Below, piece by piece: positions 1 through 64,000 of a DNA stretch of 64,000 nucleotides (its first letter is position 1; each line of letters opens with the position of its first letter). Source of the stretch: Rhodamnia argentea (Eukaryota > Streptophyta > Magnoliopsida > Myrtales > Myrtaceae); contig NC_063150.1 in the NCBI RefSeq assembly GCF_020921035.1, positions 4,154,001 to 4,218,000 of the forward strand, given 5' to 3'. A model generated the notes under the pieces. It was not told the DNA's origin. It saw nothing but the letters and a program-made list of their open reading frames with translations, and did not search any database. The position numbers were made by a program, and so were the translations under genes.

Positions 1-138
1 GAATGGGGACTTAGCCAGGAGGATTCAGACAAGATCAAGCTTCAGATTCCGCAGAGAAGAGGATGTCCTAGTGACATGTTCATTTCTGAGGAGGGGCCTT
101 ACAAATCATTGGATGAGCTCTGGGATGGTGATGCTTGA
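1..138 (+). CDS. Aldo-keto reductase (AKR4, chalcone-reductase-like), 3' end only
   Basis: The window opens inside the last exon of an NAD(P)H-dependent aldo-keto reductase. The 45 visible residues end in GPYKSLDELWDGDA, the usual tail of plant AKR4 enzymes (6'-deoxychalcone synthase, codeinone and methylecgonone reductase types), followed by TGA at 136-138. The enzymes reduce carbonyl groups of polyketide or alkaloid intermediates in the cytosol. The substrate of this copy cannot be judged because the catalytic barrel lies outside the window. The last exon and roughly 170 bases of the 3' flank are closely matched by 10491-10790, so this copy and the broken AKR downstream come from a tandem duplication. 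No damage is visible in the part seen. Confidence 0.85.
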   Translation, partial: EWGLSQEDSDKIKLQIPQRRGCPSDMFISEEGPYKSLDELWDGDA

Positions 139-1146
139 GTACCTACATCTTTTATAATTGATATGATCGAGTGTAACTCTCTGAGGATCTATTATCGATG
201 ATGATCAATCCATATGAATCGAATCTCGTGTTTTCATAATCTCTTGTTTCACGCTTTATTTCTGAATATATCGAGCTAACAGCGGGCCTGGCAAGGCTTC
301 CATAAATAGAAAGAATGTCGTATACGCTTTCGTTTTCAGATCGGAAGCTTAGTTTGGAAATTTTTTCCTTCGATAGAGTAACTATGGATGCCGCCACCGA
401 GCCCACGAGTCGTCGTCACCGAGCCATTGAGCCGCAATTGCTGCCGTGATCGCCCTTCAGCGTCCCTTCTCCTCTACAGCTTTGCAAAAGGGCCGGGTGG
501 ACCTCACAATATTAAGAGCAATCAAATCACGAACGAAGACATTTCAACTGCTCCTTTGAAAATTATGATAAATAAATGCAAAGATGCATTTGGGTGCGAC
601 TCGTTATGCGGTAACCAAATTGGTAAAAGCAAGATACGTTTTGTCATTTGAAAAGAAGCTTTTAGTTTAGAAGTTTCCTCCTCGGGTTTATTAGTAGATG
701 GAGAGATGGAGGGCATTTGCTTATTAGGAAAATGCTTCTCTAACAATACTATCGAGACGATATACTCTCAATCATAAATTCACACATTATCATCACTTGT
801 TTTACATAAAGTACTCATTGATTGGGAAACTGTGTAATAAAAAATAACTAATAGTACTTCTTATTACATGACAAGGCAATGTGTACTATTTTCCTCCATG
901 CACGTCCTTGTCAATTTAGTCTAGGATTAGAAGTTTGGTGCGTGTACGTGTCTAGTCCAAACCATAAAGAGATAATTGGCAGCAGTTGTTGTTGTTCAAT
1001 TTTGGATGGTAATTAAACTTTTCCGTAGATTTTGCCGGCATGACAATACCCTAACGAAATATGTAAGTCCGATGCCTTCTATACGAAGCATCTCTGTCTA
1101 TATATATTACACCAACTCTCTCCCACCAACGCACAACAGAAGCACA
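139..1146. other. Spacer between the two AKR copies
   Basis: This holds the 3' flank of the first AKR copy (to about 290) and the promoter region of the second. The 3' flank is alignable with the flank of the second copy at 10627-10790. No convincing gene is seen; the short open frames here have no recognisable domain. Confidence 0.6.
1099..1106 (+). promoter_or_regulatory. TATA box of the second AKR copy
   Basis: TATATATA lies about 40 bases upstream of the ATG at 1147 and is followed by a pyrimidine-rich leader (ACTCTCTCCCACC). This is a plausible core promoter, though the gene it served is disrupted. Confidence 0.5.
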
Positions 1147-1256
1147 ATGCACGACGTCGTAGTCCCACAAGTGGTGCTGAGCTCGGGCAAGAGAATGCCG
1201 CTGATCAGCACGGGCTACGCATCGAGACCACGGCCGCCGCCGGACGTGTTGACTTC

Positions 1257-2058
1257 TGTTATAATATGTCTCGAGTTTAAGCCCGAAGCAAAAACTGTGA
1301 ACATCCGAAATTGAGCAAAGGAAAATATATACGTAATCAACTTACGAATTAAAGTTGATTTGCGTTGGTGTCTTTGCTCAAGAAATAGAAAATCCCAATT
1401 GGACTCGGTCAACCGAAGGAGAAGGATATTTGAGCATATCTTGAAGACGTGATCTCTTTATTTGAAATATATGGAAATCGGTTCAGTGTGAAGTTGGCAA
1501 GAAAACGACAAAATAGGAGAGTCCAACGTGGACTTGGCTTCATCCAGATTAAGTCAACTCATGGAGATGTTGAATATATTGGATATATATTTGTGGCAGC
1601 ATACTTTTTGGGGCGTGGCTTTTCTGCATGAGTTTTGCAATTAGCACCGATTGTTGATCCAACGAAGAGGGACTTCTTGAAGCGCCGTTTGTCGAGTGCT
1701 TGCTCGTGGGGTTTATTCCGCGGAATTACATCAAGTATTCAAGTGTCAAAACTGATTAAATCTAGTGAGTCTAAGATTTGTTTTAATTCCTTTGCAAGAT
1801 TGAGAGATTGTTTCGTTGGGAATTTGGGGCTAAACACTGTGTGCGTTCTTGGTTGTAATTGGGGCTTGGGAAACATTGTGAACGTTTGAGTAACTCGAGT
1901 GTGATCTGTAATCTCCGTGTATTGCTCGTTCTATAGTGAAATTCGTTCTTGCTCTCCCCGTGGACGTAGGTCTTTACGATCGAACCACGTACATCCGGTG
2001 TCCGATTTATTTTCTTGTTCTGTCTATTTTATTGTTCGATCGCTTGTTCCGCGCAACA
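1257..2058 (+). repeat. 5' LTR of the copia-type element
   Basis: It starts TGTTATAATATG and ends TTCCGCGCAACA, so the termini are TG...CA. It aligns nearly end to end with the 3' LTR at 4402-5227, and lacks a 24-base stretch present there near position 4455. Confidence 0.93.
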
Positions 2059-2060
2059 AT

Positions 2061-2072
2061 TGGTATCAGAGC
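2061..2072 (+). other. Primer binding site of the copia-type element
   Basis: TGGTATCAGAGC, two bases inside the 5' LTR, is complementary to the 3' end of plant initiator tRNA-Met. It is the usual minus-strand primer site of plant copia elements. Confidence 0.93.
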
Positions 2073-2098
2073 TAGGTTTATCGAGTTGAAGCGAATCG

Positions 2099-4306
2099 AT
2101 GGCGACGGAAGAAGTAAAAGTGAAAATCGACAGATTTGAGGGGAAGGACTTTGGTTTCTGGAAGATGCAGATTGAAGACTATCTATATCGGATGAAGCCG
2201 CACTTGCCCCTATCCGGGGAGAAACCAGAGACGATGAAGCAAGCTGATTGGGAATTCTTGGATAGACGAGCGCCGGGTGTTATTCGACCGACGTTGGCTC
2301 GTAACGTCGCGTTTAACATCGTCAAAGAGAAGACAACTGCGGGTTTGATGAAAGCCCCGTCGGATATGTACGAGAAGCCCTCTGCGATCAACAAGGTCTA
2401 TTTGATGCGACATCTGTTCAATTTGAAGATGAGCGAAGGTACGTCTGTTACTAACCATATCAATGAATTCAATGTGATCGTTAGTCAATTGAGTTCAGTT
2501 GATATTGACTTTGAAGATGAGGTATGTGCTTTGATTCTATTATCCTCATTGCCTAATAGCTGGAATACTACTGCTATCGCTATTAGTAATTCCTCCGGGT
2601 CAACAAGTTTGACGTTTGATGGTATTCGAGATTTGATTTTAAGTGAGGACATCCGTAGAAGAGAATCTGGCGAATATGCATCTACTACTTTAGTAGGTGA
2701 AAATAGATGAAGAACTGATACTCGTGGTAGTAGAAGTAGTATGAACTCAAATAGACGCATCGGGTCTAGGACCGGCGGTGCTGTCTGTTGGAATTGTGGC
2801 AAGAGAGGGCATCTTAGAAGGAATTGCTTAAAACTAAAAAACGAAACGGGTAAGGGAATTATAGTTGAATCTACAGATGATGTTGCAGCTGTAGCTGATG
2901 ATTCCGATGGTGTCGATAGGGTCTTGTCTCACATCGAGCATTCGTCATTTGACGGATGGATTATGGATTTCGGTTGTTCTTTTCATGCTACACCAAACAG
3001 AAACCGGTTTGCTACTTATCGGTGCACGGATAGTAGTAAAGTGCGGTTGGGGAACAACGCTGAATGCGATGTTGTAGGTGTTGGTGATGTTAAAATCAGG
3101 ATGCATGATGGTATTGTGAGGACATTGACTGGAGTAAGGCACGTTCCAGAATTGAAAAAGAACTTAATTTCCTTTGGTGTCCTAGATTCATCTGGATGCG
3201 GGTATTCTTCACAAGGTGGAGTTCTAAAGATTGTTCGAGGTGCCATGGTGATAATGAAAGGAATCAAGCATGGAAGCCTGTATGAACTTCAAGGTGAGAC
3301 ATTGACGGGTTTCGCTCCGGAGACGTTGGTATCTGTTCGAGGGTCTAACAACCGCTCGAGGAAGACTTGGGTAATCGTGCCGAAGCACAAGTTTGATGCT
3401 GTTGTTAGGAATACGCGATTGAGAGCTTTGATCGAGATGGAGACTGGTAAGTCGATCAAGCATGTGAGAACCGACGGTAGCATGGAGTCCCGCTCGAAGC
3501 TGGTAAATAAATTCTGCATGACAAAGGGCATAGTGAAACACCGCACTAGTGCCAATAGACCACAACAGTTTGCAGAATTGATGAGCAGAACATTACTAGA
3601 GATAGTCCGTAAAATAATCTCTAGTGTTGGTATGGCTAGAAGAATTCTAGCGGATGCGCTTGGTATGGCGAGCTACCCGATGAATAGATCTCCATCGATC
3701 GCGATCGGATATCGGACTCCTGAAGAAGTGCGGTCGGGTAACGTTGCTGATTATTCTACTTTTAGAATGTTTTATTGCCCGTGTTATTATCGAGTAAGTG
3801 ATAGTAAGCTCGATGTGAGGGCAAAGTGCATATTCCATGGCTATGCACGAGGTGAGCGGGGCTATCGGTTGTGGTGCTCAAACATAAATTCACCTGTTCG
3901 CAAGAGAAAAGTTACCTTTGATGAGTCTCCGGTACTTCGGGGTAGGAGTGTTTGTGGCAGTATAAATACGGATCCGAACGGTGTTCGGCTTAAGGTGGAG
4001 TTGCAACCGGAAACTCCCGAGGTAGCGGATACTAGCGTGGTAATCGACACGGATGGTGCTTGTAGCGAGGTGGAGCCTGTAGAGTCAATGGTTGCGGTAA
4101 CTACTGATATTGACAAAGTACATGTTCGATCTCTCGACAGATATGGATGCAATAATGGTTTTGCTTTATCCGTGATTAAGGAGCTTGTATCAGAAAGTAC
4201 TTGTGGAGCAGTTAAAGGTGCATGTAGAGTTGACATTCTAATGAGGTCCATGGTTATGGCGAAGTTCAAGCGTGGCTTGGACTTGGATGATGTATGTGGC
4301 GGTTGA
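2099..4306 (+). pseudogene. Copia-type gag-protease-integrase remnant in one frame, RT lost
   Basis: A single reading frame runs from the ATG at 2099 to TGA at 4304-4306, broken only by an in-frame TGA at 2708-2710. Part one (203 residues) is the gag-like capsid region. Part two starts with a CCHC zinc knuckle (CWNCGKRGHLRRNC) and an aspartic-protease-like segment whose active site reads DFGCSFHAT where D-S/T-G is expected. Next come a shortened pre-integrase segment and a partial integrase core (HVRTDGS, then AELMSRTLLE and GYRLWCSN). The HHCC domain and the stretch with the first catalytic Asp of integrase are missing, and reverse transcriptase and almost all of RNase H are gone; only a tail resembling the RNase H end (KFKRGLDLDDV) remains. 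Every large deletion kept the frame. Confidence 0.85.
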
Positions 4307-4390
4307 GCCCATTGGGGCTATTGGGAGAGTAGTTGCGATGATGTTCGGATTATCGGCGAAGCGAGTGTGACATGGCTCGAACATCGAGCC

Positions 4391-4400
4391 AAGGTGGAGA
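4391..4400 (+). other. Polypurine tract of the copia-type element
   Basis: AAGGTGGAGA sits one base before the 3' LTR. This is the typical plus-strand priming tract of plant copia elements. Confidence 0.8.
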
Positions 4401-4401
4401 T

Positions 4402-5227
4402 TGTTATAATATGTCTCGAGTTTAAGGCCAAAGCAAAAGCTGTAAAGATTCGGAATTGAATATTTGTAGACATCCGAAATTGAGCAAAGGAAAATATATA
4501 CATAATCAACTTACGAATTAAAGTTGATTTGCGTTGGTGTCTTTGCTCAAGAAATAGAAAATCCCAATTGGACTTGGTCAACCGAAGGAGAAGGATATTT
4601 GAGCATATCTTGAAGACGTGATCTCTTTATTTGAAATATATGGAAATCGGTTCCGTGTGAAGTTGGCAAGAAAACGACAAAATAGGAGAGTCCAACGTGG
4701 ACTTGGCTTCATCCGGATTAAGTCAACTCATGGAGATGTTGAATATATTGGATATATATTTGTGGCAGCATACTTTTTGGGGCGTGGCTTTTCTACTTGA
4801 GTTTTGCAATTAGCGCCGATTGTTGATCCAACGAAGAGGGACTTCTTGAAGCGCCGTTTGTCGAGTGCTTGCTCATGGGGTTTATTCCGCGGAATTACAT
4901 CAAGTATTCAAGTGTCAAAACCGATTAAATCTTGTGAGTCTAAGATTTGTTTTAATTCATTTGCGAGATTGAGAGATTGTTTCGTTAGGAATTTGGGGCT
5001 AAACACTGTGTGCGTTCTTGATTGTAATTGGGGCTTGGGAAACATTGTGAACGTTCGAGTAACTCGAGTGTGATCTGTAATCTCCGTGTATCGCTCGTTC
5101 TATAGTGAAATTCGTTTCTGCTCTCCCCGTGGACGTAGGTCTTTACGATCGAACCACGTATATCCGGTGTCCGATTTATTTTCTTGTTCTGTCTATTTTA
5201 TTGTTCGATTGCTTGTTCCGCGCAACA
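4402..5227 (+). repeat. 3' LTR of the copia-type element
   Basis: It has the same termini as the 5' LTR. Differences from it are mostly transitions, as expected from decay after insertion. It is followed directly by the ACTTC target copy and resumed AKR exon 1. Confidence 0.93.
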
Positions 5228-5488
5228 ACTTCCATACTCCCGGAGGCCATCAAAGTCGGGTACCGCCACTTCAACACCGCAGCATTGTATGGCACCGAGG
5301 AGGCGCTCGGCCAAGCCGTGGCCGATGCCATAGACCGGGGGCTTATCAAGAGCCGCAACCAGATCTTCATCACCACCACGCTCCGGTGCGCCGATGCCCA
5401 TCCCGATCTCGTTCTTCCCGCCCTAAAGAAGTCTGTCCAGTAAATACATCAATTCGCCCTCTCTCCTCCACCTTTTGACGATGATACC

Positions 5489-8400
5489 TGTTGACACCTA
5501 ATTTTTAATTAATATTTCTTTTAGTTTTATTTTCCAAAAATTCTCAAAAATTCACAAAAAATCAAAAAATTAAAAAATCAACATTGGAAGCCTTGGCCAA
5601 GCATAAGGAACCAATTTGGAACAAAAAATAATTTTTCATATTTTTCACATTTTTTAATATTTTTGGAAAATAGGAAAATGTTAGAAAATTCACAAAAATA
5701 CTTTTCGAGGTCACAAAAATACAAAAAAATGTTCAATATTTTTATTTTAATTCCCTTTTAATATGGACCTCAAGAAAAATTGAAAATTGAGTTCAGTTTT
5801 AGGTGTTCCTTCACAACGCCTAGGGTTGAATTTGCATAAAAAATACCAATTGTGTCTTTTTATTTGCAATTTTTGCACATTTTGTGTCTTGACATTCAAT
5901 TTTAGTCCCTTTGAACTTCAATTTGATCAATTTCACCCTTAATTGCACGAATTGCACGAATTAGACAAGAATCCCCAAAGGTTTTGCAATTTAGTCCCTA
6001 GAATTTTTAATTTCTGAAATTACTTTTAATCTAGGGACTTTCTCTGCAAAATTGGACTACCCCTAGGGTTTTAATACATTCTAAATCGATTGGAATGGTT
6101 CTCATGGTCCAATTTGATTGAATTGACACTCAATTGAACTTTTCCCCAATTTGGGCAAATTGAAAATTTTGGGGTTTTTGTGCAAATTGATAAGAAATTT
6201 TGGGCAAAATTGCGTTTTTAAATAATATCCAGGCCCCCAATTGCAATTTTGAGGTTTAATTGCAAAAATTCCTAGTCAATTTGGATTAATTTTGAAAGTT
6301 TTCAAAAATCTCATGTTCGAACCGGTTCGGACCGGTCTGACCGCCGGTCGGACCGGTCGAACTGGTCCAAACAGTGTCATCTTCCCCAATTTACCTGCGC
6401 CATTGGCAGGTTTGAGCAGCGAACTTCAACGACCAAATTGACGTCCAATTCGACACCAATTAGACTAATTATGGTGGGGGGTTTTGTTGTGCGGGTCAAG
6501 AGGCGTCGATCGCCACGGCGGCACGGGCCAATGGCCGCCGGAACATGGCGGAATCAACGGTCAAGACTCCCGGCGTCCGAAAGTCAACATTTTGCCAAAT
6601 CGTGTAGATTTGTGCTCGTTTTAGCTCGACGACGCGCCTCACGGATTTGGACGGAATCCTAACGATTCCATCACCGTCCGGCGAACCTAAAATCATGTGA
6701 TTGGCACGTGAGGACAGCTCAGCAAAGCTCTCCCGTGCGCGCGCAAATTCGAAGGCCAAGTATAAATAGTGGGGAAGCTTCGCGAATCAAGAAAGGAGGC
6801 TCATTTGTGCTCGTGAAGAAACAGAATAGAGAGAGAAAGAGAGAGAAGAGAGAGGGAGGTTCTCCGTTGATCGCCATTGTCGCTCGTCGGAGTTCGATCT
6901 GTGGATCGCTCGACCGGCTAGTCCAAAGCAAATCGAGCTCGTATATCACATCCGGAAGCTTCTCACGTACACCTGGAAGCAATCGCAACACTTCAATCGG
7001 CCCGCAACCTCCTAGATTGGTAAGTCGAGCCCTCAACTTCTCTCTTGTGCGTTAATGGCATCTCGACCTCCGTAACGTCATTCTTTCAATTGATTTGTGC
7101 CTTTTCATCCCTATGCATCCCTAACCACGATCGTGTCTTATTTGTGCATTGATTTTTCCCAAGTCGCCCGAATCAAGCCTCCAATACCTTGCGGTCCGGC
7201 CGATCTTCGACCGCCAATTTCAAGCAACTCCGGGCTCGATCGGGGCCCGAGGTAAGTATTCTCAACCTAATCTAAGTGTGTCCGAAGCTCGAATTCCATT
7301 GTTATGCTCTGTGTTGCTCGATTGAAGTATGCGATGCCGTGATTGTATATAGCTTGTTTCTCGCGATTTAGCCGTTGAAATTGTTTGATCCTTTGATATG
7401 TTAATGCGGAGGGGGAATCGAGTCGATCGGCGGTGGTATTGAGTCACTCCGGCGAGATCTCGCCGTTGGATCTCGCCGGAGAGTTTCTGACCGTCCATTA
7501 CGTTGTCGCGAGGTTGAAGACGACGGAGCCGAGGTGTCGAGTTAACTAGTCAAAGGCTGAGTTGTCGTGTTTTGATAGGGCCAGCTGGAGTCCGATCAAC
7601 TCGGCCGTTGGCGCGAGCGAGCGGCCCGGGCTCGGATCCAACGGCTGAGATAATTAGGTAGGTTTGATTCTCGGCCGTTGGATCGCTTTTTCGTATTTTT
7701 TAGATAATTCGTATATTAGATAGAAAATAAAAATGGTGAAACGGCGCCGTTTTGGTTAGTGTTAGGCGACGTCGTTTAGCTTCGTAACGAATGAACTAAT
7801 AGGATTAGATCATAGGTTCGATCGTGACCGTCCACGCCTTTTAGTGATGTGGTGTCGTTTTGGATCGGATAAGATGGATGGTTCGGATTAGGTTTAGGAA
7901 AATCGTGGCCGTTCATTCGTATAGGTGATGCGGCGTCGTTTAGTATAGTAAGAGTCGACGGCCGAGATGAAGTCTGAAGATCTAATCTTGGCCGTCCGTT
8001 CGGTGTCGGCGTGCGACGTCGTTTTGGTTGAGTCTAGTCGACGGTTGAGATGGATTCCAAGGTCAATCTCGGCCGTCCATTATTTTTTATATATTCAGAA
8101 TATTAGAAAATAGCTTAGAAAATAAAAAATAAAAATAAAAAAAAACAAATACGGTGCCTTTTTGATATGTCGCGAGTAGTCTGTGGGCGGCCGGACCGGG
8201 TTGACCGGCCGTTGACCGGTTGACCCGGTCCAGTTTATTAATAAAAAATAAAAATAAAATAAAATAAAAAATAAATTTCCAAAAATCCAAAAAAAAATTG
8301 CAAAAATACTTAGAAAATTCATAAAAATTCCCAGATTTTCACAAAAAATTTCTAAAAATTTCTAGATCGATTCGGGACTCATATAGTCTGGATCGAAAAT

Positions 8401-9244
8401 TTTGAGACTTCGAGGGTCGATCTGTGTCGATCCGGATAATTCCCAACATTTTTAGAAAATAAATAAAAAATTCAAAAAAATTGGAAAAATTAGAAAAAAT
8501 TCCATAAAATCACAAAAAATGGGAAATAGCCACATTCAACTAGCCCGACCCCAATTTTGTGATTTCCGGGTCCCGAACCCTAAAAAATGACCATTCTACC
8601 CTTCCGGGCCTTCCGCCCTAAATTTTCCCGAATCATCCGCCGGAACTAAAATTCGATATTTACGTGGGTCGATAGAATCCTCTTAGGCTCGTTTGCTTGA
8701 TTTGTTTGATTGATTTGACATTGATTGTTTTGATTGTGCATTTTAATTTTTGATTGTGATTGTTAGGATAGAAAATTCCCATCCGCATGAATACTTAGGA
8801 TTGTTAGGGCCTACCTCATCCGAAAGTCCATCTGCATGAATTTCTAGGTTAGAAAAACACTCGACATCGGTAACCGAAAGGGCGTCAATGTAAAACTTGG
8901 CGTAACCAAGTCCCCCGGACCCAAAATCTCTGGTTTTCGCGGAACCGAACGATTTCTCCCGACCGCTCGGTAGGGTTTTCCGATCATACCCTCCAATAAA
9001 TTGATCGGTGGCGACTCCAAATTGCATGTACACATTGCACATGCCACCCGACCACACTAAGGTCGATATCGATATTTGATAAATTTTACCCGACATCGCG
9101 ATTCGAGTAATGGGTCTTGGGAGAGACCCGCGATCCTAAAAGATCCCGCGGACAACCGGGGTCATCGCCAATAAAAATTAAGGATCGGCTCGTTAACCCT
9201 CACTCACCTCCCGCGCGCATCCCGACGGAGGGAGGGTCGCGACA
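5489..9244. mobile_element. Solo LTR, Ty3/gypsy Tat/Ogre-like, in AKR intron 1
   Basis: It begins TGTTGACACC and ends GGGTCGCGACA, both typical of LTR ends in the Tat/Ogre lineage of plant Ty3/gypsy elements, as is GGTGGCGACTCC near the 3' end (about 9007-9018). Flanking bases ATACC (5484-5488) and ACACC (9245-9249) look like a 5-bp target duplication with one transition. No second copy of the start, primer site or coding region is seen inside, so it reads as one very long LTR left by recombination. A TATA box at 6761 followed by a purine-rich leader marks its former promoter. Lineage assignment rests on memory of terminal motifs. Confidence 0.72.
6761..6768 (+). promoter_or_regulatory. TATA box inside the solo LTR
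   Basis: TATAAATA is followed about 30 bases later by a plausible start region and a GA-rich leader (6827-6860). It is likely the U3/R promoter of the lost retroelement and could still drive transcription in the sense direction of the AKR remnant. Confidence 0.5.
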
Positions 9245-10626
9245 ACACCACAGTCCTGATGGCTAAGAATTTTTAAGACCGTATAAGAATTTCGGTATGA
9301 GAAAACATATATGAGGAACGTTAATCTTCTTCCTTTTCCAAATCGACTACCTTTCACTTCGTTATATACTAAGTGTGGCAAAATTATACATATGTTGCAT
9401 GCCTTTGGATTTTGGAGATTGGAGATCGCTTTCGATATTTTTTTATGCTGAGAAATTTTTTTGTCATTACCTTAGCACGTTGTAGAACATCAGCAACACA
9501 ACATGTTCCATCTTGCTTCTTAATCTTTTCCTCTCCCTTTTTTCTTCTTTTTTTGGCGGGGGGTGCGTTCATGGAAGAGTGCTCCAAGCTGGGCTTAGCC
9601 AAATCCATTGGTGTCAGCAACATCGGCACCAAGAAGCTCTCTGATCTCCTCTTGCACGCCACTATCCCTCCTGCTGTTAATCGGGCAATGAAAAGGACGT
9701 TACTACATCTAATCTCTCCATTATTGGTGTAGCTAAAGGAAAGACGAGAAAGTAATATTTTTTTAATTGACGGGTTCATCGTGATTCAGGTGGAGATGAA
9801 TGCGGCATGGCAACAAGAGAAGCTGAGAGGATATTGCAGAGAAAAAGGAATACAGGTGAGCGCATGGTCTCCTTTGCGAGCGACTGGAGCTGCTTGGGGT
9901 TCATTAGCAGTCATGGAGAGTCCTGTGCTCAAAGAGTTAAATCTTTTAATTTTTCCATTTGGTTGGAAATCGTTGATGTGGATGCCGTCCAGCCTTTGTG
10001 GCACGGCAGCGCTGATGTATGCAATTTTTGATAATGTTTTTATTTTTTCCAAATTTTTAAGGGTAGCCCTTATATCAAGTGCCAGCATACTACAAAGGTC
10101 TTAATCATTGTCTGGTGAAATTATAGGAAAAAAACTCGTCGGCCGTCTTGTAACATTGCTAAACCCTACCTCAAGACAAGATTGAAATTATCATCACAAA
10201 ACATATTCCAATCTCTCTTTCTATCCCCGTGCGATTAAGGGAGGATAAAAAAAGTTTCGCCACCATTCATATTTTCTTTTCTGACGAGGGAGCCCTTATA
10301 ATAAGTAATAGGGTAGTCACGATCTTATGAAATACTCGACTAATTCCATGGATCGCGTGATTCGTTTGTATACCTTAAACACATGTGCACATATAAAGGT
10401 TGCGCTGAGATGGATATATGAGCAAGGGGCATGCGTGATAGTGAAGAGCTTCGAGAAGGAGAGGATGAAGGAGAACCTGCAAATCTTAGAATGGGGACTT
10501 AGCGAGGAGGATTCGGAAAATATCGAGCTTCAGATTCCACAGAAAAGAGGATGTGCTAGTGACATGTCCATCTTTGAGGAGGGGCCTTACAGATCGTTGG
10601 ATGAGCTCTGGGATGGCGATGCTTGA

Positions 10627-12978
10627 AGTGCCCACTATTTTATTAGTCTATATGATGGATTAACTCTATAGGGACGTCTCTTCGATGATGATCAATCTAT
10701 ATGAATCGAACCTTGCGTTTTCATCATCATGATCCCTTATTTCGCACTATTTTTCTGAATATATCCTACTAACAGCTAGGGGCAATCGGTTTCAGGGTGG
10801 ACGGTTCCTATCCTGAAACTTAGGGACCGCCCACTAGAGTGTGCTTTGTTTAACTTTCCCAATAGGCTTTTAGTCTCCAACGCCCTAGCGAAAATGCTTA
10901 AGTGTTCAATTTAGCTTTAGGTTAGCATTTGGCCAAATGCTAAAGATTTTTTTTTCCTTTCAAAACTACCCTCACCAGTTCTCTAATTTTTCAATTTTGC
11001 CTCTCTTTGTTATTGTTCATCTACTTCGTGCAAGGGTGGCCGATGAGAGTTGAGGAGTGCAGATCTAGCCGACAAGGGGCCAACCACCTAGGCGAGGGCC
11101 GGCCACCCAAGCGAGGGCGCTTGGGTCGCGCAACCCTGGTCGAGGGCAACCTGAGACCTTCGTTGGTCCCGCGAAGGGTTTAAGGTTTAAATTTGCATCC
11201 AAAGCTCCTTTGCAAAATTGTTTTTACCAAACACCATTTAATTAAAGGCTCATTTCCAAAGGAGTTTTTACCAAACGCAATTAGCATTTTTACCAAACCC
11301 TTTTACTCTGAAGGCATTTGCATTTTCCCAAAGACTATTTCAAATGCTAAACCAACCGCAACCTAAAGACCAATTTCCAAAACACTCGGTTGATGTAAAA
11401 CCCTTCACCCTACACCAGACATTGCGAAACGACTATTGATTAGGAGTACGAAAATCTGTCAGTTAAGCGGTCTCGAATCGTGAAACTTTAGTCAGTCATG
11501 AAGTGGTCTTGAATCTTGACCGCTTTGAGTGGAGCTACGATGAATGTGAGCTTTAACGGGCAGACATCATTGGAATTGGCATCTAACTGTCAAGATGGAA
11601 CCCTGTGAAGCAACCAACGAGATGTCCGAATTTAATTTTGCCTCAAAAGAAGTCCTCTTCAGATTTCTGAGGGTGCGCGAATCGATTTGGTAAATTGGCA
11701 GAAGATTAATTGCTCATTCCCAATTGGCCACGTTTCGGCTAAAAAATCGCAGACAACCAAGGACTATCTAGCATTTTCGACCAAGTAAAAAAAGACAATC
11801 TAGCATCAGCTCATTGTTCCTTTCATGGAGGTAGTTTTGGCCCAAAAAGAAAATCTAGGATAGCTTCTCGAGTGCTGGGCTTTTTTAGGCTGAAACTCGA
11901 CCTTGTATACTTAGAAAAAGATAAAATCAATTAATAATGAAATTCAGTGGAAAAAATATATACATAAATGCTTGTCGCAGAAGCAACTAAATAAGCAAAG
12001 TGAACATACGAATTAGAAGGTCCTGCTTTCCTTGCAGTACTGCATTCAGGTGCACAAATCATAGAGACTTCACTTTTTGGGCGGTGATCCTTATTAAGGG
12101 TTAGCACAGGCCTAACATGCAGAGCCTCAAGGTGCCTTCGGCCCGGCCAGATCTCCAGGCTCAGACCGAAGTAAACAGAGCCAGTTCGAGCCTATGCCTG
12201 AATCCTTTATTTTTCAATAAGAACAGAAAAATGGGGGACCAGGCATCATATTTCTTCTCTAGTGTCAGAAACGCCTTACCACTTTCAAATCAATAAATTG
12301 CATTCAAGTAAATAAATTCCGTTCACCTCAATTTCAACGGGGCGTAACTACAGATCAAGGTAGGGTTAGGAACTCGCAAATACAATGGGAAAATCTCGTT
12401 CAGAGCCTGATGCACAGGGACCAAATGCCGAGGCCATTTTGGCCTCAGCAATCACTTTTTTTAACGTGTTTTCAACCATTTTTCATAATTCAATCCTCAC
12501 GGACACCCCCAAATAGCACAGCCGCCAAAAGGTCCTCAGGACACACTTGACAGGAACAATCTATCTCAACATGCTCAGAAGCTAGAAGATGGTAGTTCCT
12601 AACATGACCACGTAACTGACAAAAAAACATCATGGGGAAACAATAACCAGAGAAAAGCGACTTCTTCAAGCGCTCTCGGTAACAAATATATAACAATCAA
12701 CCTGAGCTATTCAAAGGGAGAAACTATATGTACAGTTCGCCAAAATTCCCCCAAAACGGCACCACATTCTTCCATCATACAAACAAGGACTTATAATTCG
12801 TCAGCCAAGGCAGCACGCTCTTTCTCGCTAGAGCAAAGCAAGCAAACATTCTACGGAGAATTTGTCATGGACACCAACAATCGAGCTAAGCAAGTTAAGC
12901 TAACAGGTACCACAACTTGGGCACAAGAACCAGCTGATGAATGTCTGACACAACTATCCTCAAAATGCTCTAGATGCC
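10627..12978. other. Intergenic region between AKR remnant and AAF-like gene
   Basis: The first ~170 bases match the 3' flank of the upstream AKR copy. A repeat with AGCATTTG-type ends lies at about 10916-11367 (listed separately). The last several hundred bases before 12978 are probably the 3' untranslated region of the minus-strand AAF-like gene. No protein gene is supported. Confidence 0.5.
10916..11367. repeat. Putative non-autonomous transposon with GC-rich core
   Basis: The left end reads TTTAGGTTAGCATTTG and the right end CAAATGCTAAACC...AACCTAAA. These are imperfect inverted termini around a GC-rich core containing TTGGGTCGCGCAACC. A related arrangement recurs at 38593-39262. No open reading frame or clear target duplication was found. 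Confidence 0.4.
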
Positions 12979-15900
12979 TCACTCAACATCGGCAGGTACT
13001 CTATATGTCCGCATTATACGGATCTGCAGGGATGCAAAATTAAGAGAATGTGAGGTAGCCATCAAAGTAACTTCTACCCGGATGCATCTCAGAATTCACA
13101 ATTACTCAGAGAGATCAGCTCCGCTGGTGCATAATCCTAACTTCATTAAGTTAGCACAGTAAACCTGCCGCATTATCATCCAATAAAAAGGAAGTAAACT
13201 CTATATTTCCACTTGGCACATGAATATGCAACTAGAGCTTAACAAACAGGTTTTTGCACAAGTATCCCGATGTCCACAGCCAAACAAAAAACAAGTAATT
13301 CATATAGCAAACAAGTAATTCCATGTCGGCCTTGACAAAACAATATACAGGGTCACTTCAAAGAACCATAGATAAAAAAACCTGCAGAACAGATCACATC
13401 TCAAGCCCTATTCATCAGAACCTTTCTCAAACAATATGCACACCATTCTTAGTGCCACAGCCATCATCAGTACAACACAGAAACTCTGTTCAAAAGGATG
13501 AACATATTGTCGATTGATTTCCATGTCACTTTCTTTCAAATTTGTCGATTCTATATTTTCAGCAGACAGATGCTTCCAATAGGCACCCCAATAAGTGCTA
13601 CTTTTTCGACCCAAAAAAAAAAAAAAGTGCCACTTTGCTCCTCATTTTTTTAATAATATCGTCTATAGAAACTTTAAGAACAATACTCCAATGCTCATAA
13701 TCTCTAACCGCAATGAGATTTTGTCGCTATACTTATTAGCATCTAGCAACAGAAGACTATAAACCAGGACTTATATATTTATCGTTTATTACCTGTGCAA
13801 AGGCGAAAATTGCTCGCAAAATTCTAGCATAATCAGTCCCGAGCATTTGAATGACCATATCAGCAAGAAAAGTTCCCCACAGCCTGCATAGATTACGAGT
13901 AGAAACAGATGAACCAATAAATTCCAGAATGCTCAAGTCAAAAGATACTTCCTGAGGCTTCCAGCAGCTCCCTGAATTAATGACAGACAGGATGATTCCA
14001 TACCTATGTTAACTTGCCAATTCTATGAGTATTTTAAGCAAATAGCCAGCTCCACAATTAATTTGCCTTCTCAATTAATTTACCTTCAAATTGTTGGTTG
14101 TGAGTAGACAACAATTTTATCTAAGCTCAAAAAGCTCATGCCCAAGTTCCGTGGAATGCTAAAACAGCTCTAAAACAGCAAGCCACCTGCTTCTTAATCA
14201 AGAAGTTCATAGATATCTGTGAAAAATGAGTTGCAGGGAGCTCACTTATTGCCCAACAGTGATGCATTTTTCTCATATGTTTATCAAACCAACCGACTGA
14301 TTAGATGGATTATCTCTATGATTAAGCCGCATAAAATATTAATCTACCATTATCCATGAGAAGCAGTTGCTAGCAGATTATACATGCATACTTAGACACC
14401 AACCGACTGATTAGACGGATTATATCTATGATGAAGCACCCATTCCACCATTCAATATACAAGAGGGACATATTTAAAACTCATTTAAAAGGACAAAAGA
14501 AATAATCAAGCAATCAAAGTCACTCATAAATTAAAAGGAGTGTCCAAAGAAGGGGAATACATTGGACCAAGCAATGACATCATGCTCCTCAAACCCAGAT
14601 ATCTTGATGCAGCACCAGCAAAACCCTGTAGAATCACGCAATTAGCAAGAAGAATAGAATAGAAAGGAAAATTAAAAGCAGAAACCTCATGATGAATTTA
14701 GAAGACTGACTGATCACTTTTAGTCCTCTTTTAGCATTATCATACTCGGGGAAAATACTTTATCACGTCAACCTCATGAAAATGTCGAGCAATTCTAGTA
14801 TGAAGGGTGCTTACCAGAAAACCTTTTCGTCTATTAATCATTTATTTTTAGAGTTCGTTGAACGTTTAAGAGAAGAGGTTATCATGGAGCCTTCAGAGCA
14901 AGATCAGCATTTTGGTATAGCTAAAGATCGTAATGATTGGTAGGATGTCAAGACAGGAATAACTTAGTATCAAAGTTGTTGATAAGTTGAGATCTTCTCC
15001 AATCCAAGGGACCATATTGTGCACCAAAGTTCATGTAGTGTCTGTTTGAAAACAAGGCAGCAAGTTCAATAATTTGTTGGTTTATGGAGCATCCCTAGCG
15101 GTAAGAAAAGTGGTTCTGATTCTATCATCTTTGAAGGTTATTAAAGTTGCCTGGTTGAGCAGCTGATTGGTGTGCTTGTGGTCAGGGCTCATAACAGGCA
15201 ACGAAAGCAAGCTCTCTCTCAGGCAACAATGTGAAACTCTATCGAGTAATACCTCCTTGGAAAGCTATTGTTTACACACATACCCTTTGATGGTTTATCG
15301 TCAGCGGAATTAGCCAACTCTTCCAAAATAGTCAATGCAGTACTACAAGCACAGATAACAACCTATACACATACTCTTTTACCAGCCGAAAAGGAAAATT
15401 TCTATCGCTATATGCCTTGCTAGTAATTTACCAAAACCAATCACACAAAAACATATTGATGAGTGGGCATTTGTTAAAATATCAATGGAGTTAATGATCA
15501 TGCGTTGCTGCACTAAGATGACTCTTCAGTGTGTCTGCTAATCCAAATGTCATCACCTTCTTTGCAACAAGCAAGGCCGCACGAGATTCAAGATTTATCG
15601 CAGCCAACTGTCCACCCTGTATCCCAATAAAAATAAATAAATAAATAAATCAGATTTTCAATCTCCTTGTTGTTATTAGTTTAAGCAACATGCCATCAGC
15701 CCGAAAAACATAAAAAATGAAAAATTAACTGCAGCGGTGTACTGAGACATGAAGAAAATCATTCAATTATGAAGGAGACCCCCTGCATACTCGCTGCATG
15801 CCTTGTCTTCTCGTTTACTTTTTTTGATCCACAGTTGTTTATCCCATTGGAAGAAGGATAACGCTTCTCACGCACTTTCACTTCTTCCAAATATTTTCCA

Positions 15901-18578
15901 CAAGCATTAGATCATCCAGTAACCAAATGAAAAGGATGTGCATTCAATTTCCATGTCTTGAGGACTTCATGAAGTTAATGACTACATAAAATTCACCAAG
16001 CACTTACTTTCTTGATAACTTCCTTCCTTATCTGATAGTTAGCAGCTTCTAAGAGGACTTTCCCCGATAATCTTCTTGCAATCTACCTTAAAGAGGAAAC
16101 TACGTTAAAACATATTAGACGGACCCAGAGAAGTAAAGATTCTCAGGTGAATGGTGCTCTTACCAGCTGATATATCTTTGCCAAAGTAACCAAACCTCCC
16201 CCCTAAAATATTGAAAAGGATGAAAACAAAACTGATTTGCTAGAAGAATGGAAGGACTTAAAGGATAAAGATTAAAGATCATGAAAGAAATGCAGGCATA
16301 AAAATGGGTGAAAAAGAGTACCTTAAAAATCAGCGAACGGAGTTCACTTGCCCCAAATTTTGAAGCTGCAAAATCTTGGACCTTTTGTTCATCAAATCCA
16401 AGTTCTAGGCTATCTTGCACATCAGAAGTTGCAGAGGATTCCCACATGGGCAGAGAAGTTTTAGATTCTTCACTACATGAAAAGCACCTTACTATCATTA
16501 GAACTTTAAGAAAGCTAAGCAAAATCAACTAGAAGATGTCATCAACTAGGAGATGTCAAACACAATGCAGTAAACCACAAAAAATACATGGAAGAGAGAT
16601 GCAGATTGCATCTCCACTACATTCATGACACGCGATACATCCAAGTTTCCTGCTCCAATCCTAACAGAGAGAAGAGGGATGAATCATCAAAGTTTCCCAT
16701 ACTATGAGCCTGCACTTTTAATCTAAACCAAGTACTGCTCCTGCATTATTTCTAGTGAAAAAAAGAATTAGTCCTCTTCCATTAGTTGGTAGGTACAGTT
16801 TCAATCTCTAAAGGCACAAAGCCCAAAAACACCTATCAGCTAACTACGATTTTTTTTCAATAAAACAGAATTAGAGCTGATGACATCCTTTTTTTGTTTC
16901 ACTAGCTACTCAAATAAACAGTCGCTACACAAGAGAATATCTTGCGATCCATGTGCTTAAACAAATCCATGTAATAGACATGCCATTTATCTCCCTTATT
17001 TCATAAATGATTTACCCACCAAAAGGAGAACAATCTTCTCATTAAATACTATTTGGCAAAAAAAAATTATACCATAGATTTAGATAGATAGAAAGAATAC
17101 ATCGAGAAATCTTGCAACAGTTGTAGAAAGATTTCAGCTTCTAGGTCCTCGGTTGAAAGTTTAGTTGAGCAAGGAATGTTCAACCTTTTCCTCACAGAAA
17201 GCAAGACACTCCTGTATGAAGGCCTCCAACCTCTGGGAAGTACATAAAGACAATCAGGGATCAGCCATAATGTGAAACCAATTTCTTTCTTCAGATTGTT
17301 CTAATTAATGTAAATTTTAAAAACATGAATTGACTTGAGATCGAAGCTTCCCAAACCTGCCATTAGGGCACCGGATAAGATACACTTATCTTTCATTGAA
17401 AATGTTAAAACTAGAAAGACAAGTTTTGCTTATTACAATATCTCTCAACGCGAAATTACTTCATTTTATACATTTTCAGTATCATCAGTATATAAATTTA
17501 TCGTACAAATTTACCTGAACAAGAACAGTTTTTATAATGGTATAACTTCCCCTCAACTTTCAGTCTAAATATCAAGAACAAAATCATATGCAATCTCGAT
17601 AAAATACCTTAACACAGAACGAGCATCAGCTGCAAGATACAGGAAACGTGACTCGAGAGCCGCTACAAAATCCTCCCTCTCTTCAAGATCTTCTCCAATC
17701 ATTGCATAGTCCACATCTGCCTTATTCGTTATTGATTTCAATAGTGGACTAAAGTAGCTGAAAAACAATCAAAGAATGCATCAAACATCTCGTATCTAGA
17801 AAAGACGAAACATCTATTGCTACAGCTACTTGCGTGCACTTGTGCTTGCTCCTATAATCTTTAACTCAGCTCCAACACAAGGAAACAAAGGGAATACCAC
17901 AAATTTTTTATCTTGCAGAACCGACATAAAAACTAATACACAAGTTTAAATGCTCTCGACCCCAATTTTACAGGGATGCCTTGTTAGTGCAGGACTATGT
18001 CAACATACCCCTACCCCAAACCCCATGTTTTCCAAATATCTGCTCAATTACCTCGGGCCAAAAAGGATTCTCTCAAGCTCATACAGCTCGGAGTCCGTGG
18101 CCAGTTCAAGCACCAATCGCAACTCCGGATCATACCCGCCTACAAAGAACAAACCATTCAAATCCTCATTTCACCAATCAAAACCAGAATTCCCAGCAAA
18201 AACGCAAAATACACAGAAACAGAAGGCGTACTCCGCCCATCGTTCGAGATAGCCATGCGGGCAGCGCATGAAACCCCTAGGCCGGCGCTGACCCTGCGAG
18301 CAGGCAACACTAAAACCTGCAAAATGCCCAATCAGTTCAACTCAGCTCGCGCCCGCATACCGGATTCTACACCGATTGCATTCAGCTGGCAGCGATAGGC
18401 AGCATTTCGATATCGACTACTTTATGAACAAGGAGTAGAAGCGAAATCGCTGTTTCCAGACAGTGAAAATATTTAGAATGGCGAGACTTACGGAGAGTGC
18501 GGGCTTGGTGGTCTTCGCGGCGACCGGGGACGGGAAGTGAATGGCCGGAGCGAGAGCGGAAGCCGAAGCGGCGGCCAT
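12979..18578 (-). CDS. Senescence-associated AAF-like plastid protein
   Basis: Twelve exons (18578-18492, 18316-18232, 18139-18052, 17757-17608, 17232-17101, 16472-16322, 16202-16164, 16082-16008, 15616-15557, 14625-14561, 13883-13793, 13023-12979) join in frame to 355 residues. The first ~50 residues are rich in Ala, Ser and basic residues, like a chloroplast transit peptide. Then follow GYDPELRLVLELATDSELYE, a segment SPLLKSITNKADVDYAMIGE, the basic stretch LRGWRPSYRSVLLSVRKRLN, a middle region KFGASELRSLIFKGGGLVTL, and a C-terminal helical part LWGTFLADMVIQMLGTDYAR ending in IRIMRTYRVPADVE. I recognise it as the AAF (A-fifteen related) family tied to leaf senescence; the biochemical role is unknown to me. 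The basic stretch and C-terminus also resemble bacterial YaaW/UPF0174. Family naming is from memory. Confidence 0.7.
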
Positions 18579-20083
18579 GGATGCCGAGTCGAGCTCGAAT
18601 TTGAAGCGATATGCGGACTTCAGTCTTGAGCCACTCCTCTACCTCCGGCGACGAAGAAGTTGGGCCCAGAAACGGCGCCTTGTGCGATGACATCAGCAGT
18701 CGTAACAATCTGGAAGGAGGAATGGGTCCCACAGGCTTGTATATGTACGCGTATTTTTGCATGGTACGCGCGATCAGTTGGGCGTGGCGTCCAAGCCCAA
18801 GACGACGTAACTTCACCGTACAATTCGCGTATAGCAATTACATTTACACAATTGTCCCCTCTTCCCCTTGCAAGATTTTGTTCAGGTACTCTTTCCAATT
18901 TCGTCCAAAACTAACCTAAGTTGACTTTATTTACCAGAAACACGTAAAACTTTCCTAATGTTCATACTTTTTTCATTTTCTCATTTTGCAAATATTTTTC
19001 CGCTTCAGGCTATGTCTATCCGATTCGAAACGAGTCAACATCATTTAGATGGGATATGAAATATTACATCCTAACTTTTCGGAGCCACATAGGCCGTGTA
19101 AATAGGTACATAAAGCAAGTAGCGTATCAAAGTAAGACTCATTACAATTCGAATCACTATATTGCATCGGCATATTATGGGTATGATCTTTGTGTATGCT
19201 GCCTTTCAATTGTTGTTTTTTTTTTTTTTTTGGCAAAGCCTTTCAATCGATTGAACAATTAAAAATTGGGTGGATAAAAAACGATCAAAAGAAACAAGTC
19301 CAAGCTACATAACATAAGGATTAGACCTAAGTATGTTCTTAAACCGCTTCGTTTAAAATCTTGTCCGGATCTTAAGATCCCTTAAATGTAAAACAAAGTA
19401 AATGGTATTCTCCGCTAATAAAGAAGAACAAGATATATTAGCAACAAAGGAAGTGGCGGTGGGGAAAATGAACTCTACATCAATTTCAACCGACTACCGC
19501 TAGGTAAGATTGTATAATAGCGTCCCGCACTTATGATGAGTCATCGAACTTTTGGCTTTTGCGACGTACCCCGATTGAAGATACTAAAAAAATTAAAGTC
19601 CAGAAAAGAAAAAAAATCAAAAATATTTAAAAACTTAAAATAATACTAAAAATGTCCACTTTAGCATAACTTGATAGACTCAATTAGTACAAATACAAAA
19701 AGATTTAAGACTAAATTGATTCAAGTAAAAGATTTAGAACTAAATTAGTACTAATAAAATAAATTTAGATCTTTTTTTGATACTTTTGCCCCTTTTGATG
19801 TCGAGAGATAGGGAGAGAGGAGATCAAAAAATTTGTGCATCGCATAGCTTTTGGCAAGGGAAAGAAATTATACAAACTCCTTTGTGAGCGGTAACCACAT
19901 AATATTCTAGGGGACACATTCTCTTCGACGCAAAATTTAGTAAAGGGAAGGAAAAGCCTGCTTGTTGCTTTGACTTTTGAGACATACAGGCACTACAAAA
20001 TTACGGTAGAAAATTCTCTCTACGTTGCACCTACACATGGAGAAGGGATCGCGTCCTCGACGATCTGGTGATGGAGCCGCTGC
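18579..20083. other. Intergenic: AAF-like promoter and TM9SF 3' flank
   Basis: The part next to 18579 is the upstream region of the AAF-like gene. A T-run lies at 19208-19231 and AT-rich repeat-like sequence with TTAGTAC-type motifs at 19560-19790. No gene is recognised. Confidence 0.5.
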
Positions 20084-23000
20084 CTACTCGCACTTGATGG
20101 AGCGGTATATGTGGCGCACAAAGAGCAAAGCCGCGCGGAAACCTACTGTTCCCAGCATGAGGAAGAATCCATAGCAGATGCACGCCATGTAGCCGAAGAA
20201 GAACGAAGTTTGCATGAAGCCGGACATGTCAGATCTTGCATAATAGTAGTAGAGGCAATAGGCATAGATAAACAAGCCAGTTGATCCACCGCAGAGAAAA
20301 GATCTGCCAACAAAGACAAATGGAATCAATAAGTAGAAGGCACACAGGTATCGCATCTTTTGCGGTAGAAAGTACACAATCCTTAAGGGTTGCGCATTGC
20401 CCCCAGAAAGTTAACTCAAAGCCATCCCTTCAACCCAGGAAAAACACTCTTTCATATTTGTTGCATTCGTATTTCACCTGAGCGGAGTGGTAACTCGGAC
20501 AAATTCAGCAAGGAAGTGACAATTAGTCAATTACCCCCCAAATCTACTAAGTTGATAGCAGCCAATTTAACATGAGCGATACTCCTAACATGCATCCTCC
20601 TATCTAGACAACAAGTGAGCAATTGATGGAACACAATACTGTAAATCCTTCACCATATGCATTTTCAATGTGTTCCACTTGAAATAGAAAAAGGTGGATC
20701 TTTTTATCTAGTTATAAAGAAGTACAAAAACTTCACCCATCTGTGAAAGAGATAAGGAATGAAAAAGAACCAGAAAAGGGTAACCAGCAAACAAAAAATC
20801 TGCAAGTGAAATTTTGCATACCTCCACCACCATTCATGGTCTTCAGCAGCGAGTTGGAAGTATGTCAATGCCACAGTGATGAAAGCAGTGACTATCACGA
20901 GAATAATAAAGACAATGAACAAGATGCTGTATATAGTGTAGATCCTATGACCCCAAACACTGGCAAAGATATAATAAAGTTCAATGTATATGGCACTGAA
21001 TGGTAAGAATCCCGCCATTGCCATCTGAGGGATCGTCCCCCTATACCATGGCAATGATGGAATCTCTCTGGGATATTTGGTGGTTCGGCAAGGAGCCTGG
21101 AACTCAGCTTTGCTGTTCTTCCCAGCGATCCCACCTAATACCAGCAAAGGCGATGTCACAAGTGTCCATATGAGGACTATCACCACGATTGTGCCAAATG
21201 GAAGAGCAGCTGTAGCTGTATAAGCAATTGCAACAGTGTTTAGGAAGCAGAACGTGAGGAAGAGAGGCCCACAGAAAAGGCATCCGGTCAACAATAAATT
21301 CCTAACCTGTTACACAAGAAGGCTGAAGTCAGTAGTAGAAAAATGAGACCTTGGGCAATCACTCTAAGGGGAATTTGCTATGACATACCCAGTTAGTTCC
21401 TTCCAGCTGACAATAAAATGAGGTAGCAGTGTAGCCAGCAATTCCAGATGTCAGTGCATAAATAACAACCAGTGCAGTAAACAGAGCCCCTCGGTTGTAA
21501 GGATAAAATACACCGACTAATGCCAGAATAAAGATGAACACAGTGCTGCCAAATGCAAGTAAATATCAATAAAGCGATGCGCTAATTGAAACATATGTAA
21601 ATTCCTGATGTACATACTAGTCTATGAAACATAAACTGCATCTGGAGAATCAAGTTACTTACAGAGTAAACAGCTGGGTACCAGAACCAAGTGCAGCTGA
21701 AAACAGAGACTTGAATCTCGGGTACCTGAATACATCTCCGTGTATGTACTTCCATCCAGTCTCCTCAGCATCTTCAGCTGATTCTTCATCATGGGCATAT
21801 CTTTTTTATATGACACAAAAGCAAATCCACTGCTAAATTTATAGACTCCATATGGCTATGTAAATAGAAGGGAAAAAAATGAAACCAAGCAATGGAGAAA
21901 AATGTGAAAAGTGATTCTTACTTGACGAAATCATTCTTGAGAACTCGCATGAGTATTGTGGCAAGAAATCCAGTCAACAGAAGCACAGTCACGCATGAAT
22001 TTATAATTGAAAACCAGTGAATCTCTAGATGATGAGGTAGAGAAGATGATTGCGAGTACTTATCCATCCTCTTCTCAAAAGGAGTCTTGGTCTCTTTCCA
22101 CTTGACCGTATACATGAATTCAACATGAGTTTCTTTATCTTCTGTAAGGTCTACAAGGGCATTAGGGTCTGTTCGGACATTGATCTCAATAACACGGTCC
22201 TTGTTGTAAAAAATGTCAAAATGAATATGCTTGTAAAGGAAGTACTTGTACTCGCTGGGATCTTTTCCTTCCTTGTCAACTTTCCCTATGAAACCCCAGA
22301 TTGGCAAGTCATCATAATACATCTGAAAGTAATAGTCCTTGATGACTGCAGATCTGAACCGTGCTACTTCTTCTTTTGAGAGTGTTTTCTTGCAAATGAC
22401 CTCAGACTCCTTATCCTTCATGAAGTCTAGCTTGTAGGGTGCACTGACAAGGCGATCCCCATTTAGTACTTCACCAAGGGCCTCCTTTTTCTCTTTCAAA
22501 TGAGCTGCAATACAAGTCAGCCTCGCAAATCAAATCACAAATCACATCAGAAAACTTTTCTAGACGAGCAGAAAACACCCAAAAGAGCAGTCACAAACCC
22601 GGAATGCAGAATGGAAGATCGAAATAGCGGTAAGTTTCACTGCATGAAAAGGATAGACTGGCATTAGCTCACACGACATCAAGAAAATTCTTCAAACTCA
22701 ATTATGCTGCCTTCAGACAAGAACTAGAAATAAGAAATGTGTATACAGCTGGACATGGAAATTCGCTGACCCGAAAAAAGGAGATTTGAATCTAAAAAAA
22801 AAACTCAATGCGTAGCAAACAACGAGAACTAAAAGATTTTCGTAGCTGATCTAGCTTTTACTTAATGTAGGTGAGAACCAATAGAGCACTGAAAAAAGCC
22901 AGGAGATGGTGAAGGCTTAAAATAACATAACCATGCTACTAGATCCAGCTCTAAAATCGGATAAACAACTGAAAGCAACTCTTCCACTGATCTAATAATG

Positions 23001-23584
23001 CAAACAAGAAGACACCGCCATATCAAAAGAGCCGGTAACTACAGTAATGCCTACCACTTCGCTACTATGGCACGAAGAAGTATCAATTGCAAGCGAACTG
23101 CGCAAAACCTCTCTCTAATTTTTTCGCGAGCCATCTTGGAAACCAAATTTCAAGCTCAAATAGCATCTCCATTACCATTTTCCTAAATCATCAGAAAGCC
23201 CACCGAATTTCAAAATCTCACACTTCCGGCACGTAGCGACACTCTCAATTCCGTCACCGAACCACGCTCCGAGCCAAATCCACTCCCCCGGATCCAACTC
23301 CGGCCCAAACCCAAAAAACCAAAATCAGAAAACACCCGCCTAGATCCAACAAACACCGCTTCAACACACACCCGTCGCAACCGAGCTACGAAACCACCAG
23401 AGATTCGGACAAGGAGCGACTCCGATCGGATTTACCTGGGATTGTGAAACGGCCCGACCTTGTTGGCGTAGAGAGGGACCGGCTCTCCCTCCTTGTACCG
23501 GTGATCGGAACCGTCCGATCTCGCAGGAGAACTGAACGAGGCAATCAGGACGGCGACGAGCACCACCGCCATTGGCATCCCCAT
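20084..23584 (-). CDS. Transmembrane 9 superfamily member (endomembrane protein 70)
   Basis: Seven exons (23584-23436, 22639-22599, 22504-21922, 21800-21663, 21545-21389, 21306-20822, 20303-20084) give 590 residues, the normal size for the short plant TM9SF/TMN class. I start at MGMPMAVV because it begins a clean signal peptide (hydrophobic to about residue 20, cut near SPARS); an in-frame ATG 12 codons upstream adds only charged residues. The lumenal part (about 30-285) contains SETYRYFDLPFC and YYDDLPIWGFIG. A first membrane span follows near residue 270 (INSCVTVLLLTGFLATILM), then eight more hydrophobic spans. The C-terminus RSIKCE fits the Golgi-retention KXD/E type signal of the family. 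The proteins act in Golgi/endosomal membranes, with roles in cargo sorting and cell adhesion in other organisms. A GA microsatellite lies in the leader. Confidence 0.93.
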
Positions 23585-24801
23585 TGTCTCTCCCCTTCTC
23601 GCAGAGAACTTATCAGACACCCAGTGAGAGAGAGAGAGAGAGAGATATCTCGGGCTGGTTCTCTGATTCGGTGCTGTTTTTATCTGGGGGAGAAATGGCA
23701 GTGGACGTACGTCGGATTTGGAAGAGAGAGAGCTTGGCTGTTTGGTGAGTTATGAGAATTAAAAAAAAAAAAAACAAATTAAAAAATAAAATAAAATCAA
23801 CCTAATTAATTAAATAAAAAAATGGCGTAACAATGAATGGTCAGATTTGAGAGAGATGGGGCGCCCGTCGAGAGGAGTGATGCTTCAACTGCAGGCTTTC
23901 CCCGGAGGCGTTTTCTTCTTTTTTCATTTTCATTTTCTTTTATTTTTTTTTGCTCTTTCGGGCTTTTTTTTTTTTTTTTTTTTTTACGTGCCACCGACGT
24001 TTTCCATGCCACCTCCGAGGTTGGAAGGGTGCATGTCACGTCACGCGGCTGTCGCATTTCGCATTTACAAGACATGTGGGCGAAACTCTTAAGTCCCTTT
24101 CTTTTTAAGGCCTGAGTGAGATTGGCGAGAATGTGTTCCGTTTCCGTGAAATTGGCCAATATCACGTAATTATGGTTAGCGAAAGAGAAATTAGTCAATT
24201 AAAGAGACCAATATTTTCTCCAATTCTTTAATTTTTGTTCGGTTCGTTTTGGTTTAATACCTGTGGTCCCCCGGTTGGCCGGACGCTCAAAAGATATAGG
24301 GGTGGTCCGGGGTCTTGGTCCTTCAGAGAATTGGAGGTACTTAGGACGCACGCGAACCGAATTGAAAGCAAAAACCCGTCTAAGCAATTCCCTCTTAAGT
24401 GCGAGATTAGGCGGTCAACGCCTTTGGAATATCGCCCTGTGGATCTGATTTTTCCCTCCTCCTCGCCTCCCACTTGTTGGATCTAATCACCCACGTCGCC
24501 GGCCTGTCTCCTAATGCCACGCCACGTCGAAATCGAGACTCCTCGGCTCGGGACCCAACACGGTGAGGTTTAGACCTTAATGATCGGCCTAATCACGATC
24601 TAAAGTCAATATCGTAGCATCCCAAGACTCGCCCTAACGAAATCTCGACGCAAGCAAAGCCGCCCCGTACCTAAAAGCGCCAACCCAATTGACTACTGCA
24701 AGAAATTGAATTGGCAGAAAGCAAAAATATTTGGTTTTGGTCAGGATTTACAAAGACCCGAGAACGAAAAATTCGTAGACTAGAGTCTCCATCAGCTCCC
24801 A
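23585..24801. other. Intergenic: TM9SF leader and FLA 3' flank
   Basis: It holds the TM9SF leader with a GA microsatellite (23626-23646), an A-run near 23761 and a long T-run at 23967-23985. The remainder up to 24801 is unremarkable and lacks recognisable coding sequence. Confidence 0.5.
23626..23646. repeat. (GA)n microsatellite in the TM9SF leader
   Basis: About ten GA dinucleotides lie 40-60 bases before the TM9SF start codon (CT on the coding strand). GA/CT runs in 5' leaders are bound by BPC/GAGA-type factors in plants; function here is not shown. Confidence 0.8.
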
Positions 24802-26028
24802 TCATGGGCCGTGGCCATCTTCGATCTGGGTGGGCCCGAGCCCGCACCCGCCGAGCTCTTCCAACGACTCTGACGCATCTCCAGCCGTCCGATCCTCGCC
24901 CTCGCCGTCGCTGCCGTCGATCAGTACACTGAGCGCGGGGCCAGGGGAGAGGGACCCAAACTGGAGGTGCGAGAACGGCAGGAACAAGCTGTGCACAACG
25001 ACCCTCGCGTTCCTGATCACCTCCGGGATCTTCAGGGGCGCGCCGTTGATCTGGACCGTCCCCCCCGCGGGCGTACCCGCGCTCGTCACCACCAGATCCT
25101 CCCCTGCCTCCATTGTCCCCAGCGTGGACCCCACTGGGAGCTTCTGGAGGTCGTCCCCCGCGAGGTACCGGTTCGGCACGATGTGGAAGCTCACGTCGCC
25201 CGCGTAGTTGTGCGGGTCGGAGAAGATGAAGTCGTCCTCCACCGCGAAGATCGTCGCGTTCTCGAGGGCGACGAGCTTGCTGAACTTCGCCTTCATCGCG
25301 AGAGCCAGGACGCCGTAACCGCCGCTCCGCAGCCGGAGCATGGCGTCCCGGAGCATCAGGGTCATGATCAGCGGAGGCGATCCGGCGAAGGAAGGAGGCG
25401 CCTCCTCGAACGACGGCCGCGGAGACGCGTCGGTGCAGGAGGACTGCGAGAGGGGGGAGACGGGGCCGTCCAGGCCGTGGACGATCATGAGGCCGTTGTC
25501 GAACAGGTCGGGCCGCGTGATCTCGGCGCCGCCGATGTATATCCTCGTGGCATTGGTGAAACGATCGGAGGCGTAGGCCACGGCGACGCAGTGGCGGGGG
25601 TTCATGGTCTCGATCTTGGTGCCAAAGGCGAGGCCCTGGAGGGTGTAGGTGGAGAAGAAGCCGGGGACGACGTGCTCGGCGAGGAGGCGGGGGAGGGGAC
25701 AGGAGGAGCAGGACTCAACGGAGGCGTCGGAGGGGGCGAATATGGTGACGGGGCCGTTCCAGCGGGAGAGGGCGGGGTACTCGGAGAGGGCCGTGACGAC
25801 GGAGATGGAGAGCTCCTGGAAGCCGAGGTGGGCGAGGATTTGCTCGAGGAGGGAGGCGGAAGAGAGGGGGAATTCGCGGAACTGGGGGGAGTGGCCGTCT
25901 GAGACTGACGGTGGTGGCGGAGGAGAGGCGGAGGGGAAGGAGAGAAAGGCGCCGCCGACGGCGGTTGTGGAGGTGGAGAAGATGACGGAGAGGGTGAGGA
26001 ATGCCAGTTGCAGAGAGGGAACGTCCAT
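24802..26028 (-). CDS. Fasciclin-like arabinogalactan protein (FLA19/20/21-type)
   Basis: An intronless frame of 408 residues. I use the ATG at 26028 (MDVPSLQLAFLTLSVIFSTS) because it starts a signal peptide; the ATG 18 codons upstream adds a polar Pro-rich stretch. A Pro/Ser-rich segment (SASPPPPPSVSDG) offers arabinogalactan-type hydroxyproline sites. FAS1 domain one spans about 50-190, with the FAPSDASV box and the GLMIVHGLDG box; a second, weaker FAS1 copy covers about 225-365 (NATIFAVEDD, then VSFHIVPNRYL and ARVVVHSL). The C-terminus is acidic and not hydrophobic, so no GPI anchor is predicted; that fits the non-anchored FLA group. Such proteins are secreted to the cell wall and affect adhesion and wall structure. 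It is very GC-rich compared with flanking DNA and pairs head-to-head with the paralogue at 26462. Confidence 0.9.
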   Translation of the reverse strand: MDVPSLQLAFLTLSVIFSTSTTAVGGAFLSFPSASPPPPPSVSDGHSPQFREFPLSSASLLEQILAHLGFQELSISVVTALSEYPALSRWNGPVTIFAPSDASVESCSSCPLPRLLAEHVVPGFFSTYTLQGLAFGTKIETMNPRHCVAVAYASDRFTNATRIYIGGAEITRPDLFDNGLMIVHGLDGPVSPLSQSSCTDASPRPSFEEAPPSFAGSPPLIMTLMLRDAMLRLRSGGYGVLALAMKAKFSKLVALENATIFAVEDDFIFSDPHNYAGDVSFHIVPNRYLAGDDLQKLPVGSTLGTMEAGEDLVVTSAGTPAGGTVQINGAPLKIPEVIRNARVVVHSLFLPFSHLQFGSLSPGPALSVLIDGSDGEGEDRTAGDASESLEELGGCGLGPTQIEDGHGP

Positions 26029-26461
26029 ATTGCGATGTGCGTGTGTTGACCCGGGGGGAGTTGGAGAAGAAGGCCTAGCCAAGTGAAGTGCGCGAGTCTG
26101 GTAAAAGTCGATTTGAGTCTTGTGAGGTAGCAGAAACTTACTCTTGTGCCGCCCAGGCGGTTATTATTCACGCGCCAGAAGGATTATGCGAATAAAGCAA
26201 TTGTGTTTGAGGTTACGGCGTCGTTTCCTGAAATTAGTACGACACCCTGAAGAGTTTCTGTTTCCCGCCAATTGAAGAGCCTGTGTACCACGCGCTCTCA
26301 CACGCTCGCTAACCAACTCGCTAACTAACTCGCCGAATCGCTAACTGTCTCTCCATCGTCTCCAACGTACTACTTCTCCATAATAAATCCTCCTGCTCAC
26401 ACTCAAAATCAGTCACCTCTCTCTCTCTCTCTCTCTCTAGTTCTCTCTCGCTTCCTTAGCT
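26029..26461. promoter_or_regulatory. Shared promoter region between two divergent FLA genes
   Basis: These 433 bases separate the two start codons of the FLA pair. They contain a CT microsatellite (26416-26438) in the leader of the plus-strand gene. No obvious TATA box for the minus gene was picked out. Because the genes face away from each other, the core promoters must lie here and may be co-regulated. Confidence 0.6.
26416..26438. repeat. (CT)n microsatellite in the FLA leader
   Basis: About eleven CT units sit 24-46 bases upstream of the plus-strand FLA start codon, followed by more CT-rich leader. Confidence 0.8.
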
Positions 26462-27634
26462 ATGGCGATCGAGTCCCTGCAGCTCTCCATCCTCCTAGTA
26501 GCCATCTTCTTCTCCCCCTCCGCAACCACAACCTCCATGGACGAAGCTCTCTCCGCCTCGCCGCCAGAGTCTCAAGCTCAGCAGCAAGAGCTCATCCCCG
26601 AGTCCCTCTCGCCGACCTCGCTCTTCGAGCCCATCCTCTCTCACCTCGGCTTCCACGACCTCGCCATGGCGGTCCCCTCGCTCACCGACTCGCCGTCGTT
26701 CACGACGTGGAACGGACCTTCCACCCTCTTCGCTCCGTCCGATTCCTCCATCGTGTCCTGCGCCTCCTGCTCCATCCCTCGCATCCTCAGCGAGCACATC
26801 GTCCCCGGCCTCTTCAGCTTCAACTACCTCCAGAAGCTCGCCTTCGGCACCAAGGTCGAGACGATGAGCTCCGGCCACTGCCTCACCATCACTTCGGGCA
26901 CTCATCAAGCAACCAACACCACCAGAATCTTCATCAACGGCGTCGAGATCTCTCATCCCGACATGTTCAGCAACGGAGTCGTCGTCGTTCACGGCCTCGA
27001 AGGCTTCATCGCGCCACTGTCTCCTTTCTCCTGCAGCGTCGAGAAGATGACGTCTCTGGCGTTTCCGTTCCTGCCGCTGGTATCCTCCTCTCCTTCGCCA
27101 CTCATGCGCCTGATGCTGCGCGACGCGGTGCTGCGACTCCGGACCAGCGGATTCGGCATTCTGGCGCTCGCCATCAAGATCAAGTACTCCGAGCTGGCGA
27201 ATCTCCAAAGCGCGACGATCTTCACCGTTGACGACATCTCGATTTTCACCGGCGCTCAGAGCTACGTCAGCAACGTGCGGTTCCACATCGTGCCGAACCG
27301 ATACCTCGCCATCGCCGACCTGGAGAGGCTTCCGGCGGGGACGCTGTTGCCGTCGCTGGAGAGAGGGCAGTATCTAGCGGTGACGACGGCAGGTGGAGCT
27401 GCGATGCTGAGGATCAACTACGTGAGGATGAAGAGCCCCGACGTGATGAAGAATCAGAAGATCGTGGTGCATTCCTTGTCCCTGCCGTTCCCTCATCTTC
27501 ACCCTGCGTCACTCCATGGTCTGGTCAACCGTCACAGTCACATCGAGGAGAACGTCGGCACAAATAACCAGAGTATGAAGGGCTCGTGCGCTGCTCTTGA
27601 GGAGCACGAAGGCTGCGAGGTGATTCCTCCATGA
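26462..27634 (+). CDS. Fasciclin-like arabinogalactan protein (FLA19/20/21-type), paralogue
   Basis: An intronless frame of 390 residues starting with a signal peptide (MAIESLQLSILLVAIFFSPS). FAS1 domain one occupies about 45-190, with FAPSDSSIVSC and GVVVVHGLEG, plus the CxxC pair shared with its neighbour (SCASCSIPR). A second FAS1-like region covers about 215-355 (SATIFTVDD, VRFHIVPNRYLA, KIVVHSLSLP). The last ~35 residues are polar and carry no GPI-anchor signal. It aligns with the minus-strand neighbour throughout, so the pair arose by an inverted duplication. Its coding bases are GC-rich, its leader holds a CT microsatellite, and the likely product is a secreted wall glycoprotein. Confidence 0.9.
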   Translation: MAIESLQLSILLVAIFFSPSATTTSMDEALSASPPESQAQQQELIPESLSPTSLFEPILSHLGFHDLAMAVPSLTDSPSFTTWNGPSTLFAPSDSSIVSCASCSIPRILSEHIVPGLFSFNYLQKLAFGTKVETMSSGHCLTITSGTHQATNTTRIFINGVEISHPDMFSNGVVVVHGLEGFIAPLSPFSCSVEKMTSLAFPFLPLVSSSPSPLMRLMLRDAVLRLRTSGFGILALAIKIKYSELANLQSATIFTVDDISIFTGAQSYVSNVRFHIVPNRYLAIADLERLPAGTLLPSLERGQYLAVTTAGGAAMLRINYVRMKSPDVMKNQKIVVHSLSLPFPHLHPASLHGLVNRHSHIEENVGTNNQSMKGSCAALEEHEGCEVIPP

Positions 27635-28572
27635 AATTTCCCTGGTCTGTGACCCTTCGTTTTGCCCACCTTCCGGTCATTTTTACTTTCCTTTTCCTGT
27701 TCCTGTCGGTGTCGATTCACCCAGCATGTTTTCGGTTTCTTCATCTCTTTACTTTTTCTTTCGTTGCGGGCGTCTTTGAATCAGTTCGAATTGTGGGACT
27801 TGCTTCAATAGAAATTGAACTGCTTACAGAGAAATGAATGGGTAACATCCCATCGTGCTGCTCATGGCCTGTCGATTCGCTAATGGAGGAAATCGTGAAG
27901 ACGATGAGCTAACTTTGAGAATTCTATGAAATTGATGGCTTTGATGCCCTCTATTATCTATATGTGTCATGCGCAAAACAGAGAACCGAAATGTCTGCCT
28001 CGCAAACTTAATCACCAGTCCCGACCGAAAAAAAAAAAAAAAACTTAATCACCAGAAAGAGTACAAGTTTGGCCAAAAACATCACCGACATGGAAATGCC
28101 GAAAGAGCAGAAAACGCAGGCGAGCTACCATCACCTTAGCCGGAGTCCCGAATTGGACAGTGGTTACCCCCAAATAAAACCCATTAAACCAACCAAAATT
28201 GACTAACAAATATTTCACAAGCTATTACTACATAACTTGCAAAGAATTATCACACATCATGTACAACAGATTCACTGTTTCCTCTTCCCACCAGTTAAAA
28301 ACAAAAGAAGGAACCTAATAATACATTTCGTGCAGAATTACACTTACGCTTCAAAATCTTCGACATAAGCTTTGCTTGGGAAGAGAACATCAACAAAATC
28401 AGGCACGGCTGATGCACGGCGTTTTGAGAAGGTTTTCAACCTCTTTGGAGAACCGCCTCGCCTAAAACACAGTGGGAAGATCCTCAATCTTGCCACTTCC
28501 TTCCTATCATAAGAAACTTGGAAAATGTTCCACTGAAGCTCTAGTAATCTCGACACAGAGAATTCAAATTGC
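27635..28572. other. Convergent 3' flanks of FLA and DYRKP genes
   Basis: The first ~200 bases look like the 3' untranslated region of the FLA gene. The part near 28300-28572 is probably the 3' end of the minus-strand kinase transcript. No further gene is seen. Confidence 0.5.
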
Positions 28573-31500
28573 TCAAGAGGATATCGGTTCATATGGATAT
28601 GACAGCCACGGGTGCTTCAAAGCGTCAGCAGCGGTAGGGCGTTTCCTTGGATTTACCTCAAGTAGATGCGCAACAAAGTCAGTAAATCCTTGGTCCCCCA
28701 TAGGCAATCGATGCCTCAAAGACGTCTTCTTTGGTATCAGATATTCCAGTCTGCTGGTATCCTGAGAATCAAAGCGCAGAATCCATCAAATTTATATTAG
28801 ATGATATGGATGCTCACAAGATTAGGAAACAAACACATGGATCGCCATGCTTGCCACCACAAGCACCATCCTATTTTCAAAAGCACACGATGGGAAATCA
28901 CAGAATAGAGAACTGACATTACTAGGAACCTCATCACATCGGATAAACGCTACAGGATGCAAACCTATTACAGCATGATGAGCAAGAGACCGAACCAGCA
29001 ATGGAATGTGAATACCATGATGAAGCTCTTTCAAGAGAAAAAGGACAGTGACTCAAGACAACGGGAAATAGTAACAATGTGGCAAGGGAAAATGAATGTG
29101 GAATCCTAGAGAACCGAACTTTGCAAGCAGCAAAGCAATGTACATAGATGCTATCCCTGACAAAATCAAAGTGCAAATCTACTGTTTCATGCATACAAGA
29201 TGTACCCACCCTCGTAAAAAGAGGGGAAATTGGCAAACACCATGGGTACATGTATTGATGTTGAGCTGATAATGCTGCTGCCAAATACGTATGCCAAGTA
29301 TTGTTTCCTTCCATTCTCCATCTTACATGATGAATAACCAAGAGAACCTTATGCAGGATGCTAGAAGTATTGAGCATTCGGCAAAACAAAATTTATTACC
29401 TGATTCCGCTCATACAGCATATGATTTTTTGTAAAGTATTTGTATGTGTCTCTTCCTTTCGCCAGCATGTCTTGATCAATGGGGCCAATAATCCCAATGA
29501 CACGTGCAAGCAGTGTTGCAGGTGAATCATTTTGGAAGAGAACCTAATCAAAATGCCATATAAATTCAAATCAATCTGCATCAGAGTAACAATAAATGTG
29601 CATACAACTATACCAGTGATAATTCACAGTAAATGATAAGAAAGAATCGCATTGATATCGACCTGAAAGAAAATTTCTAATTAGTGTCACAAGCAAAAAG
29701 AGACTCAGACAATTACAAACTTTAAAGTTCGCAATCTCAATCCCACGCCATTACTAAAAAATGCAAAAAGAGAAATGCAACACATAAAATGTTTCCAAGC
29801 TACCAATAAGTTAGATTAATAGAAGAAACCACCGAAGAGCAAGTTTCAATGAGAGATATTACAATTCCAGCAATCCCACCAGTCAACTCACATAAAAATA
29901 ACTAAATCACAAATAATATACAGCTATCATTTGCCAAGCAAACCATAAAATAATGCAGCGCAATATCAAGAACCCAAATTTTTAGAGAGAGGCCAGTAGA
30001 GAGAAAATTAATGAGTGAGCACTAAACTGATTTAACTGAGTTCACATCACATCGTAAGACATTCTTCAATGCACTTTCACCAAAGGAAAATCTTTGATCG
30101 CACACCATGGCAATTCAGTGCCCAGTAGGCTAGAAACATCTAAAGCTCTCAGCAAACATCAAGTATTGCCCTACATATAAATGCTAGATTTATTCCAGGC
30201 TCTCAAGTCACCACTGAAAACAGTCCATTGCTGCATTCCTAATCGACTATCCACTTCTCTAGAATTCTCCAGTTTTATAGATGGTAATGGAAATCTTGTG
30301 GAAGGATCAATTTCCCATGTTGCACCTTCTTCGTATAAAAATCACAGCCTTGCACACTTATAGCAAATCACACATAGCGAAACTTTCACCAACACCTGTG
30401 TCCTTGAGTAGTCAATGCAGCAACACAGCAGATCTAGAGTTGCAGACAGCTGGTCTGCTTTCAGCCTTGAAAGAGATGCACTATTTGTTTTTGCAATTTG
30501 CATATGTTGAAAAGGATGTTAACTCTCTAAGTCATGGTTCACAACTTTAGGAAGATATTTTTTCAAGTCTATATACAATAAACAACCCAATATCCCCAGG
30601 GATGTTTTAATGAAAAAGCAGAAAGGTCGCCATTGATTGCACATTTTCACACATCATGCTCAGAAGTTCTTGAAAGAAGGTATACAAGATCGCCTTTCAC
30701 GTCACATTTGATAACATGAATTCAACATACAGCAGTTTAAAAAAGACCTCTATAAATCTAAATAGTTCCACGCATCAATGGGATGGGGAGGGACTAGGAA
30801 AGAAATATTGGTTGAAGAATAGATCTTACATTTCCAGTGCAAAGTTCTGCCAATATGCAGCCAAGTGACCATACGTCGATCTTCTTATCATATGACAGTC
30901 CCAGAATAACTTCCGGAGCCCGATAAGATCGCGACTGAACATATGAGCATAAATGATCTGTTTCAAAACAACTACTCCCGAGATCAATGACCTTCACTTC
31001 GCATCTATTGTAGCTTTTTACCAATATATTCTCAGGCTTGAGATCACAGTGGATGAGGCCAAGGCCATGCAAGAATTGAAGTGCTTCCAAACACTGAATG
31101 GTTATTGACTGGACAGATCATTACAACACAACATTAGGTTTCCACATTGAAACAAAACATGCTTCTGGAAGAAATAGCAAACTGCCAAACCTGCAATCTA
31201 GGCATAGTGAAGTAAACTTCCCCTCCAGACTCTCTATTGAATTTGTGAAACTCATATAAGTTTGCTTTAAGTAGTTCGCATACTATCAACAGATGCTCCT
31301 GTAAAGCAAGCAAGCTTCTTACATTAAGGAGCCTTCGGATTAATAGTAAGCAGGTCAAATATGACCAAGGCAATGCAGCAAATCTTAGTTATGATCTAGT
31401 ATAACCACCAAAGTCTTGCACAGCAAAATATGCACGGTTACCCTCGGGTAAGAACGCCAACAAGGAATAAGTTGCTTAGTACTTAAATAGCATTTAAGTG

Positions 31501-34500
31501 CCTGTAGTGATATGTTCTATCAAGCATGCATGATGCAAGTACCACCAACTGCAGCTGGACTGTGACCTTCAAGCAGTAAGTAAGCCAGTAACTAGCATGA
31601 GGAACTAATTACATGCAAAGCAATAGCTCTAGGAAACATGGATCTTGTGCAGCAGAGGAACTTATTACTTGCAGGGAAAAATAGGCAGCTTACAATTTCA
31701 GTAGCTGCTCCAATCTATAATTCACTTTCTTATTACTATTATTATCATTTTTGCCACTAATAATTGCGAATTACCATAAAGAAGGAACAATATTCAGCCA
31801 CGTGGATATTGTTCCCACATACCCTCAAATGCATCATGAGAGATGTGGTAACAGTGGAAACACATTGACATTCATTGAGAAACCAACATCTTCATCCTAG
31901 GACTAGAATATTGCTACCAAACTTGTCTTAGTTCTACAAGACAGATACAGTGTCAGGCAGCTACAGCCTCAAGTTACCATGCAGAAAATAATAGCAACTC
32001 AACAGACAAACATGAATGACAAAAACATCAAGGCTCATAGTTCCCAGAAAACACTAACTCCACTATATCATTCATCTACACCAGTCTTGCTCCAATATCT
32101 AATAATCGACAGCTTAAAACAAGAATCTCATATGTGCTTGACCAAGATCAGAGCCATATTAGTTCCAAAGCATGTACCATTGAACCCCCACCCCCCTCTT
32201 TCTTTCTCCTTAACCCCCATAACCTAATAAAATTTCCTCTTAAAGGCGATTATAAAGATGTCATACAGTCACTCTCCAAGAATGTTTGACGCTAAACCTA
32301 CGGACCAAACTAAAAATTCAACTTGGTAGATAATAATGTATTGAAGAGGATCTCTTAAGAAGAAAATTGTCTCTAGCACCAACGAAGTAATCGAGCGCAA
32401 CTTCTCGAAAGAACATATCTCTTTTTCCACAAGGACATAACATAAAGCTAAGCAGAAAATTCCACTTACTCGGTAGTAAAAATAATCATACAAACGGAGG
32501 ATGTGGTACTTGTCGCCAGGATCATGCTTGTTGACGTACTTGAGAAGCTTTATTTCATCCAGGCTCTGATCAAAGAAGTCTTTGTTGTTTTTTATAATTT
32601 TAACGCATACATCCATGCCTGTATGCAGATCATGAGCTTGTATGGCCTTACTAAATGCAGCAGAGCCAAGATATTCAGTGACATGATACCGCCCAGCGAT
32701 GACTGAATTTAAAACAACATGAAAATTCTTGTCTTCCTCAAAGCCGGTTCTGAACATCAGAAAGGACGTCCATTCAGAAGTCAATTGACAGCAAGCTTAC
32801 CAATAATATGCAAAACAACCATAATACTGACAAAACTTTAGGCTTCAAACTCTGACATCAACTTAAAGTCGTATAAATACATTTAATGAAGAAAGGAAAA
32901 AGCAATAGCAGGTAAAAGTAATACGTGCCTGTTTTTCCTGTGGACAATTTTCAGATTAAAAGTCTCAAATTCCTCTTCCTGAGCCTTGATTTGCCTTACT
33001 TGCTCCTGCACCGCAGCGGCTTCTTCATCCTCCAGGGATGCCACCGGGTCATCCTCTCTCGCACCTGGTTTTTCATCGTCTTCTTTCTTGATGTGGTCTC
33101 TTTCAGCATAACCATAATTCGATAGAGAGGATGGAGAAGAATCCGCTGATCTTATAGCATTTGCATTATCTTCATCTCTTGAACTTTTAACGGTGGAAGC
33201 GTCGCTGCTTTTCCTTTTCCATGTGGCTAGCATGTCATCAGCTCCCACGGAAGCGTTCAATCTCTGCTCAGCTACATGATTCACAACAGCATTGGAGTTC
33301 TCTGACCATAAGGATTTGCTAGAGCCAGCATGAAGCAACTGCTCATCCCTCAATGGAGGAGGGAATGAAAAACCCCCTTCTATTTGACCCTTCACTTCTG
33401 TCTGTATGCTTTTGTCATTCCCAATAGAATATTGGTTGGGATCAAGCTTATACTTTCTCCTTTGTTCCCTGTTCAACCTCTTACTGTAATTTTTGTCTGC
33501 TTCACTTTTATAGTGTTTGGATGCAGATCCAACATCATGATCACAGAGGTAGTCTAAATCTCCTTCACTGCTGCCCCCAACTAAACTTTCCCGAACTTCA
33601 CTACCGAAATCAGCAGCATCACTGTTGATGCCCACGCCAATTGATCTAACAGAACCGTGTTGATCATCATCAAGACATATATCATCCATTTGAGGCCTCC
33701 CACAATCATTCAGAACCTTCTCACCCCCTAACATGATGAGTTCATCTGTTTGTGCGACAAAACCTTGCCACACAGGTTCCGCACGCATGAAATTCAGTTC
33801 TTCCTCATCCATCAGCTGTCCATCATATTGTGCGATTAAATCATTCTCCTCCTCCCTGCCAAAAACTTCTCTCACTGACAGCCCCATCGGATCATCTGAA
33901 GCTGTAACTGGTTCCAGGTTTTTTGATTGAAGAAATTGCTCCCCAGAGAAGTAAGAATCCTCCTCAGCAAAAGATTGATCGTCGTCCTCATCTTTAATTT
34001 GACCTCCTTCCTGCGGGTCAGGAACACTGCCGTGGCCAGTTCCCTTCTCATTATCACTAGGATAGTCTATTTCATGGGCCAGAAACCAGGCCTCATCCTC
34101 AATAGGCTGCCTCATATAACCAACATCGTCGTCGTCGTCATACTCATCAGAATCCCAATACTCGTTTGGATAGTCAATAGACTCGCTCAACCCATCTCCA
34201 ATAGTTGCAAAACCTGAAACCAGATCAGATGTATCCTCCGCGATGCCATGACTTACAGATAGCCAATTGCCACCACCAAGCCTTTTCCCACCTAAATCAT
34301 CAGTTTCAAAGCATTAACGACTTTCGCCGTTGTAACTGAAATGCAGATCTCTAGAACAGAAGACAAAACCATGGTAGGAAAATACAGGGAGAGCAGTAAA
34401 GAGAGGCCATTTACAGATGCAAGCACATCCTATACTACTGCCTACAACAGCCAAGTGATAATTGGATGCAAGAAAATACAAAATTGGCAACTAATGGAAA

Positions 34501-35775
34501 AATCAAAACCCCTGAGAAAAGGACCCGATCTTGACTTTGTACAATAAGCACTCTATGCAAAGTGGTTGACCGCAAGGAAATTTGTCAATAAAGGTTACCT
34601 GAAGAATTAATTTCTTGTCCTACGGGAACATCCAGATATGACCCTATAAGGAACGTACTGTCAATGCTCGCAAGCTTTGCGCTCATTCCATCGCGATCAT
34701 ACTTCTCTTCCCAATTGTTGGAAATGGACTTTTCCTCTGACTTGAGTTTGACCGGGGGCAACCTAGGTAGTTCTTCCTTTGGGTTCTCAGATAGAAATGG
34801 AAAGCCTAAGCTGCTAACATTCTTCTGATCAAAACCCCCTTGTGTCTTTCCAAAGTACAATCCTCTGCCAACCTCATCTACCTGTTCCTTAATAGCCACC
34901 CGAACATCATTCATCATCTCTGCTTTTTTCTTTCCTTCCTTATTGTCGTGAGGAATGATAACGTCATAATTGTTTGAAGTCTCCCCTTTCGTGAACGGAA
35001 AAACTGTTTTAATTGAACAATCTTTCCAGGGGTCTGCTGATATAGATGTAAGCTCCTCATTTCTAGACCATGGATTATCATCAGAACCACCCTTAGAGTA
35101 GGCATTGCTAACTTTTACTTGTTTGCCAACTTCCCTAGGTTCACCGAGGGGTTCAGAAAGGTTTTTACTAGAACTGACAACCCATGCATTCTTTTCACCA
35201 GCAAATTTAACATCTTCTCTTGTAAAGACATGAGCTTTGCCAGAATAAGGAGCCTCGCTATTGCAATATCTCGGCTGTTCGGAGACCTTCAGATCAGACA
35301 TGCTATGAGAACTACTGCAGACATCATTTTCATAAAGATCTGAAGGCTCATTGCTAGAATTAAATTTCCATGGCTGTAGGTCACCCGAATTCTTTTCTGA
35401 ACCTTTAGGGAAAGTAAAACTCCTGTCAGTGTTACTCGACATCTCAACATATTTGCTATGTTCAACCACAGTGCTCTTAGATCTGCTGTCTGGACCACTT
35501 CTGGTGGTGCCGTACTCTATTTCTTTCACGATGAGTTCCTCGGAAGCTTCACCGCCATCACGAGAATTGGGGCCCTGATTCACTGCAGCTGGTTTCTCGC
35601 CGTTTTGTCCGCTCAGAAACTTGCCTGTGTCCTTCTCCTCGAGTGTGAGGTTCTGAAGAAACCCATTCAAATCAGAGCGATTGTTGAGCTCACTGCGCAG
35701 AGCCGCCTCTGCTCGGGTGAATTTATTTCTTCGGAGAAAATCTAGAATCACGTCAAATGAGGCACCATCAGCCAT
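28573..35775 (-). CDS. DYRK-family dual-specificity protein kinase (plant DYRKP type)
   Basis: Seven exons (35775-34599, 34291-32929, 32749-32470, 31298-31191, 31108-30830, 29543-29400, 28761-28573) give 1179 residues. The N-terminus ([20 protein letters not shown]) looks like a LisH-type helix motif. Residues ~40-845 are long, polar and rich in Ser and acidic runs. The kinase domain fills about 855-1170: glycine loop [10 protein letters not shown], catalytic Lys in VCVKIIKN (about 897), catalytic loop HCDLKPEN (Asp about 998), DLG instead of DFG (about 1018), and the activation loop [13 protein letters not shown] with the two tyrosines spaced as in DYRK/YAK kinases, where the second is autophosphorylated. 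It acts on Ser/Thr of other proteins. The intron after exon 2 has a GC donor. Leader exons probably lie at 35776-35808 and about 36769-36880. Confidence 0.93.
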
Positions 35776-37639
35776 CGTAATGCACTTTAGCCCCAAAGGC
35801 AGATCCTCCTACAGAAAATATCGACTGAAAGTCAGAAAGATATTGAAGTCAAGTTATAAACACATAACAGACACATTGACTCTACTTGTCAATATCATCA
35901 AAAACACAAGGACAGTTTCCCCATTGTAGAGTACAGACTGCAGATCAAACACCACAATTACGTTAAATTGATCTTGAGCACTCACCTCGACCAAGTCAAG
36001 AAGTTCGTCTTTGGCTCAAAAGATGCTGACTTGCTCCCCTCATAAGTCCTGAACAATCAAGAGAATACAGCTGACTTCATATTCTCATCCTTCATGTTTT
36101 CAACCAAACATATACAAGCAACTTATTTCCGGATTCATTTGCATATAAGAACCAACAAGGCAACAAAATCCTCACTAGCCCCACCAAGAAACAAAAACAA
36201 AAATGAGATTCACGCCACAGTAATCGCCGAAATTCAAACTCACGCCACAGGCTACAGACTATATTACATCACCCAAAACTGCCAATAGCCGCCAAAACCC
36301 AGTTCAAGTCTCTCAAAAATCAAAATACAAGACTAACGCCAGCTTTGCAATTCCCCCATTTTGACCCCTCAAAAACCCCGCCTCGAAGTGCCACTCCTTA
36401 CACTTTCCATAGCTTTATCGATCCCACTCCACTTTACTCAACTTTCTCAGCCCACATTTCCAAACCATTCAAAGCGCGGTCGGAGAGAGAGCGAGCACTC
36501 TCGAGACTCGAATCCATCTGCACCGAGATCCACCCACCTCCTCCACAAACCAAACCCTAGCAATCGAAACCCCTACACCAACCAAGTCCATGGCAAAAGC
36601 CCCAAACATCTTCCTGAGACCCTAAAATTCGACGCAAAACCTCAAACTCAAACTCAAATAGTTCCCCCACCCCCCCAAAAAAAAAAAAAAACCATGGATT
36701 CGTAGCGAGAGCTCGAAACCATCTCATTTTACAAAAGATGAAGAGAGGCTGAGGAACAGAGGACTCACAGATCGGCGAAGGCCAGACGGGCAAAGCGATC
36801 GAAGCCTCCTCGGATGCGGAATCCATCGCCGTCGGAATCACACAGAGATTGGCACCAACTACTATACAAACAACACTCTCGCAAATGGCCGAAATGATGC
36901 AATGGGATTTTAGCATTTGATTTTAGTTTATTTCCCCCATTTAATTTTTGGATATCATAAAATAATAATAATAATAAGAATAAGAATAATAAAATAGCTT
37001 TTCCGAGGCCTGCTTTCGGCCTGCAACACCTCACAGGCCTGCAGGAGCTAAACCTTCAAAAAAAAATTCTGAAATCAAATGTAAATTCGGGACAACAAAT
37101 AGATAAAATATGGGATCATTTTTCAGCAGTAAAAATGCGAGGATTCTGATCGTGTGCGCTCGCACGGCTCGTGCGCCCGGTTTTCTCGAAACGTGCGACC
37201 GCATGATTCTGCCTCGTGATCTGCGACGGTTGGATGGAGCTTTGATCCGACGGCTGGGGAAACTTCCCGTTCCTACCAGGAGGAAGCTTTGGCTTCTTCT
37301 TTTCTTGTTTTGCTTTTTTATTTTTAAATTAGTGGCTGATTTGGCTTTATGGTTTGATTTTTTTCAAAAATGAAAACGAGACGGTCAGCTCATTAGGCAT
37401 AACCTAATTAAATATTGTGACTTTTGGATAGGTTTCGACATGTCTTTTGATTACGCATAACGGCTATTTGGTCTTGTCATAAGCCGCGAATAAGAAAAGA
37501 GAGGCGCGAGTGAACTCATTAGATCTCGGAGCATTGTTTGATTTGGAGTTTATGTGATTTCATGGTGCGAACGTACTATTTACGCCGGCAGTGATAAAAG
37601 CAAAGTCTTGTAATAAAAAAAAAGGATTTCGACATAAAT

Positions 37640-38010
37640 GGTCATCGAACACCGGTTCGATATACAACGTGTCATTGAACTTTTAATTTAACCGATATGA
37701 TCCATAAACTTTATTTAATATGCAATGTGATCCTCGAATTATTAATTTATTCGATGTGAACCTAGGCTTTTGGAATTTGATTAATTTAGTCTCGTTTCCA
37801 ATGTCTTCCTTCCATCGATTTAAGTACACGGACAAAGTTAAACGGTTTCATATAGCTCGTGCATTGAATTGAAAATGCACAAAAAGTCCAAGGACCGCAT
37901 TAAGCAATTTAAAAGTTCGGGTACAATATTGCGCATCACGCTAAAGTTCATGGAAACAAATTGAAAGTTCATATACCCCATTACGTACCGAACAAAAGTT
38001 CATGAATCAC
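37640..38010. repeat. Putative foldback repeat (MITE-like)
   Basis: The left half carries GTCATTGAACTTTTAATT and CCATAAACTTT. The right half carries the inverted forms AAAGTTCATGGA and AAAGTTCATGAATCACAT. Repeated motifs of this kind are common in plant MITE families. Exact ends are uncertain. Confidence 0.4.
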
Positions 38011-38592
38011 ATTCCCTAATAAAAATGAGCATGTACCACTCGTCTCTTGATGGCTTCTTACATTCGAAATAGATCGGTGTCAATATCTTTACGCGTAGTG
38101 TATTGTAGCGCAAGATTCATTTAAGTCTTCGTGATGGTTTATTTTGCGAAAAAACACTTTGCTAGCAAATGATCCTCTTCAAGGCAGTGAGATTTGGAGT
38201 AATAATTAGGTGGTTCGACTTTTGGGGTACCTAATGCTCTGTCTGGGAGAATAAGGAGATGAATAGAATGAAAGATTGAGCAGAAAATTTCGAACTATCT
38301 TTTTAAGAAGAAAGAGGAGGGAAAATTTTCAAATTTAACGTATCTTTCCTTCGCATTTCCTTTCCTTATGGTCTCCCAAACATAGCATAAAGTGTAACGG
38401 CAGCGAATTTAACGTCGACGAGGAAATTTTCACGACTCTTGAGTTCCTTTATGTCTCTACGTGATTTTTACATCCAAGCTAATTTTGGTTAAACGTGTCT
38501 ACACATGTCGGGTGGATGTAGTCCAGTTTTGGAAACGAGGTTTGAGCAACGAAAATATTTGTAGCCTAAATGACTTTGAGAAAATGTAAACG

Positions 38593-39262
38593 GTGTTTGG
38601 TAAAACATATTTTGAAATGCGACTTTTGGCTAGCAGAGCTTGCGAAAATTTTGCAAGGGGCATTTGGCTACATTTTTTGTTTTGTTTTATTTATTTATTT
38701 GAAACAAAACAAAACCCTTCACCGATTGAAGAAGGGCTCCGGCCGTCGGCAAGCCAAATTTAGTATGGACAACTGTCGACAGAGGCGGCTTGGGGTCGCC
38801 CGATCCTCGACAAGAGCCGCTTGGGTCGCGCGACCTCGTGCCTCATCGTTTGGGGTCACACAACCCAAGCACCCAGGCCGTCGTCGCCGAGGGGTTGCGC
38901 GACCCCAAGCAGCCTTCGCCGACCCTCACAAGCCTTTGTCGGCTCCTAGCCGGGCCCACGTGAACACCAACTACGGTTTCCATGAAGAAGATGAACAACA
39001 ATTAGGGTTTCAATTTAGATGAGGAGTAAAAATGGTCTTTGAGTAATGTTTTGAGGGCAAAATAGGTAACCGACCAATTTTCATTAATGAAACCTTAAGC
39101 ATTTTGAAAATGCTAAAAATCCTATCAACATTAGACTTTCAGCATTTTCATGGCTGGCATTTAGCCTGGTGCCCCTTAAAAAGACTTGTTAAATACCCTA
39201 GCATTTCCTCGAGAGGCTTTAGAGGCTCAAAAACCCATTGAAAAAGCTGAACTAAACGCACC
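38593..39262. repeat. Putative non-autonomous transposon with GC-rich core, second copy
   Basis: Near the left end is GGTGTTTGGTAAAAC and near the right end GAACTAAACGCACCC, an imperfect inverted pair typical of such plant elements. The GC-rich middle (38740-38960) repeats GGTCGCGCGACC-type palindromes as in the block at 10916-11367. Confidence 0.4.
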
Positions 39263-40004
39263 CATGCTGATTATATATTATTGATAGTCATTTTTCACCA
39301 ATTTATCGTGCTTTTAAATCGGTTGCTTTGTTTGCAAAGCTTATGTGGAACTGGAAAAAAAAAGGAGTTTAGATGTTTTGCGCGGTGAAATTGACGGCTG
39401 AATTATGGAATTACTTATTAGAGATCAATTCAACAAACGTTAAAAAAATTGAATGTATGTATAAATGGTTGCATCCATCCGCAAAACCGATTATCAAGTA
39501 ATGTGATAGATAACAATTAGACGTTTAAATAGATGAGCATCTTCACAACCAAATAACATCGGTCACGTCACTTAATAAGCCAATTTCACAAATAATCCTC
39601 AACAAACTTAATATAACAACGGTAAATAAATGAAGCTTCGGGGGCACATGACACCATTTCTAAAGTAGAAATCAATCTAATAATATAAATTCTACAGTAA
39701 AAATCTGTTTGATTACGTAACTTTAATTTTCTACTTTTGGAGCATTTTTTTGGAGCCACTCGAAAAAGTAAAAAAAAAAATCAACTTTTGTTTAGAAGTA
39801 ACTTCCGCAAAAAATTAATTTATAGAGCATAAGTGTTGACATGCGCGCCACCATGTAATTATTGTGGTAGTGGATATGAACACATAAAATAAATATTGCG
39901 TGGAGTAATTCCTAAAAACAGGAGAAAAGAAAATTTTCAAGCCTACGGTTAAATGTAAATTTTGCGACCCACCGTATAGTTACTTTTGGACGGGCCTCGT
40001 CCAT

Positions 40005-40062
40005 TGGGCCGGGCCTATTTAAAAGGCCCAATAATAGATCCGATCCAAACCTCCTATAAAAG
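40005..40062 (+). promoter_or_regulatory. NRDE2-like promoter: paired Site II motifs and TATA box
   Basis: TGGGCC at 40005-40010 and its reverse complement GGCCCA at 40025-40030 flank the near-palindrome GGGCCTATTTAAAAGGCCC. Such Site II (TGGGCY) elements mark TCP-regulated, growth-linked housekeeping genes. TATAAAAG follows at 40055-40062. Its spacing would place the transcript start near 40085-40095, downstream of the first in-frame ATG. Confidence 0.55.
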
Positions 40063-40080
40063 GCATGACCAGTTTATGAA

Positions 40081-43000
40081 ATGGACCCACTCGCCACAAC
40101 GGGGTATCCGACTGTTACCCCGATCAGTCGGACTCCGTCATCATCTTCAGGAAAGAGCTCAAGCTTCGATATTCCAATGGAGAGCGAAGCAGAGGAGGCA
40201 GCGGTAACTGCCATGGCCGGGGAGACGGGCACAACGGAATCGCAGTATCGACAAGGAGAGCCCAGAACCACGTCTTCTCTCTTCCCTCTGTCCAACACCC
40301 CCGCCGCCAGCACCACCGTCGCGCCGGGCGTCCCTCAGTGGCTCTCCAACTCCAGCTTCGCCGCCGATTTCGCCGCCATAAACGAAGCCGTCTCCTCCAT
40401 CCACGACCGGCATGCTTCTCCGGATTCGGAATCGGAATCGGACGACGGAAGGGGGAGGGAAAGGGAGGGCGACTTGCCTGCTTCAGGGACTTCCTACGCC
40501 CTATTAGAGTCGTCCGAGTCCGGCGGAGATTCGAAGAGCGAGAGTACGAGGAGGAAGAAGAAGAGCAAGCGTAGGAGGAAGAGATCCAGAGAGAGAGGAG
40601 ACGATGGAGCAGGTGATTTGGGCTCGAGGAAGTCTGACGTGAGGGCATGGGCTGGTTCGGCTTTCAAGCCTGCCAAAGATTATTACTTCGATTCTCGTGG
40701 CGACCGTGATAATTTGGCTTTCGGAAGCATATACAGGTACGCATCTAGTTTGTTTCAGTTGCTATAGCTGTGGTCTTCGAAATGCGGATGAGTTTGTCTG
40801 TAGAAAGTGAACTTTCTGTAGGAGCTCAGCTCCTCCGAGTAAGTCATTCGTTTTAATCAGACTCTTATGCTTGAATCTAGGAAACTAGAATATCCCCTGT
40901 TTCATAGGGTCCTGGTGGGTAATACGTATGAAATGAATTTTGTTTCCAAGATACCAGATATGCAGCCACATCTAATTTTTGCACTCTGCAGAAGAACCGT
41001 TTGGTTTTCCTCTTGTACTTCTCGATATTTTTCGTCCATAGATTGTTTACCGATACAGACATAATGTTGCTAGGTTTTCCCTTAATGCTCTCAGTGGGTC
41101 CTTACTTCTGAAGAAATGAGGAAAGTGTCATAAATAGTGCGAAGCATTGCAATTCAATGCATCGAGCCTAAACTTATTTTTGCATACTAATTCAAACAGA
41201 ATAATCCCTTCTGTTAGTTCCATAAAGCCATCTTGAATGGTCGCACTATTTGCAGAATGGATGTGGCACGCCACAAACTTTTAAATCCTGCGAAGTCTAT
41301 CAGCATCGAGTTTAGAAGGTTGTATCAGCAGAACGGTTCAATTCTGGATGCAGATGGTGATATAGACGCACTGGATAGTAAAGTAAAATCTGCTGGACGA
41401 TATTGGTCTCCAAAGTATTCGGCCTTGGAACGTCATAGAAATTATAAGCACTTGCGTATTTTGGCACCAAGTAAATCCACTTCTGACCTCCCAGGAGATT
41501 TCATTTCGTTGGTGGAGCCTGAAGCTTCGCGGGACAGCAACAATGGTGGGTCATTTGTTGAAACTTCTATGGTCGAGGAATCTTGGGAAGATGAGGTGCT
41601 TCGAAAGACCCGGGAGTTCAACAAGAGAACTAGAGAGAATCCCTATGATGACAAAGTTTGGATAGAATTTGCTAAATTTCAAGACAAGGTAGCAAGTAGA
41701 CAGCCACAGAAAGGTGCTCGCTTGCAAACTCTAGAAAAGAAGATTGGTATACTGGAGAAAGCAGCTGAGCTTAACCCAGAAAACGAAGAACTGTTGCTTC
41801 ATCTTCTCAAAGCTTACCAGAGCAGAGATAACAGCGATGTGCTCCTGGGAAGATGGGAGAAGATACTTGTACAGCATTCAAGTAGTGCCAAGTTGTGGAG
41901 AGAGTTTTTACGAATTCTTCAGGGAGAATTTTCCAGGTTCAAGGTTTCTGAAATGAGGAAGATGTATTCACATGCAATCCAAGCTCTATCTTCAGCATGC
42001 AGCAAGCAGCATAGGCAGGTTCTCTTTTTGTTACATATAGATTTTCTCCAGCTCTGGAACTGGCTTTTATTATTCCCTGGCTGAACCTTGGGTTTTCACT
42101 GAATACAAATGGGCTAGTATTATGCAGCCGCTCTCAGTGCTCCTTATTTCAATGATTTCAATGAAGTCTTCTGACCTGATAGTTCGCAAGCACATACAAT
42201 TTGAAGCTTGAGTGTGAACTTTTTGTACATCTGCCTCGAATGAAGGAAGCCTTTAACCAAAATGAAAGCAATGACGCTGTAGTTGCAAACATCTGGGCTA
42301 TGGATGTTTTCCATGATGCAATAGATTCATCTGACGAAGATGATTAGGAACTTAATTTCAAAAATTTGGAGTATGGAGTTGTAATGAACATGTGTATGTA
42401 GATATTTAGACATAAAGACACTGAAAAACCATAAAGGGGGAAACACACCAACAGGGTTTTCTCCAAAGAATTATAAGCCTATCAACGTGTTATTTGAGTA
42501 TTATAAGGTTTATTTGTTTGGGAGATTCTTAACTATACATTTTCCAACAATTAAAAGAAGGGAAATTGGCTATCAAGGTAGGTGCTCACTAAGCAAAAAC
42601 TAAAACCTGAGAATAATGCTATTACATAAGTTGATAATTGAGAAGCTTTGATTTAGCAATTTCCTTTTTCTTTGTGGTATAAATCTAAAAATTCTTGTGA
42701 TAGGAAAGATGCGAGGAGGAAATAGAATTTGTACATGGAGAAAATCTTGCTTGTGCATGAAACTGCATATGTAAGACTATTCCTAATAAAACGATCACTG
42801 TTGTTCTCATTAACCGTGAGAACATAGATAGACCTGTTTATCTTGTTGTTTTTTATTTGCTAATGTACTTGTTTGCATCTTGGCAACATACTTTGTAATG
42901 AATCTGACGTTTGATTGGCATTCATTCGAGAGAAAGAAAACTTAAAAATGCAGGAGGAGAGAATAACAAGTGCTCGTAAGGGAGCTGCCTCTTGCACCAT

Positions 43001-46000
43001 CAAATAATTACCTGATAATACGACACCCACATTATCAGACCTAACTTTTAGCTCTATACAAAACAGATCCTCCCTACTATGCATTGTAGTCAAATTCAAG
43101 ATCTGTAAGACTTATGGCCGTCTCTTTAGGCAACAGATTTGTGGGATTTTCTTTGATGCTAGGACCTCTGAAAACTCCTGCTAAACTAGAATTTTTTGTT
43201 TGGTACTTTGTCTATTTTGTGCAGGTTTCCCAGATTTCTGATGCCTCTCATGATCCCGCTATTGTACAGCTGGAGCTTGGACTTGTTGAGGTTTTTATCA
43301 GCCTTTGCAGGTTCGAGTGGCAGGCTGGTTACCGGGAACTCGCTACAGCTTTGTTCCAGGCTGAAATTGAATTTAGTTTGTTCTGTCCTTCTTTACGCCT
43401 GACTGAGAACAGTAAGCAAAGGCTCTTTGAACATTTTTGGAGCAGTGGCGGTGCAAGAGTTGGAGAAGAAGGGGCAATTGGTTGGTCTGTGTGGCTGGAG
43501 AAGGAGGAGGAAGATAGGCAGAGGATAATCAAGGAGGAGACCTCGCAAGACAATGAAAAAGGAGGTTGGACAGGATGGTTCGAACCACTATCCAAGCACA
43601 AGGAAACTGATAAACCATCGGAAGGGGTTCCTGGTGCTGCTGTTGATGATGTCGAGGAGGATGGTGAGCCCGAGGACACAAACCAGGAAGAGAACACCGA
43701 AACTTTGTTAAAGATGCTAGGAATTGATGTTGACACCGGCCCTAGTGACAATGTCAAAGACGTTTCGACTTGGACTAGATGGTCAGTAGAAGAGTCTTCA
43801 AGAGATTGCATTCACTGGATGCCTGTACATGCAAAATCAGGTCCCTCTCCCTCCCTCCCTCTCTCTCTCTCTCAGTTTCTGCAATTTTTTTCCTGTTTAG
43901 ATGCTAGGTTCTGCTCCAGCACCAACAATCTTTCATGCCTTATCATCATTTTTTGTTTTCATGTGGTACTAAAAGGAGCTTTACTCTGAAACAGCAGGGA
44001 AGTCTAATATAAACGAGGAAAGTGACAAAGAGGAGGATGAAGATCTTCTTGGGGTCATTCTGTATGAGGATGTTTGTGAATACTTGTTCTCACTGTGCTC
44101 AGAAGAGAGCCGATTGCTTTTAGTGACACAGTTCGTTGAATTTTTTGGTGGAAAGATATCTCAGAGGTAGGTTCCCCTAAATTATCCATGCATGACAGTT
44201 TTGCCCTTATTTAGCTTTATGCATTAACTTACACCATATTTCCTATATCGAAATGTTAATGAGGTCAAGTGATACATATTTCACTGTCAACTTTAGTCAT
44301 TATTAATATGCGACTAAATCTTTGCTTGCGGTCGGTCATTTGGGTCATATTCGGAAATGTCATGTTGACTTCACCGCATCCCTTGCCATTTTCCAACCAA
44401 TTCAGTTCTTCTCATTTAGAGGATGCTTAAGAACTTGTAGGAGCTCCAGTGTGATTAAAGATCGGGTAGTAGTCTGTCAATCCTTTTCAGGAAGGTTGGA
44501 TGATCTTCTTGGCATCCATTGAAATTCTTGGAAGTTGTTTGATGTGTAACTGATTTGGCTTGATTAGATATTGAAACTGGGACATCGGTATGTTTAGGCA
44601 GCAAGATGATCCAGATATTGACTGATTTTAGTAACGGATGCAACTGTATTCATAAATAAGAAAAGTGGGGATCATAGTTAGAGAAATTTTGTTTAACTGT
44701 ATTTGATTAGAACAGAACTGAAGTCTGGTTTTCTGGGGACGCTAGCTTTTGTATTTGCTGACATGGCTCGATATATCTTTAGTCGGATCGACAAACAATT
44801 GAAAGGGAAGATGATTCTTTAGTCGGACTGGCTTTTTTATCGGTGTAAACATCCTTCTTATATGCAAAATTCATACAAACTGGTTGATTATCATGTAGAA
44901 ACATGAGCTTTTTCTGTTGAAACTTGATTAACTTTTTGTACTTCACTAGGAAGGAATATGCAGCATCTCCAAACATGTGTTTATCTCTAGTTCTTTTAAC
45001 TCAAATTCAAGTTCTTCACTCCATTTTGAGAGATATATGCTGGATACTGTGTCGATCATCTTTTGTCTTTGCCCTACATTTGTTGCCAGCACCTTTGCAC
45101 GCATTCCTTATGTTGTCACTTCATAATGATACTGGCTATGTCGTAGGATTTGCACAAACAACTCAAGCTGGTTGGAGAAAATCCTGAGCCTTGAAGAATT
45201 TTCTGATGCTTTATTACATTGGTTTAGAAGAGTCCATAATACTTTAAAGAAAGTGGATAGTACTTCTCACAGTTGCAGTATGGAATTCCTTCTGAGCTGC
45301 AAGAATGACATATCTGAGTGGGCCCACGTGATGACTTTTCTTCGCAATGCTATCCTACTTTGTCTCACTGCTTTTCCGAGAAACTATGTCTTGGAAGAAG
45401 CAGCACTCATTGCTGAAGAGCTTTCAGTTACAAAAATGAATTCTCTTAGCTATTCTGGAACACCATGTCGTGTGCTTGCAAAAAGCCTCTTAAAAAGGGA
45501 TCGTCAGGTACTATTTCTAGTGTTGTTGAAGACACTTCATCTTCAACTGCATCCACCACAATGTTTTACACTTTTTTGATTACTTGGAAAAAAGTTATTC
45601 TCATTAATAGAAGTAAGTTTATGTTTTAGCTCCGAAACGAATGCATTTAGGAGAACTCTAGGGTCACAGTACCTTTTTGTGAGAGGCTATATTGTGCGAT
45701 TGACATAATCTTTGAATCGGATACCTCCAACCTGGATGGGTTTTGTTAAAGTGCTAATTGTTGAAACCTTGGCTGAATTGTTACACATTGCATGTGAGAA
45801 GATGAGCATTTGTTTTGGTTAAAAAAACTATTTTCTCTGACGTTGCTCTAGAAATGCTATAGACGTTGCAAAGAGGAGATTTGGATTTTCCATGGTACTA
45901 ATAATGTTAGGGCTGTCATATCCCAACAACTTATTATGGACGATAAACTAGCAAAACTCTTGGCAAGTGTCAAACATTCTAATTTTATCATTATGCCACT

Positions 46001-49000
46001 AGTGTATCTTGACATAGTTGAAACGCTCTTTATGATGCACTAATCAAGAATAGTTAAAGTGGATTGGACCGAATAGAGAAGAGTAGATAGGCTCGTTAAA
46101 TCTATTTTCTAAGCAATTTATGTGGATGATCTCTTGGTGGTTGCTGTATAATGGCATCGCCCTTATGTGGAAGGGGCTAATTAAGGGATTCAAACACAGA
46201 TGGGTAAGGAAAAAAGTGATTTTTATCTATAGATCGGCAGCCTTGTTTATATCCAATGTTAGGAATACTTGACTTCTTGAAAATAAAAATGGATCTAAAG
46301 GAAAACTTGATGGTGCGAGATTGGTAGTCTTAGGACTTCTGAAATCCCCTTAAATAGGCATTTGAAAAGAAAAAATGATTTTTCCAAGCACTTGATTTCA
46401 GAAGAGAGGAAGGTTTGGAATATGAAAATTAACAAGTGAGCATGATTGGCTTTAGATGTCTAATTGCTTAAATTAAGGGATGTGAACCTGATATCTCTGT
46501 ACATGCGATGCTTTGGCGCCACTTTTCTACAGTAAAAGGTGGAATGGAAAATTCCTACACTCCTACTGATATCATGATGGTTTGACCTAGGGCTGTATTC
46601 ATAGTGATACAATTTTTGCTTTGCTGGTCTCGTAGGATATATTACTCTGTGGAGTTTATGCACAGAGAGAAGCTGTTTCTGGGAATATTGATCTTGCAAG
46701 AAAAGTGTTCGACATGGCATTGTCATCTGCCGAAGTGCTTCCTCCGGTAAGGTTTCGCTTTCCTTAGACATCTTTCCAGTGGTTTCTGAACTTTCCTACT
46801 GAATCAGATAGAGTTTCTGAATAAAGCAGCTTGGCTCCAGGTTTTACATCCAAAAGTCGTGCTATTGGTCTTCGAAACATTGTGTCTGGTTAATATTGAG
46901 GAACATTGTGTCTGGTTAATATTAAGAGCATTACTTGTTTTACACCTCGGCTATGCTAGTGGAAAGCTTGGGAATTTTATTGATATTACGAAGTGTATTG
47001 TAGGGCCGACTGGCCATCCTTTTTGCAAAATAAGTCCTGTAGTTTTGCTTGTTTTCTTTTCCTTTTCCTTTTGGTGGGTAATCTAATGGCCCCCTTTCTG
47101 GTGGATGAACTGTCTGTAAGTCTAGTGTTGGAATTGCTAGAAACTCCATGAAAGAATTTTCATTCCCCTTGTGAGTGAATTGTTTATTCAGAGAAAATGG
47201 TGCATTAATTAGTATTTGCCATTAATTTTTCACCTGCTTTTAATCAGGAACGACAGTCTGATGCTCCACTGTTATATTTCTGGTATGCCGAAGTAGAGCT
47301 TTCCAGCAATCATGTCAATGATCAAGAGTCCATATTTCGCGCAATGCATATTTTGTGTTGCCTAGGGAGTGGTGTAACATACAGCTCATTCAAATGCCAA
47401 CCATCACAGCTGCAACTGCTTAGAGCACGTCAGGGGTTCAGAGAGAGATTGAGAACAATTTGCTCAGCATGGTCGCGTGGTTCTGTGAACGATCAGTCTG
47501 TTGCTCTTGTCTGTTCAGCTGCTTTGTTTGAGGAGTTGACTAGTGGATGGGCAACAGGCATAGAAGTTTTAGATCAAGCTCTTGCAATGGTGCTTCCAGG
47601 TAATTCAGTGTTTCTCTTTGTTTTTGTTTTGGGAAATTAAAAGAAACATTTGATACATGAAAGGTACACAAGGGGGTGCCACGAGTTACATATCTACGTA
47701 GTCTAACAAACTATCCACACTGACAAGTGGTTTTTCAGCAATCCAAATGCTCAATCTCATTTATATTGTAGAGCTTTCTCCAAATATTATGGTGCTGCCG
47801 AGCATATAATTTTCCTCGGTATCATGAGCATCTGTGTAATTGTCTATAGAGGACATTCACACTAATGATCAAAAGTGGACTCTGTAAAGTCTATTCCAGG
47901 GTGGAGAATGTTTGCATGTTTACACTCGTTGATGTTACTGAACAATGGACAGAAGCAATCGACTCTCTGTACGTTTTGTAAGATACAGCTAATATTCTGT
48001 GATGAGGGCTTTGGGTGTGGGCAGCTTTATATTTATATCTATCTGCACAGAGAGCATCGGAAGCAGCCTTTTTGGTGTAAATTGTGTTAGACCTTGTCAT
48101 GAGGCTGCATACAACTGTGAGAGAGAATGGAGGCACATATATCTGCCTTTTTGGCTCGAAATTAGGCATGGCACTACTGTGTTTATCACAGACTATCCTT
48201 TGGGTTTGACTGTATATAGTCTTTTAATTTTTCGTTTTAGTCTATATGTTAACAGGATTTCATTTCGTTGTGTCCAGAGAGAAGAAGTAACAGTTACCAG
48301 CTTGAATATCTGTACAACTATTACGTGAAGATCCTGCAGAGACATCATGGGCAGTTAGGTCTATCTAAAATTTGGGATTTCATTTTTCATGGATTGCAGA
48401 CATATCCATACAGTCCAGAACTTTTCAGTGCTCTAGTAGAGATCAGCCATCTCTATACATCACCAAATAAGCTGCGCTGGACGCTTGATGAATTATCCCA
48501 CAAGTAAACTTTATTTCCTTAGTCATTTGCGATCTCTCTCTCTCTCAAAAGCAGTCCCTGTTGTGTAATTGCATTGCCTTTCTCTTGGTGGAAGTTTACG
48601 TCTAGATAATAAAAAGAAATGCGTGAACTGTGTGGATCTTCACCAAACACCGCACTTACTTTTTATTGGCTAACTGAATGTTATTATCCTGATTTTTGTA
48701 CTCAGCTTATTGGGAGAAATTATTTTAATTTTGTCTTTAGGGGGTGAGGGTGAGTGTGTGTGTTCCTGGTGTAGGCCTGGGGTACCTGGTCAAATATTTC
48801 ATGCTAAAGCTTTCAGTTTTACTGGCTTATATTCTTTCATATTTTCTTGTAACCATCAAAGACACTCGCGTCACCATCCACATAATGTTTCTGTGGTAGC
48901 TGTCGCTTCTTAATGACTACTGATGAGAGATAGCAAACCGAATCGCATTGATAGTTCTCTTTTTGAAGCACTTCACCTAGTGAGTGGACTGATAGGGACA

Positions 49001-50359
49001 GAGTTGCTCAACCTAGAAGTACCTTGACTTCATTAACCATCTCTATTGCTTACCTGAAAAATCAGCTTGTTTTTTTGCATTACTCTGTTGGTCGTATCAA
49101 GGCCTTTGGTCTTTATTCCTTTCACTGTGGAAACAATTCTCTTTTAAAGGGACATAGGGTCTCTTCTTTGTTGTATCCTCTCAACGTCCAAAAGAAGAAG
49201 CCTCTTTTCCCCCATGAGTGACCTCTTATCTGCATCTGTGCAGTTCTTCATTTTCAGCATTCAAGAAAGTATATTTTGCAACTTCTTAATAAGCATTCTA
49301 GTGCACGTGCCTGCTTTTCTCCTTCCACTGTTTAATTTGTCTGCACAAGCTTTTTTGGGAGGAGAACTCCTTTTAATAGCTCATTTAATATTTCCAGGCG
49401 ACCTTCGGTAGTGGTATGGCTTTTTGCTTTGGCATTTGAGATGAGCAGAGGTGGCTCCAGGCACAGAATACATGGATTGTTTGAGAGGGCATTGGCAAAT
49501 GACAGTTTGCAGACATCTGTATTATTGTGGCGCTCGTATATTTCATATGAGATTGATATAGCAGAAAACCCTTCTGCAGCTAGGCGTATTTTCTTTCGAG
49601 CCATTCACGCTTGTCCATGGTGAGTTCTTTCACCTTAAGTCGAAGAAGTATTAAAGTTTGCATACTGATTAGATGGAACAGATGAGACACGCTCACTATT
49701 TGCTGGTTAAGCACTTCCCAATTCACTTTGGTGGAAATGTGCCAACTATGTAGGCAATGCCGTGGCCTCCCCACCCCCAACCAAACCAAAAAAAAAAAAA
49801 AAAGAAGAAAGAAACTATCGCATTGCAAAAGGGATTTGCAGTAGGGTTCAAAACTATATGGGGACAATAGGGCAAAATTTCGAGCAGCTCCATATCTAGA
49901 GTAATTGGTTTATTTTCTGGTCTAAAAATCAATCAAAGAATCTTCTAGTGAAGGAGATGATTTAAAGAAAGTGATTATCCATTAAATGAAAGGAGTAGCT
50001 CAGGAGTCTCTACAGCAAGCGTTTCATGCTAGTTTACTTCCTTCATCTCTTGCATTACAATTTGAGTACCATTAATATGCAGTTTTTACCTCTTACCCTC
50101 TTGTGAGCCGCATGGCACTAGAGCTGCTGCTGTATTCTCTTGTTGATAAAATAGAGGTAGTTATTCCTAATAAATTTGTCGTGTGCTCCATGGACTTCTT
50201 CACAGGTCCAAAAAGTTGTGGTTGGATGGTTTTCTCAAACTAAATTCCATCCTAAGTGCCAAAGAGCTATCAGATCTGCAAGAAGTGATGAGGGATAAAG
50301 AATTAAATCTGCGGACTGATATTTATGAGATCCTTTTGGAAGATGATATCGTATCATGA
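40081..50359 (+). CDS. NRDE2: NRDE2-like nuclear RNA surveillance protein
   Basis: Ten exons (40081-40736, 41256-42018, 43225-43840, 43995-44166, 45147-45507, 46636-46746, 47248-47599, 48278-48503, 49398-49619, 50206-50359) give 1210 residues. The N-terminus has a basic Lys/Arg-Ser stretch (RRKKKSKRRRKRSRERG, about 160-180), consistent with nuclear import. The NRDE-2 homology block begins around residue 210-330 (YYFDSRGDRDNLAFGSIYR; EESWEDEVLRKTREFNKRTR). The rest is helical HAT/TPR-like repeats (e.g. NPYDDKVWIEFAKFQDKVAS; RIFFRAIHACPW). NRDE2 works with the MTR4 helicase and controls RNA decay and small RNAs in animals and plants. The first ATG is open, but the TATA position suggests translation may start at the ATG at 40177 (MESEAEEAAVTAM), giving 1178 residues. 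Exon 4 has tandem CAG acceptors. Confidence 0.9.
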
Positions 50360-51509
50360 TATCATGCGCGCTTCATAATCTGGGGTCATGGGGCATCTCT
50401 CTCGTTCTTTCTTGTGAATTTGGCAGACGAATGATCACGTAAAGAAGAACATGAAGACAAGGCAAACAAAAGAAGGGCGGAAAAAGAAATGAATGTCTGA
50501 GGGCATCGGGTGTGCACTCTTTGTTGTTGAGGATATTCTGGTTTTGGCAGCTGTTGTTCGAAAGAGTAGACGCACTCCATGAACGTTACTCTTCCATTTG
50601 CAGGACAAATGCTTGTAGAGAGTAATTACATGTATAGATTGTTTAAGTTACCGCTGTAAGTTGTCAACACATGCGACTACATTGTTATGGAAACTGTTTT
50701 TTCTGTTGACACTGTAGCAATTGACACACTTTTTTTGGTCCAAGAGAGAGCATCTGGTTGTTGACGTGCAGCTAAGATTATGCGGAGCTTTTCGATTGAT
50801 ACCAAACCATGTAGGTTGTGGTTAAAGGGGGCACGCTATGAAAGACAATGTAGTGGAGAGCCTCGCAGCACAGGGAAGAAACATTAAGAATTTTGTAAAT
50901 TTAGAATATGATATCAGGGTCCCAATATTCATTGGTTGATTTTATTTTCTGGGTGGCCACATTTGGGTTGAGAACTTCAAATGCATATCTGAACTGCCAG
51001 ACTCGAGATGTGGTGAAAGGGAAACAGAGTAGTCTCTGAGCCAAGTTCCTATACCGTAACCCTTAACGATGAAGCATAGCTCACGATGCTGCAGCGTTAA
51101 TTTCAGAAGCTTTTAGTGAACAAATGCAGGTAATTTTCACTCGAACCTTTTCAGTTGTATTAGCAGTCGAAAATGGAGCAATGTGCTCCTTTGCACTAAA
51201 AAAATTGCCTCCCGTTTTCTCACCACCCTGCAAGTTCCCTTGGAAGTATTTCACGAATGCCTATCACGATATGGAAGATGGTACAAATGAAGCAAAGAAA
51301 AGTTTTGACTTATTCTTCGGCTGGAATGCTATGAATACATCTTTGAATGTCCGCATGGCCAGTGGCCAAAAAGGCTCTCTGCATACCCTACCAATTCTGT
51401 ACACAAGTGACTTGGTTATTTTCCACAAACGGTACACTAAGAACAAGTTAGCTTTTCTGGTCCTCGGATGAAGGTGGTCGGCTGATAAATACTGTGTTGT
51501 TAGGATCCC
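50360..51509. other. Convergent 3' flanks of NRDE2-like and DPB2 genes
   Basis: Both neighbouring genes end here. The plus-strand frame at 51124-51471 is short and has no recognisable domain. No gene is called. Confidence 0.5.
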
Positions 51510-54500
51510 TTATGCTGGTAAGGCCGATAACTCAACTTCTCGAGTACAAGGGCGATAAGCAACAAAGGTGCCATCATTTGAGAAAGAACCAGGATTGAAG
51601 CAAGTGATTCCTGTGTAACTGAATGCCTTCTGCTCGCTCTTGTCGCCTAAAACTATCTGCATTAGAAAGAAGAATAAAACGTCAGTGAGTTTACAAGGAA
51701 CATTTATTCTTTTCTTGTTCTAATGGCATTAAGTCCCTTCACATAACCTTGAACTTCTACAAGCATCTGCGCATAAGTACATCCTCAGACCCTAAATGTG
51801 CTCCCTCAATGGATAAACCTTAAATTTGTTTCTGGTTTGTGCAAATGCAGAAATTTTTCTAACAGCCATACACAGCAAACAATAATTTCAATAGAAAGTT
51901 GGGGAAAAAGAAGTTATTAGTACCGTGTGTGGAGTCGGATATAGATGGAGAGTATGATCGTAATTCCAAATTACTGGTTGCACGACAAGTGGGAGAGGGC
52001 ATAGATGACTCTGATGCGTTATCGTAGCAACTAACTGCAGCAAATGACATGATGAGCTTCATAGCAGCAGCAGTGAAGTGTGAGGTGCGCAAGCTATATC
52101 TTACGAAGCTTTAGACTGTTAGGAACATTACATGCTCAAAAGGATCACTCGTTTCTTCTGTGGAGGGAGGCATCAGACATGAGCGACGCATCCTGTATAG
52201 CAAATCCTGGCGGAAAAATACGATTTCTTGGGTGTAGAACTTGATTCTGTCAAGGAACGCAAGACAGAAACAGTGAAGACAACACTATAGGTGTTTGTAC
52301 GAGCAGACAATACCCAGTTTATATTCACAATGTCATCATGATGTTCTACATTTTCATATTTTGATTTATCCTAAGAACAACCTGCAAGGATTGCTTGCAA
52401 ATATGGCATTTGGAATGTGATTCTGAAACTCTTCTGTGATATATCTGGGCAAAGCACCTCTAGGTAAAACTGTTGAGGGACCTGAAAAAAGTGGAAGTTG
52501 ATTTTCGTAAGGCTTTAGCAAAGAGGTTCATGCACTTCAAATCAGAGCATATATGTTTATTACCTGCATCCTCAGGGCCTGGAATAAACAAAAACCGACT
52601 ATGCTCCTTCAGACGTGGATGGGATTCAATCATCTTCCCAAGCTTGCCGAACTGCACTCTACATGTACACATTACTTGTTACCATCTAGAGCAAACCATC
52701 TGTACTTAGGAAAATAGAAGGAACTTGTGTTCTCTATATAACAAGAATTGAATGCATTGCTCACCTGATGCTACTGTAGGAATGGAAAGAAAGGTTGCAG
52801 GGTCGAGAGCAAAAGTTTCCCATAAACACAAACAATGAAGGAACTACCTCCTCATTCTCAAAACCATCGAGGACTGTCTCTAGTTTTCCCATAGCCTTCT
52901 CTACGGACAAAGATGATATTCAAATCAAACCACACTGAAATGTAGAACTTCAAAAATAAATTAAAGTAGGTCTTCATAAATAACCTCTTCATTGTCTAGC
53001 CAAACATCAGACATGACGATGAACATGTCATTAACTGCTCTTTTTTCTGATTCTGCAAGTCTGAGCTGTAAAATGCGTAAAGGAAAACGATAATACAGCA
53101 GAAGTTTCATGAAATAATTGGACATTTTCACCATCTATTTAGTCCATAAAGTTTTCAGGATACAGTCTCCTCTTTGGTTAGTGTACCTCCTCCAAAAAAA
53201 TCAAGCCCCGAAAGTGCTTTCAGAGACTTATCTCGGTCTTCTAAAGGAGGAAATCCACACGTAAAGATCTTCATGACAAACCAAAAAACTCTTAAAAGCT
53301 TGAATTGATACCATAAAACACAAGATAACCTGCAAAAATAACTTCTGTAGCAGCTCATAGAAGTGATGTCAAAAGTTTATACTACTGGTGATTGATAGAT
53401 TCTACTTTTCCTTGTAAACTAGGAACCTGTTTTAAGAGAATGGTTTGGCTTATTTCATACTCGGTTAAAGTTTGTGGCTTTCTCATATTATGGAAAAATA
53501 GAAGACATATGTTTACTGGTTGAAATGACAGACAAGATGAAGGAATAGAATTCTGAATGTAGCATATCATGATCTCAATCTGTCAGACATTTCATCCATG
53601 TGTTCCGATAATTCATGCTGCGCATCTATCCATTGAAAGAAGGAATTCTGATAGATAAAATCCAGTAGTTAGAGCTATCTGAATAGAAGCGTGCATCTTT
53701 CATGTTTAGGCAATTGTATGTACTTTGCCAATTGAATTAAAACTGTCAAGACGATTACAATGAGAGTTGATTTGAAAAAATTTATTTCCATAGATTTTAG
53801 CCAGAGGCTGCTAAGACAGAGTAATAGAACCCTCTGAGCAGAAATAAATCATGCAAGCTTACGAGAAAGGAAAATGCATGACCGCAAACAAATTAAGAAG
53901 CTATGTGTGTAGTAGAATCATTTGTCTTAGACAACTGCAAAAAGCACGTGAGTTCCATTGCCACTTCATCTTATGGGAATACCACTGTCCGTCTATGAAT
54001 TAGAAGTGATCCTGATGTCTTGTTAAGAATCATCAGCTAAAACTCATTTACTGCATTTGGTAACTTTTTGGTATTCTTTTTCCATAACAAAGCAAAACAA
54101 TTATAATTCAACTTTTTCCCAAGTTAAACAATACAAATGTCAATTTGATTGCTTCATTTCTTACGGTTTACCCTGCAAAATGTCTCCCTGTTAGTCTGTG
54201 TATGATTGAAATAACCAACAAAAAAGACACCCTTGTCAGTTGCAATACATACTGTATCAAGACGTAGTAAAAGCAAAAATAATTTAAAGGAGAACAATGG
54301 GGCAGTTAGTGAAAAATCTAGCAAGATTCCAATACAGAAGCCACAACTCACCTTAAAAATCCCCTCCAGCAGCATCTGACCTTCTGCTACAACTATGGTA
54401 TTCTCAGTAAAGAAACCTGTCGTTATCTTGTACTGCTTGTCAAAGAAAACAACAACACGGGACTTCTCTTTGTAGTCGAATAAACTTAACCTTAATCACA

Positions 54501-56333
54501 AGTACTTAAGAGTCTTTGAAGGTAAGAGAAAAAAATTATGTGCTTATCCCCTGAACCATGGCTATCTAACCACATTGGACTATTGTTCAGCTCATTTAAA
54601 AGGAGATCCAATTAGTTATTTCTACATCCTTTCACCCCCTCCTCCCAACTTTGCAAGACCTATTTCAAGTGATTTTTGACAAATCCATGCAAAGAAAAGC
54701 CTCTATCAAAAGCAGTTGCAACTGTGCACCTGTCTCTATATGGTAGGCTGACTGGGAAGTCAGAGTTCGCAGATCTTATGACAAGGTAAAAAGAATTACC
54801 AAACCTGCTAATTAATCTAAGCACTACTTAAGGTGCCAGAAAAAAAAAAAAAAGAGAGTTGAAATGAGAAAGCAAGGAGAATTTAATGTATGAGAAGCCA
54901 ACTGAACAAACTTAAGTGGCAAAAAGAAACATCATATGAAAAGGATATTGCATCGGACAAATTGATCTCTACAGAGGCAGTGAGGTCTTCCAAGTAGAAA
55001 TGGCCATCCTCCAACTGAGAAATCACACCCATTACCCATCTCCGTCCAGTTTGCCCCACAAGAGATTGGATTGGAGATATCTGTCAATATTATTCACAAG
55101 CATGACAGAACTGGAGTCAATTCCAATGATGAAAGGTTTACTGCTTTTTCCTTAGAGACCCACATTAGGCAGGTGCTAACAATACACCGACAGCATTAGG
55201 TATGGTTGGGATGACCATTGACTTACCTCGCAACTTCCAAAATCGGTTGTGTCAGTTTCAAACGCAGGCTTCGCGAAATGCTGATCACGAGAGAGTCTCT
55301 GATAGAGCAGCAGAAACCTATCCTTATACAGCTTCGCTTTCGCAGAGGCCTCACCATGAATGGGCAGGCTTCCAGTGTGCCTACCAGTGACAAAACTTCA
55401 ATAAGCACCACATTTTCAAATGCCTCATTTGGCCGAAAGAAACTTATAGCTGCCACGAGAGGAGTCCTTGTCCCCAAATCCAACGAACTAAATTACTGAT
55501 TCAGACTTGTCCTCTCTGTGCAGAACGTGCAAAAGAGAATCAGTTAGTTCAAAAAGGGATTCAGAAATCATACTTTGCATCAAGAATCTAATTCAGAGTC
55601 CTTTAGGGACTCCATCGGAAATTTTTTCAAAGATGAACATATGCAGGAAACGAAGATTTGACCATTAGGCACCTGTCTTGGGCCTACAAGAAGATATTTG
55701 AAACAGCAGAAATGCTTTACATCGACTCGAAGCACCATTGTTTGGAAGATCATTTCAGACCGTTGAGAGAGCTATAATCGATTCTAAGTGTCTCTGATTT
55801 CTTAAATGTCGAAGCTACATTAAATAAGGAGCCAAAATAGAGGACATTAAGAGACGAAAGCAAATAATTACTCATAAAAAATCTTCTTGACTGGATCATA
55901 ATGAAACTTGGGAACCAAGAAGGCGTCGATCACGCGAAATGCAGATCCCCGGCCATCGCAAGCTGCATTAGGGCTTTCCTCAACCGCGGCTTCTGCTTCC
56001 AGTAAAAGATTCACCACCCGATTCACTGGATCTTTGTCGATTATCGAAGATTTCACTGCGAACAGCGTTCCATACGCACCGCATCGATTTGATTAAACAA
56101 CAGCAATTAAAGCACCTTATAGATCGATCTAGCAAACTTTTTCCTGCAAAGAGGGGACGAGAAATGGAAGGGCGGAGGTTACGAGATTCGTGCTCGAGCT
56201 GATCGAGGAGGAGGTCGAGGGCGTCGTCCTCGGCGCCGGAGAAGCGGGAGGCGAAGGAGATGACGGCGTCGAGGGCGTCCACTTTGAGAGTGTAACCTCT
56301 CATCTTGAACTTCCTCTGCACCTTCTTCTTCAT
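51510..56333 (-). CDS. DPB2: DNA polymerase epsilon subunit 2 (B subunit)
   Basis: Thirteen exons (56333-56183, 56055-55872, 55380-55227, 55080-54949, 54429-54352, 53268-53164, 53065-52985, 52898-52765, 52658-52564, 52481-52382, 52246-52132, 52034-51924, 51656-51510) give 528 residues, the normal plant length. The N-terminal helical domain starts MKKKVQRKFKMRGYTLKVDA; an ATG four codons upstream is also possible. An OB-fold segment includes QTGRRWVMGVISQLEDGHFY and FFTENTIVVAEGQM. The inactive phosphoesterase domain includes DMFIVMSDVWLDNEE, PSLFVFMGNFCSRPCN, FLFIPGPEDAG and ITCFNPGSFSNDGTF. As the B subunit it holds the leading-strand replicase together, acting in S phase and in epigenetic inheritance. 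Two introns show U12-type signals and two E2F-like sites lie just upstream, matching its replication role. Confidence 0.95.
53066..53163 (-). other. U12-type GT-AG intron of DPB2
   Basis: This 98-base intron starts GTATCCTG (U12 consensus RTATCCTT) and has TTCCTTTAC (U12 branch consensus TTCCTTRAC) about 12 bases before the terminal CAG. Both signals match at all but one position. Splicing here joins KEET to LRLAESE in frame. Confidence 0.65.
54430..54948 (-). other. U12-type AT-AC intron of DPB2
   Basis: This 519-base intron starts ATATCCTTTT, the exact AT-AC U12 donor consensus. It ends AAGCAGTAC, with TTCTTTGAC as branch site about 10 bases from the end. Joining at AT...AC gives INLSDA-KITTGFF, matching the family; reading it as a U2 intron needs a weak GC donor. 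Confidence 0.85.
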
Positions 56334-56344
56334 AGCCACACTCA

Positions 56345-56366
56345 CTCTCTCTCTCTCTCTCTCTCT
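56345..56366. repeat. (CT)n microsatellite in the DPB2 leader
   Basis: About eleven CT units (GA on the coding strand) end only a dozen bases before the DPB2 start codon. Confidence 0.8.
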
Positions 56367-56436
56367 GGGGACGAGTGGGAATGAGCATTAGCGACCGAAT
56401 TTTCCACCGTCATTACAATTCAGAAGCTTTTGTCAT

Positions 56437-56449
56437 TTTGGCGGGAAAA
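56437..56449 (-). promoter_or_regulatory. E2F-like site upstream of DPB2, proximal
   Basis: TTTGGCGGGAAAA fits the E2F/DP consensus TTTSSCGS. It lies about 105 bases before the DPB2 start codon and 32 bases from a second identical core. E2F sites are the classic G1/S switch of plant replication genes. Confidence 0.75.
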
Positions 56450-56468
56450 TCTGCTTCTCTCAATTGGA

Positions 56469-56479
56469 TTTGGCGGGAA
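56469..56479 (-). promoter_or_regulatory. E2F-like site upstream of DPB2, distal
   Basis: TTTGGCGGGAA repeats the core of the proximal site in the same orientation. The pair sits about three helical turns apart. Confidence 0.75.
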
Positions 56480-57559
56480 CTTTAGGGCTCAGCCTCGCAG
56501 CTTGGAGATTCTCAGGCAATAGTCGCGTTTGAAACTCAAAACGCCGTCGCATGCCGTCACAGCACCGCCCCCGTTTCTCCTTTCACTTTCATCTTCTTCT
56601 GCGTGACAGTATCTCCGCCTCCATTACGTTTATAATTAGTCAATAAACGAAATAACGATTACTTAGGCTTATTTTATTTCGCTAAAAATAAATAATTAAT
56701 AAATATTTTCTTAAAAATAATTATTTATACCGCTTGAAGTAATTAGCCAATGTACGATAAAAAAAGTTATCCAATGAAAATATTTTCATTATCAATAACA
56801 ATTTGAGCTTAAACATTTTCATGGGCGATTAAAATATTTTTCTTTAATTTATTTTTGTGACCCATTATAGGAAAATATTTTCTAAATCGTATATCTTTCG
56901 CAAAGTAAACAAAGCTTTAAAAGTTTAAATTTTTGCCTAATTCCCTGCATAAAGTGTGATTTACTCACTTTTTCGCAATAAATTTCCACTCCATCAATCA
57001 TATTGAAGGATAGACATTTATATAGTTTGCAACAATTGTTAGTAATAGTCTATTTGGTTTAGTATTCTAAAAGATATCGATACCATATTTTTCATATATT
57101 CACCGAGAACTCGTGCACGAATAAGTGTACGATACAAAATGAATTTTGTACGGTAACTTTATACGTAAGTGCTAATTGGATCATTCTATAGACGTTTGAT
57201 GTAGTGCAAAAACACCTAATTTAGAATATTTAGGATTTGATTGCATTTTTCGAACGTTGAATTTTGAGTGCACATTGAATAAAACGTTGAAGACTTATGG
57301 CGTAATTTTTCCTTTCCAAAAACATACTGATAAATAAATTATTTCGTCGATATTGGAAAACTTAAAAAGAAAACAAAAAGAAAAAGCTTAGAGCGTCGAG
57401 AAATAAAGATACTATTTATCTTTCAGTAAGACAAATTTCAATAATAAGGCTTAAGAGTTCATCCTAGTGAAATATATCCGTAATGCTTGTAGTAAGATAA
57501 ACAAGCAGTCAAGCCCAAACCAACATTACGACAGAAGCACACGAAATGACAAGAAAGTC
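56480..57559. other. AT-rich spacer between DPB2 promoter and GAD 3' end
   Basis: After the DPB2 promoter the sequence is strongly AT-rich, with no gene or clear repeat. The part just before 57560 is the 3' flank of the minus-strand glutamate decarboxylase gene. Confidence 0.5.
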
Positions 57560-60500
57560 CTAGCAAGCCCCAGTTCTCCTACCATCCACCAGCCTCTTCC
57601 AATGGGTTGTGATTTCCCTCTGAGTTTGCTCCACGCTCTTCTTCACCCGCTTTTCACTCCCCTCCCCACCTCGCGCCCCGCCGTCGACGGCAGCTGTCAT
57701 GTGAGCCGCCTTGATTGTGCCGCGGCTCGGCTTCGCGTCCAGATGCATCACGACCTTCTCGATGTCCCCCGCAAGCCTCTCAGCGAGGCTCCTGCTGAAG
57801 TCCTCCCGGATCACGACACGGAGGACGGCCACGTGCTCTGCGTCGGGCGGCATCGTGTACGCCGGCACGATCCATCCGAACCTCCTCAACTCCTCAGATA
57901 TGTCGAATACCGTGTACCGGCTGCTATCCTTGAGGGAAAAGGCGACGAGCGGCACGCCATCTTCCTTCGACAGTATGTTGAACCGGCCCGTCTGTTCGAT
58001 CTCCTCTCGCAGTGCACGAGCATTCGCCATGCAGTTCTGAATGATGTTTTTGTATCCCTTGCAGATGCAGAGTCGAGACATTTCAAAATTCAAGTCAAAA
58101 CAGACAGAAAAAGATTCTATAACATGTTAAAGTGGCCAACTAGAACTCCACAGCTTTCAAAAGCAGCCAACTGATCCCTATGACTGACTTGAATGCTTAA
58201 TAACTCTGCCAGTGCTACTGTCCAATATAGAACTAAGGTCGATCGTAGGAAGTTGCCACTTTTCATCGGTTAACGGCCACCATACTTCTAGTTTTGCCGA
58301 AGGTGTACGGATTCGCACAAGGAGACAATCGCGCACAACTCAAGTAGCAAGTCCGAAACCTATGTCAAGTAATTTCAGCTGAAGTCATTTTCCATGGCTA
58401 ACCAAGTACTAATCAATTTGTCCCTCCGCTCTCGTCGATGGTTCATACTGGTTTTGATGGTGATTGCAGTTCAATGCTTCATGACAGTGTTCTGATTGAA
58501 ATTTTCACAGCAAACATTTCCATATTCAAGTACAAAATTTGGAGCATAAAAAATGAAGATCATGCAAACTCACCTCCAAACCCAGCCTTATAAACTGATA
58601 ATATTGAGCTATAATTTGACTCGAACCTGCCAGAATAACCAAGTAGAAAGATCAATAGGATAGCCACAAATAAACACAAGACAGCAAGTCACCACCTCAT
58701 CATGATTGCATACATATAGAGAGAGACAATTGGTAAAAGGACATCTTCCATTATTAGAGATCACTAGGAAAGAGCAAAATTTGTATTAAGACAAGTTCTA
58801 TTATAGGTTAAGTTCTTGGTATTACCTTTAGAAAAGTTGAGCGTGAAAGTGGGTTGATCAGATCCGAGGTAATTAATGTGAAAGATGAGTTCCTCGGGCA
58901 ACTCTTCTTTGCTCCTCCAAATAACCCATCCAACACCGGCATAAACAAGGCCATACTTGTGACCGCTAACGTTAATGCTCTTAACTAGTGGTAGACGGAA
59001 ATCCCATTGGAGATGCGGGTACAAAAACGGGGCTATGAACCCTCCACTTGCAGCATCAACATGAATGGGAGTGTCCCATCCGGTTTCCTTGTTCTTCTTA
59101 GTAAGGAGCTCATTAAGGAGTTTCACATCCTCGAATTCTCCATTTAAGGTTGAACCAAGTATCGCGGCAACACATATCGTATTTTCGTCCACCATCTCGA
59201 CAGCTTTCACTGGGTCCATCACATAATAACCCTCCTTCAATTTCACTTCCTTCAGCTCAACCTCAAAGTACCTAGCGAACTTCTCCCAGCAAACCTGGTT
59301 TGAACCAACAGACCAACAGTTATGAAATACAAAAGAAGTAGCTTAAGCATCCCACAAACAACACCTAAATTGCAGCGGACATTACATAGGTATACTCATC
59401 AGAATGTTGGTCTCACTGTACATGATGGAATAACATAATTACGCACATCCACATTGTGATCCGCCACTCGACCACTTAAAATATTCATGTCTAGTCTACT
59501 TGCAATGTCTACAAGATTAACAAGACCTTCAACTTATCGGTGAAAAAGGTCCCTGATATCAAACAACTTAGATCAGACTGCAAATTGAATTAACTGTATC
59601 ACCAAATCAAATACTTAAGATGTATGAACTCAGTTCTTAGAAAGATACTGTGTGGACAAGATGACATTCAATTTAAGAACGTCTACCTCAAACATACATA
59701 AAAAGCAATTTTCACAGGGAGAATGTGCAGCATACCTGCACATTAGCTCCAGTAACTATATTCGGCTTGTCATAGGGTTTTCCTTCGGACTGTCTCTTTT
59801 TCTGCCACTTCCTCTTCATTGCCAACCCTGCCAACATTATAGCCTCTGACGACCCCACTGTCCCGACACCGATTGCGGTCTCGTCATCTCCCACAGGAGC
59901 ATTGAAAAGGTGGGCTATCATGTTAACGCACCGATTCTGCAAAATCGGTCGGACACAACTGAATCTTTGCCGGAACAATAAAAAGACTAAGATCGACAAA
60001 ATTACTCTTACCCTCAATACTGAATAACAAATTATGTAGTTTCATCAGAGGCATAAAGAGTTAATCAAGTCAAGACTCTGAATTCCAAAGGATGCAAAAT
60101 TTTAGAAGACTCTGAATTCCAAAGTATATGCCAAAACAAAAGTATAATAAAGAACTATCCAGCCCTCCAATATCTTCAATCCAGCTTCGGACAAATCAAC
60201 TTCCTGTTTCTAAGTAATCACATCTCCTTTCTCTGTTGTTATCATACTAACAAACCCCTAACTAAGAAGCAGCTCACACGCAGATACATTTAGAAAATGG
60301 GAAAGAGGGCACAGAACCTGGAGCTCTGTTGTAACAGGGTATTCGTCCATATCGACATAGTTCTTGTTGATCGAAGCCATGATCAGCTTATCGCACTCCG
60401 GCTCCATCCACGTAGTCACGAAAGAAGCCAAGTTCAGTCTCGGATTCCCATCCAACATCAGTTCATCGTTTATTATCTGGTAAGCCGCTTCTTTCGGTAT

Positions 60501-60993
60501 CGAATGCTCCGGCATCTTGAACCTACCCAGCGATCGAAACGATCACATTAACACTAATCAACCATCCACGACGGAAAAACAAGAAAAACCCATCTTCGCA
60601 GACATTCCAAAAAGAGAGAAAAGCGATCACGCAGCCCTCTCGATATTGTTCCCCACCACCTTCGTGATAGCACAGATGTTTAACGCACACTCTATGGAGC
60701 TTCGTACCCAAGCCTCCAAACTCGTGGAAAAAAACCAGTCTTGTCTAAGAATTTAAAGTAACAATCAACGAAGAAAAGAGAGGAACTCAAACGTTTTCAT
60801 GACGACCAAACAAAAGCAACCAGAAAAAAAAGAAAGAAAGAAAGAAAGAACTAACAAGACTCCATATCAAATGGCCAAAACAAACGAAATCAAGAGCGAG
60901 TGCCTACTTGGGAAGAGGGTCGCGGACATATCTGCTGGCAAAAGTGCAGTGAACATGCTCGTCGTAGTCCAACGCCGTCGTCGTGACCACCAT
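57560..60993 (-). CDS. GAD: Glutamate decarboxylase
   Basis: Six exons (60993-60908, 60522-60318, 59936-59736, 59294-58826, 58626-58574, 58057-57560) give 503 residues. It converts glutamate to GABA in the cytosol with pyridoxal phosphate. Visible signatures: N-terminal [18 protein letters not shown], substrate/PLP-site residues in [14 protein letters not shown] and [13 protein letters not shown], and the PLP-binding Lys in NVSGHKYGL (about residue 277). The C-terminal tail [19 protein letters not shown] has the Trp plus basic cluster of the plant calmodulin-binding domain, so Ca2+/calmodulin activation is likely. The tail between about 455 and 485 is divergent and Gly-rich ([14 protein letters not shown]). 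The last exon is GC-rich. The ATG at 60993 ([18 protein letters not shown]) is the only start that fits the family N-terminus. Confidence 0.96.
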
Positions 60994-61914
60994 TCTTCCT
61001 CCCTCTCGCCCACAAAACAAGGAAAACCGAGCGACAGAAACGAACCCACTGCCGACGAGATGAGGGAGCGGCTCTTTAAATGGAGAGAGCTTGCTTTTCT
61101 GTGCGTGCAAAGAAATGGTTGCTTTTGCTTTGGATCCGATAATGATGAAGAAGATGATGCTTAGTGATTGCTTAAAAAGAAGATGGGTCGCTGTGGATTC
61201 TTGGAGCGACTTCCTCTGCTTCGCAATGAAGATGGAGAGGGAGGAGTGGAGTGAGTGCCCTCACAAGTGGATTGCGTGGAAGGGCGAGGACACGTAGTCG
61301 TGTTGCGAAGAGGTTGCTTGAAACGGAAGGTAAAATACCCGGGGGGGGTCCACCGGGTCCGGAAACCCGACCCACATTGATGGTTGCCCACATCCCCCTG
61401 CGGTGGGCCTTAGCATTATTGCCCTTGTAAAGCATATCTAACATATCCTCTATTACGAGAAAATTTTATTTTCCCATTATCCGATTATATATTTTTTTAT
61501 TTGTACAACATGTCCAATAAAATCCGTTCGACATTAAATCCGACAAAATCCAGTTAATTGAGAAAAATTTCAAATCTATCCACTGCTCAGGCATTTACGA
61601 TGGATGTCCACAGACTTTGTTCTCGAAAAATTTGATTAACTTATTGTGTAAAGAGAATGATCCGATTTTAAAAAATTAAGATGTAATTAAGATATCAGAA
61701 AGTAAATGGGCGGAAAAACACAATTTAGAGAAAAGGACGACATCAGCCGGAACAAAATAGACATCCTCGATATCTCATTTTCAGCTTATTATTCAAAGTT
61801 TAATCATAAAAAAGAAGATACGTTTTGAAGATTGAGGATATTTGCATACTTTTCAAGATTTTATGAGTTCAGTATTAGGAGAATAAAACTAATGCTGAAG
61901 AAATAGCACAAACT

Positions 61915-61948
<34 letters not shown>

Positions 61949-61964
61949 AAACAAATATTTACAA

Positions 61965-62310
61965 AAACCCCAAACTTTTACTCATGTGACACATTTACCA
62001 TAAACTTTTTCTTGTGACATCGAAAACCCTAAACTTATACCCGTGTGACATATTTACCTCAAAATATTTTTTTGGGACATTAAAAATCTTAAACTTATAT
62101 CAATGTGACACATTTACCTCAAAATTTGGGATAAATGTGTCACATGCCTATAAGTTTGTAGTTTTTAGTGTCACAATAAAAAGTTTGGGGCAAATGTGTC
62201 TTCATTTGGGTAAATGAGTCACATGCTCTTTGGATTTTTTTGTATCAAAGAAAAGTTTGGGGTAAATTGAATGATTATAGTTTAGGATTTTTGGTGGCTT
62301 TTTCCAAAAA
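61965..62310. repeat. Foldback (MITE-like) repeat built of TGTGACACATTTACC units
   Basis: Units of the form AAACTTATAC..TGTGACACATTTACC repeat head-to-tail on the left side (about 61975, 62030, 62090). They recur inverted on the right (GGGATAAATGTGTCACATGCCTATAAGTTT, about 62128, 62190). The whole could fold into one long hairpin. It begins right after the poly-A run at 61917-61946. Confidence 0.65.
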
Positions 62311-63210
62311 AAAAAAAAAGTTAGAGTTCACATTCAATCCTTAATTCCTTATCGTTGGAAGTTGACTGGCAGATGCCAACACGTGTCGGAGAATAATGAC
62401 CTTATTAAAGAAGTGGTGTCAAATCACCGTCGGTTCGCTCATCATCGCTAATTGACGAGGCGATACATCCCCGTTCAATACTCGTCTGGATGTCTTAATG
62501 CATTTCAACGACCGATTTATCAAAATCTGAAAGTTCTATGGACGGTCCACATTAAGGCTGAGCCAAAAAAAAAATAGGCTGGATCTAATTTACTAGAACT
62601 TATGGGTATCAATTCGGTTCCCGATTCCAAGTGGGAACTACCCATCCGGATCAATTAGATCGGATCTATTTTTATTTTATAAATATTTTTTTTAATTCAA
62701 GCTATCTCCCTCAAATTCTCAACCAGGCCGGACCTATTTTATTTGAGGTTTGCACTGAAGATGTTGTCCATTCAAGCTAATATATTTTGTTGGAGAATGA
62801 GGAAAAGCGAGACCTTTTGGTATGTTATACCTCCCCTGTACATCTCGCTAATGGAGATGGTTCATATTTTGGGGTTTACCGAAAGCATACTTGCATGATG
62901 CATGACTTTGAGAAGAAAAAAGAGGGTTAGAAAAGGGAACAAGTGCTGCGGTTTTCATGATTTTGTCAATATGTGAGAATTCAAAGTGGCTTGAATGAAT
63001 GCAGAGTATCAATGCTGAGTATCCTACATGAAATTGGGAATAGCTTCATTGATTCACTCACGTACAATTTTTTTTTAATTGATATTAATGCTCGGTAGAA
63101 TCGGTTTCATAGACCTACTAGAAACCAGACCGGACAGATGGTTTGGTACTCGAGTGGGCTATGAAACGAGTGAGCTATGAAACGAGTGAGTAGTTCACTG
63201 TTCCCATTTT

Positions 63211-63630
63211 GTGGAACCAATCCCTAGCGGACGATTCTTCATTCTAGGATGGGAACCACCCATTTTGGAATCGATCACCTCTAGTTGACATCCATCGAGA
63301 CATATAAAAACAGCCGAAGAAATTGTCAATTATGTCTTAAATTTATTATACGAATATTAATTTAGTTATAAATGTTTTAATTTTAACATTGTAGTCCTAC
63401 ACATTTGCATAAATTTTAACATTTTGCGAAACCGATCCCTAGTGAACGGTTCTTCGATTCTAGAGTGGGAACCACCCATTCTAGAACCGATCACCTCTAG
63501 TCTATACCCATCGAGGCTTATAAAAAAGGCCGATGAATTTGGTCTTAAATTTATTGTACGGATACTAATTCAATCGTAAATGTTTAATTTTAACATTGTA
63601 GTTCTAAACATTTGCATAAATTTTAAATAT
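63211..63630. repeat. Two-copy tandem duplication, ~215-bp unit
   Basis: Unit one (63211-63425) and unit two (63426-63630) share AACCRATCCCTAG, GGGAACCACCCATT, CGATCACCTCTAG, TTTAATTTTAACATTGTAG and CATTTGCATAAATTTTAA in the same order. There are many point differences, so the duplication is old. A GGGAACCACCC-like motif also appears nearby at 62632-62645. Confidence 0.75.
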
Positions 63631-64000
63631 AACCCTTCCGACTAGTTGGCACAAAAAATCGTCAACGTGGTGATCCACAGGTTGTTCACATCAGCGTGTG
63701 GCGTGAAACGATCAGTGTCCATAATTTTCAATAATAATTAGCCGAGAAGAGTACATTTTAATTTAACACAAATGATTAGAATTACATGGGCAAAGCTTAA
63801 AATTCTAGTTTTAAATCGACATTCATACAATATGTTTATAAGTGATTGATGATGATTTCTCTTCATAAGAAGTATATAGAAAATGGAGAATTACAACTTG
63901 CAAGATTTTAATCAAAAAATAAAGAGCGTACATGAACCAAAAGCACAATTTAAAGAAAAGGACAACATTAGCCGGAACAAAAAAAGACATCCTAAAGATC

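Follow-up and report, generated by a model that had tools for sequence, protein, structure and literature searches.

The DPB2 gene and its surroundings

The gene of main interest in the window, the whole stretch of 64,000 nucleotides that was analysed, lies on the minus strand (56333-51510), where splicing by hand yields 13 exons and 12 introns encoding 527 amino acids without any internal stop (Table 1). Its product matches the subunit B domain DNA_pol_E_B of Pfam (PF04042; E 1.2e-50), and its residues 5-525 align with DNA polymerase epsilon subunit 2, 5vbn_A (E 1.6e-90), which we take to be the human protein; a 689-residue subunit B, presumably that of yeast, is a weaker alignment partner. 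The N-terminal domain Dpoe2NT (E 0.00013) reaches 22.7 bits, which is just under the cut-off of 24. Judged from these matches, the gene is DPB2, as it had been named in the earlier note. No relatives of DPB2 were found among the viral contigs or the prokaryote genome contigs searched, as expected.

Table 1 Features of the DPB2 locus, in positions of the window
Feature	Position	Strand	Basis or remark
DPB2/POLE2 (DNA polymerase epsilon subunit 2), coding part	51510..56333	-	Splicing, Pfam, 5vbn_A match
DPB2 exons 1-4	56333-56183, 56055-55872, 55380-55227, 55080-54949	-	Hand splicing
DPB2 exons 5-8	54429-54352, 53268-53164, 53065-52985, 52895-52765	-	Hand splicing
DPB2 exons 9-13	52658-52564, 52481-52382, 52246-52132, 52034-51924, 51656-51510	-	Hand splicing
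Intron 4, probable U12-type AT-AC, 519 nt, phase 0	54430..54948	-	Donor, branch, junction rank 1/47
Branch-site-like TTCTTTGAC, intron 4	54439..54447	-	Motif match
Intron 5, U2-type GT-AG, 1083 nt, between introns 4 and 6	53269..54351	-	Donor AAG|GTGAGT
Intron 6, probable U12-type GT-AG, 98 nt, phase 0	53066..53163	-	Donor, branch, junction rank 1/11
Branch-site-like TTCCTTTAC, intron 6	53077..53085	-	Motif match
Two E2F-like TTCCCGCC sites, at 56479 and 56447	56440..56479	-	Starts 146 and 114 bases upstream of start codon

Concerning the surroundings, two open reading frames upstream of DPB2 and on the same strand (57560-59246) match pyridoxal-dependent decarboxylase and are presumably glutamate decarboxylase-like. 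Also on the minus strand, two EMP70-matching open reading frames (20704-22499) probably belong, as exons, to a single membrane protein gene. The plus strand carries an open reading frame encoding an NRDE-2 domain (41233-42084; Pfam E 6.4e-32), probably part of a larger gene, and a retroelement fragment (2741-4306), in which a single open reading frame combines zinc knuckle, Pol beta-barrel and retroviral SH3-like domains. Two divergent open reading frames with fasciclin domains occupy a GC-rich stretch at 24802-27634 (0.59 and 0.55, the other 2-kb stretches having 0.35-0.47). A search against Rfam gave no match at gathering score within the window.

Motifs, junctions and class of introns 4 and 6

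The DPB2 introns were compared with the U12 donor RTATCCTT and with the branch motif TTCCTTRAY, the latter sought 8-20 nt from the 3' end; for membership in the U12 type, a branch lying some 10-15 nt upstream of the 3' end and AT-AC or GT-AG termini were considered. Among the 12 introns, only introns 4 and 6 match U12 at both donor and branch. Intron 4 (54948-54430) begins with ATATCCTTTT and ends with TTCTTTGAC-AAGCAGTAC; its donor ATATCCTT has no mismatch, and its branch, located 10 nt from the 3' end, has one. Intron 6 (53163-53066) begins with GTATCCTG and ends with TTCCTTTAC-GCATTTTACAG, with one mismatch in the donor (G at +8) and one in the branch (T for the purine before the branch A), the latter being 12 nt from the 3' end. 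The remaining ten introns exhibit 2-5 mismatches in the donor and 3-5 in the branch. The earlier note had read both introns at exactly these coordinates and with these motifs; its word "perfect" holds for the donor of intron 4, but not for the donor of intron 6 or for either of the branch sites, each being one mismatch away.

Scoring with U12 matrices, which the earlier note had proposed as a check, points in the same direction, all values being based on approximate, rounded U12 and U2 matrices rather than on published tables. The donor log-ratio of U12 over U2 is +23.0 for intron 4 and +9.3 for intron 6; elsewhere in the gene, intron 1 reaches +4.0 and none of the other nine exceeds -10.7, the value of intron 5, the U2-type intron between the two, being -24.5. 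The branch scores are 10.2 for intron 4 and 11.4 for intron 6, those of the other ten introns being -0.7 or lower; with the same approximate matrices, 13 of the 6,381 AC ends of the window reach the score of intron 4, and 5 of its 7,875 AG ends reach the score of intron 6, the introns' own ends included.

The junctions themselves were assessed for introns 4-7 by aligning to POLE2 the products of all in-frame, stop-free GT-AG, GC-AG and AT-AC joins within 45 bases. Among the 11 candidates for intron 6, the GT-AG join 53163-53066 comes first (775, the next one scoring 757), and the join chosen for intron 7 leads a field of 18. Of the 47 in-frame candidates for intron 4, the AT-AC join 54948-54430 obtains the highest score (775), closely followed by two further AT-AC joins, 54937-54419 (773) and 54937-54422 (770), both using the donor ATATGATG; within the best 8 of the 47 joins, the donor ATATCCTT is found in the top join and in one scoring 763 (end 54439). 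The alignment thus fixes intron 6 well and leaves intron 4 with a small number of closely scoring joins, the choice among them being made by the U12 donor and the donor scores. It should be noted that the GT-AG join chosen for intron 5 was only third of 38 (775 versus 777 and 776 for two GC-AG candidates) and was kept because of its strong donor. The acceptor of this intron, CATGAAG (53275-53268, minus strand), is unusual, and the protein alignment leaves more than one candidate for its junction.

One of the competing joins would place intron 4 in the U2 type, as a GC-AG intron (54951-54433) with each end displaced by 3 nt, its U12 appearance being due to chance. Such a join is in frame, preserves the protein length and scores 769 against 775. 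It would, however, give Asp-Tyr-Lys instead of Asp-Ala-Lys, thus placing Tyr where POLE2 5vbn_A has Ala in the alignment, and its donor GAT|GCAATA obtains -2.2 bits as U2, against 14.2 for the AT donor as U12 (approximate matrices), so that this assignment is very hard to credit. The U2-type alternative for intron 6 would leave the GT-AG junction in place and treat the U12-like motifs as chance or as a relic of an ongoing U12-to-U2 conversion, the intron being perhaps accepted by either spliceosome. It is consistent with the GT-AG termini, with a donor U2 score that is slightly positive (0.6 bits, approximate matrices), with a 3' end rich in pyrimidines (0.77 over 22 bases) and with donor and branch being each one off the U12 consensus. 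U2 donors disfavour T at -1 and C at +5, both of which are present in intron 6; these bases, the U12-leaning donor log-ratio of the approximate matrices and the rarity of equally good branch scores at AG ends make the U2 assignment improbable, albeit less so than for intron 4. The T preceding the donor of intron 6 is, moreover, described as enriched in GT-AG U12 introns (PMC7367187, partial text).

With regard to chance, motif counts were taken over the two strands of the window and include the sites of introns 4 and 6 themselves. The exact RTATCCTT is present at 3 of 10,336 AT sites, a donor with at most one mismatch at 31 of 6,384 GT sites, and a branch with at most one mismatch, 8-20 nt upstream, at 61 of 7,879 AG ends and 62 of 6,383 AC ends. 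When multiplied under the assumption of independence, these frequencies amount to about 3e-6 for AT-AC junctions of the intron 4 kind and 4e-5 for GT-AG junctions of the intron 6 kind. With one mismatch allowed in each motif, the minus strand has 12 donor-branch pairs, compared with a mean of 7.7 in its Markov resamplings (n=40), and the plus strand has 14; motif pairs alone are thus not clearly above chance with one mismatch per site. The case for U12 introns is made by the motifs falling on junctions supported by the protein.

The matrix scan also yielded competing pairs. The donor of intron 4 scores better with the branch of intron 6 than with its own (54948 with 53068, 25.7 against 24.4), and the donor of intron 6 does so with a more distant end (53163 with 52240, 23.2 against 21.3), a pairing that would omit exons 7-10. 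Elsewhere, the scan listed the minus-strand pairs 9834-7881 and 46640-46458 and, for the plus strand, three pairs that share the end 29171. Two further DPB2 introns were considered and rejected. Intron 10 has a perfect branch motif, TTCCTTGAC (52257-52249, minus strand), which abuts its AG and is therefore too close to the 3' end, and its donor GTTGTTCT has five mismatches; the motif is likely a product of chance. Intron 1, despite its U12-leaning donor, has a branch score of -10.6 and is not counted as U12, since it is without a branch site.

The view of the earlier note that DPB2 harbours two U12-type introns is thus borne out by the motifs, the matrix scores and the POLE2-aligned junctions, and the pair is confirmed as real and of a well-known kind. 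On the strength of these sequence features, introns 4 and 6 are very probably ordinary minor introns of the AT-AC and GT-AG subtypes, flanking a U2-type intron, and no dedicated regulatory role is needed to account for them.

Comparison with known minor introns

Introns 4 and 6 resemble known U12-type introns of the AT-AC and GT-AG subtypes in their donor, branch, branch-to-end distance and termini. They are unlike the usual ones in that both are in phase 0, which is disfavoured for U12 introns, with an average of about 22% (PMC10639083, partial text); they are, furthermore, known here from sequence alone. AT-AC introns represent 13-26% of the U12 introns in four plants (PMC7367187, partial text).

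The earlier note had considered two U12 introns in one gene to be rarer still. Such pairs are indeed uncommon, but they are to be expected, given that U12 introns were found clustered within genes in 21 of the 21 genomes tested (PMC7367187, partial text). This clustering, together with the human and mouse counts—in each of the two species, 50 genes with two minor introns and 3 with three (PMC6717393, partial text)—weakens the claim that two per gene is special. The SCN genes likewise have two U12 introns in one gene; unlike DPB2, they belong to a different gene family, which was expanded by duplication.

A further likeness concerns mouse Pole2, one of the genes whose U12 introns are listed as affected in Zrsr1/2 mutants (PMC7312986, partial text): it belongs to the same gene family and is named for a U12 intron affected in minor-splicing mutants, the likeness being at the level of the gene family. 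How well U12 positions are conserved between plants and animals is disputed, with 20 shared positions in one study (PMC2426677) versus 8 of 93 in another (PMC7367187; both partial texts). In the literature searched, mainly openly accessible papers in their main texts, no statement was found on a U12 intron in plant DPB2 or on the same introns in Arabidopsis DPB2 (At5g22110); a review that deals with alternative splicing and DNA damage, of which part of the text was available, marks At5g22110 with a plus sign in one of its tables. The gene described here would add a DPB2 with two likely minor introns to the replication genes dependent on the minor spliceosome.

Retention, exon skipping and the proposed brake

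The removal of U12-type introns requires U11/U12/U4atac/U6atac. Provided that both U12 sites are actually used and that introns 4 and 6 are removed by the minor spliceosome, the full-length DPB2 mRNA would need this spliceosome for two introns and the major one for ten; a dependence on both, and on the minor spliceosome in particular, would follow from the class of the introns. If retained, intron 4 would add 21 intron codons before a stop, and intron 6 only two (Val-Ser). Retention of either one therefore brings an early stop, with a loss of DPB2 output to be expected, so that a shortage of the minor spliceosome should lower this output passively; a passive fall when minor splicing fails is likely. 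In vertebrate cells, skipping products with early stops escaped decay (PMC8034651, partial text), and the loss of DPB2 output on mis-splicing is therefore not certain.

The earlier note went further, proposing the intron pair as a cell-cycle brake in which the supply of the minor spliceosome limits DPB2, coupled with transcription under E2F. Concerning the latter, two TTCCCGCC sites do precede DPB2, at 56479 and 56447; we take them to be E2F-like. The motif occurs four times in the window on both strands; the more general WTTSSCSS occurs 46 times (both strands), three of them in 56300-57500, within 40 bases and all part of the two TTCCCGCC sites.

Apart from these sites and the stops met on retention, several published observations favour such a brake: in human cells, the supply of U6atac sets a limit on how far minor-intron genes are expressed (PMC3728624), Arabidopsis replication is harmed by excess DPB2 (PMC6801657), U12 introns are said to be frequent among DNA replication and repair genes (PMC3422263), and minor splicing in plants is argued to associate with the undifferentiated state (PMC10639083; all four in partial text). 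The last source, as far as its available text goes, however, also reports from a survey of more than 3,000 genomes results that do not support cell-cycle regulation as the reason for minor introns, and that a gene has two such introns does not in itself speak for selection for control. The brake is therefore regarded as unlikely, the preferred reading remaining that of two ordinary minor introns. The loss of DPB2 arrests Arabidopsis embryos (PMC6801657, partial text), and plant minor-spliceosome mutants show growth defects (PMC4892727; PMC3422263, partial texts); whether minor-spliceosome defects and stalled cell division are connected in plants could be tested on this gene, the general view being unchanged.

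Introns 4 and 6 also frame a potential cassette. Introns 3-7 are all in phase 0, and exons 4-7 therefore each keep the frame when skipped. Exons 5 and 6 (78 and 105 nt) being frame-preserving, a direct AT-AG join of the intron 4 donor with the intron 6 acceptor at 53066 would shorten the protein by 61 residues and introduce no stop. That a splice made by the minor spliceosome only could in this way produce a shorter DPB2, perhaps with altered partner binding, is conceivable from the sequence, albeit with a very small probability. The better score of the intron 4 donor with the branch of intron 6, mentioned above, was obtained for the AC end at 53068, which would shift the frame.
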